Translations under genes and position numbers: made by a program
Source: Terriglobus albidus
GTDB taxonomy: Bacteria; Acidobacteriota; Terriglobia; Terriglobales; Acidobacteriaceae
Assembly (NCBI RefSeq): GCF_025685425.1
Contig: NZ_JAGTAS010000026.1
Span: 1-64,000, forward strand
DNA: 64,000 nucleotides
Reading direction: 5' to 3'
The notes under the pieces: model-generated
The model's database searches: none
Told to the model about the DNA's origin: nothing
Seen by the model: the letters and a program-made list of their open reading frames with translations, nothing else
Shown here: in pieces, positions 1-64,000 of the stretch
How positions within the stretch are numbered: the stretch's first letter is position 1
Layout of the letters: each line of letters opens with the position of its first letter

Positions 1-145
1 ACGCACTGTCAAACGGGCATGATGGTGATAGTCCATCTGGCCTCCGAAGATTTTGGATTGCTCTCACAATCAGCTTCTTCGTTCTCGGTCAGATGGACAA
101 TAACCTATTGAAACTTCACATTTAGCCGCTGAGGGCTCTGCCTGG

Positions 146-198
146 GAGAAGCAGATTTCTCCGCTCCCTTCGGTCGCTGCGAAATGACAAACAAAAAA
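146..198 (+). repeat. Dispersed repeat family B, copy 1
   Basis: This stretch carries the signature AGAAGCAGATTTCT, then a short variable GC-rich part, then GAAATGACAAACAAAAA. The same signature recurs near 11015, 39543 (inverted), 52511 (inverted) and 52815. It is intergenic in all five places. The first 260 bases of the window contain nothing else that I can support as a gene. Confidence 0.75.
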
Positions 199-260
199 TG
201 CTTGAACCGTCGTGTGCACCCATGGTTGGCTTCTCCGAAGCAGGCGACTACCATAGCGCC

Positions 261-1955
261 ATGAAGAGAGCGCTGCTGCCTGCGGTCTTATTGCTGCCGT
301 CCTTCGTTCACGCACAGAACGGTATTCCCGCCGCGGAACGCAAGGGATTCGATCGCATCACGCAGAGCGATTTGCGCAGAGACCTGGCGTATATCGCGAG
401 CGATGCATTGCGCGGCCGGTTGAGCCTGCAGCCGGGTGACGATCAGGCCGCTGAGTGGGTCGCGAAGCAATTCGCCGCCGCGGGACTGAAGCCGATTACG
501 AAAGAACCGGGAACGCGCGGTTACTTCCAGCCATTTCAGTTGGTCGAGTATGCTCCGGACCGCGCAGCAAGTTCGGTTACGCTCATGCGCGCAGGCAAAG
601 AGACCATCTTCCATGCGCCGGAGGTGACGGGAGCGTTCAAGCGCGCGGTCGATCTCACTGCTCCGGTGATCTTTGCGGGCTTCGGCATTACCGCGCCGGA
701 GCTCGGATATGACGACTACAAAGGCATCGACGCGCAGGGGAAGATTGTCCTGGTCTTTGACCATGAGCCGCAGGAAGACGATGCTCATTCGGTCTTCAAC
801 GGCACCGGCAATACACGTTATGCGACCACGCGCGTGAAGCTGAAGAACGCGCAGGCTCATGGCGCTGTGGCGCTGCTGGTTGTTGCCGAGCCGAATCGCA
901 AACATCTCACCAACGCGGAACGTTCCGCCCGCATCGGTGGCAGCGTGACACGTACGCAGCCGCTTCCATTGCAGGCGATTCAGGATGACGAGGTTGATAT
1001 CCCGTCGATCCTGATTCGCGATGAGGTGCTGCAGCAGTTGCTGGCTACAGCAGGGGCCACGGGCAGTGAGCTGCAGATGGCGATCGATCGCGATCTGAAG
1101 CCGCAGAGCCGATTGCTGCCAGATACGCAGGTCACGCTACATCTGCGCAACACCAGGGAGCACGTGGGGACGACGTTGAATGTCGCCGGTCTGCTGCAGG
1201 GCTCCGATCCGAAGCTGGCGGCGGAGACCATCCTGATCACGGCGCATCATGATCACGACGGAGCAACTCCCTGCGCCGCAGGTAAGGGCGATCTGGATGA
1301 ACAGGGAAAGCCGACGCCCGCGGGTCCGGAGTGTCTACAGGTCTGGCATGGAGCGGACGACAACGGCTCCGGCACGGTAGGTGTGGTGGAGCTGGCGCGT
1401 GCGTTTGCGGCGAATCCGTCGCGGCCGAAGCGGTCAATTCTGTTTGTAGTGTTTGCCGCGGAGGAGCGCGGTCTACTGGGAGCGTACTGGATGGCGGCTC
1501 ACCCGGTGCGTCCGCTGGCGACAACCCGCGCACAGATCAACTTCGACATGATCGGGCGCGATGAGAAACCTAGTCCGCAAACCGATGGGTTGATCGAGAT
1601 TCCGGCGGATACATCGAACCGCCTGAACCTGATCGGCGCGCTCTACTCTCCGGAGTACAAACGCGTGGTGGTGGAAGAGAACAAACAGGTTGGGCTGGTG
1701 TTGGATGATCGTTTCGATCATGAGTCAGCGTTGAACGTCTTCTTCCGCTCCGACCAGTTTCCCTTCGTGCTGCACAACATTCCGGCGTTCTGGTGGTTCA
1801 CCGGTTTTCATCCGGACTATCACCACACGTCGGATACGGCAGAGAAGATCGACTACGTGAAGATGGAGAAGATCCTCAAGCTTGCGTATCTCTCGGCGTG
1901 GAGGTTCGGCAGCGATGTGAAGACGCCGGAGTTCATCGCGTCGCCGAAACCGTAA
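261..1955 (+). CDS. Secreted M28 family zinc aminopeptidase
   Basis: Predicted 564-residue exported metallopeptidase that would trim peptides in the periplasm or outside the cell. The ATG at 261 is chosen because it begins a clear signal peptide (MKRALLPAVLLLPSFVHAQ); an upstream in-frame start would place 21 non-signal residues before it. The middle region (about 130-260) resembles a PA domain insert. M28 metal and catalytic motifs are in order: HHDHDG near residue 328, GADDNGSG near 364, AEERG near 400, NFDMIGRDE near 430 and DYHHTSDT near 518. These match the two-zinc site of the family. A loop of about 30 residues lies between the first two motifs. The gene is followed by a strong hairpin and then a DUF1287 gene on the same strand. 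Confidence 0.9.
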   Translation: MKRALLPAVLLLPSFVHAQNGIPAAERKGFDRITQSDLRRDLAYIASDALRGRLSLQPGDDQAAEWVAKQFAAAGLKPITKEPGTRGYFQPFQLVEYAPDRAASSVTLMRAGKETIFHAPEVTGAFKRAVDLTAPVIFAGFGITAPELGYDDYKGIDAQGKIVLVFDHEPQEDDAHSVFNGTGNTRYATTRVKLKNAQAHGAVALLVVAEPNRKHLTNAERSARIGGSVTRTQPLPLQAIQDDEVDIPSILIRDEVLQQLLATAGATGSELQMAIDRDLKPQSRLLPDTQVTLHLRNTREHVGTTLNVAGLLQGSDPKLAAETILITAHHDHDGATPCAAGKGDLDEQGKPTPAGPECLQVWHGADDNGSGTVGVVELARAFAANPSRPKRSILFVVFAAEERGLLGAYWMAAHPVRPLATTRAQINFDMIGRDEKPSPQTDGLIEIPADTSNRLNLIGALYSPEYKRVVVEENKQVGLVLDDRFDHESALNVFFRSDQFPFVLHNIPAFWWFTGFHPDYHHTSDTAEKIDYVKMEKILKLAYLSAWRFGSDVKTPEFIASPKP

Positions 1956-1977
1956 AAGCGCGGGATCAAAATAAGAG

Positions 1978-2006
1978 AAGCGGTGTCTCTTAGAGAGACA
2001 CCGCTT
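1978..2006 (+). terminator. 13-bp perfect hairpin touching the next start codon
   Basis: AAGCGGTGTCTCT at 1978-1990 pairs perfectly with AGAGACACCGCTT at 1994-2006, with a 3-base loop. One T then separates the stem from the ATG at 2008. It could end transcription of the M28 gene, although the T-run is only three bases, or it could mask initiation of the following gene. No Shine-Dalgarno sequence is visible outside the stem. Confidence 0.6.
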
Positions 2007-2007
2007 T

Positions 2008-2616
2008 ATGCTCCGACGAGAGTTTCTAGGTTCGTTTGCTGCGTCTCTTGTGGCTCCGGTTCTTCCCTTGAGCCGAGGCGAGAAACTTGCACAGGCGGCG
2101 CGGGCGCAGATCGGCGTGACGATCAGCTATGACCCCAGCTATGTGCGGCTGGTGTATCCCAACGGTGACGTGCCACGCTCGACCGGCATCTGCGCCGATG
2201 TGGTGGTGAGGGCATGTCGTGATGCGATCGGCCTCGACCTGCAACAGTTGGTGCATGAGGATATGGTCCGCGACTTTGCGGCGTATCCATCGCGACAGAC
2301 ATGGGGGAATAAGAAGGCGGACTCCAATATTGATCATCGCCGCGTGCTGAATCTTGAGGTCTTCTGGCGGCGTGCCGGAGGGCTTCTGTGGGCTCCGGCG
2401 GAAAAGAGTGCCGGCGACGCATTCCCCAAACCCTTGCTGCCCGGCGACCTTGTGACCTGGATGCTGAACGGTCACCTGCCCCATGTCGGAGTGATCAGTA
2501 CCGCAAAGCCCGGGTTGGAGACGGTGGTGCATAACATCGGACGAGGTGCGGAGGAGACGCCTCTGGTCGCATTCGCACCTCACCCGGCGCACGGTCACTT
2601 TCGCTGGCCTTCGTAA
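2008..2616 (+). CDS. DUF1287 domain protein with Tat-like leader
   Basis: A 202-residue protein whose body matches the DUF1287 family. Visible family-like blocks are the ARAQIGVTISYDPSYVRLVYP region, the CADVVVRACRDAIG block with a conserved Cys, the KADSNIDHRRVLNLEVFWRR block with SNIDHR, and LPGDLVTWMLNGHLPHVGVI. These resemble an NlpC/P60-like cysteine hydrolase fold, but the biochemical activity of DUF1287 is not established. The N-terminus (MLRREFLGSFAASLVAP) has twin arginines followed by a hydrophobic stretch, consistent with Tat export. The start codon abuts a hairpin, so translation may be regulated or a later start may be used. Confidence 0.82.
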   Translation: MLRREFLGSFAASLVAPVLPLSRGEKLAQAARAQIGVTISYDPSYVRLVYPNGDVPRSTGICADVVVRACRDAIGLDLQQLVHEDMVRDFAAYPSRQTWGNKKADSNIDHRRVLNLEVFWRRAGGLLWAPAEKSAGDAFPKPLLPGDLVTWMLNGHLPHVGVISTAKPGLETVVHNIGRGAEETPLVAFAPHPAHGHFRWPS

Positions 2617-2673
2617 GGGATTTTGGAGTTGCACAATGCATGGTGCAACCTGATTTCACGCCTGATCCCCCAT

Positions 2674-2702
2674 TTGCACCGGGCCCTAAAGTGGGGTAAA
2701 CT
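2674..2702 (+). promoter_or_regulatory. Candidate sigma-70 promoter for rplU-rpmA
   Basis: TTGCAC at 2674-2679 and TAAACT at 2697-2702 are separated by 17 bases, a good match to a housekeeping promoter. Initiation just downstream would leave a leader of about 160 nt before rplU, long enough for r-protein feedback, but I could not assign a known leader fold. Confidence 0.55.
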
Positions 2703-2868
2703 TTCTAAGTTTGGCGATGCGGCCGTTTGTCCTGGGGCTGGAGTCCTGAAGAGTGGACCTGGTGAAGGATAGAAGGCGGCTTGGAAGCAGGCCTGTTTCG
2801 CCCCTTGCAATACCAATGAGATTCCGGGCAGCGTGCCATAGGGTGCGACTGTCTGTGGAGGGTTTGAC

Positions 2869-3186
2869 ATGTACGCAGTGATCCGCACCGGCGGTAAGCA
2901 GTACCGCGTTGCTCCCGGCGAGACCGTGAAGATTGAGAAGCTGGCCGCCGACGGCGCAGTTGAGTTTTCTGACGTTCTGGCTGTTAGCCCGGAAGAGGGC
3001 AAGTTCGAGAAGCTGGACGGCGCCAAGGTGCTGGCCGAGGTTGTCAGCGAAGGTCGCGGCGACAAGATTCTGGTCTTCCACTACAAGCGGAAGAAGCAGT
3101 ACAAGAAGCTGCAGGGTCACCGTCAGAGCTTCGTTGAGGTCAAAATCAACGAGATCCAGGTGAACGGCAAGAGCTTCAAGGCTTAA
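2869..3186 (+). CDS. rplU: 50S ribosomal protein L21
   Basis: A 105-residue protein of normal length for bL21, a 23S rRNA-binding protein of the large subunit. The start MYAVIRTGGKQYRVAPGE is the classic L21 opening, and the C-terminal part contains the family block KRKKQYKKLQGHRQ. GGAGG lies seven bases before the ATG. It is followed 49 bases later by rpmA, the standard bacterial order, so both are expected to be co-transcribed from the promoter near 2674. Confidence 0.97.
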   Translation: MYAVIRTGGKQYRVAPGETVKIEKLAADGAVEFSDVLAVSPEEGKFEKLDGAKVLAEVVSEGRGDKILVFHYKRKKQYKKLQGHRQSFVEVKINEIQVNGKSFKA

Positions 3187-3235
3187 GATTTGATTTCGGC
3201 CGGAAACGCCCGGCCCACGAACGAGGTTCAAGGCA

Positions 3236-3496
3236 ATGGCACATAAAAAAGGTGGCGGTAGTTCTTCTAACGGACGCGATTCAAACGCACAGCGGCTTGG
3301 CGTCAAGGCATTTGCCGGCCAGGTTGTGACCGGCGGCAGCATCATCGTGCGTCAGCGCGGTACACCGCTGAAGGCCGGTCTGAACGTCGGCCGCGGCAGC
3401 GACGACACGTTGTTTGCCAAGATCGGCGGCCGCGTGAAGTTCACCGACCGTGGCCGCCTGGGACGCTTCGTCTCGATTGAGGCTGTCTCGGCCTAA
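3236..3496 (+). CDS. rpmA: 50S ribosomal protein L27
   Basis: An 86-residue bL27 protein. It opens with [16 protein letters not shown], the glycine-rich N-terminal tail that reaches the peptidyl transferase centre, and contains the family block [12 protein letters not shown]. No N-terminal cleavage extension of the Firmicutes kind is present. It follows rplU and ends just before a good intrinsic terminator. Confidence 0.97.
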
Positions 3497-3514
3497 GCAG
3501 GTTCGCAGTTAAGC

Positions 3515-3538
3515 AAAGCCCCGCTCTGCGGGGCTTTT
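3515..3538 (+). terminator. Intrinsic terminator after rpmA, probably bidirectional
   Basis: AAAGCCCCGC (3515-3524) and GCGGGGCTTT (3528-3537) form a 10-bp GC-rich stem with loop TCT and a T-run on the plus strand. The A-run on the left side gives a T-run on the minus strand, so it can also serve the convergent gene that ends at 3544. Confidence 0.85.
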
Positions 3539-3543
3539 GCTGT

Positions 3544-4626
3544 TTAGGGATTTTTCGCTTCGGCCACCTTCTCCGCCACATCCAGCGGGGGAGAGGTATG
3601 GCGGTTCCTGAGCCATTCCACGGTGACGCCCTTGGCGGAGCGCTTCTCCGGCGGCAGATTCTTGAGGTTCGGCATGTAGATCTCCACACCGGCCTTCTCG
3701 GTCATGCGGGTGGTTCCATAGACAAGTTGAGCCTGATAGTTCGCCAAGTCGAGCTCGAACCAGGGATCATCGGTGGCATCGATCATGGTGAGGTCGGCCT
3801 GCCGCATGCTGAGCTTGCCGAAGTCGAGCGAGCCGCCCACCAGCCGCAGAAAGTTATGCCACTGAGCCAGCTTCTGCTCGTCCGTGTCTGCATTGCCATA
3901 GATCACCTTCAGTTCATCACCAGAAGGCGACACGCTGCTGATCTGCCCATGAATGTGGGGCGGTGGAAGGAAGCGTTGCGTATCCAGGTAAAGATCGTTC
4001 TCAGAGACCTGGACACCGGCTACACCGGTGCTGGGGACGAGATCTTCGGCGTTGACATGGAAGATGCGGAGCAGGCCCTTCATCGGGATCTTCAAGACGC
4101 TGATCTTGGTCAGATGAAACTTCAGGCGCCCGTCAGGAAGAGGGGATGGAACGCCCTGGAGCTGTACCGGAAGCGGCATCAGCTTGTGCAGCGTTCCGTG
4201 GACATGGAGTTCTCCGTCTTTGTTCTCAATGGAGATGCCGGTCAGCGGCGACTTTCCCGTCTCTCCAGAGTTGAGGTAGTCGGCGATATCCGCGAGTTTG
4301 ACGTTGATGACACCTTTCTCGATCTCCAGGAGGAATGACTCCGGCAGATCGAAGGAGGGGTTCTGGTCCTTGCGGGTAGAGCGCATTTGCCCACGAATCC
4401 AGCGCACGTAGACACGGAAATGCGGGCCCTTGCGAAGGATGAGGTTGTGCGCGTAGAGGCGCGTAGGCTCGTGACTGTCCATAGCGGGCAGTGTGCCGGA
4501 GGGAACTGCGGCATCCGGGTGCAGAACGTATGCCCGGCTTTGCCGTCCCAGCCAGAAGACGATGGCGAACGCTACCAGAGCGATCAGGCCCCACGCGATG
4601 GGGCGCGGAGGAGGGCGCAGAATCAT
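3544..4626 (-). CDS. Membrane-anchored protein of unknown function
   Basis: A 360-residue protein. I place the start at 4626 because MILRPPPRPIAWGLIALVAF begins a short basic region and a single transmembrane helix (about residues 9-28); the open frame continues upstream but overlaps the divergent gene. The rest is soluble and beta-rich, with VINVKLADIADYLNSG, a GELHVHGTL block and a final charged tail. The alternation of short strands and the single N-terminal anchor recall periplasmic AsmA-like or LmeA-like lipid-handling proteins, but no specific motif supports this. Its promoter region is the 131 bp shared with the divergent DUF4965 gene. Confidence 0.7.
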   Translation of the reverse strand: MILRPPPRPIAWGLIALVAFAIVFWLGRQSRAYVLHPDAAVPSGTLPAMDSHEPTRLYAHNLILRKGPHFRVYVRWIRGQMRSTRKDQNPSFDLPESFLLEIEKGVINVKLADIADYLNSGETGKSPLTGISIENKDGELHVHGTLHKLMPLPVQLQGVPSPLPDGRLKFHLTKISVLKIPMKGLLRIFHVNAEDLVPSTGVAGVQVSENDLYLDTQRFLPPPHIHGQISSVSPSGDELKVIYGNADTDEQKLAQWHNFLRLVGGSLDFGKLSMRQADLTMIDATDDPWFELDLANYQAQLVYGTTRMTEKAGVEIYMPNLKNLPPEKRSAKGVTVEWLRNRHTSPPLDVAEKVAEAKNP

Positions 4627-4757
4627 CCGAAGATAGATGCGGAGATGGAGTTTTCTTTTGGTTTCGCCCACATGAAAAAAGCGACTCGAACAATAAACGA
4701 TGCAGTGTTGTGTCGGCTGGTGGTCATTGCCGCGGTCGCTCCTGTACCCTGCTGGGC

Positions 4758-6806
4758 ATGGCCATAAAGACGTTTGTGGCGGCGCTGGCCGCCCTACTCC
4801 CCCTGTCTGCGGCGGTGTACGCCCAGAATGAACGGAACCCGGCAACTCCTCTCATTGCGTTTGATCCTTACTTCAGCGTCTGGTCGATGGCTGACCATCT
4901 TACGGACCAGAACACAAAGCATTGGACCGGGACGGAGATGCCGATGCGTGGCTATCTCCGCGTCGATGGCACCTCCTATCGCTGGATGGGACGGAGCCCG
5001 GGATCGATCGCGGCGATGGAGCAGAAGGCTCTGCATGTAACACCGACGCAGACGGAGTACACCTTTGAGGGTGGTGGAGTCCGGCTGCGGGCGATCTTTC
5101 TTTCCCCAAGTCTGCCGACAGATCTGGACGTGCTGGCGCGTCCGGTAACCTATCTGACCTGGCAGGTTTCTGCCGTGGACGGCAAGCCGCACGCGGTTGA
5201 GCTTTATCTTGGCGTCGATACGCGTATTGCGGTGGACACCTCCGATCAGCAGGTAACGTGGCAACGCGCCCGCGTGGGCGGGATGGATATATTGACCACC
5301 GGTTCCGTGGAGCAAAGAGCTCTGGCGCGTGCGGGCGATAACCTGCGCGCCGATTGGGGTTATTTCCATCTTGCTGTGCCTGCGGAGGCGCAGGTGGTGA
5401 CCTCGCTCGGAGCCGACAGTGCGGCGCAGTTCCTGAAATCGGGCAGCCTGCCGCAGGATGATGATCTGGATCAGCCGCGTGCCGCCGGGCGAGCGCCGCA
5501 GCTTGCGGTGGAGATGAAGCTCCAGGTCTCCGCATCGCAGGTAGCCGAGCGCCACGTTGGCCTCGCCTTTACGCAGCCCCTCGCAATCGAGTACCTGAAC
5601 CGTCGTCTCAAGCCCTATTGGGCACGTGACGGTAAGACGCCGCAGGCAATGTTGACCCAGGCGATGCAGGAGTACGCGTCGGTGATGGCACGTTCAAACG
5701 ACTTCGACGAGAAGCTGACTGCGAAGCTCGTGAAGGATGGCGGTCCGGTGTATGCGCGTCTGGCCACGCTGGCCTTCCGGCAGACGCTGGCCGCCAATGG
5801 GCTGGCTGCGGATCTGGATGGTTCGCCGCTGCAGTTCCCGAAGGAGAACTTCTCCAACGGCTGCATTGCAACGGTGGATGTGCTGTATCCATCCTCGCCG
5901 TTCTTCCTGTACTTCAATCCGGCTTTGCTGGAGGCGCAGCTCAAGCCGGTGATGGAGTATGCCGCGCTGTCGCGATGGAAGTTTCCATTTGCGCCGCACG
6001 ATCTGGGAACGTATCCGCTTGCCAATGGACAGGTCTATGGCGGCGGAGAGCGCACCGAAGACGATCAGATGCCGGTGGAGGAGAGCGGCAACATGCTGCT
6101 GATGATCGCCGCGATGGGCCGCGCGCAGGGCGACTGGCACTTCGCCAAACGGTACTGGCCCCTGCTGGTGAAGTGGGCGGCGTATCTCAAAGACAAAGGC
6201 CTGGATCCGGAGAACCAACTCTCAACCGATGACTTCGCCGGCCACCTGGCGCATAACGCCAATCTGTCCATCAAGGCGATCGATGCTCTGGGGGCGTTTG
6301 CGGAGATGGCCAAAGGCGTGGGCGACGACAAGCTGGCAAAGGAGTATGCCGGAGTTGCGGCGGAGATGGCGAAGAAATGGAACGACCTTGCCCGCGAAGG
6401 CGACCACTACAAGCTGGCTTTTGATGCGGCCAATACGTGGAGTCAGAAGTACAACCTGGTGTGGGACGACCTGCTGGGACTGAAGCTCTTCCCGGCGTCG
6501 GTGAAGAATGCCGAACTGGCGTTTTATAAGACGAAGCTGAATCAGTATGGACTTCCCCTCGACAGCCGCAGAGACTACACCAAGCTGGACTGGGAGCTGT
6601 GGACAGCCACGCTGGCCGATGACGACGCGACCTTCCACACGCTTGTCGATCCACTGGGGAAGTGGCTCGATGAGACTCCAACCCGCGTTCCGCTAACCGA
6701 CTGGTACGACACGAAGACCGGCAAGCAGGAGGGCTTCCAGGCCCGGTCGGTCGTGGGCGGAATCTTCATCAAGTCCCTTCGCGAGAGCGGGTTAGGACAT
6801 AAGTAG
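4758..6806 (+). CDS. Secreted GtaA-like (DUF5127/DUF4965/DUF1793) protein
   Basis: A 682-residue exported protein. The ATG at 4758 gives the signal peptide MAIKTFVAALAALLPLSAAVYAQ. Following regions match the fungal glutaminase A-like architecture. The DUF5127-like part contains TPLIAFDPYFSVWSMADHLT and MRGYLRVDG. The DUF4965 core is around residues 370-450. The C-terminal alpha/alpha-barrel-like DUF1793 part contains SRWKFPFAPHDLGTYPLANG, MPVEESGNMLLMIAAM, WNLVWDDLLGLKLFP-type blocks and PLTDWYDTKTG. Such proteins are common in acidobacterial and Bacteroidetes genomes. Fungal members are annotated as glutaminases, but the fold resembles glycoside hydrolases, so the true substrate here is uncertain. 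Confidence 0.88.
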   Translation: MAIKTFVAALAALLPLSAAVYAQNERNPATPLIAFDPYFSVWSMADHLTDQNTKHWTGTEMPMRGYLRVDGTSYRWMGRSPGSIAAMEQKALHVTPTQTEYTFEGGGVRLRAIFLSPSLPTDLDVLARPVTYLTWQVSAVDGKPHAVELYLGVDTRIAVDTSDQQVTWQRARVGGMDILTTGSVEQRALARAGDNLRADWGYFHLAVPAEAQVVTSLGADSAAQFLKSGSLPQDDDLDQPRAAGRAPQLAVEMKLQVSASQVAERHVGLAFTQPLAIEYLNRRLKPYWARDGKTPQAMLTQAMQEYASVMARSNDFDEKLTAKLVKDGGPVYARLATLAFRQTLAANGLAADLDGSPLQFPKENFSNGCIATVDVLYPSSPFFLYFNPALLEAQLKPVMEYAALSRWKFPFAPHDLGTYPLANGQVYGGGERTEDDQMPVEESGNMLLMIAAMGRAQGDWHFAKRYWPLLVKWAAYLKDKGLDPENQLSTDDFAGHLAHNANLSIKAIDALGAFAEMAKGVGDDKLAKEYAGVAAEMAKKWNDLAREGDHYKLAFDAANTWSQKYNLVWDDLLGLKLFPASVKNAELAFYKTKLNQYGLPLDSRRDYTKLDWELWTATLADDDATFHTLVDPLGKWLDETPTRVPLTDWYDTKTGKQEGFQARSVVGGIFIKSLRESGLGHK

Positions 6807-6821
6807 GCGGTTTGTTGCGAG

Positions 6822-6858
6822 CATGACAAAGCCCCGCTCGACGCGGGGCTTTGTCATG
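6822..6858 (+). terminator. 16-bp perfect hairpin between convergent genes
   Basis: CATGACAAAGCCCCGC at 6822-6837 pairs perfectly with GCGGGGCTTTGTCATG at 6843-6858 across a 5-base loop. It lies between the DUF4965 gene on the plus strand and the minus-strand gene ending at 7000, and probably terminates both. Confidence 0.8.
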
Positions 6859-6892
6859 TTTCGAAGAAAACTCATTCTGTAAGGAATTTGGG

Positions 6893-6975
6893 TATAACCT
6901 GCCCGCCCTAGCGTTGCGAGCGTTCACCCCAACGAACAAGTTCGTCGGGAACCCCGAGGGTGGGCGCCCGGGACA
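6893..6975 (+). repeat. Dispersed intergenic repeat (family C variant)
   Basis: Contains CACCCCAACGAACAAGTTCG followed by TCGGG and a short GC-rich tail. The same core recurs at 11124-11146 in an otherwise different intergenic region, where it is followed by the GGGCACCCAGT motif. A short CGAAC/GTTCG inverted pair lies inside the core. Confidence 0.6.
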
Positions 6976-6999
6976 ATAAAAACTCCAGCCGGAATCAGG

Positions 7000-7359
7000 C
7001 TAGTTGACCTTCAGATTGATCTGGAAGGCGTTTTTGCTGTCGAAGGAGCTGACCGTCTTGGTGTTGCTCTTCTTGCCGTCGTGTACGGCCCAGAGCTCGT
7101 AATCGGTGTTCTGCGAGAGCTGGCCGAAGCGGTAGGCTCCGTCTTCGCTGGTGATAAAACTCTTTACGGACTGGGTGCGGGTGTCCTTGAGATAGACCAC
7201 GGCCCCCTTCAGGGCGCCGTCAGAGCCGTCGATGACCTTGCCCTCGACGGTGCGCTGCTTTTGCTGCGCCACAGCAGCGGTAGGCGTTGCGATCGGCAGA
7301 GCAGCCGCGGCGGTGAGGCCGGCGGCGACGACAAGGCGAATTAAGTGCAGACGACGCAT
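7000..7359 (-). CDS. Small secreted carboxypeptidase-regulatory-like protein
   Basis: A 119-residue protein starting at the ATG at 7359 with signal peptide (MRRLHLIRLVVAAGLTAAAA, cleavage after AVA near residue 31). The mature part is one prealbumin-like carboxypeptidase regulatory domain: VEGKVIDGSDGALKGAVVYL, then SEDGAYRFGQL, then YELWAVHDGKKSNTKTVSSF. Such stand-alone domains are frequent in Acidobacteria; in larger proteins they sit before TonB receptors or peptidases. The protein likely acts in the periplasm or on the cell surface in binding. It is divergent from the rhomboid-like gene, with 115 bp between them. Confidence 0.8.
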   Translation of the reverse strand: MRRLHLIRLVVAAGLTAAAALPIATPTAAVAQQKQRTVEGKVIDGSDGALKGAVVYLKDTRTQSVKSFITSEDGAYRFGQLSQNTDYELWAVHDGKKSNTKTVSSFDSKNAFQINLKVN

Positions 7360-7474
7360 ATCACTGAGTATAAACACCCGGTAAAGCGGGAAGATGCGGT
7401 GAATCGTACCGGATAGCCGGCCGGCAGAAGAGCTCCGGGGAAGGCCGGGACGGGGGCCGGGCCGCTGTGATGAA

Positions 7475-8311
7475 ATGGAGTGCATGCGCAGCACCGGACC
7501 CATCACGCTGAACCTGCCCCACTTTTCCGGCGCGACCCGCAAGCTGATCCTCGTCCACCTGGCGTCCTTCTTCGGCTTCCTTGTGCTGGGATGGGCAGCC
7601 CGGGATATCGCACACCTGCTAACCGCATATACGGTGCTGGTGCCGCAGGCTGTCTTCCACGGCTACATCTGGCAACTGCTGACCTACATCTTCCTCCCGA
7701 TTGGCTTGCTGGGGATGATCTTCGCGTTGCTCTCGCTGTGGTTCCTGGGCGTATGGATGGAGGGAACCTTCGGCAGTCGTCGCCTTGTGGAGCTCTATCT
7801 GTTCACTGCTGCCGGCGCCGGCCTGCTGGCTTCAGCGATCTGCTACACGCATATCTTTGGGTTGCGTCAGGATCTTGCCACTCTGGGGCCATGGCCCGCG
7901 GTTATGGGGCTGATGACGGCATTTGCGTCGCTGATGGGCGACAGCGAGATGTATGTCTTCTTCGTCATCAAGATGAAGGCCAAGTATGCGGTCGCGATCT
8001 TTATCCTGTTGCAACTGGCAACGGTGATCCAGGGTGGCGATCGCCTTGGTGCGCTGGCGGAGCTCTGCGGAGCTTTGTGCGGTTGGCTCTACTTCAAGTT
8101 CGCGCCGACGCGTGGATTTGTCTTTGGCGCCAGCGAGCGTTACTTCGGTCTGCGCAATGGCTACTATCGCTGGAAGCGCCGCCGGGCCGCGCGTAAGTTT
8201 GAGGTCTACATGCGCAAACAGAATCGCGTGGTGAAGTTCGATGAAGAGGGCCGTTACATTGCGCCTGATGACGAGCGCCGCGATCCTCGCGACAGAAAGT
8301 GGATGAACTAG
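7475..8311 (+). CDS. Rhomboid-fold membrane protein lacking catalytic residues
   Basis: A 278-residue polytopic protein with about six hydrophobic segments and a basic C-terminal tail. The first part has the rhomboid-like block WQLLTYIFLPIGLLGMIFAL and WMEGTFGSRRLVELYLFTA. Where active rhomboid proteases have GxSG, this protein has GPWPAVMGL, with no serine. Where they have the catalytic histidine (AHLGG), it has DRLGALAELCGALCGWLY, with no histidine. I therefore infer a pseudoprotease of rhomboid fold, perhaps a chaperone-like or substrate-binding membrane protein. GTG/ATG choices at 7475 or 7484 are both possible. It is followed 12 bases later by an aldo/keto reductase gene. Confidence 0.75.
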   Translation: MECMRSTGPITLNLPHFSGATRKLILVHLASFFGFLVLGWAARDIAHLLTAYTVLVPQAVFHGYIWQLLTYIFLPIGLLGMIFALLSLWFLGVWMEGTFGSRRLVELYLFTAAGAGLLASAICYTHIFGLRQDLATLGPWPAVMGLMTAFASLMGDSEMYVFFVIKMKAKYAVAIFILLQLATVIQGGDRLGALAELCGALCGWLYFKFAPTRGFVFGASERYFGLRNGYYRWKRRRAARKFEVYMRKQNRVVKFDEEGRYIAPDDERRDPRDRKWMN

Positions 8312-8323
8312 GAGAACGTTGGG

Positions 8324-9271
8324 ATGGAGAAGAAGCAGCTCGGCCGCTCAGGCCTGATGGTTTCACCGATCTGCCTGGGTGGCAATGTTTTCGGTTGGAC
8401 AATCGATGAACAGAAGTCCTTCACCATCCTGGATGCATTTGTCGATCGCGGCTTCAACTTCATCGATACCGCCGATGTTTACTCGCGCTGGGTTCCGGGC
8501 AACAAGGGTGGCGAGAGTGAGACGATCCTCGGCAACTGGTTTGCCCGCACCGGCAAACGCGACAAAGTCGTTCTGGCTACCAAGGTCGGCATGGAAGTCG
8601 CCGAAGGGAAGGGCCTGCGTAAGGCGCACATCATGACGGCCGTCGAGAAGTCGCTGCAGCGGTTGCAGACCAGCTATATCGATCTCTACCAGGCACACAG
8701 CGACGATGTAGAGACACCATTGGAAGAGACACTGGGAGCCTTCGCTGCGCTGGTGCAGGCAGGGAAGGTGCGTGCGATCGGAGCCTCAAACTACACCGGC
8801 AAGCGTCTTGCCGTTGCTCTGGATATCGCGAAACAAAATGGTTTTCCGAGATACGAGTCGATCCAGCCGCACTACAACCTGGTTGTTCGTCAGGAGTACG
8901 AAGAGGGCGTAGAGCCGGTGGTGGACAAACACAACATTGGTGTGATTCCTTACTTCTCACTGGCTGCCGGATTTCTTACCGGAAAATACAAGTCGAAGGC
9001 AGATGCAGAAGGCGCGGCGCGTGCCGGTTATGTGACCAAGTACTTCGATGAGCGCGGAGAGCGCATTCTAAAGGCGCTTGCGGAAGTGTCGGCATCGACC
9101 GGAGCAAAGCAGGCAACGGTCGCGCTGGCATGGCTGCTGAGCCGCCGTACTGTCACTGCTCCCATTGCGAGTGCGACGAGTCTTGAACAGTTGAATGAAG
9201 TGCTGGCTGCGGCGGAGTTGAAGCTGCATCGCGATGACACGGTGAAGCTGTGTAAGGCGAGCGCTCTGTAG
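8324..9271 (+). CDS. Aldo/keto reductase
   Basis: A 315-residue NADPH-dependent oxidoreductase of the aldo/keto reductase superfamily, a cytosolic TIM barrel. The catalytic tetrad is visible in order: Asp and Tyr in FIDTADVYSRW, Lys in VLATKVGMEV, and His in DLYQAHSDD. C-terminal cofactor-site blocks include ATVALAWLLSRR and IASATSLEQLNEVL. The opening MEKKQLGRSGLMVSPICLGG is typical of the YdjG/YajO-type members. AGGAGA lies upstream of the start, and the gene is close behind the rhomboid-like gene and probably co-transcribed. The natural substrate cannot be told from sequence. Confidence 0.93.
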   Translation: MEKKQLGRSGLMVSPICLGGNVFGWTIDEQKSFTILDAFVDRGFNFIDTADVYSRWVPGNKGGESETILGNWFARTGKRDKVVLATKVGMEVAEGKGLRKAHIMTAVEKSLQRLQTSYIDLYQAHSDDVETPLEETLGAFAALVQAGKVRAIGASNYTGKRLAVALDIAKQNGFPRYESIQPHYNLVVRQEYEEGVEPVVDKHNIGVIPYFSLAAGFLTGKYKSKADAEGAARAGYVTKYFDERGERILKALAEVSASTGAKQATVALAWLLSRRTVTAPIASATSLEQLNEVLAAAELKLHRDDTVKLCKASAL

Positions 9272-9319
9272 AGCCGTTGCTGGTTGCTAGTTCCTGGATG
9301 CTAGTTGGTAGATTCGGCA

Positions 9320-9348
9320 CCATACACTGGGTGCCCCATTCACCGGGT
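9320..9348 (-). repeat. Dispersed repeat family C (GGGCACCCAGT), inverted copy
   Basis: On the minus strand this reads ATGGGGCACCCAGTGTATGG. The GGGCACCCAGT core with similar flanks recurs near 11142, 15568, 20480 and 39504. All copies are intergenic. Confidence 0.6.
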
Positions 9349-9365
9349 CTCCAACGAACGTGGCG

Positions 9366-9421
9366 TTGACTTACGATCTCATTCGGCCTATGCATCGTTT
9401 AACGATGCATCGGTAAACGAT
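9366..9421 (+). promoter_or_regulatory. PadR promoter with nested palindromic operators
   Basis: TTGACT (9366-9371) and TATGCA (9389-9394) with 17-base spacing form a possible promoter. The -10 is overlapped by a perfect 10-bp-arm palindrome at 9390-9410 (ATGCATCGTT, one base, AACGATGCAT). A second inverted pair, ATCGTTTA (9394-9401) and TAAACGAT (9414-9421), overlaps it and runs up to the start codon of the PadR gene. The placement fits autorepression by PadR. Confidence 0.7.
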
Positions 9422-9772
9422 ATGCCGAGACGAAAACTTGATCCGCTGCCGACGGTTGCGTTCCATATCCTCCTCGCCCTGGCGAATGACGAACTCCATG
9501 GCTATGCCATCATGCGCGGAGTCGAAGAGCAGACCGAGGGGCGGATGCGTCTGGGGCCCGGGACTTTGTACGGATCACTCAAGACGATGCTTGAGGCGGG
9601 TCTCATCGAAGAACTCGACGAGCGTCCCGACGAAGAAAACAGCACGGAGCGTCGTCGCTACTACCGGCTGACCGCCGCCGGGCGAAAACGAGCACAGTTA
9701 GAAGCTGAGAAGCTGGTCGATCTGGTTCGTCTTGCCCGCACTAAGCGCATTCTGAGGGGGCTGCATGTCTGA
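9422..9772 (+). CDS. PadR family transcriptional regulator
   Basis: A 116-residue winged-helix regulator. The ATG at 9422 follows directly on the operator and starts MPRRKLDPLPTVAFHILLAL. Family features are DELHGYAIMRGVEEQ, the wing block LGPGTLYGSLKTMLEAGLIE, and ERRRYYRLTAAGRKRAQLEAEKL. PadR proteins commonly repress their own operon and respond to a ligand or to envelope stress. The gene overlaps the next membrane-protein gene by 8 bases, so the two are translationally coupled and probably under PadR control. Confidence 0.92.
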   Translation: MPRRKLDPLPTVAFHILLALANDELHGYAIMRGVEEQTEGRMRLGPGTLYGSLKTMLEAGLIEELDERPDEENSTERRRYYRLTAAGRKRAQLEAEKLVDLVRLARTKRILRGLHV

Positions 9773-10739
9773 GAAGATCTACGCCTGGCTCCTAAAGCTC
9801 TATCCGCGTCCCTTTCGCAAGGAGTATGCCGCTGCCGCTCTGCAATTGTTCCGGGATCGGAATCGAGTGGAGCGAGGCCCATTAGCGCGCGTTCGCTTGT
9901 GGGTGGATATCTTGATGGATCTCGCCCTGTCACTTCCCAGAGAACACTGGCGGCGAGATTCCGATTGGACGGAAGTGGAAGGAGCTTTCCATCTCTCCGA
10001 AGAAGCCGTCTGCAGGCTAGCCAAACGGGACCTTGTACACTCACTCCTTATTAGTCTTTTCATTGCGCTCGGCATGACTGCGGGCTGGCTTGGAAACGCG
10101 AACCGTGTGTGGCTCTTCAGTGTGTATCTTTCATTCGCGATGATTGCGATCTGGAGACTCGTCTGGATCCCGCGGAATGAGCGGCGGTGGCGGGCCTATC
10201 GACTCATTGTTGGCACCGATCGGCTTCAGCAAATGCAGCATGGCAATGACGTCACCATTTTCAAAAACCAGATCATCAAGATTAACGAGGACCAGTACGG
10301 CTTGCGCATTTTCGGCCTTCGCGAAGGCAGCCAAACTGCGATTACCTTCCCACTTGATCATCACCGCATTCGGCAGACTGCTTCGTCGATCTGGATCCCC
10401 GTTGGGTTGGCAGGTTACGAACAAGCCAGAGCTAAGATTTTCGGGTGGACCAATCGAATTGGCACGTTGAGGGCGCCGGGGTTTCAGGATATGAAGCCCG
10501 TCTTCTTCTGCGCTGCAAGCTTGCTGCCTGCAGTCCTGCTCGTGCATCTCACCTCATGGCTCCTAGTAATTGTGGCGGCTTACTACGGGCTTGTGCTGTT
10601 TGCGGTGGGAGCCGATTTCAGCAGACCTCTTCGACGGCCCTCCGCCCACGAGCAGCGACATCTCCTCCGGTCCTGTTGTAACCTCCCATTTCTCGTTCTT
10701 CTGATCTTGCCGATGATTCGGATATTTCTACCGCTGTAG
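9765..10739 (+). CDS. Membrane protein partner of PadR, unknown function
   Basis: A 324-residue protein. Its N-terminus (MSEKIYAWLLKLYPRPFRKE) carries the YPRPFRKEY motif often seen in PadR-linked acidobacterial membrane proteins. About residues 85-125 contain two transmembrane helices (LLISLFIALGMTAGWLGNAN and LFSVYLSFAMIAIWRLVWI). A soluble middle part follows, and there are further helices near residues 245-285 and at the C-terminus (LPFLVLLILPMIRIFLPL). No ATPase or permease motif is seen. The 8-base overlap with PadR suggests one regulated unit. Function is unknown. Confidence 0.75.
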   Translation: MSEKIYAWLLKLYPRPFRKEYAAAALQLFRDRNRVERGPLARVRLWVDILMDLALSLPREHWRRDSDWTEVEGAFHLSEEAVCRLAKRDLVHSLLISLFIALGMTAGWLGNANRVWLFSVYLSFAMIAIWRLVWIPRNERRWRAYRLIVGTDRLQQMQHGNDVTIFKNQIIKINEDQYGLRIFGLREGSQTAITFPLDHHRIRQTASSIWIPVGLAGYEQARAKIFGWTNRIGTLRAPGFQDMKPVFFCAASLLPAVLLVHLTSWLLVIVAAYYGLVLFAVGADFSRPLRRPSAHEQRHLLRSCCNLPFLVLLILPMIRIFLPL

Positions 10740-11014
10740 AAGTCAGGGAGAATCAATTGCCAGGTTCATTGCCCCGGCGGGCATTACCCGAGCTGCGCGT
10801 TTGATGAAAGGAGTTCAGATGCTTGAAACCTCTTCGGAATTGCGGCGCTTCTTGATGGCGTAGTTCATCACCGCGCCAAAGACGGACATCTCAAAGCGGA
10901 TGGCGCTCCTCCTCGCGGTAGACCGACGCACTTTGCTGGCGGCGCGGATCGTAGCTCTGACTCCGATCCCGTAGGGATCTGCTTTTATGTTTTGGGGTCA
11001 GTAAGAAGCATCGG

Positions 11015-11059
11015 TAGAGAAGCAGATTTCTCGCTCCGCTACGAAATGACAAACAAAAA
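11015..11059 (+). repeat. Dispersed repeat family B, copy 2 (short form)
   Basis: AGAGAAGCAGATTTCTCGCT is followed by CCGCT and ACGAAATGACAAACAAAAA. The central GC-rich part is about nine bases shorter than in the copies at 146 and 52815. Confidence 0.75.
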
Positions 11060-11078
11060 GACGATCCGAGCTTCGCTC

Positions 11079-11160
11079 GAACGTCCCAGCCATCGCGTTA
11101 TCACCCCAACGAACAAGTTCGTCGGGGACCCCATGCGATGGATGGGGCACCCAGTTCCGT
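11079..11160 (+). repeat. Dispersed repeat family C, long copy
   Basis: Combines the CACCCCAACGAACAAGTTCG core shared with 6930-6955 and the GATGGGGCACCCAGT tail shared with copies near 9330, 15568, 20480 and 39504. CCCATGCGATGG and CCATCGCG segments suggest an imperfect hairpin. Confidence 0.6.
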
Positions 11161-11514
11161 GATTGAAATGAACTTGCACGATTTTCCCAGAAATGCATAA
11201 TAGACAACTAAGCAGTACAACGGAGCAGATGTTTTGAAGACCTATCTTCACAACAAGGCGATGAGTGCAGACCGGAACACAATGTTCCTGGTGTCCGCAC
11301 GCGTTTTGCCCGTTGCGCCCACGTTCTGTGGTTGTTGCCTCCCACGATAGCTTTCCCGATCGACGGGAGTGTGAGCGCGTGTCTACGCATGCTTCATGCC
11401 GTTGATCACCCTCTGACAATCTGAAGCGATTTGTCGCGGAGTCTGTCTTCCGCCATGTCGCATCGTCTTCCGGTGTTGTGTGCGCCAGTGTGCGCGTGCA
11501 GCCCAGAAAAGGTC

Positions 11515-12909
11515 ATGGACCAGATGGCACGGTTGCGTCTGCCTGTTGTGGTGTCGTTGTTGTCGGTTGCGTTGTTCGCCGTAAGCGTTGGAGCATGGAG
11601 CGCGCGCGGACAGATCGCTGTGAAGCGTCAGGGATATATCCCCTATACGGATGCGCCGATCCATTATCTGCAGGATGAATTGCATGATCCCGTAGCGGAG
11701 CTCGAGAAGAAGCTCGAAGCGGGAACGGTGAAGCTAACGTATGACGATCGCCTGGGCTATCTGCCTTCGGTGCTGAAGGCGCTGCACATTCCGCAGGACT
11801 CGCAGACGCTTGTCTTCTCCAAGACCAGCTTCCAGTACAAGAAGATCTCGCCGGAGCATCCGCGGGCGCTCTACTTCAACGACGACGTGTATGTCGGTTT
11901 TGTCCATGAGGGCAAGGCGCTGGAGATCGTCTCGTTCGATCCGAACCAAGGTGCTGCTTTCTATCTGCTGGACGCCAACAAGGCGGACCATCCGAAGTTC
12001 GAGCGCGCCGAGCTGGACTGCACGCAGTGCCATATCGCACCTGGTACACGCAACGTTCCCGGTGTGCTGGTGCGTTCGATCTATCCTTCCCCGACGGGCA
12101 CGTTGGCGAACTCGACAGAATCGTTTGTCACCGGTCAGGAGACACCGATCGCAAAGCGCTGGGGCGGATGGTATGTCACCGGCTCAGCCGGCAGCGAACG
12201 AACGATGGGCAACGCGATCATGCCGGCGGGATACGGCACCGCCAATGGACCGCACGGCGATCCCGATCAAAGCCTGCAGCCGCTGGAACAGAAATTTCTC
12301 AATGCGGAGTATCTGAATCCGCAGAGCGATATTGTGGCGCACCTGGTGCTGGCGCATCAGACGCAGATGCACAACCTGATTACGCTGACGAACTACAAGA
12401 CGCGCATTGCGTTCTTTGAGCATGCGAAGAAGAACAATGGTGTGGAAAGTCCGCTCACGCCCGAGGAGCGCGCCACGTTTGAGAAGCCTGCGGAAGAGCT
12501 GCTGCGGTATCTGCTGTTTGCCAACGAAGCTCCATTGCCAGGGCCGGTGGCAGGAAATAACAGTTTCGCGCGGACCTTTGCCGCGGCGGGTTTGCGTGAC
12601 AACAAAGGGCGTTCGTTGCGCGACTTCGATCTGAAGACACGGGTCTTCCGCTATCCCGTCAGCTATCTCATCTACTCGGATCAGTTTGACCAATTACCGC
12701 AGGAGGCGAAGACCTATGTCTATCACCGCCTCTATGAGGTGCTGAGCGGAGCGGACCAATCCCTCGCATTCCAGAAGATCTCCGCGGCCGATCGTACCGC
12801 CGCGTACCAGATTCTGCTCGCGACCAAGCCACGTCTACCGGAGGAGTGGCGACAGTCGGCTGCTGCAGCAGCACGGGCAGAAAGGCTATCCCGCCGAAGG
12901 GCGGGATAG
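11515..12909 (+). CDS. Secreted mono-haem cytochrome-like protein
   Basis: A 464-residue exported protein. The start at 11515 gives the leader MDQMARLRLPVVVSLLSVAL followed by a hydrophobic stretch to about residue 32. One c-type haem motif, CTQCH, lies near residue 169 within ELDCTQCHIAPGTRNVPGVL. No second CxxCH is present, so it is not a di-haem MauG-type peroxidase. The rest is rich in aromatic and charged residues (YLPSVLKALHIPQDSQTLVF near residue 85; HLVLAHQTQMHNLITLTNYK near 280). Homologous acidobacterial proteins are normally annotated as hypothetical. It precedes a TlpA-like protein on the same strand with 80 bases between, suggesting a periplasmic redox role. Confidence 0.75.
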   Translation: MDQMARLRLPVVVSLLSVALFAVSVGAWSARGQIAVKRQGYIPYTDAPIHYLQDELHDPVAELEKKLEAGTVKLTYDDRLGYLPSVLKALHIPQDSQTLVFSKTSFQYKKISPEHPRALYFNDDVYVGFVHEGKALEIVSFDPNQGAAFYLLDANKADHPKFERAELDCTQCHIAPGTRNVPGVLVRSIYPSPTGTLANSTESFVTGQETPIAKRWGGWYVTGSAGSERTMGNAIMPAGYGTANGPHGDPDQSLQPLEQKFLNAEYLNPQSDIVAHLVLAHQTQMHNLITLTNYKTRIAFFEHAKKNNGVESPLTPEERATFEKPAEELLRYLLFANEAPLPGPVAGNNSFARTFAAAGLRDNKGRSLRDFDLKTRVFRYPVSYLIYSDQFDQLPQEAKTYVYHRLYEVLSGADQSLAFQKISAADRTAAYQILLATKPRLPEEWRQSAAAAARAERLSRRRAG

Positions 12910-12989
12910 CCAAACCCTTACTCATCGCCCGTATGGCTGCAGTTTGCAACGACAACCTTTCGCAACAGAAATTCAGGAGAAGCTTCGCC

Positions 12990-14306
12990 ATGACATTCCG
13001 CAATCGAACCATCGCACTTGCTGCCGTGGTCCTCAGCAGTTCTGCCGTCTTCGCACAAAACTCACTCGCAGGCCGTTGGGACGCGGCCTTTACGCTCAAT
13101 GGAACGGAGATTCCGTTCCGTCTCGACATCTCCCAGGATGGCCAGCAGATCAAAGGCACGCTCTTCAACGGAGACAAGGAGACCGAAACCACAACCAGCG
13201 CAAAGCGCAACAACAATGAAGTCGTACTCGACTTCGAGCACTATCTGACAACGATCTCTGCCAATGTGAATGGCGACACGCTTACGGGTAAGTTGCGCGG
13301 CCGCTTTGAGCGCGAGAAGTACATCGCCGATTATCCCTTCCACGCAACTCGTCACACCGATGCCACAGCAGCGGCCTCTGCGCAGGCGCCGAACATCGCG
13401 GGCAACTGGGAGATTCCGCATGAGACCGCAAAGGGCGAGAAGGCGTGGCGCTTCATCGTGAAGCAGAACGGCGCGGAAGCGCAGGCGTCGATTTTACGTG
13501 TCGATGGCGATACCGGAGCGTTGACCGGTACGTACAAGAACGGAAGCTGGTTGCTGAGTCATTTCGATGGAGCTCGTCCTCTGCTGGTGCGGGTGACGCC
13601 GAAAGAGGACGGTACGCTGGAGGTGAAGACCGAAGGCGCATACACACCGACGGAGGCGTTGATTGCGTATCGGCCGGAGGTGGCGCGCAGCAAAGGTTTC
13701 GCGGAGCCGGAGGACTACAGCAAGCACACCACCGTACGGGATGCGAACGAGCGGTTCAGTTTCAAGTTTCCGGATGTGAATGGCAAGCTGGTTTCCAGCG
13801 ACGATGCCCGGTTCAAGAACAAAGTAGTTCTCGCAATCGTGACTGGAACCTGGTGCCCGAACTGCCATGACGAAGCACGCTACCTGGTCGAGCTCGACAA
13901 GAAGTATCGCGATAAGGGGCTGGAGATCGTTGCCCTGAACTTCGAAGAGCCCGAGCAGCAGGACTCTCTCGCTCGCGAGAAGGCTTTCATTCAGCACTAT
14001 GGCGTGAAGTACACCTATCTGCTGGCCGGCGCTCCGGCAGAGATGTGGGAGAAGGTGCCGCAGGCGGTGAACCTGAACACCTGGCCGGCAACGTTGTTTG
14101 TTGGCAAGGACGGCCGCGTGCGGTTGGTGCACTCCGGCTTCGCTTCGCCTTCGAGCGGAGCCTTCAACGATCAGCTCAAACAGGAATTCACTGCGGAGAT
14201 AGAAGCGCTCCTCGCAGAGAAGGACGTCAAGAACCTCGCGGACAACGGGACTGCACCGTTGTCTCCGCACACGACGGCGTCGACAAACCATAACGCTTCT
14301 TATTAG
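12990..14306 (+). CDS. Secreted TlpA-like thioredoxin-fold protein
   Basis: A 438-residue exported protein. CAGGAGA lies 9 bases before the ATG at 12990, which starts a signal peptide (MTFRNRTIALAAVVLSSSAV, then FAQ). Residues about 25-125 and 130-230 are two related beta-rich segments (NSLAGRWDAAFTLNGTEIPF and PNIAGNWEIPHETAKGEKAW), which look like an internal duplication. The C-terminal 190 residues form a TlpA/AhpC-TSA-type thioredoxin domain with the active site GTWCPNCHDE near residue 288 and the cis-Pro block LNTWPATLFVGKDGRVR. It likely reduces or oxidises periplasmic thiols, perhaps in cytochrome c maturation, which fits the upstream haem protein. Confidence 0.88.
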   Translation: MTFRNRTIALAAVVLSSSAVFAQNSLAGRWDAAFTLNGTEIPFRLDISQDGQQIKGTLFNGDKETETTTSAKRNNNEVVLDFEHYLTTISANVNGDTLTGKLRGRFEREKYIADYPFHATRHTDATAAASAQAPNIAGNWEIPHETAKGEKAWRFIVKQNGAEAQASILRVDGDTGALTGTYKNGSWLLSHFDGARPLLVRVTPKEDGTLEVKTEGAYTPTEALIAYRPEVARSKGFAEPEDYSKHTTVRDANERFSFKFPDVNGKLVSSDDARFKNKVVLAIVTGTWCPNCHDEARYLVELDKKYRDKGLEIVALNFEEPEQQDSLAREKAFIQHYGVKYTYLLAGAPAEMWEKVPQAVNLNTWPATLFVGKDGRVRLVHSGFASPSSGAFNDQLKQEFTAEIEALLAEKDVKNLADNGTAPLSPHTTASTNHNASY

Positions 14307-14319
14307 ACCCCTCACGCAG

Positions 14320-14356
14320 GCAGCGGAGGCCGCGACACCTCCGCTGCCGATTTTTA
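14320..14356 (+). terminator. Intrinsic terminator after the TlpA-like gene
   Basis: GGCAGCGGAGG (14320-14330) and CCTCCGCTGCC (14339-14349) form an 11-bp stem with an 8-base loop followed by GATTTTTAT. Confidence 0.88.
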
Positions 14357-14450
14357 TGGGGGATTGAAGAATTGAATGATTGAAGGAGTGAATAAGAAAG
14401 GCACCAGCTCCGCTGCGGCGGGGCTTTGTTATTTGCCGTAGGATGAGGTC

Positions 14451-15371
14451 GTGCAGAAGTCGGTGCTGGTGATCGGAAGTCTCAACCTGGATCTTGTTGT
14501 GCATGCGGAGCGCATTCCGCTTGCCGGGGAGACCGTTCGTGGCAGTGGATATGATTCCCTGCTGGGTGGTAAAGGCGCCAACCAGGCCGTGGCAGCCGCG
14601 AAATTGGGAGCACAGGTGCGTATGGCAGGTCGTGTCGGCAGCGATAGTTATGGCGCAGCACTCCTGGAGGGGCTGGATGAGGTTGAGGTGGATGTGGCCG
14701 GTGTGCAGGTGACTGAAGGGCCGTCAGGCCTGGCGGTAATTACTCACTCCTCCGACGGGCAGAATGCAATTGTCGTGCAGTCAGGCGCGAACGGTCTGGT
14801 AACAGCGGCGGATGTCAGTGCGCTGGAGTTCGCGAATGCAGGTGTGGTGTTGCTGCAGCTGGAGATTCCGATGGATGCAGTGGTGGCCGCGGCGCAGGCA
14901 TCGCACAAGGCCGGGGCAGTGGTGATCCTCGATCCTGCTCCGGTTGCTGCGTTGCCGGAGGAGTTGTTGCGTGCGGTGACTTGGCTGACTCCGAATGAGA
15001 CGGAGGCAGCGCAGCTTGTTGCAGGCTCGATGGAGCCGCGGCAGACAGCCGAACGCCTGTTGGCGATGGGATGCCGGAATGTGGCGCTGAAGTTGGGCGA
15101 GCGCGGAGCGTTTCTGATGGGAGCTGATTGTGAGCCGACGCCAGTGCCTGCGTTGCCGGTTAAAGCAGTTGATACTACGGCCGCAGGGGATTGTTTCAAC
15201 GGAGCGTTTGCGACGCGGTTGCTGGCAGGGGATTCGCCGGAGGTAGCGGCGCGGTATGCGAATGCTGCCGCGGCCATCTCGGTGACGCGGCTGGGTGCAC
15301 AGGTGTCGATGCCTTCGCGGAACGAGGTTGAGGGGTTGTTGGGGCGTAGTCCGCAAATACCTTTGGTGTGA
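14451..15371 (+). CDS. rbsK: Ribokinase (PfkB family)
   Basis: A 306-residue cytosolic sugar kinase that would phosphorylate D-ribose to ribose-5-phosphate. The start is a GTG at 14451 preceded by AGGATGAGG. PfkB signature 1 is visible as GGKGANQAVAAAKLGA near residues 40-55. Signature 2 is DTTAAGDCFNGAFATRL near residues 240-256, where the second Asp is the catalytic base. The opening VLVIGSLNLDLVVHAERIPL is typical of RbsK rather than fructokinases. No ribose transporter or deoC/rbs genes are adjacent, so it appears to be a stand-alone gene; another nucleoside or sugar kinase specificity is possible. Confidence 0.88.
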   Translation: MQKSVLVIGSLNLDLVVHAERIPLAGETVRGSGYDSLLGGKGANQAVAAAKLGAQVRMAGRVGSDSYGAALLEGLDEVEVDVAGVQVTEGPSGLAVITHSSDGQNAIVVQSGANGLVTAADVSALEFANAGVVLLQLEIPMDAVVAAAQASHKAGAVVILDPAPVAALPEELLRAVTWLTPNETEAAQLVAGSMEPRQTAERLLAMGCRNVALKLGERGAFLMGADCEPTPVPALPVKAVDTTAAGDCFNGAFATRLLAGDSPEVAARYANAAAAISVTRLGAQVSMPSRNEVEGLLGRSPQIPLV

Positions 15372-15402
15372 AGAATGAGACAGTCCCAGAGCTGGGTGGA
15401 GC

Positions 15403-15540
15403 AGCGGGCTTCAGCCCGCTGATAAAGGCATAGAAATGAATGGGCTTTAGCCCTGGGACTCTTCTGTCAGTCAGGAAAAAGTCCAGGGCTAAAGCCCATT
15501 TCTACATTGAACCAATAGACCGTGGGCTAAAAGCCCACGG
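15403..15540 (+). repeat. Stacked inverted repeats of the intergenic AGCCC type
   Basis: Three palindromes lie in a row. AGCGGGCT/AGCCCGCT is at 15403-15420. A long pair has GGGCTTTAGCCCTGG near 15441-15456 facing CCAGGGCTAAAGCCC near 15483-15497. CCGTGGGCT/AAGCCCACGG is at 15520-15540. The last palindrome is followed by a family C motif at 15549-15585. The transcript would fold into several strong hairpins between the convergent rbsK and aspS genes. Confidence 0.75.
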
Positions 15541-15548
15541 CTCCCACC

Positions 15549-15585
15549 TATTGCTACGCAATGGATAGGGCACCCAGTTTTGTGG
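15549..15585 (+). repeat. Dispersed repeat family C, short copy
   Basis: Carries ATGGATAGGGCACCCAGTTT. The shared core is GGGCACCCAGT with ATGGAT or GATGG before it, as in the copies near 11142 and 39504. Confidence 0.5.
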
Positions 15586-15591
15586 CTCATG

Positions 15592-15622
15592 AAGAAACCC
15601 GCCCTCATGGGGCGGGTTCTTG
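15592..15622 (-). terminator. Intrinsic terminator after aspS
   Basis: On the minus strand AGAACCCGCCC, a short loop and GGGCGGGTTTCTTC form a GC-rich stem ending in a T-rich run, 17 bases beyond the aspS stop codon. Confidence 0.75.
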
Positions 15623-15638
15623 TTGTTTGCGGTTCGAT

Positions 15639-17495
15639 TTACGTGCGCACGGTGGGACGCAGATGAAGTTCCTTCAACTGCATGTCCGTGGCGTGGCTGG
15701 GAGCGTCGACCATCAGGTCGATGGCCTTCGCTGTCTTTGGGAATGCGATGACTTCGCGCAGGCTCTGGGCGCCGGCCAGCAGCATGACGATGCGGTCGAT
15801 GCCGAGGGCAATGCCGCCGTGCGGAGGTGTGCCGTATTCCAGCGCATCGAGGAAGAAGCCGAAGCGCTCCTTGGCCTCCTCATCGCTCATGCCCAGCGAA
15901 CGGAAGATCTCTGCCTGCACGTCCTTGCGATGGATACGGATAGAGCCCGAACCGAGCTCGAGACCGTTGAGCACCACATCGTAGGCCGAGGCCCGGACCG
16001 CTCCCTTGTCGTTGAAGAGAGCGCCGGAGATGATGTCCTCTTCATGCGGCGAGGTGAAGGGATGGTGCGCTGCATCCCAGGTCTTCTTCTCCTCGTTCCA
16101 CTCGTACATGGGGAAGTCGGTGACCCAGAGGAACTTGTAGTCCTCGGGCGTGCCCTTCTTTTCGAAGAGACCGTGCTTGTCGGCGTACTTCTTCGCCAGT
16201 TCCAGGCGGAGTTGGCCGACACGCTTCCAGATCCACTGGCGGTCGAAGTTCCACATCTCCGGCGTTTCCAGCTTGGGCGTGACGACGACAGCGAGATCGT
16301 TGGTCGTGAGGCTCGACCCATTGAAGGCTGCGAGCTCCGCATTCAGCTTCTCGGAGATGGCATCGGCGAGCGGAACAAACTGCTCGGCGGTGCGCAGGCG
16401 GACGAGGTCGAGCAGGTCGAGGCCGCTGTCTCCGAACGAGGCCCGAACCTCGCTGAGCAGCGACTTGCGGGCGGTGCCGGAGAGCTCGCCGACGGACGGG
16501 ATCACAAAGCCAAGTACGGGCAGCTTCTGCTCGATCTTGAGAGTGGTGCGAAGCTCAGGCGTCAGCACCTCGGTCAGATCGGCCATCGCCGGCAGACGCA
16601 TGTCGGGCTTGTCGATACCGTACTTGCGAATGGCTTCGTCGTAGCTCATGCGCAGGAAAGGGGTATTAATGGTCTCACCCACTGCCGCAAAGGAGGCGGT
16701 GAGGAAGCGCTCGACGACGGCAAAGACCTGGTCCTGCGTGGGGAAGGTCATCTCCAGGTCGATCTGCGTGAACTCCGGCTGGCGGTCGGCACGGAGGTCT
16801 TCGTCGCGGAAGCAGCGGGCGATCTGGAAGTAGCGATCGAAGCCGGAGATCATCAGGATCTGTTTGAAGATCTGCGGCGACTGCGGCAACGCGTAGAAGG
16901 TGCCCGGGTGGACGCGAGAGGGAACCAGGTAGTCACGTGCACCCTCCGGGGTGGAGCGCGTCATGAACGGTGTCTCAATCTCGAGAAAGCCTTCATCGGA
17001 GAGGGTCTGGCGAATGGCCTGGTTGACCTTATGGCGCACGAGGAAGTTCTGTTGCATCTCGGCGCGGCGCAGGTCGATGTAGCGGTACTTCAGCCGCATC
17101 TCTTCGTTCTGAATGGCGTCATCGGCCGGCGAGAAGGGCGGCGTTTTGGCGTCGTTCAAAATCAACAGTTCGGTGGCCAGCACCTCGATCGCGCCTGTCG
17201 GCATCTTGGGGTTGACCAGCGACTCATCGCGCAGGCGAACCTTGCCGATGGCGGCGATAACGTACTCAGGGCGTGAGGCCTCGGCCTTGGCCAGAGCGTC
17301 GTGGCCGGAGAGCGACTTGTCGAGCACCACCTGGGTGATGCCGGTACGGTCGCGCAGGTCCAGGAAGATCAGGTCGCCATGGTCGCGGCGGCGATTGATC
17401 CAGCCCATCAGGACTACGGGTTTGCCGGCATCTGCGGCGCGAAGCTCTCCGCACCGGTGTGTGCGGGTAGTAGAACCTAGAAAATCCAGTGTCAC
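15639..17495 (-). CDS. aspS: Aspartate-tRNA ligase
   Basis: A 618-residue class II aminoacyl-tRNA synthetase that charges tRNA-Asp (and perhaps tRNA-Asn). The N-terminal OB-fold anticodon-binding domain contains VVLMGWINRRRDHGDLIFLD. Class II motif 2 is seen as RYFQIARCFRDEDLRADRQP and motif 3 as GGIALGIDRIVMLLAG. The aspartate-site block LPQSPQIFKQ is present. The bacterial-type GAD insertion domain lies between motifs 2 and 3, which accounts for the length near 600. No asparagine synthetase or gatCAB gene is visible nearby, so I cannot say whether it is discriminating. Confidence 0.97.
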   Translation of the reverse strand: MTLDFLGSTTRTHRCGELRAADAGKPVVLMGWINRRRDHGDLIFLDLRDRTGITQVVLDKSLSGHDALAKAEASRPEYVIAAIGKVRLRDESLVNPKMPTGAIEVLATELLILNDAKTPPFSPADDAIQNEEMRLKYRYIDLRRAEMQQNFLVRHKVNQAIRQTLSDEGFLEIETPFMTRSTPEGARDYLVPSRVHPGTFYALPQSPQIFKQILMISGFDRYFQIARCFRDEDLRADRQPEFTQIDLEMTFPTQDQVFAVVERFLTASFAAVGETINTPFLRMSYDEAIRKYGIDKPDMRLPAMADLTEVLTPELRTTLKIEQKLPVLGFVIPSVGELSGTARKSLLSEVRASFGDSGLDLLDLVRLRTAEQFVPLADAISEKLNAELAAFNGSSLTTNDLAVVVTPKLETPEMWNFDRQWIWKRVGQLRLELAKKYADKHGLFEKKGTPEDYKFLWVTDFPMYEWNEEKKTWDAAHHPFTSPHEEDIISGALFNDKGAVRASAYDVVLNGLELGSGSIRIHRKDVQAEIFRSLGMSDEEAKERFGFFLDALEYGTPPHGGIALGIDRIVMLLAGAQSLREVIAFPKTAKAIDLMVDAPSHATDMQLKELHLRPTVRT

Positions 17496-17532
17496 GATAG
17501 GGTCTATTGTACGAATTCGGAGGAGTTAAATC

Positions 17533-17562
17533 GAAATGGCCCGCAGATTCGCGGGCCATTTC
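17533..17562 (-). terminator. Intrinsic terminator after msrB
   Basis: A perfect 12-bp stem, GAAATGGCCCGC (17533-17544) and GCGGGCCATTTC (17551-17562), with a 6-base loop. On the minus strand it is followed by GATTTAACTCC. It separates the msrB-side unit from aspS. Confidence 0.8.
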
Positions 17563-17578
17563 AGGCTAATGGACAGAA

Positions 17579-18013
17579 TTACTTCGGTTCTTTCTCGAAC
17601 TCCAGCGATGCGGAGTTGATGCAGTAGCGAAGACCGGTGGGGCGGGGACCGTCGGGGAAGACGTGGCCAAGGTGGCCGCCACAGCGGGCACAGGTCACCT
17701 CGATCCGGCGCATGCCGTAGCTGCTGTCCTCATGCGCCTCAATCACATCTGCCGAGATGGGCAACCAGAAGCTGGGCCAGCCGGAACCCGAATCGAACTT
17801 CTTGTCTGAAGTAAACAGCTCCGCGCCGCACCCTGCACAGCGATAGATGCCATCTTCGTGGTTCTGATACAGGGCGCCGGAAAATGCCGGCTCTGTGCCC
17901 TTCCGGCGCAGAATATGGAACTGCTCCGGTGTGAGCAGCTTGCTCCACTCTTCTTCGGTCTTATGGATCTTGCCGCCGGTCGTCTGCACGTCGAGCATAG
18001 GGGTTTCGGCCAT
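17579..18013 (-). CDS. msrB: Peptide-methionine (R)-S-oxide reductase MsrB
   Basis: A 144-residue enzyme that reduces methionine-R-sulfoxide in proteins. The catalytic Cys is in [13 protein letters not shown] (residue 131). Two CxxC zinc motifs are present, CAGC near residue 59 and CARC near residue 108, and the family block SGSGWPSFW is intact. There is no signal peptide, so it is cytosolic. It lies 36 bases downstream of a ridA-like gene and ends before a strong terminator, so msrB is the last gene of a VWFA-ridA-msrB unit. Confidence 0.96.
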
Positions 18014-18049
18014 CGGAATCTCCTTTTACGTATTAGACGCCCACCGTGC

Positions 18050-18454
18050 TTAAGCGGATTCCTTGGCAATCACCTCGATCTCAACCAGCGCGTCTTTCGG
18101 CAATGCTGCCACCTGGATCGTGGAGCGGGCCGGAGCCACAGTGCCGGCGGGAGCGAGATACGTGGCGTAGATCTCGTTCATCGCGGCGAAATCCTTCATG
18201 TCCTTGAGGAAAACGGTGGTTTTGACCACGTGCACCATATCCAGGCCGGCGGCAGCGAGAACAGCTTTCAGGTTTTCCAGCACTCGGACGGTCTGCTCTT
18301 TGATGCCACCTGGGATCAGGTTGCCGGTGGCGGGGTCGAGGGCGACCTGGCCGGAGGTGAACAGAGTGTCACCCACGCGGATAGCCTGCGAATAGGGGCC
18401 GATAGCGGTAGGAGCTTCTTTGGTGGAGACGGCGGTCTTATTGGTGTCGCTCAT
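18050..18454 (-). CDS. ridA: RidA family enamine/imine deaminase
   Basis: A 134-residue protein, close to the usual length of RidA/YjgF proteins, which hydrolyse reactive enamines and imines such as those made by PLP enzymes. The start MSDTNKTAVSTKEAPTAIGP at 18454 precedes the family opening IGPYSQAIRVGDTLFTSGQV. The key arginine is in APARSTIQVAALP, followed by DALVEIEVIA. It lies 10 bases after the VWFA-related gene and 36 before msrB, which suggests co-transcription and a general damage-control role. Confidence 0.92.
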   Translation of the reverse strand: MSDTNKTAVSTKEAPTAIGPYSQAIRVGDTLFTSGQVALDPATGNLIPGGIKEQTVRVLENLKAVLAAAGLDMVHVVKTTVFLKDMKDFAAMNEIYATYLAPAGTVAPARSTIQVAALPKDALVEIEVIAKESA

Positions 18455-18464
18455 GTTGTCGAGT

Positions 18465-19427
18465 TTACTGTGCCCCGTTTGGTCCGGCCCAGTAACTCTG
18501 GCGGGCGCGGAGTTTGGCGTCGGGGTAGTCGGGGATGGAGATGGTGATACGGTGCAGCCCGGGTTCCACGTTCGCGGGCGGCTGGAAGCTGAGCAGATAG
18601 TAGTCGTGGATGTGGTTCGAAAGCCGCAACATGCCGTTGTCGAAGCCCTTTTGCGTGGTGAAGTTGATGTATTCACCGCCTGAGAGTTCGGATAGCGTCT
18701 TGGGGACGTTTTTCTTCAGGGCATTGACCGCCATGACCAGGAGACCGAGTGGCCCGGAGCCCATCTGGCCGTGAAAGAGGCTGTTCACGATCTCGGTTTT
18801 GCCGGGGTTGAAGCTCACGGAGTCGACGACGACGTTAGAGCGGCCGAGTTCTTCGATCACAGCTTCGGGTTTGATCTTGCTGCCATGGTCGCGTGTCTCT
18901 CCGACGAGCAGAATGGCGCGCCGGTAGCGGCTGGGGCGCTGGCCCAGAGCCTCCGCGGCATATTTCACCGCATCAAGCGTGTTGGCGCCGCTATCCTCGC
19001 AGGGCTTGAGGGCATTCAGCGTCATCGTGGTCTTTTCCATGTTGCCGGTGAAATCCTGCAGCAGTTCCGGGCCGGAGGCGTAGCGGGCCACAGCGATGAG
19101 TTTGGGGGCGCCACCGATGATGCTTTCCACCATGGTTGCCAGTCCGCTGATGTTGCCGAACTGCATCATGGATTCGCGGCCGCACTCTACCAGGACAAAC
19201 AGAGCGATGCCCTGCTGATCGGCGTCTTCATCGAGACGGATCTTTTGCTCGACGCCATTATCCTGCACCACAAACTGTTCAGGCCTCAGGCCATAGAGCC
19301 GCTCGCCCTTGTAATCGACTGAGACCGGCACCTGCACCAGGTTGGTGTTGACGCGGATGGTCGGGGTTTCCTGCGCATGGGAGAAGGTGACGGCGAGGAG
19401 AAGCGCGGCGAGGAGGCTCTTCTTCAT
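18465..19427 (-). CDS. Secreted VWFA-related protein (acidobacterial type)
   Basis: A 320-residue exported protein. The leader is MKKSLLAALLLAVTFSHAQ. The mature start, TPTIRVNTNLVQVPVSVDYK, is the hallmark of the VWFA-related Acidobacterial domain (TIGR03436-like), followed by GLRPEQFVVQDNGVEQKI. The von Willebrand A core follows to the C-terminus. The usual metal-binding DxSxS is replaced by VECGRES, so the MIDAS site looks altered. Family function is unknown; exported adhesion or scaffold roles are guesses. The gene starts 59 bases from the divergent toxin-antitoxin pair. Confidence 0.87.
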   Translation of the reverse strand: MKKSLLAALLLAVTFSHAQETPTIRVNTNLVQVPVSVDYKGERLYGLRPEQFVVQDNGVEQKIRLDEDADQQGIALFVLVECGRESMMQFGNISGLATMVESIIGGAPKLIAVARYASGPELLQDFTGNMEKTTMTLNALKPCEDSGANTLDAVKYAAEALGQRPSRYRRAILLVGETRDHGSKIKPEAVIEELGRSNVVVDSVSFNPGKTEIVNSLFHGQMGSGPLGLLVMAVNALKKNVPKTLSELSGGEYINFTTQKGFDNGMLRLSNHIHDYYLLSFQPPANVEPGLHRITISIPDYPDAKLRARQSYWAGPNGAQ

Positions 19428-19485
19428 GGATGTTCAGAATAACCTGTTTCGCATTTTGCCGTTGTTTTCGTGGCATAATGTTGGT

Positions 19486-19905
19486 ATGAATACCGCATTA
19501 GTCCAGATCGGCGATTGGCTTGGTCTCGGTGCTCCGGTGACCGAGGCGGCTGTCCTGAAGATCGTTGAAGCGCGGCTCGCGCCGACGGTGGTTGGGCGCC
19601 TATCGGAGCTTGGACTGGAGCGGGCGGAGATCGATGAAGTTGTGATCCCGTCGCGCACCCTGCAGCATCGCAAAGCGAAGCGGGAGAAGCTGACGCTGGA
19701 GGAGAGTGACCGGGTGCTGCGGGTGATCCGGGTGCTCTCGGCGGCGGAAGCAACCTACGGCTCGCGCGAGCGTGCGTTGGCGTGGCTGCGCCGGCCGCAC
19801 ACGCGTCTGGATGGGCGAGCTCCCTTGTCCCTGCTGAAGACGGACACCGGCAGCCGGATTGTGGAAGAGATGCTGGTACAGATCGACGAAGGCTTCTTCG
19901 TCTAA
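19486..19905 (+). CDS. Xre/MbcA/ParS-type antitoxin (COG5642)
   Basis: A 139-residue protein without signal peptide, starting at the ATG at 19486. The central helical part (RKAKREKLTLEESDRVLRVI) and the C-terminal block ERALAWLRRPHTRLDGRAPL, then SLLKTDTGSRIVEEMLVQID, match the Xre-like HTH plus DUF2384 antitoxins that pair with RES toxins. CATAAT at 19475-19480, just before the ATG, could be a -10 with a very short or absent leader. It would bind and neutralise the RES toxin encoded four bases downstream and probably autoregulate. Confidence 0.88.
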   Translation: MNTALVQIGDWLGLGAPVTEAAVLKIVEARLAPTVVGRLSELGLERAEIDEVVIPSRTLQHRKAKREKLTLEESDRVLRVIRVLSAAEATYGSRERALAWLRRPHTRLDGRAPLSLLKTDTGSRIVEEMLVQIDEGFFV

Positions 19906-19909
19906 ACAA

Positions 19910-20350
19910 GTGATTCTCTGGCGCATCAGCCGTTTCAAAGACCTGAGGGGTGTCGGCGGACAGCGTGCTCCCGGGCGCTGGCATTTCGCCGGCCAACCGG
20001 TCGTCTATCTGGCGGAGCACCCAGCGGCTGCCCTGTTGGAGGTTTGTGCGCATACGGCGGCCAATGATGTCCCGCCGGAGTTCACGCTGTTGCGCATTGT
20101 GGGTCCGACGGTGAAGCTGGATGAGGTTCGCGCATCACAGCTTGGCACGGGATGGCAGCATGATCTCGAACGCACACAACGTCTGGGAACCGAGTGGCTG
20201 CGCAAGGCGGAGACGGTGCTGCTGAAGGTGCCGAGCGCGATCGTGCCGGAGACGGCGAACTATCTTTTCAATCCACTGCATCGCTCAGCGAAGCGATTCC
20301 GGATCGCAGAGAGTTATGCGTATCCATTTGATGAGCGGTTGAAGCGATAG
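19910..20350 (+). CDS. RES domain toxin (NAD+-degrading)
   Basis: A 146-residue protein. The GTG at 19910 lies four bases after the antitoxin stop and gives VILWRISRFKDLRGVGGQRA, the typical RES start. The active-site region is visible as GRWHFAGQPVVYLAEHPAAA (Arg and Tyr) followed by LLEV with its Glu. The C-terminal block NYLFNPLHRSAKRFRI matches the family region with the conserved Asn and His. RES toxins of this group act as NAD+ phosphorylases or glycohydrolases and stop growth by NAD+ depletion. The pair forms a complete type II system. Confidence 0.88.
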   Translation: MILWRISRFKDLRGVGGQRAPGRWHFAGQPVVYLAEHPAAALLEVCAHTAANDVPPEFTLLRIVGPTVKLDEVRASQLGTGWQHDLERTQRLGTEWLRKAETVLLKVPSAIVPETANYLFNPLHRSAKRFRIAESYAYPFDERLKR

Positions 20351-20355
20351 TGAAT

Positions 20356-20500
20356 TCTCTTAGCCGGGGGCCCCACCTTCACAACGTGAGGGTGGGCAAG
20401 GAAGCCACAAAAGCTAAAGCGGATCGAGCTCCGCTCGATATCCCACATCTCGGCTGCGCCGAGATACGGGGCACCCAGTGCATGGGCTGCTACAAAGCAG
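20356..20500 (+). repeat. Dispersed repeat family C, extended copy
   Basis: The intergenic stretch between the RES toxin and rel holds CCCCACCTTCACAACGTGAGG with GTGGGC, a GATCGAGCTCCGCTCGATAT hairpin, a CTCGGCTGCGCCGAG hairpin, and a final GGGGCACCCAGTGCATGGG. Similar hairpin plus GGGCACCCAGT arrangements are at 11079-11160 and 39475-39531. Confidence 0.6.
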
Positions 20501-20508
20501 GTCCTTCC

Positions 20509-22962
20509 CTAGATCTTGTTCACGCGCTGGACGTCGCGGACACCGTGGACACGGCGGAGATCGTTCACCAGTTTGTTCAGGTGTTTTAGGTCGACGGTCT
20601 CGACGACGAACTCTACGGTGGCGGTGCCATCGTCGTTCGAGCGTGACTCCACACTACGGATGTTGGTGTCGTCGTCGGAGATGATGGCAGTGAACTCCTT
20701 CAACATGCCGGTGCGGTCGTCGCAAGTGAGGATGAGTTTCACCGGATAAGTGGTTTGGCGGGCGTTTGCCGATGGAGTTGCCGACCACTCCACATTAATG
20801 CGCCGGTCGCTCTCGTAGAGCAGGTTCTGCACGTTCGGACAGCTTCGTGCGTGTACAGCCACGCCTTTACCGCGGGTGACATAGCCCACGATCTCTTCGC
20901 CGCGAATGGGATTACAACATCGTGCGCGGTAGACAAGCAGGTCGTCCTGGCCCTCCACCTGCAACGAGTCCGATCCTTTGCCGAAGAAGACGCGCTTCAC
21001 TGTCTCGGACATCTGCCCGGGCGTGGGAAGGGTTGGTCCCGTCTCGGTTTCAACCGGCATGGTGCTACCCGGCTCCAGCTTGTTAAGCACCTGGCGTGCT
21101 GAGAGCTTGCCGAAGCCGAGGCCGGCGTAGAGGTCTTCTCCATTGCCGAGACCGTACTCATTGGCAACGCGAGTGAAGTCGGCATCGGTCAGCTTGGTGA
21201 TGGCCACCTTGAACTTGCGGCCTTCGCGGTCGAGGAGCTTGCGTCCGATCTCGACGGCGCGCTCGCGCTGGTGCACGTTGATCCAGTGCTTGATCTTGTT
21301 GCGAGCGCGGGAGCTCTTGACGAAGCTCAGCCAGTCACGGCTGGGTGTGTGGCCGGTTTGGGTGGAGATCTCGACGATGTCGCCGTTGTGCAGTTTGGTG
21401 CGGAGAGGAACGATACGGCCGTTCACCCGGGCGGCGACGGCGGTGTTGCCGACGTCGGTGTGAATGGTATACGCGAAGTCGATCGGTGTGGCGTCCTTCG
21501 GGAGCACCACCACTTTGCCCTTGGGGGTAAAGGTGTAGACCTCCTCGGGGTACAGGTCGATCTTGAGCGTCGACATGAACTCGTTGGGGTCTGTCATCTC
21601 GCGCTGCCACTCCATGATCTGGCGCACCCAGGCGAGACGCTGTTCGTCCTTATCGGTGACGGACTCGTTGGCCTTGTACTTCCAGTGCGCCGCGATGCCT
21701 TCTTCGGCGATGCGGTGCATCTCCTCGGTCCGGATCTGCACCTCGAACTGGTGCCCGCCCTCGGCGATGAGGGTGGTATGCAGCGACTGGTACATATTCG
21801 GCCGCGGCATAGCGATGAAGTCCTTGATCCGGCCTGGGACAGGACGCCAGGTGGAGTGCAGCAGGCCGAGCATGGCGTAACACTCACCAACGGTTTGGGT
21901 GATGACCCGAACGGCCAGCAGGTCATAGACCTGGTTCAGCGGGAGCGTCCCATCCTGCAGCTTCTGCTGGATGGAGTAGAGACGCTTGATGCGGTACTCG
22001 ACACGGCCGTGGATGTGGTGTGAGGCGAGCTTTTCTTCCAGGATCTTAGCGATTCCCTGCAGGAAACGTTCGCCCTCGTCGCGGACCTGGTCGACCTCTT
22101 TCTCGACGTTCTGATAGGCGACGGGATCGACGTAGCGGAAGGCAAGGTCTTCGAGCTCGCCGCGAAGTTTACCCATGCCCAGGCGGTGGGCGAGGGGGGC
22201 GTAGACGTCGAGAGTCTCTCGGGCGATCTTCTGCTGTTTCTCGGGCCTCAGGTGCTCCAGCGTCCGCATGTTGTGCAGGCGATCGGCCAGCTTGATGAGC
22301 ACGACGCGAACGTCGGTGACCATGGCGAGAAGCATCTTGCGGATGTTTTCGGCCTGGTGGTCTTCGCGATTGGCGAACTTGATCTTGTCGAGCTTGGTGA
22401 CGCCCTCGACGATGTGGGCGACCTGATCGCTGAAGCGGGTCGAGATCTCGTCGGCGGTAACGTCGGTATCTTCCACGGCATCGTGGAGCAGGCCGGCGGC
22501 GATGGCCGTGGCGTCCAGCTTCATCTCCGCCAGCAACTGGGCGACCTCGAGCGGATGGATGACGTAGGGCTCGCCGGAGGCACGTTTCTGGTCGGCGTGG
22601 TTCTCCAGGCAGAAGATCCACGCCTTGCGGATGACCTCCAGGTCATCACCGGGGCGGTATGTCCGAACGGTTTCCAGCAGGTGAGCGAACTTTACATCAA
22701 TGCGCTGAGCCGAGGCGCTATCCAGCCAGGTCAGGTAGGGTGTGACGGACGTCGGTTTGATGGCCGGAGCTGAGGGTTTTTCCGCCAGAATGCCGCTGGG
22801 AGAAGCCAGAGAATCATGGACCGACGAATCTTCCGGAGCTTTAGGCACAGAGATTGACTGCTCCAGATCAACGCCGTTGGCGGCGGAGACTGCGCTGGAG
22901 GTGATCTCGGGAGGCGTCAATCCGGACCCAGCCTGCGTGGAAGCAGGCCGCGCGATAGCCAT
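20509..22962 (-). CDS. rel: Bifunctional (p)ppGpp synthetase/hydrolase
   Basis: An 817-residue Rel/SpoT enzyme that makes and degrades the alarmone (p)ppGpp. The hydrolase HD domain has HDAVED at residues 160-165. The synthetase domain has RIKDFIAMPRP with the RxKD form found in bifunctional enzymes (EFDD marks synthetase-only RelA), and MYQSLHTTLIAEGGHQFEVQ. A TGS domain (YTFTPKGKVVVLPKDATPID) and C-terminal ACT domain (KLILTCDDRTGMLKEFTAI) follow. I start at the ATG at 22962 (MAIARPASTQ); the upstream 27 residues come from the adjacent dispersed element and are probably not translated. A non-conserved N-terminal stretch of about 80 residues precedes the HD domain. Confidence 0.93.
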   Translation of the reverse strand: MAIARPASTQAGSGLTPPEITSSAVSAANGVDLEQSISVPKAPEDSSVHDSLASPSGILAEKPSAPAIKPTSVTPYLTWLDSASAQRIDVKFAHLLETVRTYRPGDDLEVIRKAWIFCLENHADQKRASGEPYVIHPLEVAQLLAEMKLDATAIAAGLLHDAVEDTDVTADEISTRFSDQVAHIVEGVTKLDKIKFANREDHQAENIRKMLLAMVTDVRVVLIKLADRLHNMRTLEHLRPEKQQKIARETLDVYAPLAHRLGMGKLRGELEDLAFRYVDPVAYQNVEKEVDQVRDEGERFLQGIAKILEEKLASHHIHGRVEYRIKRLYSIQQKLQDGTLPLNQVYDLLAVRVITQTVGECYAMLGLLHSTWRPVPGRIKDFIAMPRPNMYQSLHTTLIAEGGHQFEVQIRTEEMHRIAEEGIAAHWKYKANESVTDKDEQRLAWVRQIMEWQREMTDPNEFMSTLKIDLYPEEVYTFTPKGKVVVLPKDATPIDFAYTIHTDVGNTAVAARVNGRIVPLRTKLHNGDIVEISTQTGHTPSRDWLSFVKSSRARNKIKHWINVHQRERAVEIGRKLLDREGRKFKVAITKLTDADFTRVANEYGLGNGEDLYAGLGFGKLSARQVLNKLEPGSTMPVETETGPTLPTPGQMSETVKRVFFGKGSDSLQVEGQDDLLVYRARCCNPIRGEEIVGYVTRGKGVAVHARSCPNVQNLLYESDRRINVEWSATPSANARQTTYPVKLILTCDDRTGMLKEFTAIISDDDTNIRSVESRSNDDGTATVEFVVETVDLKHLNKLVNDLRRVHGVRDVQRVNKI

Positions 22963-22971
22963 ATCTGATTC

Positions 22972-23085
22972 TAGAGCGTTTTCCCTGTTGCGGGGTATCC
23001 CGGAATGGACGTGCGTGGCGTTTTCATCGCGGAAAACGCCCACCGATGCGGGAACCCTGGTCTATACCTGCAGGAAAACGCTCTA
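22972..23085 (+). repeat. Dispersed TA-flanked element A, copy 1
   Basis: 114 bp from TAGAGCGTTTTCCCTGTT to CAGGAAAACGCTCTA, with an internal stem of GGCGTTTTC and GAAAACGCC. The right terminal repeat has lost a base. It sits 9 bp upstream of the chosen rel start codon, so it lies within the rel leader or promoter region. Confidence 0.9.
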
Positions 23086-23102
23086 TCCCCTTAAAGAAAA
23101 GA

Positions 23103-23128
23103 GCGGAGAGCCGTTTCCGGCTCTCCGC
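23103..23128 (-). terminator. Intrinsic terminator after the TonB receptor gene
   Basis: GCGGAGAGCCG (23103-23113) and CGGCTCTCCGC (23118-23128) form an 11-bp stem with a TTTC loop. On the minus strand it is followed by TCTTTTCTTTAAG. It lies between two copies of element A. Confidence 0.85.
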
Positions 23129-23152
23129 AAGGTTGGTTACTCGTGCTTCGGT

Positions 23153-23268
23153 TAGAGCATTTTCCCTGTTTCTGGGTACCCCGAAAAAGGCGTGCAGCGG
23201 CGTTTTCATTGCGGAAAACGCCCATAGATGTGGATGCTCTGGACTACACCTACAGGGAAAATGCTCTA
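23153..23268 (+). repeat. Dispersed TA-flanked element A, copy 2
   Basis: 116 bp with perfect 15-bp terminal inverted repeats (GAGCATTTTCCCTGT and ACAGGGAAAATGCTC), each bordered outside by TA. The internal stem is GGCGTTTTC/GAAAACGCC. The right-end CTA (23266-23268) is the TAG stop codon of the minus-strand TonB receptor gene. Confidence 0.92.
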
Positions 23269-25860
23269 CTGTCGTGGAGACAGGCCGATGGTGAAGGAGA
23301 CCATATAGCTGCGTCCGGGCAGGAGGCCCAGGGTGTCTCCTGAGGCTGGCGCGAAAGCGTAGCCGGTACGGTTGAGCGGAACCGAACCCGACGGGTTCAC
23401 GCTGGTGATGTTGTGCTGGTCGAAGAGGTTGTTGACGCTGAAGCGGAGTTTGGTCTGATCAAAGATGGAGCCGCGGCGCACGGTGAAGTTCACGTACATG
23501 TTGGTGACGTTGAACGGATCGATCGGCACTGCCTGGTTGGCATTGGTGCCCAGGACCGGGTTCAGTTGCGGACCGGTCGTTGAAGTCGGAGCGGCGTATT
23601 TGCCGTCATTCCACATCGGGCCGATACGCTTGTTGAAGATACCGAGGTTCAGGTACTTGTCCTGGAAGGTCATACCCAGGCTCTCGGTATTGGACGGCGT
23701 ACTGGCGACCCAGAGGTCATAGTTGGGATTCGGCTTGCCGCCAACCGTATCACTGACGTACTTCGCGGAACCTGCCGTTCCGTTGGCAAAAAAGCTGATG
23801 CCTTTGCCGAAGTAGAGATTGGTCTCTCCCTCGAAGCCCTTCGTGACCGAGTCGCCCTGCGAGGTGTAGTTCACAAAATTCGGATCGCTGGGGGCCGAGT
23901 AGGCGTTGCCAAAGCGGACATAGTAGACATCGGCATTGAGCGTAACCCGGTGCAGCTTAAGGACCGAACCGGTCTGGTAGCTTTTGGCGTAGCTGGGATC
24001 GGGCAGCGTCTTGAGCACGGCGGCGGCGGAAGTGCTGGTCGAGGTCTGGTTGATGTCAAAGACGCTGCTCGGCGGAATCACGCTGCCGGTGGCGAACTGC
24101 CCATAAACCGACCAGTTGGGACGGATACGGTAGTTGGCGTCCACCGAGGGAAGCACGGAGTTATAGCTGGCGTTGTTCCGCACGTACGGAGCGCCGTTCA
24201 GATTGCCGACCGTGTTTCCGTTATCAGCGTATTGCTTCAGATCCATGGTGTAGTGCGCGAACTTCAGGCCGCCGGTGAGTGTGAGCTTACTGGTGGCGTG
24301 ATACTCGTATTCGGCATAGGGCTGGTAGGAGTTGGTCCAGAACTGCTCGTGGAAGTTAGGCAGCGGGCTGTCCGCCTGGGTAATGGGATCCTGTGGGATC
24401 TGGTAACGGTCGGTCGTTGCCCACTCGTACCACATACCTACCCGGAAGATGCCGAAGCGCGAGACCTGGCTCAGGCTGGTGATTTCACCGTATTTACGAT
24501 AGCTGTTCAGCTTATCAGTGCCGCAGGGCAGAGCTCCGCTGACAGGTGTGGAGCAGTTCGGTTCGCTGACCGTGCCCTTCTTCGGTGTAGCCGCGTAGTT
24601 CTGCTTGTTGTTGTAGCTGTAGGTATACGGTTTGGTATCGAGCGACCAGCCATGACCGAGCTGCTGCTTGTAGCCGACGTACTCGAAATCCGTAGGCACA
24701 TGGTAGAAGTTGTACTTGTAGTAGTTGGCCTGCGTCGGGTCAGTGTTCTGCAGCAGGAAGTTATCGCCGTACTGGGCTACCTGCGCGCGTGTGGGGCCCT
24801 TGATGTTGGGTGTGTTGGAGTCCAGCCAGAGTACGCTGGCAAAGCCCGTCAGAATCTTGTTCTCAGAGAACTTGAACTGGTACTTCAGAGCGCCGGCATT
24901 GCGTGTCTGGTAGTTGAAGGTCTGGTAGCCATCGGAGTCCATGTGGTGGACATCGATAAAGACGTTGTTCCGCTTCGATGCGCCGCCGAAGTTACCCGAG
25001 TCATAGTTCACGTCGATCAGCTTGGTATTGAACGAACCGTAGCTGATGCCGCCGCGGATGTTCTGGACGTCGGGCATCTCCTTGGAGAGCAGGTTGATCG
25101 AGCCGCCGAAGGGGGTGGGTCCGACGGTCGAGGCCGAACCCGGAGAGCGATCGAAATCTACGCCGCCGAGAAACTGCGATGGGAAGAAGGCCCAGGAGTG
25201 GTGCGAGGGCGAGTTGGTGTCGTTCCACGGAATGCCGTCGAAGGTGATGTCATAGTTGCCGTCCGAGAAGCCGCGGAAGAACATCTTCGCATCACCCAGA
25301 CCTACGCCATTCGCATTCAGGCTGTAGGTACCGGGTGCATTCTGCAGAACTTCGGTGTAATCGGCAGTCGGTGCGACGTAGTTCTGGATATAGGTGGAGT
25401 TGACCTCGGTGCGGGCACTGCGGGCATCAAGCACGCCATCCATCACGGCGTAGGCGGCAGCGATGGAATTAGCGTTGGCGGCATCCACGGTGATCTGCTC
25501 GTTGGCGCCGCCGACCTTCAGGGTCAGTGTGACGTCCTGCGTGTTGCTGGCGGTGAGCTGTACGCCCTGGCGCGTGGTGAGGGCAAAGCCTGGTGCGGAT
25601 GCTTCTACGGTATACGTTCCCGCGGGCAGGCCGCTGGCGTTGAAGTGGCCTTCCGCATCGCCGCGTATATTGCGGACAACCTTCGTCGTTTCATTGCGCA
25701 GCACGATGGTTGCGTTCGGAATGGACGCACCAATGGCGTCTTTCAGGTTTCCAGAGAGAGTTCCAGTCTGCTGCGCGATGGCAGGCAAACCAAGGGAAAC
25801 GGCGACAAGCGCCACAGCAAAGGCAGCGCGCGTACTGGCTAAGAGAGAATGTCGAAGCAC
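23266..25860 (-). CDS. TonB-dependent receptor with carboxypeptidase-regulatory domain
   Basis: An 864-residue outer-membrane receptor. The start is taken as the GTG at 25860 because AGGAGA lies 7 bases upstream and it begins a signal peptide (VLRHSLLASTRAAFAVALVA, ending AIAQQ). A carboxypeptidase-regulatory domain follows (LSGNLKDAIGASIPNATIVL). The plug domain contains YTEVLQNAPGTYSLNANGVG, FFRGFSDGNYDITFDGIPWN and TPFGGSINLLSKEMP. The rest is a 22-strand-type barrel ending in aromatic-rich SYMVSFTIGLSPRQ, which lacks a terminal Phe. It is 55 bases downstream of a PAP2 acid phosphatase gene on the same strand, suggesting uptake of a phosphate-bearing or phosphatase-released nutrient. Its stop codon is supplied by element A. 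Confidence 0.9.
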   Translation of the reverse strand: MLRHSLLASTRAAFAVALVAVSLGLPAIAQQTGTLSGNLKDAIGASIPNATIVLRNETTKVVRNIRGDAEGHFNASGLPAGTYTVEASAPGFALTTRQGVQLTASNTQDVTLTLKVGGANEQITVDAANANSIAAAYAVMDGVLDARSARTEVNSTYIQNYVAPTADYTEVLQNAPGTYSLNANGVGLGDAKMFFRGFSDGNYDITFDGIPWNDTNSPSHHSWAFFPSQFLGGVDFDRSPGSASTVGPTPFGGSINLLSKEMPDVQNIRGGISYGSFNTKLIDVNYDSGNFGGASKRNNVFIDVHHMDSDGYQTFNYQTRNAGALKYQFKFSENKILTGFASVLWLDSNTPNIKGPTRAQVAQYGDNFLLQNTDPTQANYYKYNFYHVPTDFEYVGYKQQLGHGWSLDTKPYTYSYNNKQNYAATPKKGTVSEPNCSTPVSGALPCGTDKLNSYRKYGEITSLSQVSRFGIFRVGMWYEWATTDRYQIPQDPITQADSPLPNFHEQFWTNSYQPYAEYEYHATSKLTLTGGLKFAHYTMDLKQYADNGNTVGNLNGAPYVRNNASYNSVLPSVDANYRIRPNWSVYGQFATGSVIPPSSVFDINQTSTSTSAAAVLKTLPDPSYAKSYQTGSVLKLHRVTLNADVYYVRFGNAYSAPSDPNFVNYTSQGDSVTKGFEGETNLYFGKGISFFANGTAGSAKYVSDTVGGKPNPNYDLWVASTPSNTESLGMTFQDKYLNLGIFNKRIGPMWNDGKYAAPTSTTGPQLNPVLGTNANQAVPIDPFNVTNMYVNFTVRRGSIFDQTKLRFSVNNLFDQHNITSVNPSGSVPLNRTGYAFAPASGDTLGLLPGRSYMVSFTIGLSPRQ

Positions 25861-25915
25861 GAGAGTATCTCCTGATTTTTTGTTGTTACTTGGGCCGGAA
25901 GGTGCAGGTGGAACA

Positions 25916-26644
25916 TTAGTGCGTGTTGCCTGAGGCGAGGCGCAGCTCCTCGCGTGCGGCGGCGAGGTCTGTCTGAAACTTCGGATTGGCAAGCATGTTG
26001 CCGAAGGCGACATAAGCGATACGGCGGCTGGCTTCGGTATCGGCGCGATAGTGAACGCCGCATACCAGTCGGTTGTGCGCATACTCATCAGCGCGCGCCA
26101 GAATGGCATCGCGCTTTTCGGGAACCAGCTCCGCGAGAGTGAGCGCCAGCATGTAGCCAGAGAGGGAATGGCCGCTCGGATAAGAGTTATGCACCTCGGT
26201 CAGTTTGCAGACCGGATGCAGCGTCTTATCGGACTGATAAGGACGCGGGCGCTGGAACAGCGTCTTCAGCTCTCCGCCCAGAAAAGATTGGTCGCCTTTG
26301 ACGTGGGTTGAAAGCTCCGCGATGAGCGGCAGCTTTGCCGCCGTGAACGACGGACCCATAACAGTGCGGAAGACGAAGATGTCCTCTTCCTCATCGTCCG
26401 CTTTGGCGGCTGCGGCCTGTGCCGGCGTCCGAGATGTTTCGATGCGATGGACTTCAGCGAGTTCGGCGCGAGTCTGTGGATCGTTATCCGACGGCGGCGC
26501 CGGAATCAGATCGGCAATGTGCAGCATCTGCGTGTTGACGTAGTAGGGGGTATGTTTCGCCGGTGCGGGTGCCGATTGCGCACCTCCGCCTGCCTCCAAA
26601 GACAGCAGAATTGCCAGAGAAGAGACCACTATTCTGTTGTTCAC
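25916..26644 (-). CDS. Secreted class A acid phosphatase (PAP2 family)
   Basis: A 242-residue exported phosphatase. Its N-terminus (MNNRIVVSSLAILLSLEAGG) is a signal peptide. The PAP2 signature residues are complete: K127-x6-R134-P135 in KTLFQRPRP, P156-S-G-H159 in NSYPSGHSLSGY, and R192-x5-H198-x3-D202 in NRLVCGVHYRAD. The SYPSGHS form is typical of class A non-specific acid phosphatases such as PhoN. It would release phosphate from organic esters in the periplasm. It heads a two-gene unit with the TonB receptor downstream. Confidence 0.93.
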   Translation of the reverse strand: MNNRIVVSSLAILLSLEAGGGAQSAPAPAKHTPYYVNTQMLHIADLIPAPPSDNDPQTRAELAEVHRIETSRTPAQAAAAKADDEEEDIFVFRTVMGPSFTAAKLPLIAELSTHVKGDQSFLGGELKTLFQRPRPYQSDKTLHPVCKLTEVHNSYPSGHSLSGYMLALTLAELVPEKRDAILARADEYAHNRLVCGVHYRADTEASRRIAYVAFGNMLANPKFQTDLAAAREELRLASGNTH

Positions 26645-26784
26645 AATGGGCTGAAAGTAGCCAAGAAATGTGAATAGCAGGTGTGCCGTTTATGAATGGA
26701 AGGTTGATTTGCCCTGCTTTGGCTTGATTTCTGTGGAACTTAAGTCTGGCTTAAGTTTGGCTGACAGAATCGGATGACAAATCT

Positions 26785-26899
26785 TAGAGCATTTTCCCTG
26801 TTGCCAGGTATTCCGGAGAGGAGTGCAGCGGCGTTTTCATTGCGGAAAACGCCCATAGATGCGGAACCCCTACACGACACCTACAGGGAAAATGTTCTA
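26785..26899 (+). repeat. Dispersed TA-flanked element A, copy 3
   Basis: 115 bp, from TAGAGCATTTTCCCTGTT to ACAGGGAAAATGTTCTA, with the right terminal repeat differing by one base from the left. The right-end CTA (26897-26899) is the stop codon of the secreted hydrolase gene on the minus strand. Confidence 0.92.
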
Positions 26900-28072
26900 A
26901 CGCAGCAGACCTGCCTGAGGGATCTTTTTCTGGTGGACCCACAGCAATAACTGATCGAAGGCGCGGCCGACTTCATCGGCATTCATGGTGCAGTGGCCCT
27001 CGCGATGAACGTAAGTTTGCACGTAGTTGTTGCCGAAGCCTGCCTCTTCCACCATGCGGCCGTACAGCGTCATGGGAGTTGCCGGTACAAGAGGATCAAA
27101 GACAGTGTGGAGCGCCAGCATGGGACGGGTGAGCTTTCCGGTTGGGGTATACCAGGTGGCGACCCATTTGCGCGCCTTGTCGTCGGCGGCGTAGCGGCGG
27201 ACGCCGTCGTTGAGGGCGTAATCGGTGTGAGGGTCTTCGCTGGAGCGGGTATAGATATAGTTGCGGTTCTCGAAAGGGTTGCCGCCGGCCTTCCTCTGGA
27301 AATCAGCCATCTGCCAGGTGATGTACATCATCAGATTGGCCACCTGCAGATCGGTGTGTTCGTAGGTGATGTCGCGCATACTTGCGGCGGCCGCGGGATT
27401 TGCCTTCAGGGCGGTGAGGATCTTCTGGCGAAGGCCGTCATTCTCAGTGAAGTTCTGCGGTGTCGGCACCAGCGGAGGGAAGATGCCGGGGAAGTAGTAG
27501 TCGAAAGCGGCGCGCCAGGCAAATCGCCGCGAGGCCCACTCGTAGGTAGGTTCCACGGCTCCGCAGAGATCGAGACCTGCGACGTACGGCTTGGGATTCA
27601 GCTCCAGAGTCATCATGGTGAGAGCTCCTCCCATGGAGCCGCCGGCGACGAAGGTCTCTTTCGGCTGACCGTACTTCTTGGTGAAGTACTTCCGCAGACG
27701 TTCGGTCTCAGGGTAGGCGGCCTGCAGGGCCCAGCCCGTCTGGGAGTAGCCACTCTGGATCACGGCGAAGCCACGTTGGAACATGGGTCTGGCCTGATCG
27801 TGCAGCTGCGCGTCAGAGCGGTAGTGAAATGACCGCTCGCTGTAGCCGTGGTAGAAGACGACCAGCGAGTGGTTCCAGTTTGCCGGAACATCGATGCGAT
27901 AGGCTGCATTGCCCATGGAACCGGTCTCAACGGTGCCGGCCGGGGTCTTCAGGATGTTCGGTGGCGTGCTCGGACCCTCTTCGGCCTCAGGGGGGCGCTG
28001 GGCAAATCCCGTGGTTATCAGCCAGAGGCTGGAGATGAGAAGCAAAGCAACTGGGCGCATGGGTGAAGCCAT
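26897..28072 (-). CDS. Secreted alpha/beta hydrolase (prolyl oligopeptidase-like)
   Basis: A 391-residue exported serine hydrolase. The ATG at 28072 or 28060 starts a signal peptide (MRPVALLLISSLWLITTGFA). The nucleophile elbow is AGGSMGGALTMM near residue 157. Asp is in HTVFDPLVPATP and His in VHREGHCTMNADEV, giving a complete Ser-Asp-His triad. The oxyanion region is LVVFYHGYSERS. The family includes prolyl oligopeptidase-like and polyester or feruloyl esterase-like enzymes, so the substrate is open. The frame extends upstream into an element A copy (adding a MGVFRNENAA peptide), which I treat as non-coding. Confidence 0.85.
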   Translation of the reverse strand: MASPMRPVALLLISSLWLITTGFAQRPPEAEEGPSTPPNILKTPAGTVETGSMGNAAYRIDVPANWNHSLVVFYHGYSERSFHYRSDAQLHDQARPMFQRGFAVIQSGYSQTGWALQAAYPETERLRKYFTKKYGQPKETFVAGGSMGGALTMMTLELNPKPYVAGLDLCGAVEPTYEWASRRFAWRAAFDYYFPGIFPPLVPTPQNFTENDGLRQKILTALKANPAAAASMRDITYEHTDLQVANLMMYITWQMADFQRKAGGNPFENRNYIYTRSSEDPHTDYALNDGVRRYAADDKARKWVATWYTPTGKLTRPMLALHTVFDPLVPATPMTLYGRMVEEAGFGNNYVQTYVHREGHCTMNADEVGRAFDQLLLWVHQKKIPQAGLLR

Positions 28073-28108
28073 TGTAAGTCGAAGAGACGTCGCGCGCTGC
28101 GCCAGGGT

Positions 28109-28223
28109 TAGAGCATTTTCCCTGTTTTGGGTATCCCGGAAGAGGAGTGTAGCGGCGTTTTCATTGCGGAAAACGCCCATAGATGCAGAAGCCCTATGTT
28201 ACACCTACAGGGAAAATGCTCTA
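28109..28223 (+). repeat. Dispersed TA-flanked element A, copy 4
   Basis: 115 bp with 15-bp terminal repeats GAGCATTTTCCCTGT and ACAGGGAAAATGCTC and the internal GGCGTTTTC stem. Its right-end CTA (28221-28223) is the TAG stop codon of the EAL gene. Its left end lies 36 bp upstream of the hydrolase start. Confidence 0.92.
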
Positions 28224-29846
28224 TCCCTTTTCCTGATGGTCCAGCAGGAAACCGGTCAGTTCCGGCAGGAACATCGGCCTGGCCAGCAGAAAGCCCTGGG
28301 CGGCATCGCAGCGCAGATGGCGCAGCAGGTCGAGCTGCTCGGGCAGTTCTACGCCCTCCGCTACGACCTTCAGGCCGAGTTGATGGGCCATGCGCAGGAT
28401 CGACTCTGCCAGCGCCGCGCTATCTTTATCCACCTGGATATCGGTGACGAAAGCGCGATCCATCTTGAGTTTGTCAATAGGGAAGCGTCGCAGATAGCTG
28501 AGGGAGGAATACCCGGTGCCGAAGTCATCGATGGCAGTGGCGATACCGTGCTGGCGCAGCAGACGGAGAGAGTATGCTGCTTTCTCCGGATCATCCATCA
28601 GGGAGCTTTCCGTGATCTCCAGCTCCAGGTTGCCGGGAGTGACCTGATACTTCTCCAGGGTGGAGACGATCATCTCCACGAGATTGTCCTGCTGAAACTG
28701 GCGGGGAGAGAGGTTGACGGCAAAACGTGGACTGTACTCGAGGGTGGAGCGCAGGTCGCTGAGCTCTCGACATGCCGTTTCCAGAACCCATTGGCTGAGA
28801 GGGACAATGACGCCCGTCTCCTCAGCGACAGGAATGAACTTCGCCGGAGAGATAAACTCACCGGTCGGCTTACGCCAGCGCAGAAGAGCTTCCATGCTGA
28901 CGACCTCGCCGGTCTGCAGGTCGAACTCAGGCTGGTAAGCCAGCAGGAACTCGTTACGCCCGAGTGCATGGCGCAGATCGTTTTCAAGCGCCAGCCGCTC
29001 CAGCAGGGCTTTGTCGACCTCGGGATTGAAGATGCGGAAGTCCCCTCGTCCCGCGGCTTTGGCGCGATCCAATGCGGTGTCGACCTTGCGGAGCAGCGTG
29101 GATACGTCGGTGCCATCGTCCGGATAGACGGCTACACCGATGCTGGAGGTGATGTGGATCTTATGGCTGCCGACGGTGAGCGGCTCCGAGACTGTGTGCA
29201 GGATCTTCCGGCAGATCGCGGAAAGAGCGCCTTCCTGCTCGATCTTCGGCAATACGGCCAGAAATTCATCGCTGCTGATGCGGGCGAGGGTTTCGCGTGG
29301 ACCGATGGCGGTACGCAGGCGCTGCGCTGTCTGTCGCAGGATCAGGTCACCCACCTCATGTCCGAGCGTATCGTTGACACCTTTGAAGCGATCCAGATCG
29401 ACCAGAGCTATGGCAAACCTTCCATCCGGGCCACAGCGACGGATGCTATTGCGGATGCTGATCTCCAGTTGTGACCGTGTCTGCAGGCCGGTCAGGGCAT
29501 CGATGCCGCTGGCAGACTTCCTGCTGGCTTGCTTATCCAGCAGCAGAGCGACATTGCCCACGGCGAGTCCGCAGCCTAACATGGCGACGATCAGCGAAAC
29601 CGCCAACATGATGTTCGGGTGCCGTACGCCGATACTGCCGGCGGGAGAGAAGGATGTCAGATGGTAGAGAGACCATATGGCGCAGGCAAGCAGGGCGCCG
29701 CCGATTGCAGCCAGAATCTGACGTCTCCGCGGAGTCAGATCGGCGCGCCGGGCGCTCACGCGTAGCAGCCAGCATGCGAACAGCAGCGGGGCGAGCACCA
29801 GACCAGCCCAAAGCAACATGATTGCTGTCGATCGGCTTTCAGGCAT
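28221..29846 (-). CDS. Membrane GGDEF-EAL protein, degenerate GGDEF
   Basis: A 541-residue protein with about three to four N-terminal transmembrane helices (for example TAIMLLWAGLVLAPLLFACW and IMLAVSLIVAMLGCGLAVG), followed by a GGDEF domain and an EAL domain. The GGDEF signature is SSDEF at residues 191-195, so cyclase activity is doubtful. The EAL domain keeps EALLRW near residue 319, FIPVAEETG, and DDFGTGYSSLSYL near residue 438, so c-di-GMP phosphodiesterase activity is likely. It diverges from an active-looking diguanylate cyclase gene, forming an opposing pair. The stop codon is the terminal TAG of an element A copy. Confidence 0.92.
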   Translation of the reverse strand: MPESRSTAIMLLWAGLVLAPLLFACWLLRVSARRADLTPRRRQILAAIGGALLACAIWSLYHLTSFSPAGSIGVRHPNIMLAVSLIVAMLGCGLAVGNVALLLDKQASRKSASGIDALTGLQTRSQLEISIRNSIRRCGPDGRFAIALVDLDRFKGVNDTLGHEVGDLILRQTAQRLRTAIGPRETLARISSDEFLAVLPKIEQEGALSAICRKILHTVSEPLTVGSHKIHITSSIGVAVYPDDGTDVSTLLRKVDTALDRAKAAGRGDFRIFNPEVDKALLERLALENDLRHALGRNEFLLAYQPEFDLQTGEVVSMEALLRWRKPTGEFISPAKFIPVAEETGVIVPLSQWVLETACRELSDLRSTLEYSPRFAVNLSPRQFQQDNLVEMIVSTLEKYQVTPGNLELEITESSLMDDPEKAAYSLRLLRQHGIATAIDDFGTGYSSLSYLRRFPIDKLKMDRAFVTDIQVDKDSAALAESILRMAHQLGLKVVAEGVELPEQLDLLRHLRCDAAQGFLLARPMFLPELTGFLLDHQEKG

Positions 29847-30162
29847 TCGGGCTCATCCCGTTTTTGATCTCCACATCAAAACTGCATTGGCACATTTGGA
29901 CCACGCGGCTAAGGCTCTGCAGGATACGGAAAGGCGACTGCCCACCAGATTAGACCGCCTTCCGGAAGATACTATCGGGCCGGCGGCTCTCATCATATGT
30001 TATTCCCGGATCAAGAGAACCTTGAGAACCAAAATGGGTTTCCCTGAAGCGGATTACCAAACTGGTACTGGAGTGAAGGACGCGTGCATTGCTACAATCT
30101 CGCTGTCCGCGATCCGCGTCCTCACCACCAGGCTAGTTTCTCTGAGTGTGGCCGCTCCTGCC
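29847..30162 (+). other. Divergent regulatory region between two c-di-GMP genes
   Basis: 316 bases between the EAL protein start and the chosen start of the diguanylate cyclase. An open frame runs through it, but it lacks a plausible start signal and its composition is unlike the cyclase domain. No clear palindromic operator was seen. It probably holds both promoters. Confidence 0.5.
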
Positions 30163-31347
30163 ATGAATACGTACAATCTCCTGCTGATCAACGCGCTTAC
30201 CATGCTGGTTTATGCCGCGGGGCTCTGCTCGCTGCACATCAGCTACCGGCGCGCGCGGGGCATCTGGTGGTTCATGATGTCGTGCGTGGCCGCGGGCGCC
30301 TCCAGCGCTTTGATTGCGGGACATGGTCTTTTTTCGAGGAATATCCATCTCGGTCTCAGCATGCTGCTGCTGCCGGTAAGCCTCTGGCTGCGCCATACGG
30401 GCTTTGCCGAGTTCCTGCATGTCAAAGCCCGTCATCTCTGGGCGAACGCCGCTCTGGTCGCGGTCTATGCAGGTTTTCTGACGTGGTTTGCCGTTCTGCG
30501 GAATGACCCGGCACATGGCTTTGAGTTGCTTTCGGTGGTTCTGGCCATTCAGACCGCTCTGAGTGTCGAAGTGCTGCTGCGGTTCGGTATCGAAGAAAAT
30601 CGTCTGCTGCGCATCATTGCCAGCATTGTGATCACGTTGGTAGCTGTCTTTCGGCTGCTGTGGCAGGTGGTTGAGATTCGTTCGAATGTCCTGGGAATCT
30701 CCGGCGAGTCCATCGCTCATGCGCAGTGGCCGGTCAATATGCTCTTCAATGCGGCGACGCTCTTCTGCTTCGTCGGTATCTTCGTTAGTCAGATGGGGCT
30801 GGATCTGCGGGAGATTGCCAGCACCGATGCGCTGACCGGAGCCCTGAACCGCCGTGCCCTGGAATCCCAGGCTGCACGAGAGATGGCCCGCTGCCGCCGC
30901 TACGGCTTCCCGCTGTCGGTCATCGTCATGGACCTGGATCACTTCAAGCTGCTGAACGATACTCACGGCCATAACGCCGGGGATGCGGCGCTGTGCCTGG
31001 TGGTGCGAGACCTGCAATCGGCGCTTCGCGGAACAGACCTGTTATGCCGCTCCGGCGGCGAAGAGTTCCTGATTCTGCTGCCGCATACGGACCATGCGAC
31101 TGCGTTGCACCTGGCCGAACGCCTGCGTAAGCGCATCTCGCAGATTGTGGTGCCGGTGGAAAGCAAGAAGGTCGGCGTTACCGCCAGCCTGGGCGTGGCT
31201 AGCTGGAATGGAGCTGCGGAAAGCTGGACGACGATGGTCAAGCGCGCCGATGCCGCTCTCTATCTGGCGAAGAACGCCGGACGGAACCGGGTTGTCACAG
31301 GGGAAGAGCAGTCTTCGTCTGCTGAGACCAGCACCCAGTTGGCATAG
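30163..31347 (+). CDS. Membrane diguanylate cyclase
   Basis: A 394-residue protein. I choose the ATG at 30163 because MNTYNLLLINALTMLVYAAG directly begins the first of about seven N-terminal transmembrane helices. The C-terminal GGDEF domain has an intact GGEEF at residues 298-302. The inhibitory I-site RGTD lies at 289-292, exactly five residues before it. The metal and substrate block VIVMDLDHFKLLNDTHGHNA is also present. It should make c-di-GMP with product inhibition. The stop codon TAG at 31345 is the first three bases of an element A copy; without the insertion the frame would continue 12 more codons. Confidence 0.92.
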   Translation: MNTYNLLLINALTMLVYAAGLCSLHISYRRARGIWWFMMSCVAAGASSALIAGHGLFSRNIHLGLSMLLLPVSLWLRHTGFAEFLHVKARHLWANAALVAVYAGFLTWFAVLRNDPAHGFELLSVVLAIQTALSVEVLLRFGIEENRLLRIIASIVITLVAVFRLLWQVVEIRSNVLGISGESIAHAQWPVNMLFNAATLFCFVGIFVSQMGLDLREIASTDALTGALNRRALESQAAREMARCRRYGFPLSVIVMDLDHFKLLNDTHGHNAGDAALCLVVRDLQSALRGTDLLCRSGGEEFLILLPHTDHATALHLAERLRKRISQIVVPVESKKVGVTASLGVASWNGAAESWTTMVKRADAALYLAKNAGRNRVVTGEEQSSSAETSTQLA

Positions 31348-31475
31348 AGCATTTTCCCTGTAGGTGTAGTCCAGAGCATCCACATCTATGGGCGTTTTCC
31401 GCAATGAAAACGCCGCTGTACGCCCCTTCCGGGGTACCCAGCAACAGGGAAACCAGCAACAGGGAAAACGCTCTA
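31345..31475 (-). repeat. Dispersed TA-flanked element A, copy 5 (inverted)
   Basis: 131 bp in the opposite orientation to copies 1-4, starting TAGAGCATTTTCCCTGTAGG and ending CAGGGAAAACGCTCTA. The extra length is a local duplication of about 15 bp (ACCAGCAACAGGGAA) near the right end. Its first three bases are the stop codon of the diguanylate cyclase gene. Confidence 0.9.
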
Positions 31476-31532
31476 CGTCATACATCCGTTTCTGGACCTG
31501 CCTCATCCATGATTTTGGGGGACTCCTGAGAG

Positions 31533-31766
31533 ATGAGGCGGCAAGCTGTGGCGTCCGAAGGCATCGCCTCGATCGGCTATGACGAGAGCCGGAACGAGCT
31601 GGAGATTGAGTTCCGTCAGGGCGGATCGGTATATCGATACTTTGAGGTACCGCCCGAGGAACACTTCGAATTCATGGCAGCCGAATCGAAGGGGACCTAT
31701 CTCAACCAGGTATTCAAGCTCAGGGAGCACCCGTATCTTGTGGTGCGAGATGGCCGCCGAACGTAG
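31533..31766 (+). CDS. KTSC domain protein
   Basis: A 77-residue small protein that matches the KTSC domain: IASIGYDESRNELEIEFRQG, then VYRYFEVPPEEHFEFMAAES and KGTYLNQVFK. KTSC domains occur alone or fused to lysyl-tRNA synthetase-like or nuclease proteins and may bind RNA, but no function is proven. There is no signal peptide. It sits between element A copy 5 and a toxin-antitoxin pair, 28 bases upstream of the palindromic operator. Confidence 0.85.
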   Translation: MRRQAVASEGIASIGYDESRNELEIEFRQGGSVYRYFEVPPEEHFEFMAAESKGTYLNQVFKLREHPYLVVRDGRRT

Positions 31767-31794
31767 CAGCAGCACTTCTTTGATATTTTGCATC

Positions 31795-31815
31795 GCGTAG
31801 CCAAAATGGCTACGC
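31795..31815 (+). promoter_or_regulatory. 21-bp palindromic operator before the Phd/PIN pair
   Basis: GCGTAGCCA (31795-31803), AAA, TGGCTACGC (31807-31815) is a perfect 9-bp inverted repeat located 23 bases before the antitoxin start codon. Such a site is typical for autoregulation by a Phd-type antitoxin or its complex. Confidence 0.7.
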
Positions 31816-31838
31816 TCATGTTTAGAGGAACAGTTCCT

Positions 31839-32135
31839 ATGCGACAGGTATCCTTACGGGAATTCCGCACGCGAGGCTCAAAAGCGCTCAAAGAGGTGCC
31901 GAACGGGGAGACGATCCTCCTGGCGGGGCAGGATGGTCCTGTCTACTTTCTCGTACCTGTGCTTGATGATGTGATCGCGGAAGATCGCGAGCTCCGTAGG
32001 GCGTTGGCCAAGGCGAGCCTGCGTAAGAATTGGCGACTCGCTGAAAAGCCCGGCGCTTTAAGACTGAGCGAGGAGGAAATTGAGCAGGAGATCAAGACTG
32101 TTCGTTCTCGCCGTATTCAGCGAAAGAGCAAATGA
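31839..32135 (+). CDS. Phd/YefM-like antitoxin
   Basis: A 98-residue protein starting at the ATG at 31839, with AGAGGA nine bases upstream. The N-terminus (MRQVSLREFRTRGSKALKEV) and the block GETILLAGQDGPVYFLVPV match Phd/YefM dimerisation and DNA-binding domains. The charged C-terminus (SEEEIEQEIKTVRSRRIQRK) is the likely toxin-binding tail. It overlaps the PIN toxin gene by four bases (ATGA), a typical toxin-antitoxin arrangement, and follows a perfect palindrome. Confidence 0.85.
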   Translation: MRQVSLREFRTRGSKALKEVPNGETILLAGQDGPVYFLVPVLDDVIAEDRELRRALAKASLRKNWRLAEKPGALRLSEEEIEQEIKTVRSRRIQRKSK

Positions 32136-32539
32136 GGCTGATCGTCCTCGATACGAATCTCGTAATCTCCGCCGGCATTAACACGGGTGCAGCCCCTGCA
32201 CTGGTGATGGATTGGGTGCTGGAGGGACTGGTTCAGACTGTGACTAGTCCGTGGACGGTAGCCAAATATCGAGAAGTCGCCCAGCGAGAGAAGTTTCGTC
32301 GTTACGGCTTTCCGCCATTCTGGCTGGAGTTCCTGATTGCTGAAAGTCTGCATCTGCCCGACCCACCGGCTTGGCCCCTTCCCATGCCAGATCCAAAGGA
32401 TGCTCCATTTCTTTCACTTGCCCATGCAGCAGGCGCTTGGCTTATTGCCGGTAACTTGAAAGATTTTCCCATTTCAGCCCGGCGCAGCGTTACAGTGCTT
32501 TCTCCGGCAGATTATCTGAGCCAGTTAACCGAGGGTTAG
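32132..32539 (+). CDS. PIN domain toxin (COG1569-like)
   Basis: A 135-residue PIN-fold ribonuclease. The acidic active site is visible as Asp7 in MRLIVLDTNLVISAG, Glu in KYREVAQREKF, and Asp residues in MPDPKDAPFLSLAHAAGAWL and AGNLKDFP. Members of this PIN_3 group are VapC-like toxins that cleave RNA, often tRNA. The start overlaps the antitoxin stop by four bases. The pair is complete and probably active. It is followed by a short AATTCCG/CGGAATT hairpin at 32545-32563. Confidence 0.87.
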   Translation: MRLIVLDTNLVISAGINTGAAPALVMDWVLEGLVQTVTSPWTVAKYREVAQREKFRRYGFPPFWLEFLIAESLHLPDPPAWPLPMPDPKDAPFLSLAHAAGAWLIAGNLKDFPISARRSVTVLSPADYLSQLTEG

Positions 32540-32791
32540 AGAGAAATTCCGTTTAGCGGAATTATTGGTGCAAGTTATTTGCATCGCTGTGCCGTGGCCA
32601 GGGTTCATCATTGATATCAAGTTGTGGTGATATATTTCTGCAGAATCCGATATGAGACTCAGTTGATGAACAGCGGTATTTCCGCCGAACTATGCGCGGA
32701 ACCAACTGTGAGACCGCTGTTTGCTTCGGACAAGGGCCAAAAACAAATATCCCGTTATCTTGCGGGATGCAACAGGTGAAGAGGGATTTAG

Positions 32792-35671
32792 ATGGAATTC
32801 GCAAGGCATAGGCAAGTTGGCGTTCTGGTTGTTTGTTTACTCCTAGGCTCGGCGTTTTCCTTTGGTCAAACGGCCCATCCACAGACGGGCAGTTCAGATT
32901 TCAACACGGCTCCGCCAAAGGATGAGGCGGTTACGGCCGGAAAGGTTACGGGTTCGGGAAACGGGGCAAGGTCACAATCAGGCAGTCCGGATCGGACCGT
33001 GGGCCTGCAGAAGGATGGCTCGATTGTCGCATCGGACAACCAGACGTTGACCCCGGCAGGCAGGATTGTTGAACTCGGCTCGCCTGTACGTGCCAAGGCG
33101 ATTGCGCTCAATCCGAATCGAGCGACTCACAGCGCGGCTGTGCTGCTTATGGGGTCACCGCAGCCAATCATCGTGTTCAACACCGCAACCGGGAAAGTTC
33201 TGCAGCGGTTCATTCCGGCGGATGCGGCAGCGTCTCAAAAAGACCTGACAGTGGGGTCGTTCACGGGTGTCACGTACTCGGCCGACGGCACGAAGCTACT
33301 TTTCAGCCAGGACAACAATTATGTCGTCATCGCGAAGGTAAATCGGCAGACAGGCTTGCTGAGCAACGCGCAGAGAGTCGGGCTGCCTGCGCCCCCTGCC
33401 GACGGCCGTCCTTATCACAACGCGAAGTCGATCAATCCTGGCGGCATCGCCTTTTCTGAAGACAATAAACACGCCTATGTGGCGTTGAACGTTACGAACA
33501 CGCTCGGCGTGATCGACCTGACGACATCTCCCGCCAGGCTTATCGGCCAGATCCCTGTCGGCAATGTTCCCAATAGCGTGGTGGTTCGGGGGAACTACGC
33601 CTATGTCAGCAACGAGGGTGGTCGACCAGCAACTAGTGCCGACTTCACAAACTACTCTGACGGCACGCCAATCGTTGTCGACCGCAAAGATTCCTTCACG
33701 CTCACCGGTACGGTCTCCGTCGTAAATCTCACGCAGGGAAAAGAAGAGAAAACGATCTCCGTTGGTCTTCATCCGGCCGGCATGACGATCTTCGGCTCCA
33801 ACCTGTACGTCGCCAATGCCTATAGTGACAGCTTGTCGGTGATTGATCTCAAGACCAACCAGGTCGTCCGCACGATTGATCTCAGTGTTCCGATCGCGGG
33901 CGGCGTATTCGGCTCTGGGCCTAATGGTGTTGCCGTAACCACCGATGGGAAAGCATATGTGACGCTGGGCCAGGCGAATGCCTTGGCTGTCATTAATCTA
34001 CAGACCCGTGATGCGCATCCAGTCATCGGTTATATTCCGACGGCCTATTTCCCAACTTCCATCACGTACGACGCAGCGCAGAAGCAACTTGTGGTGGCAG
34101 ACGACAAGGGTCTTGGAGCGCGGGAAATCGCGAACATGAACGATGGGATCCCGCATTACAACACCCATGCCGACATGGGTGTTGTGAATCTGATTCCCGA
34201 GCCGAATGCCGGCGAGTTGGCGAAGCTCAGCAAGCAGGTCTTTGAGAACAATCACTGGAATCTGACGACGAATATCGAAGTCGGAAAAGAATACATCGAT
34301 CCTCATGCTGTAGCAGTGGCGGTTCCCAAACATATCGGGGAGCCTTCACTGATCAAGCACGTCTTTCTCATCATTAAAGAGAACCGTACTTACGACCAGA
34401 TCCTGGGTGATGTCGCATGGGGCAACGGCGCTCCCGCGCTTGCGGTTTTCGCCTCTGCGGTGCCGAATCAGCATGCCTTCGTGAAACGCTTCCCGCTGCT
34501 CGACAACGTCTACGCGCCAAGTCGCCAGTCCGCGGACGGCCATCCGTGGATCGGGATGTCAGGATCGTTCTATTCCAATGACATCCTGTCTCCCGATTGG
34601 ATCCGTTCTTATCCAGGTGGTGGGGCGGAGGACCCTCTCACCTACACGCCAAAAGGCTTCTTATGGACAGCGGCGGAAGCGAAGGGACTTACTTCGAAGC
34701 TGTATGGCGAGTGGAGCAGCGGCACTACCATTGCCCGTAAAGCGGATGGTTCTGCCTACACCTGGACCGATTTCTACAACACCTCGCTGTGCAAAGAAGG
34801 TAAGGCGCCGGCGGAGAGCTGCATCGTTCCGGATGACGCCGTCAAAGTAACTTCCTCGATCCCCTCGGCGGCGAAGATCATGGATCCACACTATCCGCCG
34901 TTCAATCTCGACATTCCAGACCAGTACCGCGTTGACTACTGGATCAAGGATTTCCAGCGGCTGGATGCAGCCGGTCAGGTTCCCAATCTGACGATTCTTT
35001 GGCTTCCCGATGATCACACCGCGGGCACCTCGCAAGGCCATCCTTATCCCATCAACTACCAGGCTGATAACGATCTGGCTCTCGGCCGCATGGTTGAAGC
35101 CATCAGTCATAGCAAGGTTTGGGGCGAGTCGGCCATTTTTGTCGAAGAGGACGACTCGCAGGGCGGCGCCGACCATGTCGATGGTCACCGCCAGCCGGTC
35201 TATGTGATCAGCCCCTACGCTGCGGCTCCAAAGGAGCCTGGGCAGGGCAAGACGATTCACACGACCTACACGGCTGAGAACATCAACCGCACGATCGAAA
35301 ATATTCTTGGTACGCAACCTCTCACGCAGTTCGATCTGGTGGCTTCGCCGATGTTTGACGCGTTCCAGAACACGCCGGACCTGACGCCTTACGATGTCCA
35401 GCCCGCGGTGATTGCTCTGGACGAGGGACCCGGTTTGAAGGCCGGCCGGGACGCTTCGGAGACTCCGATGCAGAAAGCCTGGTTGAAGGCCACTGCTGAG
35501 GTGATGAAAGGCAAGTACGACAAGGCAGATTCGGTCGATCCGAACTTCCTCAATCACGTGACCTGGTATGCGACAACAGGATGGGATCGTCCTTATCCCG
35601 GTGACGAGAGGGTATTGATGCCAGGCCCCTTCGTCAAAGCCGCGAAAAAATATCACGACAACGACGACTAG
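32792..35671 (+). CDS. Secreted YncE beta-propeller/phosphoesterase fusion
   Basis: A 959-residue exported protein. The leader is MEFARHRQVGVLVVCLLLGSAFSFGQ-like with cleavage near residue 26. Residues about 90-480 form a YncE-like seven-bladed propeller with repeats such as LGVIDLTTSPARLIGQIPVG and DSLSVIDLKTNQVVRTIDL. Residues about 520-860 form a phospholipase C/acid phosphatase-like phosphoesterase domain with HVFLIIKENRTYDQILGD, SADGHPWIGMSGSF, LTILWLPDDHTAGTSQG and IFVEEDDSQGGADHVDGHR. The His/Asp/Glu residues of these blocks form the usual metal site. The substrate is probably a phosphate ester. It is monocistronic in appearance. Confidence 0.9.
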   Translation: MEFARHRQVGVLVVCLLLGSAFSFGQTAHPQTGSSDFNTAPPKDEAVTAGKVTGSGNGARSQSGSPDRTVGLQKDGSIVASDNQTLTPAGRIVELGSPVRAKAIALNPNRATHSAAVLLMGSPQPIIVFNTATGKVLQRFIPADAAASQKDLTVGSFTGVTYSADGTKLLFSQDNNYVVIAKVNRQTGLLSNAQRVGLPAPPADGRPYHNAKSINPGGIAFSEDNKHAYVALNVTNTLGVIDLTTSPARLIGQIPVGNVPNSVVVRGNYAYVSNEGGRPATSADFTNYSDGTPIVVDRKDSFTLTGTVSVVNLTQGKEEKTISVGLHPAGMTIFGSNLYVANAYSDSLSVIDLKTNQVVRTIDLSVPIAGGVFGSGPNGVAVTTDGKAYVTLGQANALAVINLQTRDAHPVIGYIPTAYFPTSITYDAAQKQLVVADDKGLGAREIANMNDGIPHYNTHADMGVVNLIPEPNAGELAKLSKQVFENNHWNLTTNIEVGKEYIDPHAVAVAVPKHIGEPSLIKHVFLIIKENRTYDQILGDVAWGNGAPALAVFASAVPNQHAFVKRFPLLDNVYAPSRQSADGHPWIGMSGSFYSNDILSPDWIRSYPGGGAEDPLTYTPKGFLWTAAEAKGLTSKLYGEWSSGTTIARKADGSAYTWTDFYNTSLCKEGKAPAESCIVPDDAVKVTSSIPSAAKIMDPHYPPFNLDIPDQYRVDYWIKDFQRLDAAGQVPNLTILWLPDDHTAGTSQGHPYPINYQADNDLALGRMVEAISHSKVWGESAIFVEEDDSQGGADHVDGHRQPVYVISPYAAAPKEPGQGKTIHTTYTAENINRTIENILGTQPLTQFDLVASPMFDAFQNTPDLTPYDVQPAVIALDEGPGLKAGRDASETPMQKAWLKATAEVMKGKYDKADSVDPNFLNHVTWYATTGWDRPYPGDERVLMPGPFVKAAKKYHDNDD

Positions 35672-35701
35672 CGGAAATGGAGACATCGTTACGACGGGAA
35701 T

Positions 35702-35733
35702 CCGGGAACGGATAAGAAAGGCTCTGTTCCCGG
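35702..35733. terminator. Possible terminator between convergent genes
   Basis: CCGGGAAC (35702-35709) and GTTCCCGG (35726-35733) are an 8-bp inverted repeat with a 16-base loop, between the phosphoesterase gene and the convergent DUF5818 gene. No T-run is obvious, so this is a weak call. Confidence 0.35.
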
Positions 35734-35756
35734 CTCCGCTTTGTGCTGAACAAAGA

Positions 35757-36143
35757 TTATTGACAGCTTGTGCTGATCATCTTGAGGCTTGTCACCTGTA
35801 CGTCCGCAGTTTCGCCGCCGCCCGCTTCCTCTTTTTCTCCTTTCTCGGCTTTGGTCATTCTGCCCATCACGGTTACCTTGTGACCCAGGTGGTCGGACAA
35901 TTTAACTGTTGTGCTCCTCAGTCCATATTTCTTCCCATCTTGAGTGATGGCGAATTCATCCGCTTCATCGCCCTTCTCGAGGCAACCGGTTATCGTCATC
36001 ATCTTCCGGTCTTTCTCTTGTGACTCTTTCGATTGACTCTGTGACTCTCTTGATTGATTCCAGGCCTGAGAGCTAATCGGTGCCAGACTGAGAATTGCCA
36101 GCAACACCAGCAGATGCCGAGTTCTATTTTCGTTCAGGTTCAT
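35757..36143 (-). CDS. Small secreted DUF5818-like protein
   Basis: A 128-residue exported protein. The ATG at 36143 has GGAGG seven bases upstream and begins a signal peptide (MNLNENRTRHLLVLLAILSL, ending SSQA). A low-complexity Ser/Gln/Glu stretch follows (SRESQSQSKESQEKDRK), encoded by near-repeats of a GACTC-type sequence. The folded part, MMTITGCLEKGDEADEFAIT then KYGLRSTTVKLSDHLGHKVT and VTVMGRM, is like DUF5818, an OB-like secreted domain common in Acidobacteria. Function is unknown. The C-terminus has another charged linker (KAEKGEKEEAGGGE). Confidence 0.78.
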   Translation of the reverse strand: MNLNENRTRHLLVLLAILSLAPISSQAWNQSRESQSQSKESQEKDRKMMTITGCLEKGDEADEFAITQDGKKYGLRSTTVKLSDHLGHKVTVMGRMTKAEKGEKEEAGGGETADVQVTSLKMISTSCQ

Positions 36144-36909
36144 GATGTACCTCCGTTGAGTGACGATCAATCGATCATTCACTTGGTAGTTGTGCGGCAA
36201 ATGCCGCACAAACCCTTGAGCATTTCCCGGTAGGTGCAGCCCCAGAGCATCCACATCCGGTGGGCGTTTTCCGCAATGAAAACGCCGCCCCACGTCGCTT
36301 CCGACATATTCAGCCAGAGGGAAAATGCCCTAATCCTCGCTGAAAGCGAAACCCGTCTCAGTTTCCCGGGGGACAACCTCCTGCGAGTCCACAGACAGGC
36401 CATCCGATCTGCGTTGACCTGAACGATTGAATGGGGAAGATCTGCCGCATCTTCATCTTCTATGAATAGGCGTTCGCAACGGGTCGCATCTAGAACGCGT
36501 GTTCATCTGCCTGATTAACAGCGATCGGCGGTCCATCCATTCGAGAACTTGCGACGCGGAAATTGGATTCGCAAATACTCTCAGGCGTTGCATCCATTGC
36601 GGATAAGAGCAGGAACCTTCATTGCTCAACGAAATAAAACATGGTCGCTCGTCTGGGAATCAGCATTCCTTCACCTCTGCCAAAAGTGTGCAATTGCTTG
36701 CACACTTGACAACGGACAGGTTTGTCCCCAATATCTTGAGGCTTTCCGGCGGCCAATTTCATGCCTCCCCCGCGAAAGCAGAAGTAAGTTCTCAGATGAA
36801 TGTCCGCATGCGTGCACCGCGCAGGGGCGAGATCGGCGATGCCGGGAACGGCCCTGTACAAGAACGGATTTCATCGCTGTTGATGGATCCGAGATTCCGG
36901 AGCAGAAAC
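36144..36909 (+). other. Long intergenic region with an element A copy
   Basis: 766 bases. It holds the diverged element A copy at 36216-36324 and a TGTGCGGCAAATGCCGCACA palindrome at 36191-36210. The remaining open frames on the plus strand look non-coding. No other feature is supported. Confidence 0.55.
36216..36324 (-). repeat. Dispersed TA-flanked element A, copy 6 (inverted, diverged)
   Basis: About 109 bp. Ends read TTGAGCATTTCCCGG and GGGAAAATGCCCTA, so both terminal repeats have changes. The internal GGCGTTTTC/GAAAACGCC stem is intact. This looks like the oldest of the near-complete copies. It starts 73 bp upstream of the DUF5818 gene start. Confidence 0.8.
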
Positions 36910-39045
36910 ATGAGAACAAAATGGATCGCTGCATCTCTTCTGTTCTGCATCGTCGAGGTGGTTGCCACTTTGCAGGCGTCTGCGTTTGCACAGGCTACGC
37001 AATCGTCCAGTGATTACACTGCTGCTTTGCCTTCCGTCGAGAAGGTCAAAGCACAACTCAAAGGCACGGATCCTACCGATACCGTTGCGCGCCGGGTCGC
37101 CGTCTTCACTTATCTGCAGACCTATATCACGCGCATCGTATACGCACGCCACTACGGCGGTCCCTTCACAGCCGGCGAGCAGAAACTCATGGGCGACTAT
37201 GCCCAGGCCGCCTATCAGCTCTCGCAGGATTTCACCAGGACCCATACCCCTGCTGAGGTCAAGAGCTTCCAGCAGGTGGAAGGTACATACGAAGTCATGA
37301 ATGCGTTGGACTGGATCAAGCAGCTTCAAGGTCAGCAGGCTGCCGACACCTATAAAGGAACTGAGGCCTCTCTCGCGCAGAGCTACAAGCAACACGAGGA
37401 ACGTCTGCAGCAGCAGATGAAACAGGATCAGGGCGGTGGCCGCTCCTCCATTGCAGGTGATCCCGTACTGGACCCTACGGGAATGTTTGCACGAGCGGAG
37501 GCGAACAGGGTAAACGATCCGGAACTGCGGCGTTGTCTGGAACTTGGCGCGAGCCTGGAGGCGTGCGAGGGTGTCGGCGCCATTCAGGGTATGGCAAGCA
37601 TTCTGGTGCCGTTCGCAGAGAAGCCCAACGCGAACGAGCCTCCACCGGCCGCAGGGGTTGTCTTTGTTGGCGACTATCAGGGCAGATCGGGGCTTGCCAG
37701 CATCAACTTCGGCTCAGATTTGGGTGGCGCTCCGGTTGCGATCGTACGAGATTGCGGATCGCTCGTTACCACTGTGTTTGATGGACACGAATACACTCTG
37801 CGCAAGTCGGGCGGCACGGTGCAGCTCGTACTCGCCAACGAACCCAATCCCATCGTTATCACCCTGCAACCCGATGGCTCTATCTCCGGTCCTGGATCTG
37901 TTCTCGTCAAAGGTCGCATCGTCACCGGCTACACTACGACCACGAAAACTGTAATGGTGGATGGCGCACCAGCCGGTCCGCAGGGATATTACTGTAATGG
38001 TCCATGCAGCACCAGCTCTTCCATTCCAAACTACGCTCCGAAGATCGAGCGGTGCACGCTTGGCTCCATGGCCTTCACCGCTTCGAAGCCGGCTGCTGTG
38101 CCCAAGACAGGCATCGGCTTTGTCGACGCAACGACCACGAGCGCGCCGATTGTGACCGGCTTCCGGATGGTGGGTCGTTATCTTGACAATGCCGGATTGA
38201 CGCTCGAGTTTCAGAATGATGGTGTCATCCTCGATTGCGGCAAAGCTCATGCAAAATCGCCTTACGTCGTAGAGAATGGTCCGGCCGGCTTTGTCGTTCG
38301 TGTACAGAACGGTGGTGGCGCTTTCCTTCTTAACGTCGCGCCTGACAACACGCTCCGCGGCTCCGGGACAACGAGTGTGAACGGCAAACTCGTCGCTTCA
38401 ATCCGCGGCGACATGGTCAACTTCACCCCGCACTCTGAGAGCTGCAATGTCGGCACGTTCGTTGCCAGAAGCAAACGGAACACGATGCGCGCCTCAAGCG
38501 GTCCAATTCCGGCGGCGCCGCCGGACAATTCATCGACGGCTGCTTCGGCCGTAACACCGATGGCGCAGCCTGCTTCGAGCGCAGCCTCCGTGGAAGCCGC
38601 CGATCGGGCTGGTGATAGAACTTCAGACCAGCGCACTGCGTTTCGTGTCCTGCTCGATTCCTCCTTCTCAGGAGCCAACCCGCTTGCGGGACAAACAGTA
38701 TTCGTGATGCGTAAATCCATCGGTAGCGTACTCCGCGAACTCGGAGTTGCAGTTCCCGCCAATGCCGGTCCCGGCGAGGCCATGAAGTCGCTTCAAACTT
38801 TGTGCCATTCGCCGCAGGGATGCACGTCGGCCGTTCAGGGCATGAGCCGCTACTACGTTACGGCCACAAAACTGGATGCGTCAGGCAGGGCGATGCTCTC
38901 CGCACATACTGAGACGGGCACTTACTTCTTCTTCGCGATCGTCCCCAGCTCGGGTGGTTCGCTTGTGTGGGACATCGCCGCAAATCTTGCAGCAGGCGAT
39001 AACAATGTCGTGTTCAGTACGGAGAATGCGCAGCAGATCCACTGA
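36910..39045 (+). CDS. Large secreted protein of unknown function
   Basis: A 711-residue exported protein. The ATG at 36910 begins a signal peptide (MRTKWIAASLLFCIVEVVAT, ending SAFAQ). An N-terminal helical region runs to about residue 170. Two related beta-rich segments follow. The first (about 240-400) includes GGTVQLVLANEPNPIVITLQ, PDGSISGPGSVLVKGRIVTG and ERCTLGSMAF. The second (about 415-520) includes LEFQNDGVILDCGKAHAKSP, PDNTLRGSGTTSVNGKLVAS and ESCNVGTFV. A Ser/Ala-rich linker leads to a C-terminal carboxypeptidase-like beta domain (FRVLLDSSFSGANPLAGQTV, then FFFAIVPSSGGSLVWD). I do not recognise the family. It resembles acidobacterial secreted hypothetical proteins with a repeated sugar- or ligand-binding fold. 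Confidence 0.75.
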   Translation: MRTKWIAASLLFCIVEVVATLQASAFAQATQSSSDYTAALPSVEKVKAQLKGTDPTDTVARRVAVFTYLQTYITRIVYARHYGGPFTAGEQKLMGDYAQAAYQLSQDFTRTHTPAEVKSFQQVEGTYEVMNALDWIKQLQGQQAADTYKGTEASLAQSYKQHEERLQQQMKQDQGGGRSSIAGDPVLDPTGMFARAEANRVNDPELRRCLELGASLEACEGVGAIQGMASILVPFAEKPNANEPPPAAGVVFVGDYQGRSGLASINFGSDLGGAPVAIVRDCGSLVTTVFDGHEYTLRKSGGTVQLVLANEPNPIVITLQPDGSISGPGSVLVKGRIVTGYTTTTKTVMVDGAPAGPQGYYCNGPCSTSSSIPNYAPKIERCTLGSMAFTASKPAAVPKTGIGFVDATTTSAPIVTGFRMVGRYLDNAGLTLEFQNDGVILDCGKAHAKSPYVVENGPAGFVVRVQNGGGAFLLNVAPDNTLRGSGTTSVNGKLVASIRGDMVNFTPHSESCNVGTFVARSKRNTMRASSGPIPAAPPDNSSTAASAVTPMAQPASSAASVEAADRAGDRTSDQRTAFRVLLDSSFSGANPLAGQTVFVMRKSIGSVLRELGVAVPANAGPGEAMKSLQTLCHSPQGCTSAVQGMSRYYVTATKLDASGRAMLSAHTETGTYFFFAIVPSSGGSLVWDIAANLAAGDNNVVFSTENAQQIH

Positions 39046-39150
39046 TGCTGGGTATACGGCAGCGAGAGCAAATAGCCTTGCCGCCGTAAAGAAAAGCATG
39101 TGCATTAAGAAGCCCGCACCTTGGACTCAGGTGAAAGAGAGGTTGATTGT

Positions 39151-39462
39151 ATGCAATATATGATCACGTGGAACGAACGCTCGCAGGGCTCGCCCATCGA
39201 GTACGAGAATGCACAAAAGCGAATCCTTGAAGTCTTCAGCCCATGGAAGGCGCCAGCCAATTTCAAGATCCATTCGTTCGTCCTTCGTGTGGGGGACTGG
39301 GGCGGGTATATGTTGATGGAATGCGATGACCCGCTCGAAGTGCATAAGTTCTGTTCGATGCTGCCTGCTTTTGCATTTGAGGCTCGCCCTGTTGTTCCCG
39401 TGGTTGATGCGATTCGTGTGGAACTCGAAGCGATGGCCTACCGTGATGGACTGAAAAAGTAG
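39151..39462 (+). CDS. DUF3303 family protein
   Basis: A 103-residue cytosolic protein starting at the ATG at 39151 with GAGAGG eight bases upstream. The opening MQYMITWNERSQGSPIEYEN, then VFSPWKAPANFKIHSFVLRV and GWGGYMLMECDDPLEVHKF-type blocks match DUF3303, a ferredoxin-like dimeric alpha/beta barrel fold related to stress-response or antibiotic-biosynthesis monooxygenase folds. No function is assigned. It lies 105 bases after the large secreted protein and may share its transcript. Confidence 0.82.
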   Translation: MQYMITWNERSQGSPIEYENAQKRILEVFSPWKAPANFKIHSFVLRVGDWGGYMLMECDDPLEVHKFCSMLPAFAFEARPVVPVVDAIRVELEAMAYRDGLKK

Positions 39463-39474
39463 GGAAGCCAGCCT

Positions 39475-39531
39475 CGCTCGAATGCCCACCCATCGAATCA
39501 CGATGATGGGCACCCAGTGTATGGGCGGTCG
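39475..39531 (+). repeat. Dispersed repeat family C, copy
   Basis: CCCACCCATCGAATCACGAT is followed by GATGGGCACCCAGTGTATGG. The CCCATC/GATGGG pair is an inverted repeat around a short loop, as in the other copies. Confidence 0.55.
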
Positions 39532-39542
39532 CGCGAATCGCC

Positions 39543-39589
39543 TTTTTGTTTGTCATTTCGAAGCGTAAGTGGAGAAATCTGCTTCTCTG
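39543..39589 (-). repeat. Dispersed repeat family B, copy 3 (inverted)
   Basis: On the minus strand it reads AGAGAAGCAGATTTCTCCAC, a short variable part, then GAAATGACAAACAAAAA. A second fragment of the AAGCAGATTTCTGCGAGATG type follows at 39617-39636. Confidence 0.7.
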
Positions 39590-39692
39590 CCGCTGCTTCC
39601 TATTAGCCCAAACATAAAGCAGATTTCTGCGAGATGAAAAAATGTCATCCGAGCTGATTGTTCATCAGAAGCGGATGACACGGCGATAATCG

Positions 39693-40781
39693 TCAACGGC
39701 GGCTGGCCCAAGCCAGCCCGTCGGGCTCACCTCCAGCGTCAATATGCCCCACCACCTGCCACATGGTGAGATCGACGACGGCCACATAGTTGTCTGGTCC
39801 ACAGGAAACGAAGGCGCGCTTGCCGCCCGGCTCGACAAGAATGCCAGCAGCGCCGTGACCGATCGGCACACGCTTGAACTCCTTGCGCGCGGCCACATCG
39901 TAGACTACCAGATCGCCGCGACCCAGCAGGGAAATCAAGGCGTACTTGCCGTCAAGCGTAAACTTGAGCCGGTTTGCGCTCTTCACGTCGGCCTGCAAGG
40001 TTGCCACATTCTTCTTTGCAGCTATATCAATCACCGAGATCGTGCCGTCCTGCGCGTTCGCGGTCCACAACTCGCGCCCATCGGGAGTTACATCAAAACC
40101 CTCATCTCCCGGACCGACGGGAATCAGAGTCTGTTCCCACATCGTACGCGGCCGGCCCATTCCTGGAGGCGATCCTGAGGGTGCTCCCGGAGGTGGCCCT
40201 CCAGCATTGCCTGCAGGCATTGGCGGAGGGCGAAACGCCATCGGTTTCTCTTCCAACGCGCTCACCGTGGCTGAGGACACATTGGTTGTATAAATCTGCT
40301 TCTGATCCGGAGTGACAAAGATCATGTGCGTGCGATCCTGCCCCGTGCCCATGATCCAATCGATCTTCTCGGTCGTAGGATCAAGCCGCGCAATCGCCTT
40401 CGCACCCTCTGCGGTAAACCAGAGCTTGCCGCCTATATAAGTCAGCCCGTGCGGGCCGTTCAGCGCGCCTGTGTCTATATCCTTGAGCGGTTTTCCGCTC
40501 ACGAGGTCAATCACATTGAGCACATGGTAGGCGCCTCCGCCATAGATGGAGACGTATGCTCTTCTGCCATCGTCAGAGGCAATCACCTCATGAGGATCGG
40601 CGCCTACCGGAGCGCTGGCCAGTACCTTCAGAGACGTCGGATCAATGATCGAGAGAGTGTGGTCTCGTTTCGAAAGCACCAGCAGCGACTGCTGTGGCAT
40701 CTGTGCAGTAGCTGTCCAGGCTGCAGTGGCAAGAACGATACCGGCTACCAGAGATCTAGAGTAAAGCGGGAGACGCCGCAT
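39693..40781 (-). CDS. Secreted YncE-like beta-propeller protein
   Basis: A 362-residue exported protein. The ATG at 40781 has AGGAGG nine bases upstream and begins MRRLPLYSRSLVAGIVLATA, a signal peptide ending TATAQ. The mature protein has seven YVTN/YncE-type repeats, for example LLVLSKRDHTLSIIDPTSLK, NGTISVIDI-type GTISVIDIAAKKNVATLQAD and DNYVAVVDLTMWQVVGHIDA. A Pro/Gly-rich loop (FRPPPMPAGNAGGPPPGAPS) interrupts the middle. Such propellers are surface or periplasmic binding or lactonase-like proteins; function is unknown. It diverges from the histidine kinase, and element A copy 7 sits between them. Confidence 0.87.
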   Translation of the reverse strand: MRRLPLYSRSLVAGIVLATAAWTATAQMPQQSLLVLSKRDHTLSIIDPTSLKVLASAPVGADPHEVIASDDGRRAYVSIYGGGAYHVLNVIDLVSGKPLKDIDTGALNGPHGLTYIGGKLWFTAEGAKAIARLDPTTEKIDWIMGTGQDRTHMIFVTPDQKQIYTTNVSSATVSALEEKPMAFRPPPMPAGNAGGPPPGAPSGSPPGMGRPRTMWEQTLIPVGPGDEGFDVTPDGRELWTANAQDGTISVIDIAAKKNVATLQADVKSANRLKFTLDGKYALISLLGRGDLVVYDVAARKEFKRVPIGHGAAGILVEPGGKRAFVSCGPDNYVAVVDLTMWQVVGHIDAGGEPDGLAWASRR

Positions 40782-40810
40782 TGTGACCCCTCCTGGAGAT
40801 GGGCAGATTT

Positions 40811-40926
40811 TAGAGCATTTTCCCTGTTGCCGGGTATTCCGGAAACTGCGTGCAGCGGCATTTTTATCGGGGAAAACGCCCATAGATGCGGAAGCTCTAC
40901 ACTACACCTATAGGGAAAATGCTCTA
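40811..40926 (+). repeat. Dispersed TA-flanked element A, copy 7
   Basis: 116 bp, TAGAGCATTTTCCCTGTT to ATAGGGAAAATGCTCTA. The inner stem is altered (GGCATTTTTATCGGGG with GAAAACGCC), unlike other copies. It occupies most of the 166-bp divergent region between the propeller gene and the histidine kinase operon. An apparent upstream extension of the kinase frame runs through it. Confidence 0.9.
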
Positions 40927-40947
40927 GGAGCGATCGGTTATTTCGTC

Positions 40948-42003
40948 GTGAAGCGCCTCTCGATAGCCCGGGATCTCAGTCCGTTGCAAGCTGACCTGCT
41001 CGCAGTTGTGGCATGTGTCATCGCTTTGCCGCTTGCCTGGGAGCTGGATGCGCCTTCCTCCTGCCTGCTGCTTGCGGTTATGGTCAGCAGCCTCTATGGC
41101 GGCCGCCGTTCCGGATATATTTCGGTCGTGCTTGGGGCTGCGCTCTTTTATGTTTTCTTTCTTACGCCGCAGTTCAGTCTGTTTCACCAGCGGGGAGAGT
41201 TTCTGCGCCTGCTTGTATTCATCGTGGCCATGGTGCTGGCAACAGAGCTGATTGCGGCGAGGCATCGTGCTGAGGAGTCGCTTCGTCAGACTCAGACCAA
41301 ACTCGCACAGGCGACACAGACGGCCACGATAGCCGAGTTCTCCGCCTCAGTGGTTCATGAAATCAGCCAGCCGCTCAGCGCGGTCGTGGCACATGGGCAA
41401 GCCAGCTTGCGGTGGCTGCAGGCCGATCCTCCGGATTTCGTAAACGCTCAGGCTTCAGTCGAACGCATCGTTCGAGACAGTAAAGACGCCGTCGGTATCA
41501 TTAAGGGCCTGCGGACGCTCTTCCGCAGATCGCCGCTGCAGAAGATCCCTATCGATCTGCGGCCCGTCGTCAGCGAGGTCATCTCGCTGGTGCGTAGCCG
41601 TGCGGAGAAAGACGGAATCCTTGTCGAGGTACAGCTCGCGAAAGATCTGCCATTGATCTTTGCCGATCGTATTCAACTGCAGCAGGTGCTCATGAACCTG
41701 GTATTGAATGGCATCGAATCCATGCGGGATGTCACCAGGCGGCCAAAGTCATTGACGATCCATTCGCGAGAGCAGGATGGCATGCTGTTGGTGGAGGTTC
41801 GGGATCAAGGGATCGGCGTCCAGAACTTCGACAAGGTCTTTGAGACCTTCTTCACCACGAAAGAAAACGGAATGGGGATGGGTCTCTCCGTCTGCCGCTC
41901 GATCATTGAGGCTCACGACGGTCGTCTGTGGGGAACGCCGGGACCAATTGTCGGAACGGTCTTCAGCTTTACCATTCCGGTTTTTCGGGAGCAGGTTGGA
42001 TGA
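40948..42003 (+). CDS. Sensor histidine kinase (DUF4118/FixL-type)
   Basis: A 351-residue membrane kinase. The start is set at the GTG at 40948, after the element A copy; the true start is uncertain because no well-spaced ribosome binding site is seen. Residues about 10-105 hold three to four transmembrane helices of the KdpD/DUF4118 type (LLAVVACVIALPLAWELDAP, SGYISVVLGAALFYVFFL). The HisKA phosphoacceptor His is in SASVVHEISQPLSAV near residue 137. HATPase motifs are VLMNLVLNGIESM (N box), VRDQGIGV (G1) and FFTTKENGMGMGLSVCR (G2). It overlaps the response regulator by four bases and likely controls the RND pump downstream. Confidence 0.88.
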   Translation: MKRLSIARDLSPLQADLLAVVACVIALPLAWELDAPSSCLLLAVMVSSLYGGRRSGYISVVLGAALFYVFFLTPQFSLFHQRGEFLRLLVFIVAMVLATELIAARHRAEESLRQTQTKLAQATQTATIAEFSASVVHEISQPLSAVVAHGQASLRWLQADPPDFVNAQASVERIVRDSKDAVGIIKGLRTLFRRSPLQKIPIDLRPVVSEVISLVRSRAEKDGILVEVQLAKDLPLIFADRIQLQQVLMNLVLNGIESMRDVTRRPKSLTIHSREQDGMLLVEVRDQGIGVQNFDKVFETFFTTKENGMGMGLSVCRSIIEAHDGRLWGTPGPIVGTVFSFTIPVFREQVG

Positions 42004-42635
42004 GCAAAAGCGCGCCAATCGTCTATGTTGTCGATGACGACTACAGAGTCCGGGAGGCTCTGCATGCGCTGCTCGCATCGGCGGGCTACGAGGTTGCCGT
42101 CTTTGACTCAGCCGCGTCCTATCTGAACTTCAAGCGTCCGGACAGGGCCGCATGTCTCATCCTCGATCTCGATCTTCCCGGCATGAATGGCCTGGAACTG
42201 CAACGAGAGATCGCCGGAGAAAATACGCCTCCCATTGTTTTTCTTACAGCGCACGGAGATATTCCCTCTACGGTCAAGGCGATGAAGGCAGGCGCAACCG
42301 AATTTCTTTCAAAGCCCTTTGATCAAGATGAGTTGCTGCGAGCGATTGATGCCGGCATTCAACTCGATGAAACGACACGAGCCAGACTGGCTGAGCTTGA
42401 TGCCATTCGGAAGCGGTACGCTTTGCTGACTCCGCGCGAGCGCGAGGTACTTCCCTTCGTAATCGCGGGACTTCTAAATAAGCAGACCGCATGGGAACTG
42501 GGCACCAGCGAGATTACGATTCGCATCCATAGAGGCCAGATTATGAAGAAGATGGAAGCAGAGTCCCTCGCAGACCTCGTTCGGCTCGCCGCCAGGCTTG
42601 GAATAGAACCCGCGTCATCTAATACAAAACGATAA
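42000..42635 (+). CDS. FixJ/NarL-type response regulator
   Basis: A 211-residue regulator. The receiver domain opens with MSKSAPIVYVVDDDYRVREA; the phosphoacceptor Asp is in CLILDLDLPGMNG near residue 55, with Thr in VFLTAHGD and Lys in LSKPFDQDE. The C-terminal LuxR-type HTH is YALLTPREREVLPFVIAGLL, then NKQTAWELGTSEITIRIHRG and QIMKKMEAESLADLVRLA. It overlaps the kinase stop by four bases, making a classical two-component pair that is likely the direct activator of the downstream pump genes. Confidence 0.94.
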   Translation: MSKSAPIVYVVDDDYRVREALHALLASAGYEVAVFDSAASYLNFKRPDRAACLILDLDLPGMNGLELQREIAGENTPPIVFLTAHGDIPSTVKAMKAGATEFLSKPFDQDELLRAIDAGIQLDETTRARLAELDAIRKRYALLTPREREVLPFVIAGLLNKQTAWELGTSEITIRIHRGQIMKKMEAESLADLVRLAARLGIEPASSNTKR

Positions 42636-42687
42636 TTGTTGGCCGCCACCGGATTTCCTACGATGAAACTCGATCGCAGGAGATTGC

Positions 42688-43098
42688 ATGGCCGCAGGAA
42701 AACCATCCCGTATCGTTGCGGTCGTCGATGACGACTATCGCGTGCGCGAATCGCTGGAGCAACTCTTTCATTCTGCAGGCTTAGAGCATGTCCTCTTCTC
42801 CTCAGCGGAGGAGGCGCTTTCCTATGAGGAGGCGCAACAGATCGGTTGCCTGGTCACCGATGTTCGCATGCCGGGCATGGACGGCTGCGAGCTGCAGCGG
42901 CGGATTGGAGAGAAGCTGCCGGACCTGGCCGTTATCTTCCTCACGGCTCATCAGGATGATGCCGTGTACCGTCACGCCCGGCAACATGGAGCTTTTGCCC
43001 TGCTCTACAAACCATTTGATGGTGAAGAACTTCTCCGCCTTATAACACTGGCCCTGAGGTGGAACCGCACACAGGAGGCTTTCGATGTGGATTGTTAG
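42688..43098 (+). CDS. Single-domain response regulator
   Basis: A 136-residue stand-alone receiver without an output domain. The acidic pair and phosphoacceptor are in IVAVVDDDYRVRESLEQLFH and CLVTDVRMPGMDG; Thr and Lys are in IFLTAHQDD and LYKPFDGEELL. AGGAG lies before the ATG at 42688. It resembles the first receiver (both contain VVDDDYRVRE), so it is probably an in-operon duplication of the FixJ receiver. It may act as a phosphate sink or allosteric partner of the kinase. Its 3' end overlaps the RND pump gene by 14 bases, so the two are translationally coupled. Confidence 0.9.
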   Translation: MAAGKPSRIVAVVDDDYRVRESLEQLFHSAGLEHVLFSSAEEALSYEEAQQIGCLVTDVRMPGMDGCELQRRIGEKLPDLAVIFLTAHQDDAVYRHARQHGAFALLYKPFDGEELLRLITLALRWNRTQEAFDVDC

Positions 43099-46000
43099 GC
43101 TGGCGCTTTCGCGCCCGTACACCTTTGTCGTTCTCGCACTTCTACTCTTCCTTATCAGTCCGGTAATGCTGATGCGGACACCGGTCGATATCTTCCCTTC
43201 GATCAATATTCCGGTCGTAAGCATTATCTGGACCTATAACGGCCTGGTGCCTGCCGAGATGGAATCGCGCATCACTTCCATCTACGAGCGCGCTCTAACC
43301 ACGACGGTGGGCAACATCGATCACATCGAGTCGCAATCGCTCAACGGAGTCTCTGTTATCAAGGTCTTCCTGCAGCCGCAGGCGAATGTGGATGGAGCGA
43401 TTGCGCAGGTCACGGCCGAGGCACAGGCTACGCTGAAGCAGCTTCCCTCCGGCATCACCCCGCCACTCGTGATTCAGTACAGCGCCTCCACGGTGCCTAT
43501 TCTGCAACTCGGCCTGAGCGGAAAAGGGCTTTCAGAACAACAATTGAATGATTTTGGGGCGAACTTCATCCGTCCACAGCTTGCCACCGTTCCCGGCGCC
43601 GCGGTTCCCCTGCCGTTCGGCGGCAAGGTTCGCCAGATCATGGTGGACATCGATTCGGCGCAGCTCACCTCCAAGGGGCTCTCTCCGGTCGATGTGGTCA
43701 ACGCCATCAATGCACAGAATGTGATTCTGCCCTCGGGCTCAGCCAAGATAGGCAAAACTGAATACACTGTGGGCCTGAACGGCACACCGGTCACGGTCGA
43801 CCAGCTCAATGCGCTTCCAGTAAAGACCATCAATGGCGGATCCATCTTCATGCGCGATGTCGCCAACGTCCGCGACGGGTTTGCAGTGCAACAGAACATC
43901 GTTCGCCAGGACGGCCAGCGTGGCGCCCTGCTTACGATTGAAAAGGCGGGCAGCGCCTCGACCCTTGCCATCGTCGCCGGTGTCCGATCGGTATTACCTC
44001 GTATCGCGTCAACGCTTCCACCGGAGTTGGTGATGCGTCCGCTCGCCGATCAGTCCGTCTTCGTCAGAGCGTCGCTGAACGGAGTTTTACGCGAAGGCAT
44101 GATCGCTGCCTGCCTCACCTCGATCATGATCCTGGCCTTTCTTGGGAGCTGGCGCAGCACGCTGATTATCTGCATCTCAATTCCGCTCTCGATCCTTACC
44201 TCGCTCCTCATTCTCAGCGCGCTTGGCGAAAGCATCAACATCATGACACTCGGCGGCCTGGCGCTTGCAGTCGGTGTGCTGGTCGACGATGCGACCGTGG
44301 AGATCGAAAACATGCAGCGCAACGTGGCCATGGGGAAAGATCTTCGCCAGGCCATTCTCGACGCCGCGCAGGAGATAGCCGTACCCGCCTTTGTCTCGAC
44401 CATCTGCATCTGCATCGTCTTCGTGCCGATGTTCTTCCTCACTGGCGTTGCGCGCTATCTGTTCGTTCCTCTCGCGGAAGCCGTTGTCTTTGCACTATTG
44501 GCCTCTTACTTCTTCTCACGCACTATCATTCCCACGCTGGTGATGTTCCTGCTCCCCAAAGAGGTGGAGGAACACCGGCATCCCGCGTCAGACGCCAGGC
44601 CTGGCCGCTTCGCCCGGCTCCATCAGCAGTTTGAAGCTGCCTTCGACCGGCTGCGCGATCGTTATACTCACCTTCTCTCGCAATGCCTGGAACATCGCAT
44701 CATCTTCGCGGCGTGCTTCGTTACCTTCTGCCTCGGGAGTGTGTTGCTTATTCCCTTGCTGGGGCGCGACTTTTTCCCCTATGTCGATGCCGGACAGATC
44801 CGTCTGCACGTCCGGGCAAAAACCGGTACTCGCATCGAAGAGACCGCGCGTCTGGTCGACGAGGTTGACCGATATGTAAGGACCCAGATCCCCACAGAGG
44901 AGATGGATGGAATTCTGGATAACATCGGTCTGCCGACCAGCGGCATCAACCTTTCGTACGGCAACGGCGGCACCATTGGAAATGCAGATGCCGAGGTGCT
45001 GATCTCACTCAATCAGAAGCACCATCCGACGGCAGAGTACGTGGCACACCTGCGCGAAGAACTGCCGAAGCGGTTTCCAGGAACATTGTTCTTCTTCGAG
45101 CCTGCCGATATCGTCAGCCAGACGCTGAACTTCGGTGTTCCTGCTCCAATCGATATCCAGATCGCCGGCAAGGACTTCGAGAGCAATTTCGCTCTTGCCT
45201 CTCAAATCGCAAACAAGATGCGATCGGTTCCCGGAGCGGTGGACGTTCATATCCAGCAGCAGATCGATCAGCCGCGACTGCAATACGACATTGACCGTAC
45301 TCGTATTCAGCAGGTGGGACTGACGGAGCGTGACGTCGCCGGGAACGTGCTCGTCTCCCTCAGCTCCAGCTTCCAGACGACGCCAAACTTCTGGCTCAAC
45401 CCCAAGAACGGCGTCTCCTACAACATCGCCGTACAGACGCCGCAGTACAAACTCAGTTCCATCGACGCCATCGGAAATATTCCCATCAACTCACCCAGCG
45501 CGCCCACGCCGCAGCTCTTCGAGAACCTGGCCACGATGAGCCGGACCTCTGAACCCGCGGTAGTGAGCCACTACGATGTGCAGCGCGTCATCGACATCTA
45601 TGGCAGCGTGCAGGGGCGCGACCTCGGCGGGGTTGCCAACGATGTACAGAAGATCGTGGATGACGCATCGCATCATCTTGTTCGCGGCAGCCGCATCATC
45701 ACCCGCGGACAGGTAGCGACGATGCAGGCATCCTTTACAGGACTCTTCGCCGGTCTGGCATTCGCCATCGCGCTGGTCTATCTGCTGCTGGTCGTGAACT
45801 TCCAGTCATGGACTGAAGCCGTCATCATCATCACGGCGCTGCCCGGCGCCCTGGCCGGTATCTGCTGGTTCCTCTTCCTGACGCATACCTCGCTCAGCGT
45901 CCCGGCACTGATGGGAACCATCATGAGTATCGGAGTCGCTACGTCGAACAGCGTACTGATCATCACCTTCGCCAACGAACACTTCCAGGAGAACAAAGAT

Positions 46001-46258
46001 GCTATGAAGGCGGCCATAGAAGCGGGGGCGACCCGTCTGCGGCCGGTCATCATGACGGCGATGGCCATGATCATCGGCATGATTCCGATGGCGCTCGGCT
46101 TAGGCGACGGAGGCGAACAGAATGCGCCTCTCGGACGGGCAGTAATCGGTGGCCTTCTCTTCGCGACCGTTGCAACGCTGTTCTTTGTCCCCACGGTCTT
46201 CGCGCTGATTCGTAATAAGCGCAGCACAAATTACGCCCTCACGTCGGGCAATGCATAG
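43085..46258 (+). CDS. RND efflux pump inner-membrane protein
   Basis: A 1057-residue resistance-nodulation-division transporter of normal length, acting as a proton-driven trimer. It has the opening MWIVRLALSRPYTFVVLALL, two large periplasmic loops, and the TM4 motif GGLALAVGVLVDDATVEIEN with two Asp residues for proton relay. The second TM bundle contains TSFGLIM-type LVYLLLVVNFQSWTEAVII and AMIIGMIPMALGLGDGGEQ. AGGAGG lies five bases before the ATG. The sequence is closer to HAE1/MdtB-like drug pumps than to metal pumps, because metal-binding His/Met clusters were not seen. It is followed by an adaptor and an outer-membrane channel gene. Confidence 0.95.
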   Translation: MWIVRLALSRPYTFVVLALLLFLISPVMLMRTPVDIFPSINIPVVSIIWTYNGLVPAEMESRITSIYERALTTTVGNIDHIESQSLNGVSVIKVFLQPQANVDGAIAQVTAEAQATLKQLPSGITPPLVIQYSASTVPILQLGLSGKGLSEQQLNDFGANFIRPQLATVPGAAVPLPFGGKVRQIMVDIDSAQLTSKGLSPVDVVNAINAQNVILPSGSAKIGKTEYTVGLNGTPVTVDQLNALPVKTINGGSIFMRDVANVRDGFAVQQNIVRQDGQRGALLTIEKAGSASTLAIVAGVRSVLPRIASTLPPELVMRPLADQSVFVRASLNGVLREGMIAACLTSIMILAFLGSWRSTLIICISIPLSILTSLLILSALGESINIMTLGGLALAVGVLVDDATVEIENMQRNVAMGKDLRQAILDAAQEIAVPAFVSTICICIVFVPMFFLTGVARYLFVPLAEAVVFALLASYFFSRTIIPTLVMFLLPKEVEEHRHPASDARPGRFARLHQQFEAAFDRLRDRYTHLLSQCLEHRIIFAACFVTFCLGSVLLIPLLGRDFFPYVDAGQIRLHVRAKTGTRIEETARLVDEVDRYVRTQIPTEEMDGILDNIGLPTSGINLSYGNGGTIGNADAEVLISLNQKHHPTAEYVAHLREELPKRFPGTLFFFEPADIVSQTLNFGVPAPIDIQIAGKDFESNFALASQIANKMRSVPGAVDVHIQQQIDQPRLQYDIDRTRIQQVGLTERDVAGNVLVSLSSSFQTTPNFWLNPKNGVSYNIAVQTPQYKLSSIDAIGNIPINSPSAPTPQLFENLATMSRTSEPAVVSHYDVQRVIDIYGSVQGRDLGGVANDVQKIVDDASHHLVRGSRIITRGQVATMQASFTGLFAGLAFAIALVYLLLVVNFQSWTEAVIIITALPGALAGICWFLFLTHTSLSVPALMGTIMSIGVATSNSVLIITFANEHFQENKDAMKAAIEAGATRLRPVIMTAMAMIIGMIPMALGLGDGGEQNAPLGRAVIGGLLFATVATLFFVPTVFALIRNKRSTNYALTSGNA

Positions 46259-46269
46259 GGAGATCAACC

Positions 46270-47448
46270 ATGACTGCACACACCCCATCTATTCCAGTTT
46301 CACCTTCTTCCAAAGGCAGACGGCTGCTGTTCTTCCTTCTGGTTCCAGCGGTGCTCTGCATTGCCGGAGTTCTGACACTCAGCCTGCGAGGGCGACAGAC
46401 GAGAGCCCTCGCAGCAACCACACGCGCCTTGGAATCGGAGCCGGTCTCTGTCATCCACGCCAAAGCGGGCGCCCCTAACAGCGACCTCACGCTGCCCGGA
46501 ACCTTACAGGCCTACTCCGATTCGCCGATCTATGCCCGGACCAGCGGCTACGTCTCGCACTGGTACGCCGACATCGGTGCCCATGTGCGCCAGGGGCAAC
46601 TCCTCGCCGAGATTGACTCGCCTGAGATCGACCAGGAGCTGAATCAGGCGCGTGCGACCGTAAACCAGGTACAGGCGAACCTTACCCTGGCGAGTGTCAC
46701 GGCGAAACGCTACCAGGAACTGATCCGGACGAACGCGGTTTCGCAGCAGGAGGTGGATCAGAACAACCAGAACCTCGAGGCGCAGAAGGCGAACCTGCAG
46801 GCAGCCGCCGCGAATGTGAACCGGTTGCAGCAGATGCAGAGCTTCGAGCGTGTCGTGGCGCCCTTCGATGGCGTCATCACACAACGCCGGACGGATATCG
46901 GCGACCTCGTCAATGCCGGTAACGGAGGCGCGGCCTTTGAACTCTTCCGTATCTCGAAGATCGACACTGTCCGCATCTTCGTTCCGGTGCCAGAAGCTTA
47001 CAGCCAGCAGATCACTGACGGGCTGAAGGCAACTCTGGAGCTCACAGCGATTCCGGAAAGACAATGGATCGGCAGCGTCACCCGTAACAATCACGCAATC
47101 GACGCCGCTTCACATACGCTGCTTACAGAGATCGATGTACCGAACCCGAAGAGTGAGCTTATGCCCGGCGCCTATGCCACGGTGCGTCTCCGCGTCTCGC
47201 AACCGGTCTCGTCTCTGATCATCCCGTCCGGATCTGTTCTCTACCAGGCAACCGGACCGCAAGTCGCCACCGTGACCGCGCAGAACACCATCCTGCTCAA
47301 GAAGATCACTGTGGGACGTGACTTCGGCGACTCCGTGGAGATCACAAGCGGCATCTCGGCCAACGATGCAGTCGTATCCAGTCCGCCGGACTACCTGATC
47401 GATGGCATGCACGCAGACATTCAGAACCAGACGGCAGGCCAAAACTAA
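46270..47448 (+). CDS. RND periplasmic adaptor (membrane fusion protein)
   Basis: A 392-residue HlyD/AcrA-type adaptor. An N-terminal transmembrane segment (RLLFFLLVPAVLCIAGVLTL) anchors it in the inner membrane. The lipoyl half-motif block TSGYVSHWYADIGAHVRQGQ is followed by a coiled-coil hairpin (about residues 110-190, with INQ-type repeats such as LIRTNAVSQQEVDQNNQNLE), and the beta-barrel part includes APFDGVITQRRTDIGDLV. It starts 11 bases after the RND gene and lies 9 bases before the outer-membrane channel gene. No lipobox was seen. Confidence 0.93.
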   Translation: MTAHTPSIPVSPSSKGRRLLFFLLVPAVLCIAGVLTLSLRGRQTRALAATTRALESEPVSVIHAKAGAPNSDLTLPGTLQAYSDSPIYARTSGYVSHWYADIGAHVRQGQLLAEIDSPEIDQELNQARATVNQVQANLTLASVTAKRYQELIRTNAVSQQEVDQNNQNLEAQKANLQAAAANVNRLQQMQSFERVVAPFDGVITQRRTDIGDLVNAGNGGAAFELFRISKIDTVRIFVPVPEAYSQQITDGLKATLELTAIPERQWIGSVTRNNHAIDAASHTLLTEIDVPNPKSELMPGAYATVRLRVSQPVSSLIIPSGSVLYQATGPQVATVTAQNTILLKKITVGRDFGDSVEITSGISANDAVVSSPPDYLIDGMHADIQNQTAGQN

Positions 47449-47457
47449 GAGGGGACT

Positions 47458-48891
47458 ATGCAGATCAAGCAGCGTTTCACTTCAGCCGGTCTCGCCAGCG
47501 CCTTCACCGTAGTGTTAGCGGGTTGCATGGTTGGCCCGAACTATAAGAAGCCTGTCGTCCCGGTACCGCCAACGTTCGCCGGTGCAACCGCGTCCGCCGA
47601 CAATTCCCAAAGCCCTATTGCATATACCAATTGGTGGAAGGTCTTCAACGACCCTGTACTTAGCGACCTGGAGACCCAGGCCGATCAGGCGAATCGCGAT
47701 ATCAAAATCGCTGTCGCTCATGTCGATCAGGCATCCGCCTTTACCCAGGGCGTGCGCTCGCAGTTGTATCCGACCATTGGCATCGGCGCATCCGGGCTTC
47801 GCGCACGTGAAGCGCAGAACCGTCCCAACAACGGCAATACGGCAGGACATGCAGCCACGTATAACGATACGCAGCTATCTCTGGCGGCCAGCTATGAGTT
47901 CGATGCCTGGGGACGCATCCGGCGTTCGATCGAATCTGCCCGGGCAACACAGGAAGCGTCGCACGCGGACCTTCGCTTTGTAACGCTTTCTGTCGAGTCC
48001 GATGTTGCGGTGACGTACTACAACCTCCGGCAGACAGACCAGGAGCTGCAGATTCTTAGCAACACCATCGATACACTCCGTCAGAGCCTGGACCTGACGA
48101 CGAGCTTATTCCAGAAGGGCTTGAGCAGTGAGTTGGAGGTAAAGCAGGCACAGACGCTGCTCGATCAAACCACAGCGCAACAACATGCCGCCGAGTTGCA
48201 GCGAGCGCAGATGGAGCATGGCCTGGCGGTACTGCTGGGACGCACGGTGGAAAGCTTCTCCTTACCTGCTGCGCCGCTGCAGTCCCTTCCTCCACAGATC
48301 CCCATCGGCCTCCCGGCCAACCTGCTCGAGCGACGCCCTGACATCGTGGAGGCCGATCGCTCCGTCGCTGCTGCCACAGCACAGATCGGCGTTGCAAAGG
48401 CTGCCTACTTTCCGCAACTGTCGCTTACGGGCCTGGCTGGATATGAGAGCAGCAATGCAGCCCATCTGCTCAACTGGCAGAACAGTATCGCCTCCCTTGG
48501 AACTTCTGTGGCCGCGCCTCTCTTTACCGGCGGCAGACTGAAGGCCGGTGTGGAACAGGCGCAGGCTGTGTACAGACAGTCATTGGCGCAGTACGAGAAG
48601 ACCGTCCTTGGCGCCTACCGCGAGACCGAAGACCAGCTATCCGCGCTTCATTTCCTGGAACAGGAGGCCGACGCACAAGGCAGGGCGGTGCAGGAAGCAC
48701 AGCAGGCACAGGCCATTGCAACAGCAAGATACAAGAGCGGCCTTGTAAGTTATCTCGATGTCGTCGTCGCGGAGCAGACGGTGCTGGCGAACGAGCGTAG
48801 CGCCGCCCAGATCGCCGGAGAACGCATGGTCGCCTCAGTCGTGCTGATCAAGACCCTGGGCGGAGGATGGAATGGGACGGCAACTCCATAG
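47458..48891 (+). CDS. NodT-family outer-membrane efflux lipoprotein
   Basis: A 477-residue TolC-like channel. The lipobox VLAGC near residue 22 and the following MVGPNYKKPVVPVP are typical of NodT/OprM proteins, which are lipid-anchored to the outer membrane. Two internal repeats with YEFDAWGRIRRSIESARATQ and LRQTDQELQILSNTIDTLRQ, and ERRPDIVEADRSVAAATAQI, mark the alpha-barrel helices. It completes the tripartite pump with the adaptor and RND genes. Confidence 0.94.
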   Translation: MQIKQRFTSAGLASAFTVVLAGCMVGPNYKKPVVPVPPTFAGATASADNSQSPIAYTNWWKVFNDPVLSDLETQADQANRDIKIAVAHVDQASAFTQGVRSQLYPTIGIGASGLRAREAQNRPNNGNTAGHAATYNDTQLSLAASYEFDAWGRIRRSIESARATQEASHADLRFVTLSVESDVAVTYYNLRQTDQELQILSNTIDTLRQSLDLTTSLFQKGLSSELEVKQAQTLLDQTTAQQHAAELQRAQMEHGLAVLLGRTVESFSLPAAPLQSLPPQIPIGLPANLLERRPDIVEADRSVAAATAQIGVAKAAYFPQLSLTGLAGYESSNAAHLLNWQNSIASLGTSVAAPLFTGGRLKAGVEQAQAVYRQSLAQYEKTVLGAYRETEDQLSALHFLEQEADAQGRAVQEAQQAQAIATARYKSGLVSYLDVVVAEQTVLANERSAAQIAGERMVASVVLIKTLGGGWNGTATP

Positions 48892-49151
48892 AACAAAAAA
48901 CCTGCAACTCGGTGCATCTATCCAATAGCGGAATGAAATTGACATGGAAGGTCCGGAGGGGAAGACCAGTTAGTGTGCGTGACGAAGCAAATAATTGCAA
49001 AGTAGAATGCTATATAGGGTACACTTTCCAGGTGATCGTGGGCCCTTCTCAAAGGTTCGCTCTATTCAGATGCCGGGCCAAAGAGGAAGCTCAACCGGGG
49101 CCGTGATGGAAGGTAAATAGCTGACGAGCCTCGATCCGGAGAAAGGTGCTT

Positions 49152-50738
49152 ATGATGGAGCGTCGTTTGATCCTTTCCTTGTTCATGCTGGTTGGTTTTC
49201 AATCGGCAGCTAACGCGCAGGTTCTGACTGCCCAGTACGATAATTCCCGAACCAGCGCAAACCTTCACGAGACGATTCTGAAACCATCGAATGTCAACTC
49301 TCGTGATTTCGGGAAACTATTTTCCCGGACCGTAGATGGGGATGTCTATGCCCAGCCTCTGTACATGCCCGCGGTTGCGATTCCTGGAAAGGGAACCCGC
49401 GATGTGGTCTTTGCCGCGACGGCGCACGATAGCGTGTATGCGTTCGATGTGAACGGTACGAGAGATGCTCCCTTGTGGAAGACCACTTTTATTGACCCTC
49501 GACGTGGCATTACGACCCTGAGCGAAGGCGATGCATCCTGCCCGTTCATCACCCCCGAGGTGGGAATCACTCCGACCCCTGTCATCGATGCAAGAAGCAA
49601 GACAATGTACGTACTCGCGCGGACCAAGGAGCATGGCGCATTTGTACAAAAGCTGCACGCGCTCGACATCACCAACGGAAAGGAACGCGCGGGCAGCCCG
49701 GTCGTGATCTCGGCGACAGTGCCGGGCTCGGGCGTTGGAGCTGTGAATGGCAGCGTTAGCTTCGATCCCCTCATAGAGAATCCCCGTGCCGCGCTGCTGC
49801 TCGTCGGTGGCAAAGTATATATAACCTGGGCTTCATCCTGTGACGTCGGCCCTTATCACGGCTGGATGATGGCATACGATGTCCGCACGCTGCGACAGCG
49901 CGCCGTGCTGAATACATCTCCGGATGGTGCGAAGGCTGGAATCTGGCAGTCCCATGCGGGTCCCGCGGCGGATGAAGAAGGCAACATCTATGTTGCCACT
50001 GGCAATGGTGACTTCAACGCGGCGAAGGCGAATGGCCGGAATTTCGCCGATAGTCTATTGAAGCTGCGTCTGGAGGGTCCGAACCTTGTGGTGCGGGACT
50101 ACTTCACACCCTTCAATGAGAGGATTCTGGATTCCAAAGATCAGGACCTTGGAAGCCAGGGGCCTGTCTTACTTCCGGTGCAAATGGGAGCTCATCCGCA
50201 TCTGCTCGTAATCGCCGGGAAGGAGGGCAAACTCTACATGCTCGATCGTGACAAGCTCGGAAAGTTTCACGAGGGGTCTGATACCGACGTTGTGCAGACA
50301 GTCAACGTAAAAGGCGCGTATGGAGCTGCGGCATATTGGAACGGCCATATCTTTTTTACAGATCGAAGCTATGTAACCCACGACTTCGCGCTCCAGGGAG
50401 GCCATCTCCTTCTGAAGGGCGTGACAGCCAAAATGCCGTTCCTGGCAGCAACACCTACCGTCTCGGCTGATGGAACGAAGGATGCAATTTTATGGGTCGT
50501 TTCCACAAAGGAGTGGAACGAAGCACACATGGACCGGCCAGCGGTCCTGCATGCATATGATGCGAACGATATTTCGCATGAGCTCTACAACAGCGAACAA
50601 AATAGTAAGCGCGACCGTGCCGATATGACCGTTCGCTTCTCAATACCTACGGTTGCGGATGGCCACGTATTTATCGGTGCACGCGGCCGGTTAGATGTCT
50701 ATGGATTGCTCAACAAAAGTACTCCTCCTGAGAAGTAA
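49152..50738 (+). CDS. Secreted beta-propeller protein, PQQ-like
   Basis: A 528-residue exported protein. The start is one of the two adjacent ATGs at 49152/49155 after GGAGAAAGG; the leader MERRLILSLFMLVGFQSAAN ends NAQ. The mature start VLTAQYDNSRTSANLHETIL and blocks such as PLYMPAVAIPGKGTRDVVFA, AATAHDSVYAFDVNG and SHAGPAADEEGNIYVATGNG look like the PQQ-like propeller repeats often annotated as pyrrolo-quinoline quinone proteins in Acidobacteria. The cofactor-binding residues of true quinoproteins are not obvious. It is probably a structural or binding protein. Confidence 0.82.
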   Translation: MMERRLILSLFMLVGFQSAANAQVLTAQYDNSRTSANLHETILKPSNVNSRDFGKLFSRTVDGDVYAQPLYMPAVAIPGKGTRDVVFAATAHDSVYAFDVNGTRDAPLWKTTFIDPRRGITTLSEGDASCPFITPEVGITPTPVIDARSKTMYVLARTKEHGAFVQKLHALDITNGKERAGSPVVISATVPGSGVGAVNGSVSFDPLIENPRAALLLVGGKVYITWASSCDVGPYHGWMMAYDVRTLRQRAVLNTSPDGAKAGIWQSHAGPAADEEGNIYVATGNGDFNAAKANGRNFADSLLKLRLEGPNLVVRDYFTPFNERILDSKDQDLGSQGPVLLPVQMGAHPHLLVIAGKEGKLYMLDRDKLGKFHEGSDTDVVQTVNVKGAYGAAAYWNGHIFFTDRSYVTHDFALQGGHLLLKGVTAKMPFLAATPTVSADGTKDAILWVVSTKEWNEAHMDRPAVLHAYDANDISHELYNSEQNSKRDRADMTVRFSIPTVADGHVFIGARGRLDVYGLLNKSTPPEK

Positions 50739-50945
50739 GCTCCGAGGTCGTGATTTCTCAGGCTCTTGATATGCGTACGCTCTCCGATTCGGACACTTCG
50801 GGTGAATCGATCCTTCAATGTTGTGACGGATCGACTCGCCGGGCCCCAGCTGAACCTGCAGGGGTGTCCGGTGTTTCAAAAATTCCGATGCGCGATGTCG
50901 CATCCGTACTATTGCCGGGCGAGTACGGTGGTTACTGTCTCTCCT

Positions 50946-51485
50946 ATGACAGACAAAACTCTCAACCGCCGTACCTTTCTCTCCGCCGCTGCTGCCGCGA
51001 CGGCCATGCACGTCAATCCTCTTCTTGCCCTCTCACCCGGTGTACAGGAAGGCGCTGAAGCCTTTCTTAAAAGCTGGGTCACCGCCTGGAACCGTCATGA
51101 TGCTCGTGCTCTTGCGTCGCTGCACACAGAGGATGCCATGACTATCAATCGATACGGCACCCTGATCCGGGGACGCGCCAGCGCGGAGGAAGCGCTGTCG
51201 TTTCTGCTCGGGCCGCAGGGACCGTTCGGCGACACAGTGTTTCCTCCCATGAAGATCGTTGCATTGCGTGAGATAGCTCCCGGCGTGGCTATCGTTCAGT
51301 CGAGCTGGGGCGCCCCGGTGCTGGGGGCAAACGGAAAAACAGTTCCCGGGCAGTTCAATGAGATGATTCTGACCTACACTCTGGTAAAGCGCGGAGCCGA
51401 CTGGAAGACGACTCAGATTGACGGCCATAACGTAGAGAAGATGGATCTTCCATACTCCAGCCCCGATCAGAAGAAGCAGTCCTAG
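50946..51485 (+). CDS. SnoaL-like (DUF4440/SgcJ) protein with Tat-like leader
   Basis: A 179-residue protein. The ATG at 50946 gives MTDKTLNRRTFLSAAAAATA, a twin-arginine type leader. The mature part is a cystatin/NTF2-like fold of the SgcJ/EcaC type: FLKSWVTAWNRHDARALASL, HTEDAMTINRYGTLIRGRAS, and WKTTQIDGHNVEKM. The family includes small-molecule-binding or isomerase-like proteins; no activity can be assigned. It is 33 bases upstream of an AraC-type regulator and may share a transcript. Confidence 0.82.
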   Translation: MTDKTLNRRTFLSAAAAATAMHVNPLLALSPGVQEGAEAFLKSWVTAWNRHDARALASLHTEDAMTINRYGTLIRGRASAEEALSFLLGPQGPFGDTVFPPMKIVALREIAPGVAIVQSSWGAPVLGANGKTVPGQFNEMILTYTLVKRGADWKTTQIDGHNVEKMDLPYSSPDQKKQS

Positions 51486-51518
51486 CCCGAAAAGTAGACT
51501 CGATCCACGGAGAGCAGG

Positions 51519-52334
51519 ATGCTGACCGTTCACAATGCGCCTCCCGACCGCCGGCTTCGACCGTTCATCCGTTCCTACGTGCAGCGCGAGTCGCACCTGA
51601 AAGGAACCGAGCTGGTCGAACCGGTGGTGGCTCGGCTGGGGGCGGTACTTGAGTTTCAGTTCGCCGATCCCTATGAAGTTCCGATCTACGGAATCGACAA
51701 ACCGAATCCTTCAGCTCCCATCACCCTCATTGGCCCGATCACCTGGCGCAGAGCCCGAATCCTCATTCGCGGTCATGTGGAAGCGTTGGCTGTCCTCTTT
51801 CAACCGCTTGGCTTCCATGCCCTCTTTGGAGTGCCTGTCTCTCCCCTGGCGGATGAGGGCACGGAAGGACAGGGCCTGATTGGGCCATCCATATCAGCAT
51901 TAAACGAACGCCTGGGAAATACAGCCAACTTTCAGGAGCGCACGCAGCTTCTCGATATCTTCTTTCTGAATAGATTGACGCAGGTTCGACCGCTCGGTTC
52001 CGTCGGCATGGCGCTCGAGCGGCTGATTGCTCCTGGCCGGCAGGTCGCAGTCTCCGACCTTGCCCGGCAGGCCGGTATCAGTCCACGACAGTTGGAACGG
52101 ATCTCTCTCCAGTACGCCGGGATGCCCCCGCAAACGATGATGAGGATCGCCCGCTTTCAACGAGCGCTACGTTTGAAGGTTGAAGATAAGCTCTCGTGGA
52201 CGGAGGTCGCACACGCCACCGACTATCACGACCAGATGCACATGATCCGCGACTTTCGCGCCTTTGCAGGCAACTCGCCGGTTCGTGCATTCGAGCAATT
52301 CAAACCAGACCATCTCAGCAGATTGGCGCTATGA
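51519..52334 (+). CDS. AraC-family transcriptional regulator
   Basis: A 271-residue regulator. The N-terminal about 150 residues are a cupin-like DUF6597 sensing domain (LRPFIRSYVQRESHLKGTEL; FQPLGFHALFGVPVSPLADE). The C-terminal AraC HTH includes VAVSDLARQAGISPRQLERI and FQRALRLKVEDKLSWTEVAH, ATDYHDQMHMIRDFRAFAG. It probably responds to an unknown small molecule and may regulate the preceding SnoaL-like gene. Confidence 0.93.
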   Translation: MLTVHNAPPDRRLRPFIRSYVQRESHLKGTELVEPVVARLGAVLEFQFADPYEVPIYGIDKPNPSAPITLIGPITWRRARILIRGHVEALAVLFQPLGFHALFGVPVSPLADEGTEGQGLIGPSISALNERLGNTANFQERTQLLDIFFLNRLTQVRPLGSVGMALERLIAPGRQVAVSDLARQAGISPRQLERISLQYAGMPPQTMMRIARFQRALRLKVEDKLSWTEVAHATDYHDQMHMIRDFRAFAGNSPVRAFEQFKPDHLSRLAL

Positions 52335-52510
52335 TGTTCTCGCCTTTTCGATGAGTGCTGTTGCCTGCTCATCTTTGGATTTGGGAGTCCATAGCAAAAT
52401 GTTGTCATCCTGAACGTAGTGAAGGACCTGTTTTTTCAACGCTCGGATAGCAAAAGCACTTCATGATTTATGGCATGAACTAATGACTCAGGACACTAGA
52501 GCAGGGTTTG

Positions 52511-52599
52511 TTTTTTGTTTGTCATTTCGCAGCTATCGGGGTCCCCGGCCAGCTCTGCTGGCTGGGGTAAAAGATAGCGGAGAAATCTGCTTCTCTACC
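52511..52599 (-). repeat. Dispersed repeat family B, copy 4 (inverted, with insert)
   Basis: On the minus strand it reads AGAGAAGCAGATTTCTCCGC, then an inserted GC-rich hairpin around CCAGCCAGCAGAGCTGGCCG, then GCGAAATGACAAACAAAAA. The family B ends are intact; the middle is about 40 bases longer than in the copies at 146 and 52815. Confidence 0.7.
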
Positions 52600-52814
52600 G
52601 ACACTCTTCCGGTTAGTGAAAAAGATGGATCGCGCGTAGCGGCATAAGCGCGTTCATCGGTAAAAGCCGTCCTGATGGGATGGTTCCTTGCTACTTCGCA
52701 GTGTACTGCGGGGAAGACAGTTGCTGGAGGGCTCGATGAGCTGCCAATGAACTGGGTGGGAGATCTCGCGAAGCAAGATTGCTTTTCTCGTCTTGGATTC
52801 ACGAAAGTATGGGT

Positions 52815-52868
52815 GGAGAAGCAGATTTCTCCGCTCCCTTCGGTCGCTACGAAATGACAAACAAAAAA
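52815..52868 (+). repeat. Dispersed repeat family B, copy 5
   Basis: AGAAGCAGATTTCTCCGCTC, CCTTCGGTCGCTACG and AAATGACAAACAAAAAAA. It is nearly identical over its whole length to the copy at 146-198. Confidence 0.75.
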
Positions 52869-53178
52869 ACCGTCGCGCATAGCGCTGCTCTGCTCTTGTA
52901 TTGCCATCGAATGATGAGGATCACCACATTTGGGAGGTCTATCATGGCGAGCATCAATATATATCTTCATTGCTTGATCTCTTGAGGACAAGAACTCTCT
53001 TCACAAGGCGGGTGTTCCAAATCAATCTATAAATAAGTTATTGACAAGGGCATTGAGCCATGTGAGACTGCCTCCCGCACTCAACGAACCCAAATAGACG
53101 GTCGCCTAATTCGAGCCACAGTCCTTTCTGGATTTCGATGATTTTCCGGTGTGCTGGTACACAGTGTTGAGGTGGGAT

Positions 53179-54291
53179 ATGCCTGCATTTTTGTGTGTTA
53201 CCGGGCCCTTGCTGGTTAGATTCAAATATCTGGGGAAGAGAGTGGTCTATGTTGTTCTCTCGCTCATAGCCGTTTTTTGGGCTACTTTTGCGGCCAGAGC
53301 TCAATCCATAGCGATACCCACGTTCTCTCCCGCGCCGGGAATCTATACCACGTTGCAACTCGTAAGCATTAGTGACGTAACAGCCGGCACTACGATTTAC
53401 TACACGACTGACGGCACATCACCGACAAGCGCGTCGAACCGGTACACCGGACCGATCACAGTAGCCACGACCGAGACGCTAAATGCCATGGCTATCGCGC
53501 CAGATTCGTCAAGTTCGAACATCGCCAGTCAGGCCGCGAGTGCCAAGCGCCCTCTTCCTTTTTCAGCTCCAGGCCGTCTTGACGTGATCGCGCCTCAGCA
53601 TAGCCTTAGACTTGCCGAGGAAAATGAGATTACACTCCGCCCCCGTGTGGCGGGTTTGACGGAGGTGGAGACCCTGCAGGTTCAATACATACCGGACCGC
53701 ATGGCATCCCAGCCACGGGCCGTCTTTCCCAAAGAGGGATGGGCAATACTGCCCCTCTTGTACCACTCAGACGGAAGCGCGTCGATCAGGGTGATCCCAC
53801 GATCGCTTGGGCGGCTCGCACTTCGGATCACCGCGAGATTTCCGGATGGCGGTGAAACAGAATCAGAAATCGCGTTCGATGTCCGCCTAACAGAACAATC
53901 CCCAGAGAAGATCGTTGTTGGAAGTTGGTTCGACCCAACTAGAGAGGCTAGTTGGGAGTTCACCTACCTTGATCCAAAGGAACTTACTCGCGGACTCGCC
54001 ATAAGCGCTTCCTATAAGGATGTAAAAGGAGAGTTCAACATCGACCCGTCCTTCGCATCCTTTCATGTGAGACCTGAAAATAATGCCAGGCCGGCGATTG
54101 ATATCGATGGTACAAAAGGCGCGATTAAGCCGCTACATGTTGGAGAAGCATTGGTCGAAACGAGTTTTGGTGGGTGGACAAGCCTGACCTGCGTAATCGT
54201 CAAAGATCACAATGACTCTAATTTCCGAAACCAAGGCTGTAAATCGTTGCTTCGTCCTGGTGAAGAAATTGGACGGTCAATCCGAAAGTGA
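53179..54291 (+). CDS. Paralog array protein 1, secreted, with CHB_HEX-like domain
   Basis: A 370-residue protein starting at the ATG at 53179. A long N-terminal leader ends KRVVYVVLSLIAVFWATFAA, then ARAQS. A chitobiase/beta-hexosaminidase C-terminal-like domain follows (residues about 45-110: IPTFSPAPGIYTTLQLVSIS, YYTTDGTSPTSASNRYTGPI). The remainder (about 120-370) is the shared array domain: PFSAPGRLDVIAPQHSLRLA, EENEITLRPRVAGLTEVE, ITARFPDGGETESEI, DPSFASFHVRPENNARP, GAIKPLHVGEALVETSFGG and a C-terminal LLRPGEEIGRSIRK. The part near GAIKPLHVGEALVETSFGGW resembles a BIG2 Ig-like strand pair. Function is unknown. Confidence 0.78.
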   Translation: MPAFLCVTGPLLVRFKYLGKRVVYVVLSLIAVFWATFAARAQSIAIPTFSPAPGIYTTLQLVSISDVTAGTTIYYTTDGTSPTSASNRYTGPITVATTETLNAMAIAPDSSSSNIASQAASAKRPLPFSAPGRLDVIAPQHSLRLAEENEITLRPRVAGLTEVETLQVQYIPDRMASQPRAVFPKEGWAILPLLYHSDGSASIRVIPRSLGRLALRITARFPDGGETESEIAFDVRLTEQSPEKIVVGSWFDPTREASWEFTYLDPKELTRGLAISASYKDVKGEFNIDPSFASFHVRPENNARPAIDIDGTKGAIKPLHVGEALVETSFGGWTSLTCVIVKDHNDSNFRNQGCKSLLRPGEEIGRSIRK

Positions 54292-54336
54292 CGGAAGTTT
54301 CCCGGCAGAAGATGGGGATTGAGGGGAGATGATAAC

Positions 54337-55224
54337 GTGTTGAATTCAAGTGTCATCAATGCTGCAGTGCTGTACGCATTACTAACAAGCGGCAGCGAAC
54401 CCAATTGCGTCAAGCCCCTTCCAGAAAATCCCATGCAGCCGCAGATTCAACAGCAACAAGTACAGAGCCAGGCACTCGCCAGCCAGGTCGCGACTCCCAA
54501 GCGCCCTATCCCCTTTTCAGCTCCCGGTCGTCTGGATGTAGCCGCGCCAGCGCATAACCTCAAACTCGCTGAGGAAAATGAGATTACGTTTCGGCCCCGC
54601 GTGGCCGGCCTGACGGAAGTGGAGACGGAGCAGTTACGATACGTAACGGAACGCAACTCGTCGGTAACGCTGCCTTTCCGTCCTGAAGGGGGATGGGCAA
54701 AGGTGCCTCTTTTGTATCATCCGGACGGAAGTGCCTCGATCAAAGTAACACCACGATTGCTTGGACGGCTTGCACTTCGGATCGTTGCGAGGTTCCCGGA
54801 TGGTGGGGTAACGAATTCAGAGATCATGTTGAACGTAGAACCACCAAACCGATCACCTGAGAAACTCACCGTCGGCGATTCTCCGTGGGTAAGAACATTT
54901 CTAGGTCCTAAGGAGCCCGTTCGCTTTCTCCCCATATCTGCCATTTATAAAAATGTGAAAGAGGAAGTCACAATCAATCCTGCGTTCGCGTCCTTTCACG
55001 TGAGGTCCGAAAATAACGCCTCCCCTGCAATCGCTATAGATCCCGCGAGGGGAATGATCAAGCCACTAGGCGCTGGAGAGGCATTGGTCGAAACCAGTTT
55101 TGGTGGATGGACAAACCTGACCTGCGTAATCGTGAAAGAGAACAGGGAGTCTAGTTTCCGGAACGAAGGCTGCAAATTGATGCTTCGTCCTGGAGAAACA
55201 GTAGGCATGTCAATTCGAAAGTGA
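54337..55224 (+). CDS. Paralog array protein 2
   Basis: A 295-residue paralog of protein 1 without its leader and CHB_HEX-like domain. The GTG at 54337 is chosen by homology with the starts at 55291 and 56261 and is preceded by GGGGAG. It opens VLNSSVINAAVLYALLTSGS, a short hydrophobic stretch, then PNC. The shared domain follows: PFSAPGRLDVAAPAHNLKLA, EENEITFRPRVAGLTEVET, LYHPDGSASIKVTPRLLGRL, ASFHVRSENNASPAIAIDP, GGWTNLTCVIVK and SIRK at the end. Two Cys (LTC and EGC) are conserved with protein 1. It has no standard signal peptide; its export is unclear. Confidence 0.75.
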   Translation: MLNSSVINAAVLYALLTSGSEPNCVKPLPENPMQPQIQQQQVQSQALASQVATPKRPIPFSAPGRLDVAAPAHNLKLAEENEITFRPRVAGLTEVETEQLRYVTERNSSVTLPFRPEGGWAKVPLLYHPDGSASIKVTPRLLGRLALRIVARFPDGGVTNSEIMLNVEPPNRSPEKLTVGDSPWVRTFLGPKEPVRFLPISAIYKNVKEEVTINPAFASFHVRSENNASPAIAIDPARGMIKPLGAGEALVETSFGGWTNLTCVIVKENRESSFRNEGCKLMLRPGETVGMSIRK

Positions 55225-55290
55225 TCGCTGTTTTCGTTGGGGGAAGTCCGAAGCGATATTATTAGTGCCCTCTACTCCGGAGGATGATAC

Positions 55291-56193
55291 GTGTTGGATT
55301 CGAATGTCATAAATGCTGCGGTGCTATGCGCACTGCTAACAAGCAGTAGCGAGCCGTATTGCGTCAAGCCCCTTCCAGTAGATCCGGTGCAGCCGCAGAT
55401 TCGGCAAGCGCGAGTTTTAGCGCCTGCGAATCAGGCTGCTCCATCAAAGAAACCTCTCCCGTTTTTCGCTCCTGGTCGTGTCGACATACTTACACCATCG
55501 CATAGCATCAGGCTGGCTGAAGAGAACAAAGTTTTGCTTCAAACGCATGCGCCTGGATTGACGGCGGTCATAATTGAGCAGGTGAAATACGACCCCGATG
55601 ACATGGTGACGCGGACACGCCCTCGCTTTCTAAAAGGAGGATCCGCATCGGTTCCTGTTCTTCATCAACAAAATGGGCGTGCTTCGATCATGGTGACTCC
55701 CCGGGCGCTTGGGCAAGTTGTACTTCAGATCCACGCACAATTCGCCGATGGCGGTTTCACAAATTCAGAGATGGTTTTGAACGTCCAGCCATCAGGGGAG
55801 ATCCCTGAGAGGCTGGTTGTTGGAGCGTGGGGAGCTCCATCGAGCCAGGCACGATGGGTAACTGTATTTTTGGACCCCAAGAAGCCAGCTCGTGGACTAA
55901 CCATAAATGCCTTTTATAAGAACGTCGAGGACGACGTAGAAATCGATCCAACCTTTGCGTCCTTTGAAGTAAGAACTGCGAATTCGTTGCCGGTCATATC
56001 GATGGACAAGGCGACAGGGGCGATCAAGCCGCTCCGTGAGGGAGATGCTTTGGTTGAAACGATCTTCGGTGGATGGACAAATCTAACTTGCATCGTGGTG
56101 AGAGATCACTTTGATCCTAATCCCCGAAACACATTTGACTGCAAATCCTTACTCCGTCCAGGTGAACAGATAGGCAGGTCAATCCGAAAGTGA
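55291..56193 (+). CDS. Paralog array protein 3
   Basis: A 300-residue member of the array. GGAGG lies before the GTG at 55291, and an in-frame stop just upstream excludes a longer N-terminus. It starts VLDSNVINAAVLCALLTSSS. The shared domain is the most divergent of the four (PFFAPGRVDILTPSHSIRLA; EENKVLLQTHAPGLTAVI), while the C-terminal half is well kept (PTFASFEVRTANSLPVISMD, GAIKPLREGDALVETIFGGW, FDCKSLLRPGEQIGRSIRK). Confidence 0.75.
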   Translation: MLDSNVINAAVLCALLTSSSEPYCVKPLPVDPVQPQIRQARVLAPANQAAPSKKPLPFFAPGRVDILTPSHSIRLAEENKVLLQTHAPGLTAVIIEQVKYDPDDMVTRTRPRFLKGGSASVPVLHQQNGRASIMVTPRALGQVVLQIHAQFADGGFTNSEMVLNVQPSGEIPERLVVGAWGAPSSQARWVTVFLDPKKPARGLTINAFYKNVEDDVEIDPTFASFEVRTANSLPVISMDKATGAIKPLREGDALVETIFGGWTNLTCIVVRDHFDPNPRNTFDCKSLLRPGEQIGRSIRK

Positions 56194-56260
56194 CCGCTGT
56201 TTTCCTTTGGCGGGGAGCCGAAGCGATATCATTAGTGCCCTCGACTCCGGAGGATGATAC

Positions 56261-57139
56261 ATGTTGGATTCAAATGCCATAAATGCTGCGGTGCTATTCG
56301 CGTTACTAACAAGCGGTGGCGATGCCCTCTGTGTTTCTCATATGGCTCCAGTACAGTCGCAGATCCAGCAAGCACGGGGCATAGCACTTCCGAGTCAGGC
56401 CGCTCCATCAAAAAAACCTCCTCTTTTTTCAGCTCCAGGGCGCCTTGACATGGCCGCGCCATCGCATGACTTCAAACTTGCTGAGGAGAGTGAAATTACG
56501 CTCCGGCCCCATGCTCCAGGACTGACTGCGGTGGAAACCCAACAGATTCAATACCAGCCGGATGATGTTGCGTCACGTCAACGGCCTCATTTTCCTGAAG
56601 GGGGAGCGGTAACGATACCCATCTCTTATCATCCGGATGGAAGTGCCACCATCAAGATCGTTCCACGATTGCTCGGACATATCGTATTGCGAATTAATGC
56701 GATATTCCCTGACGGCGGAACAACGACGTCAGAAATAACGTTGAACATCCGACCATCAGATCAATCCCCTGAGAAACTCATTGTTAGCGATTTTCCGTGG
56801 ATAAGGACCTTTCTGGATCCGAAGGAGCCAGTTCGCAGCCTGACCGTACGTGCCATCTATAAGAACCTGAAGGAAGAAGTCACGATCGATCCATCCTTTG
56901 CATCTTTCCACGTAAGGAATGCAAATAATTCCGCTCCTGTCATTTCGATGGATGCGACAAAGGGATTGATCAAACCGCTGCGAATTGGGGACGCCTTAGT
57001 CGAAACCAGTTTCGGTGGATGGACAAATCTGACCTGTATCACAGTGAACGATCACTATGATCCCAATCTCCGAGACCCATTTGACTGCAAATCCCTGCTA
57101 CGTCCTGGAGAAAAAGCAGCCATGTCAATCCGAAAGTGA
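56261..57139 (+). CDS. Paralog array protein 4
   Basis: A 292-residue member that starts with an ATG at 56261 after the same GGAGGATGATAC leader as protein 3. It opens MLDSNAINAAVLFALLTSGG. The shared domain is present in full: PLFSAPGRLDMAAPSHDFKL, EESEITLRPHAPGLTAVETQ, ISYHPDGSATIKIVPRLLGH, FHVRNANNSAPVISMDATK, GGWTNLTCITVNDHYDPNLR and KSLLRPGEKAAMSIRK. Proteins 2-4 form a likely operon on the plus strand and share intergenic sequences. Confidence 0.75.
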   Translation: MLDSNAINAAVLFALLTSGGDALCVSHMAPVQSQIQQARGIALPSQAAPSKKPPLFSAPGRLDMAAPSHDFKLAEESEITLRPHAPGLTAVETQQIQYQPDDVASRQRPHFPEGGAVTIPISYHPDGSATIKIVPRLLGHIVLRINAIFPDGGTTTSEITLNIRPSDQSPEKLIVSDFPWIRTFLDPKEPVRSLTVRAIYKNLKEEVTIDPSFASFHVRNANNSAPVISMDATKGLIKPLRIGDALVETSFGGWTNLTCITVNDHYDPNLRDPFDCKSLLRPGEKAAMSIRK

Positions 57140-57206
57140 CGGAAGTGCCAGGCAGAGTAAGGCAAATCTATCACGTGGCAGGACGTCCGCAATCGAAGAC
57201 GATGCT

Positions 57207-58724
57207 CTATTGCCGCAGAGTTGGTTGCGTTAGGACAAAAACACTGTAGTACTGGTTCTGATGCATAAGTTTTGGATCCCGTCCGATACGTTCCAGATCG
57301 GGTATAAGAGTCGGGAAGAAAGGCTCGTGGATGATGAGATAGCGACTTCCGGTCTCCTCCGCAAGTTGAGAGATGGTGTTATTTAGGAGCTTGCCTGCGC
57401 TCGGGAAGGTGAGTTTTCGATTGAGAGGGACCGCGGCAGGTGTCTTGAGGCCGACCATATCGACAAGCCGGAAGTGAGTGCGATATGCAATATATCCGGC
57501 GTCATGGATGAGAAGGGTGGAGTTCGCAGGGACGTTGTGTTCGCACCAGGCGGCTATATCTTCTTCGGCGTTTTGCATCGATTGACAGTCGTCCGCGTAT
57601 AGGTGAACGGCAAAGACAGCGAAGAGTGCTGAATAAAGCAGCGAAATAAGGAGAGCGGGACGAGCCTTTCTCTCCGATGCGAATGCCCAGATCAGAACCG
57701 GCACAAGAATGATGGGATAGCGGAATCGGTTGGTGACGATTGCGCCGGGCCAGTCGAAGAAGAGGGCCGCAAGAAATATTCCTGTGAACAGCAGGCAGAC
57801 TCTTCCGAGCCATGACCGAAAAAGATATGGAATCGCGATGCAGATAGGACCGACGGTGAAAGCGAAGCTGATGAGACCCAGCGCCTCGACTGATAAGGCT
57901 CTTTTAGACAGGTAATCGGGATCGGCGAAGAAGTAGTGCTTTGCAACGCCGGTCTGCGGAAATGGAGTTCCGATTGAGCGGTAGTACCAGAGAGCAGTTA
58001 ACACTAGTGGTATCCAAGCGATGACGCAAAGAAGAATGGCGCGCTGGTATTGTTTCTGCCGCCAGCACTTAATGACCAACAGAAGCATGACGAAAAAGGC
58101 CAGGGGCATCAGGTCAGGCCGAATGCTGCCGGCAAGTCCGGCTGCGACGGCAGCCCACGCCCATTTCTCCCGGTTTCCTGATGCAAGTGCGAGCAACCAT
58201 ATGACGGAAGCGAGCGCCCACGAGGTCTCAAGACCGTTCAGCAGCTGATATGGAACAAAAGAACAAAGAAGCCCGAGAGCTATCACAGCGATTCTCGTTG
58301 TTCTCGGGAGCCCCAGCACTCGTGTCATGAAATGCAATCCGAGTGTGTATGCGAGCACGCCGAGCCAGCAGGCGATGTCGAGCGCCGCTAATGGTTTCAG
58401 GAAAAACAGAAGGAGATAGACGAGCCCTAAAAACGGCGCACATGTAATTCCGTAGAGGGGGTGCATGCCGGGAAAATTCGGATCGAAGCCAGAGTGCAGC
58501 ACCTGCGCCGAATGCAGAGTGATGAAAGCGTCGTCCAGAGGGAAGGTTGGCGTCGGGCGAACCATTCTAATGACCGCGACCGCGAGGAAGACAATGCCTG
58601 CAATCGCTGCCGACTCGGATCCAAATATTTCAGGAGTGATTCGCTCTGCCGGCTTGGCCCAGCCGGACTCGGGAGTCTCTACGGTGCCGGGGACAGGACC
58701 GCTCATCAGGTGACTATCCTCCAA
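57207..58724 (-). CDS. Polytopic GT-C type glycosyltransferase
   Basis: A 505-residue membrane protein with about ten or more helices, such as IVFLAVAVIRMV, FLGLVYLLLFFLKPLAALDI and PALLISLLYSALFAVFAVHL. The first extracytoplasmic loop has the GT-C type acidic motif TFPLDDAFITLHSAQVL, whose two Asp residues probably act in catalysis as in ArnT, mannosyl- or arabinosyltransferases. The C-terminal soluble part (AAWCEHNVPANSTLLIHDAG, DMVGLKTPAAVPLNRKL) is typical of this family. It would use a polyprenyl-phosphate sugar donor, but the acceptor is unknown. It is convergent with the paralog array. Confidence 0.85.
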   Translation of the reverse strand: MEDSHLMSGPVPGTVETPESGWAKPAERITPEIFGSESAAIAGIVFLAVAVIRMVRPTPTFPLDDAFITLHSAQVLHSGFDPNFPGMHPLYGITCAPFLGLVYLLLFFLKPLAALDIACWLGVLAYTLGLHFMTRVLGLPRTTRIAVIALGLLCSFVPYQLLNGLETSWALASVIWLLALASGNREKWAWAAVAAGLAGSIRPDLMPLAFFVMLLLVIKCWRQKQYQRAILLCVIAWIPLVLTALWYYRSIGTPFPQTGVAKHYFFADPDYLSKRALSVEALGLISFAFTVGPICIAIPYLFRSWLGRVCLLFTGIFLAALFFDWPGAIVTNRFRYPIILVPVLIWAFASERKARPALLISLLYSALFAVFAVHLYADDCQSMQNAEEDIAAWCEHNVPANSTLLIHDAGYIAYRTHFRLVDMVGLKTPAAVPLNRKLTFPSAGKLLNNTISQLAEETGSRYLIIHEPFFPTLIPDLERIGRDPKLMHQNQYYSVFVLTQPTLRQ

Positions 58725-58850
58725 GGCTTACTTCGGGGTCTCCCACTCTATCACGGCATGCTGGAGGGCCCTCGTGAATTTGACGTTTTGCTCGAGCCCG
58801 GAATGCCGTCGTCACCCACGAGCTCAGGCTCGCTGGCGATCGAACGCAGT

Positions 58851-58909
58851 GCGATGAAGAATGCGTCCACAAACTCTTCCGGGGATACTAGCAACAGGGA
58901 AATGCTCTA
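58851..58909 (-). repeat. Decayed element A remnant
   Basis: The right part, CTTCCGGGGATACTAGCAAC then AGGGAAATGCTCTA (58876-58909), matches the right end of inverted copy 5, with one base lost in the terminal repeat. Left of it, GATGAAGAATGCGTCCAC is a weak match to the internal stem region. The other end is not recognisable. Confidence 0.65.
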
Positions 58910-58948
58910 AAGCGGGGCGACGGATCGTTGGTCAATTCAGATTGCAAT

Positions 58949-59299
58949 TCACTTCAGGCCGATGGCTAGCGGGTGCTTTGGCTGGTACAGACCAACTGAG
59001 CCGCCACCGGGAAGCCATATCCTAGTAATGGAACCCCATCTTGCTTCTTGCACTTCGGAACACTTGACATCTCTTTTCGCAAGGGAAGCCATCTCGGATT
59101 TCAGGTCTTCGCAAATGAAATAGAGTTCGTGGGCGCCATTCTCATCGGATGGGTGAAATGCGGCCTCTCCTGGCGGTAAGGCAAAGATCAACCAGCCATG
59201 CCCCGCATCCACGGATTCGAACCCGAGAACGTCGCGGAAGAATGCGCGGTCCGCCTCGGCGTTTTTGGTGTGAACAACTATATGGGCGGCGGAAATCAT
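58949..59299 (-). CDS. VOC family (glyoxalase-like) protein
   Basis: A 116-residue protein of the vicinal oxygen chelate fold. The opening MISAAHIVVHTKNAEADRAF, then FFRDVLGFESVDAGHGWLIF and HELYFICEDLKSEMASLAKR match one VOC module pair. Metal ligands are hard to assign; the first His in AAHIVVHTKN and Glu in HELYF are candidates. Specific activity (antibiotic resistance, glyoxalase or dioxygenase) is not determinable. It lies 10 bases downstream of the ADOP permease gene on the same strand and may share its transcript. Confidence 0.85.
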   Translation of the reverse strand: MISAAHIVVHTKNAEADRAFFRDVLGFESVDAGHGWLIFALPPGEAAFHPSDENGAHELYFICEDLKSEMASLAKRDVKCSEVQEARWGSITRIWLPGGGSVGLYQPKHPLAIGLK

Positions 59300-59309
59300 T
59301 TTGTGCCTC

Positions 59310-62249
59310 CTAAGATGCCACCGCGTTCAGCGGTCGAAGCATTTCGGATGGTAAAAACTCGTCATGATTGATGTCACGAACTTTAGATTCAGGACACCAG
59401 ATTGGCCATCCCTCGCTTCCAAGTGGCGGCAGATAAGCTCTGGACATCTTTCGCGTGGGGCATTCAGTGCGGAGCGCCTGGATAGGGTCGATGCTTGCTG
59501 CTCTCCGCGCTGGGATCATCGCAGCGACCAGCGTTGCTAATCCAAGGAGGACAGTCGCAGTTGCTAAGAGCAGCGGATTCCAGGGCGCGACTCCGAAAAG
59601 CTGGCTGGCCATGAGATATCCCAATCCAATGGCTGCCGGAATCCCGATTCCCAATCCTATGCCGACCTGCCAGAATGCTCCGCGCAGCACCATCGCGACC
59701 ACTGAGCTGCGATCGGCCCCAACCGCCATGCGTACGCCAATCTCGCTTGTACGTTGTTCTACGCCGTATGCGGTGACGCCGTAGAGCCCAATCGCCGCCA
59801 GCACCAGGCCAACCGCACCAAAGAGCCAGGCAAGGCTGACGATCATATTCTGCTGGTCGAAGGTTCCCTGAATGACTCTCGAATACGGCTGAATGTCATA
59901 GATCACTATATTCGGATCGACTTCTGCCAGCGCCGTCTTCACTTGCATGAAAATGTTGGCGGGATGCCTCGGCGCCCAGATCACGATGTTGCCGAGGTTC
60001 TGCGACCAGAGCTCGTCACTCTGGATATCCGGCTGATCGAACTGTACCATCTGCGCTTCGGGGATGTAGTACATAGCCCGGGCCGGATCTCCGAAGCCCC
60101 ACCTCACGTAATGAATGTTCTGGACGACACCGACAATCTCATACGTTCCCGCATTTTTTATAGGACCAGGACCGAATCGCCGGCCGATGGGATTCTGGTT
60201 CCCAAAAAATTTCTTCGCAAAAGCTTCGTTGATCACAGCCACATGCCGCGTATTTCCGTTGTCATCTTCGTCGATGGCGCGGCCCGCCAGCATTTGGGCG
60301 CCGATCGTATCGAAGAACCCCGGTGTGATGCGAGTCCAGTCGGCGGACACATCATCCTTCGGGCCGGGCTCCGGTTGGCCCTGAATGCGAATGTCATTGC
60401 CCATCTGGTTGCCGGACATCGGCGCATACGTTGCGGAACTGACGCCACGTACCCCGGGAATAGTGCTGAGCCGATCTTGAATCTCACGAAAGAGTGGAAG
60501 CAGTTGCTCCTGTTTATATTTCGACACCAGCGAGCTATTGATGGAAACTAGGTAGCGATCATCCGGATTGAACCCGAAGTCCTGGTGCCCCAGATTTCGT
60601 AGGCTGCCGCCCAGCATCGCGGCCGCGCTGAGCAGCACAACTGATACCGCAGCCTGAGCGATGACCAGCGCTTTCTGCGCCCAATGGCGGCCACCCCCCA
60701 CCGCACGGTGGGCGCCCCGCATCGCCTCCACCGGCTCGGCGTGCGAGGTCATCCACGCGGGCGCGATGCTGAAGATCACTCCGGTGAGCACAGAGACTCC
60801 AAGGGCGAAAAGCAGAACCAGTGTTGAGGGCGTGGCATGCACTGGAATCCAGGTGCTTTGCTCCAGGGTATGAAAAGCGAGATACAGAATCAGCCGCGCG
60901 CCCGACCAGGCCACAGCCACGCCGGCCGCGCCGCCGATCAGAGACAGTGTGACGCATTCAATCAGCGCATTTCTGACCAGGCGTCCGCGCGATGCGCCCA
61001 ACGCTACACGTACCGCTGTTTGTTGCCGGTTTCTGAGAGCGCGCGCCAGCAGCAGGTTGGCGATGTTGGCGTAGGCAACCAATAGTACGCAACAAGCCGT
61101 GATCATCAGAAGCCGCAGACCCTCGCCGTAATCCTTCTCCAATCTGGAAAAGCCTGTGCCACCAGGCGTCAAGCGGAGCGTCTGCTTCTGCCACACAGCT
61201 CTTTCCTGCGGACTCATATCCGCCAGGTGGCTGGCCAGCCAGCCATACAGTTCGCTCTGGAGCTGCGCTTCGAGCGCTTTCGTGTTGGTTCCGGAGCGCA
61301 CTCGTCCGATCAGGTCAAGCCAATCGACCCGCGTGTCTTTAATCCGCGACGTTGTTCCCAACATCAACGGCTCGGTTGTGAGCGGCAACCAGATATCCGG
61401 CATGCCCCAGTCCACGATTGTCGCCCCAACAAAACCTGCCGGGGCAACGCCGATGATGGTGAACGCACGGCCGTTGATCTGATAGGTGGATCCCACCACC
61501 GCAGGATCGGAGCCGTACTTCTCCTGCCAGGCATGGAAGCTCATCACCGCGACTGGAGGCGCGCCCTCCTGGTCGTCGGCATCGACAAACATCCTTCCAC
61601 GCCACGCGGAGACACCAAGGGTCTGAAAAAAGTTGCCGGAGACAAACTCGCCGTTCGCGGTCTCCGGTGGTCCCGCTGAGCCGGCGCATCGCACTGCCAG
61701 CGCCTGGTTACCCGCCTGGAGCGCTGCCAGATCCTGGAACCCCGTCGTGTTTGCGCGAAATAGCTTGTATGCCTCCCACGGAAAGAGATTCCAATCGCCC
61801 GGCTGACCGTCGTTGTCCTGGCTGTATCCAGTCCAGTTGCAACAATGGGGGCGGTCGCCGATGCGCCAAAGCTGATCCGGCCTGGTGACCGGCAGCGATT
61901 GCAGCATCACCTGCTGCACCAGCGTGAAGATCGCAGTGGTGGCGCCGATGCCCAGCGCCAGTGTCAACACGGCCGTCAACGTGAAGCCAGGTGATTTCCG
62001 CAACTGGCGCAACGCGTACCTGACGTCTTGCACAAGCGATTCGAACCACATGGTTCCGCGGCTCTCCCGGCAATCTTCTTTGATCTGCTCCATGCCGCCG
62101 AACTCAAGGCGGGTGAGCCGGCGGGCTTCCGCTTCCGCAATCCCGGTCCGCATTTTGTCGGCGACCTGCGATTCGAAGTGGAAGCGCAGCTCTTTCTCCA
62201 GATCGCCCTCCATCTTCTTGCGAAAGATAAGCCTGCTTAGCCAGCTCAT
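59310..62249 (-). CDS. ADOP family ABC-type permease (MacB/FtsX-like)
   Basis: A 979-residue polytopic permease of the acidobacterial duplicated orphan permease type, with no ATPase domain. The N-terminal prefix [20 protein letters not shown] is followed by [20 protein letters not shown] and the first helix [21 protein letters not shown] MacB-type periplasmic domain and two FtsX domains follow, the last with [20 protein letters not shown]. The usual end of the family, PIQALRTE, is here followed by about 50 extra residues beginning [20 protein letters not shown], so the original stop may have been lost. PadR precedes it with a 4-base overlap. Confidence 0.9.
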
Positions 62250-62596
62250 GAGGCGCCCTCCAGCGTTCCCTTGAGGATGAGACCCACCAACTCCGTGAGG
62301 CGTTTCCAGTTCTCTGTCTCGGCCTCGAGCTGTGTCCGTCCCTTAGCGGTGAGCTCGTAAAACTTGGCTTCACGCCCGGTTTCCGAAGATTTCCAGGTGG
62401 CGGCAAGCAGCTTTTTGTATTCGAGACGGTGGAGAGCGGGATAAAGCGAACCTTGCTGGACCTGCAAAGCGTCGCGCGACATCTGCTGGATTCTCTGTGC
62501 GATGGCGTAGCCATGAATGGGGCCAAGCGCAACAACCCTCATGATGAGGAGATCGAGCGTGCCTTGCGGGAGATCGAATCGGTTTTCAGCCTTCAT
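62246..62596 (-). CDS. PadR family transcriptional regulator (ADOP-linked)
   Basis: A 116-residue winged-helix regulator: [60 protein letters not shown] and [19 protein letters not shown]. It overlaps the ADOP permease by four bases. A CTTCTACA/TGTAGAAG inverted repeat just upstream fits a PadR operator. It presumably represses itself and the permease. Confidence 0.93.
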
Positions 62597-62601
62597 ACAT
62601 A

Positions 62602-62645
62602 CCTTTGGCTTCTACATATAGTCCTCAACGTGTAGAAGGTCAAGG
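62602..62645 (-). promoter_or_regulatory. Candidate PadR operator
   Basis: CTTCTACA (62609-62616) and TGTAGAAG (62631-62638) form an 8-bp inverted repeat with 14 bases between; the outer flanks CCTTTGG and GTCAAGG extend the match to about 12 of 15 positions. It lies directly upstream of the PadR start at 62596. The CTACA/TGTAG arms resemble PadR sites. Confidence 0.6.
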
Positions 62646-62807
62646 TGTATGTCGGCCTCGGTTCAGCGTGGAGTGTTGGCTGTCCGCGCCGATTTCCTTC
62701 GAAGAAAAACGGCATTCTCAGATTTATCCAAAGCTACACATTCGGCCGCAGATCGGTGTTGACATCCGACCCGAGTGCAGGAATACTTGGGTCGGATGCC
62801 TACCTAA

Positions 62808-62932
62808 GTAATGGCGGTGGCGCGTGTCTTGAGTCCTTGTATCTTGCGCTGCAGAGACTGGAAGAGGGCAGGCTAATTACGGCGAAGTGGAGTGTCTCTG
62901 AAAGGACCGTAAGGCCCTGGTTTATACGCTGA
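62808..62932 (+). pseudogene. Eroded PadR gene fragment
   Basis: The frame GGGACLESLYLALQRLEEGR then LITAKWSVSERTVRPWFIR is a PadR wing and recognition block that lacks a start and the first half of the domain. Past the stop at 62930-62932, another frame reads YALTRKGREQL, the expected PadR C-terminal block, so at least one frameshift separates them. It is a relic of a second PadR gene on the plus strand. Confidence 0.75.
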
Positions 62933-63043
62933 CAAGGAAGGGCGCGAACAACTCTCGATGAAACAGAGTAGTGGAAGCGGCTGACGCGGGCGATGGCGCT
63001 GGTCCTTGGCGCGGATTCAGGTATTTACGGTCGGGAGGTCTAA

Positions 63044-63999
63044 ATGTTCGCGCGACGGATGTTTTGGCAACGGCGTAAGATGAATGATTTTGCGAAAGAG
63101 ATTTGCAGTGATCCGGAACTGGAATCGGCGGAGCTCGAGACCGAGGGCAAGATAAAAGAGCAGGCGAAGCGCATTGCGCGGATCCGGCTCGGGAATGTCG
63201 CCGCAGTGGCGCTAATGGCTGCTTCAACAATGGTGTTGGGCGAACAAAAAATGATCTCCGTCGGAGATCGCCGTATTTCCATCTACTGCGATGGCAAAGC
63301 CGGTACTCTTCCCACCGTTATTTTGGTGCCGGCCGGCGGAAGAACCGCCAAGGATTGGTCGAAAGTACAGCCGGCTGTAGCCAGCTTCACCCGTGTTTGC
63401 AGTTACGACCACGCCAATTTTGGTGCAAGTGACAAGGCTCCTGTTCCGCTGCAATCCGTCGAAGACGTTGTCGACGATTTACATGCGTGGCTGCAGGCAT
63501 CAGGCGAACAGGGGCCATTTGTACTGGTAAGCCATTCCAATTCAGGCATCTATGTTCGGCGATTCGAGACGCGCTACCGGCAGGATGTAGCAGGCCTCGT
63601 TTTTTTGGATTCCGCTCACGAGGAGCAGGCGCTACGTTTGCACGAACTCGACCCGCTGGACCCGTCCCAGATGAACTTATGGCCAGAGTCGGATGGTACG
63701 TGAAACCAGGACAACGCCTTGACTGGCACACGCAAGTTCCCTTGATTGTGATCGGTCGTGGTACACCCTATGAGCGCACCGCGCGTGATGGAAGTAACTC
63801 ACAGACGAACCGTATGACAGAAGCTCAGTTTGAGGCCTGGGACCGCATCTGGACAGAGTTTCAAAAGGATCTCGCGAAGCGTTCTCCGCGAGGCCAATAC
63901 CGCGTCGCACAAAAGAGTAGTCACTGGATTCAAATCGATCAGCCAGAGCTTGTCATTCAGGCAATCCGGGATGTTTGTCGTATGGTTCGTCCTTCCTGA
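63044..63999 (+). pseudogene. Frameshifted alpha/beta hydrolase with ADOP-derived N-terminus
   Basis: The first part (63044-63703) begins MFARRMFWQRRKMNDFAKEI then EICSDPELESAELETEGKIK and GNVAA, which is an ADOP permease prefix. It then changes, with LMAASTMVLGEQKMISVGDR, to an alpha/beta hydrolase: RRISIYCDGKAGTLPTVILV, CSYDHANFGASDKAP and the nucleophile LVSHSNSGIYVRRFE near residue 167. It ends early at NLWPESDGT. The rest of the hydrolase lies in another frame up to 63999: VPLIVIGRGTPYERTA and KSSHWIQIDQPELVIQAI, which includes the expected catalytic His. One frameshift near 63660-63700 is therefore inferred; sequencing error is the main alternative. Confidence 0.8.
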
Positions 64000-64000
64000 A

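Follow-up and report, generated by a model that had tools for sequence, protein, structure and literature searches.

The window analysed here, 64,000 nucleotides of Terriglobus albidus (contig NZ_JAGTAS010000026.1), contains four genes whose stop codons coincide with the end of a short repeated element (Table 1). The preliminary description of this DNA had proposed that the terminal TAG of the element, or CTA on the other strand, is the stop codon of a TonB-dependent receptor, a secreted hydrolase, an EAL protein and a diguanylate cyclase, and this observation is real: it is confirmed at 23266, 26897 and 28221 on the minus strand and at 31347 on the plus strand. The four copies concerned, starting at 23153, 26785, 28109 and 31345, are closely similar, and three further copies lie off stop codons. 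When the last of these, at 40811, is removed, the gene caller extends the neighbouring gene across the site. The terminator-like hairpin that lies downstream of the TonB receptor gene is now separated from the stop codon by the first of the four copies; it is a consensus match only, six such hairpins being found against 6.7 expected in shuffled sequence. An Rfam search of positions 22900-31600 gave no match.

Table 1. Element copies, associated genes and a neighbouring hairpin in the window.
Feature	Coordinates	Strand	Remarks
Element copy, more diverged	22972..23085	+	intergenic, off-stop; empty site TTC-TA-TCC in relatives
Terminator-like hairpin with T tail	23103..23128	-	downstream of TonB stop, beyond inserted element
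Element copy, 116 bp	23153..23268	+	3' end is the TonB-dependent receptor stop
TonB-dependent receptor	23266..25815	-	PF00593, PF07715; stop TAG 23268-23266 is element end
Element copy, 115 bp	26785..26899	+	3' end is the stop of the alpha/beta-hydrolase-like protein
Alpha/beta-hydrolase-like protein	26897..28045	-	PF00326 and PF19878 slightly above cut-off; stop TAG is element end
Element copy, 115 bp	28109..28223	+	3' end is the stop of the GGDEF-EAL protein
GGDEF-EAL protein	28221..29846	-	PF00563, PF00990; stop TAG is element end
GGDEF diguanylate cyclase	30073..31347	+	PF00990; stop TAG 31345-31347 is element start
Element copy, 131 bp	31345..31475	-	15 bp internal addition; end is the diguanylate cyclase stop
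Element copy, degenerate	36216..36332	-	intergenic, not on stop
Element copy, 116 bp	40811..40926	+	precedes gene called at 40948-42003; not on stop

The element is non-coding. Aligned in a common orientation, 177 copies with lengths of 105-125 bp, drawn from the two sampled genomes, T. albidus and a second species, G001, give a consensus of 116 bp. Its 17 bp inverted ends (TAGAGCATTTTCCCTGT) match each other perfectly in the consensus, a central hairpin (GGCGTTTTC-ATTGCG-GAAAACGCC) lies between them, and the copies agree with this consensus at a median identity of 0.89. Searching the entire T. albidus genome with the end pattern, up to two mismatches being allowed, returned 291 forward and 293 reverse end matches, and the reversed control pattern returned zero in the same search. 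Judged on its small size, its 17 bp terminal inverted repeats and its TA target duplication, which is recognisable through empty sites in relatives, the element, with 114 matches in 1.264 Mb, behaves as a MITE-like element. A second subfamily, with the ends TAGAGCAATTCT, keeps the TAGAGC core and has a different inner arm (L047:14603, L047:17553, L017:10183 and L020:17122), and the ends TAGAGCAAATTT are also present in another genus. Copies also occur in head-to-tail arrays with shortened junctions, four at L037:8693-9137 and three at L038:7173-7515, and the site orthologous to the L038 array is empty in G001. A 49 bp copy with an internal deletion at L215:8305-8353, absent from the profile-search list, supplies the stop TAG of its gene too, and at L221:12206-12557 a truncated element adjoins more palindromic sequence of no identified kind. 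Five of 19 genomes of the same genus, that of T. albidus included, have element matches and 14 have none; with 40 candidates scored per genome, three of the other genomes have 40 to 42 matches each and one has two. In a family-wide draw with at most four candidates scored per genome, 13 of 200 genomes match, T. albidus and G001 included, several of them via end fragments alone.

How do the same genes end where the element is absent? Orthologous flanks in G001 and other relatives include sites with and without the element, and many differ by the element plus one TA. Both flanks could be placed for 19 of the 100 sites of T. albidus and 16 of the 83 sites of G001, some sites with changed flanks being unreadable; in the window, the closely spaced sites at 22972 and 23153 correspond to a single region of the relative. 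At the TonB receptor site, the stop without the element is TAA in six close loci (L063, L064, L143, L144, L145 and L151), of which L144 and L151 are both G001 and the others may also include one genome counted twice, and in three distant loci (L146-L148) the protein has the same last residue followed by TAG, TAA and TAA. The hydrolase site is empty with TAG in G001 (L144 and L151) and occupied in L063, L064, L143 and L145, at the EAL site G001 (L151) has TAA and no element while L063 and L064 carry a copy, and the cyclase site is empty with TAG in L151, L063 and L064. The end residue is the same in 9/9 relative loci for the TonB receptor, all nine lacking the element there, 6/6 for the hydrolase, 3/3 for the EAL protein and 3/3 for the cyclase. 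Where at least one member of a reciprocal-best protein pair has the element at its stop, the ends are alike in 13/13 pairs, compared with 171/185 control pairs without elements. In four of the 13 pairs both species have the element, shared by descent, and in nine it is at the stop of one species only, at least two of the nine having a nearby copy in the other species. At L003:13289 and L185:5390 the G001 copy is on the stop and the T. albidus copy lies a few bases off, between short direct repeats; this is perhaps a single insertion with a rearranged flank.

Removal of the element and one TA in silico leaves TAA for the TonB receptor, hydrolase and EAL genes and TAC for the cyclase gene, where the base following the element differs from that of relatives; at the hydrolase site it is the left flank that is altered in the window. 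The earlier statement that removal restores TAA in the first three genes is therefore true of the window sequence and of the TonB and EAL orthologues, but the hydrolase has TAG in relatives. Insertion into the TA of existing stops stands, but the target is TAA or TAG rather than TAA alone, the hydrolase and the cyclase both having TAG in relatives. The expectation that TAG would be regenerated and the protein preserved is borne out for all four window genes, whose stops stand at the same place in orthologues lacking the element, and the 13 protein pairs all end alike. Orthologues ending at another codon, which the preliminary description had named as a refutation, were thus not what the four genes showed.

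The genome-wide enrichment at stops that the preliminary description anticipated is also found. Our T. albidus sample consists of the window and 60 stretches of 20 kb (1.264 Mb), in which the 114 matches, after seven had been dropped for poor ends or length and tandem copies had been merged, gave 100 insertion sites. With genes called computationally, without curation, on sequence from which the elements had been removed, 36 sites are on stops, 45 intergenic, 11 in coding sequence and eight at stretch edges; the cyclase site of the window falls among the 11, its stop being hidden by the changed base. Exactly on a TAA or TAG stop are thus 36 of the 92 classifiable sites, and 36 of the 81 non-coding sites where 9.4% would be expected (binomial p 1.7e-16). 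With tetranucleotide matching, the 36 observed compare with 12.1 of 77 expected, and the maximum of 200000 simulations was 28. In G001, 80 stretches (1.6 Mb) gave 89 elements at 83 sites (27 stop, 38 intergenic, 10 coding and eight edge), 27 of 65 non-coding sites being on a stop; tetranucleotide matching gives 27/63 observed against 9.2 expected, with a simulation maximum of 23. The same stop habit is seen in loci of another genus, where 30 loci from three genomes held 32 matches and 30 usable sites, which divide into 16 stop, 13 intergenic and one edge (16/29 non-edge); these loci were picked by match rank, so that they lack a proper background for comparison.

Expressed per TA and pooled over the two sampled genomes, insertion has occurred at 63/1402 stop, 77/13432 intergenic and 19/57045 coding TAs (the 159 non-edge sites, out of 167, whose TA is intact), which makes it about 17 times rarer within genes than between them. 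In the first 50 bp past the stop, 24/2436 TAs are used (sum of three bins, pooled). The result is stable to gene-call thresholds of 4, 8 and 20, with the stop share of non-coding sites at 0.37-0.44 against a background of 0.07-0.10. Trained and run on a single 50 kb stretch of E. coli, the gene caller placed 31/31 stops correctly with none false and missed 17/48 annotated stops; it would be expected to perform better with the more than 1 Mb of training sequence used here. Some 'intergenic' TAs may therefore sit in genes that it missed, with the effect of depressing the apparent intergenic rate and inflating the contrast.

The target is TA with a preference for CTAG/YTAR, CTAG serving as target at 10 times the frequency that all TAs together would predict (62 copies with both TAs intact). 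This preference, absent from the preliminary description, explains part of the pattern. Neutrality alone, which had been suggested as a possible reason for the spread, predicts equal use of harmless TAs just downstream, yet stops are used about three times more than these after matching for target sequence and gap, so neutrality is not the whole story. With stratification for YTAR and for the type and size of the gap, stop TAs exceed gap TAs with an odds ratio of 3.3 (p 6e-8), 3.4 in gaps over 100 bp and 3.2 in gaps up to 100 bp. A regression on the six flanking bases to either side, the size and type of the gap, GC and genome, leaving out the G001 member of four shared stop sites, gives 2.8 (bootstrap 95% 1.5-5.0, p 3.7e-5). 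In co-directional gaps over 100 bp, 11/373 stop TAs are used, compared with 6/903 TAs of the first 50 bp (p 0.002); convergent gaps of that size, taken alone, give 6/304 and 4/739, a difference that is not significant (p 0.07). The stop rate peaks before short gaps of up to 30 bp (15/176 co-directional, 7/68 convergent). Cytosines at -1 and -3 are what mainly sets inserted stops apart from other stops, and both fall under the general target preference. Age was rejected as a cause, the bit score showing no difference between stop and intergenic copies (p 0.96 and 0.63). Sequence target preference and neutrality account for much of the pattern and not the whole, and an approximately 3-fold stop excess remains. 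Any one of the following would account for it: a more finely tuned choice of target, damage done by insertions in 3' regions too, or a use for the stop hairpin.

We favor, as the best explanation and with a probability of about 0.75, a MITE-like element that accumulates at stops because they are both a good and a safe target. The element inserts with TA duplication and a target preference, leaves protein ends unchanged and is enriched at stops in two species; the earlier interpretation is partly supported. A non-autonomous element of about 116 bp would insert by TA duplication, preferably at CTAG/YTAR. GAG comes first at both element ends, and since the first base inside the duplicated TA is then G on either side, it follows from the sequence that a TAA or a TAG becomes TAG on either strand and in either orientation, with the protein exactly preserved and the sequence past the stop intact. 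Insertions within genes would be eliminated by selection, as the 17-fold lower rate per TA suggests. Stops would provide a YTAR core at the edge of a gene, and copies would accumulate there through neutrality at the stop and purifying selection elsewhere. It is a tentative extension, and in our view a doubtful one, that the family is adapted to stops, with TA-GAG ends that rebuild TAG both ways and a bias for stops themselves making up a genome-wide safe harbour.

Which enzyme would move such an element? From its target habits we infer a DDE transposase, IS630-like. The IS630/Tc1-mariner member ISY100 is reported to duplicate TA on insertion, and a CTAG preference of IS630 is given by the title of Tenzen and Ohtsubo 1991, as listed in PMC2170065; the present element shares both the TA duplication and the CTAG preference, but none of the IS630 loci examined bears its ends. 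No transposase bearing these ends turned up across the loci and families examined, about a fifth of the genome having been scanned base by base. Neither PF01609 nor PF13340 has a match in T. albidus, and PF13358 has seven in four of seven genomes (two in T. albidus, five in three of six relatives), at which the best resemblance to the ends has 4 or 5 mismatches and never comes as an end pair. The T. albidus genome thus has few transposases of these three families (0, 0 and 2) beside hundreds of element copies, and an IS630 source element may since have been lost from these genomes. Three wide inverted end-like pairs (L177, L215 and L221) were discarded as candidates, there being by eye no recognisable transposase in the listed ORFs; the L177 pair spans an oxidoreductase-like and a quinoprotein-like ORF (by eye).

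The residual excess could also mean that the insertion machinery favors stops beyond the YTAR core, through a longer motif or the local state of DNA at gene ends. This would agree with the persistence of the enrichment after control for sequence, gap and GC, with the difference in co-directional gaps over 100 bp and with the absence of an age trend in bit score. However, the residual is modest, the cytosines at -1 and -3 of inserted stops fit the general target preference, and convergent gaps over 100 bp alone show no significant difference; we think such a bias unlikely. Are the copies at stops instead kept for a function, with a transcript hairpin that starts at the stop codon acting as a processing or stability signal? 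The four window copies fold with z-scores of -5.6 to -9.1, and pairs counted on the consensus fold covary, the terminal arms showing 134 two-sided changes where 40 were expected and the central hairpin 20 where 2.5 were expected, but arm covariation would also be expected if transposition needs matching ends, and the counts are inflated by subfamily descent. Single copies at stops run against the direction of the gene in 41 of 61 cases (23 and 18, compared with 12 and 8; p 0.010), while intergenic co-directional copies split evenly, 24 to 24, and more copies are found at stops preceding short gaps. The orientation bias weakens to 37/57 (p 0.03) when four shared sites are allowed for, it was weaker with an earlier element model (37/61), and in-gene copies lean the opposite way, 14/21 having the orientation of the gene. 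With conservation of stop copies not visibly better than that of others and orthologous stops often empty, retention for a function seems quite improbable.

Alternatively, the element could be of the REP/REPIN type and owe its mobility to a Y1 tyrosine transposase (RAYT or TIRYT), with no TA-duplicating DDE enzyme involved. GTAG REPs and REPINs are, like the present element, short palindromic repeats at gene 3' ends, with a terminal TAG that often acts as a stop codon, according to one sentence in PMC3733652, which also places TIR-flanked tyrosine transposases in Acidobacteria; the T. albidus genome has 10 matches to PF01797 (Y1). But only 2/10 of these loci have an element copy within about 1.5 kb, where element density would give about three, and with eight of ten copy-free the element does not regularly flank such genes as REPs flank RAYT genes. 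Unlike REPs and REPINs, the element is 116 bp long, has 17 bp terminal arms, duplicates TA and does not end in GTAG, the base preceding TAG being that of the host and varying by site, and its symmetric target preference and symmetric ends would suit a DDE enzyme. We consider a tyrosine transposase a rather remote prospect. That chance or gene calling produced the pattern, the end of the element truncating genes, is scarcely credible: the gene calls are computed and uncurated, but orthologues without the element share the end residue, which contradicts an artefact for all four window genes.

The TA-duplicating bacterial MITEs Correia/NEMIS, RUP and ERIC resemble the present element in being about 100-150 bp long with inverted ends, a terminal TA, high copy number and mostly intergenic locations (PMC2229807). 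A stop-codon preference of these elements is not described in the literature searched, and the term 'stop codon' is absent from the review PMC10969869. By eye, an ERIC copy of E. coli is apparently bounded by TATACTC/GAGTATA, with T after TA, so that a stop would be lost, and one RU-1 (ERIC) insertion is said, in PMC2759123, to have eliminated the stop of its gene. No description of a MITE enriched at stop codons was found in the literature searched, in which subscription journals are thinly covered, and the nearest precedent found for the stop-codon habit is the GTAG REP remark in PMC3733652. The present element is a measured case of a bacterial mobile repeat that favors the stop codon as its landing place and leaves the protein unchanged to the residue. 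If the proposed mechanism is true, it would provide a simple sequence rule for stop-colonising elements that could be tested in any genome: a TA-inserting element can settle on stops when its first base is G or A, and a first base of C or T prevents this. It would also show one harmless route by which an element can reach hundreds of copies in a genome densely packed with genes. In the two sampled genomes about 1 in 22 TAA or TAG stops carries a copy, so the element has to be taken into account when these bacteria are annotated or their 3' ends studied.
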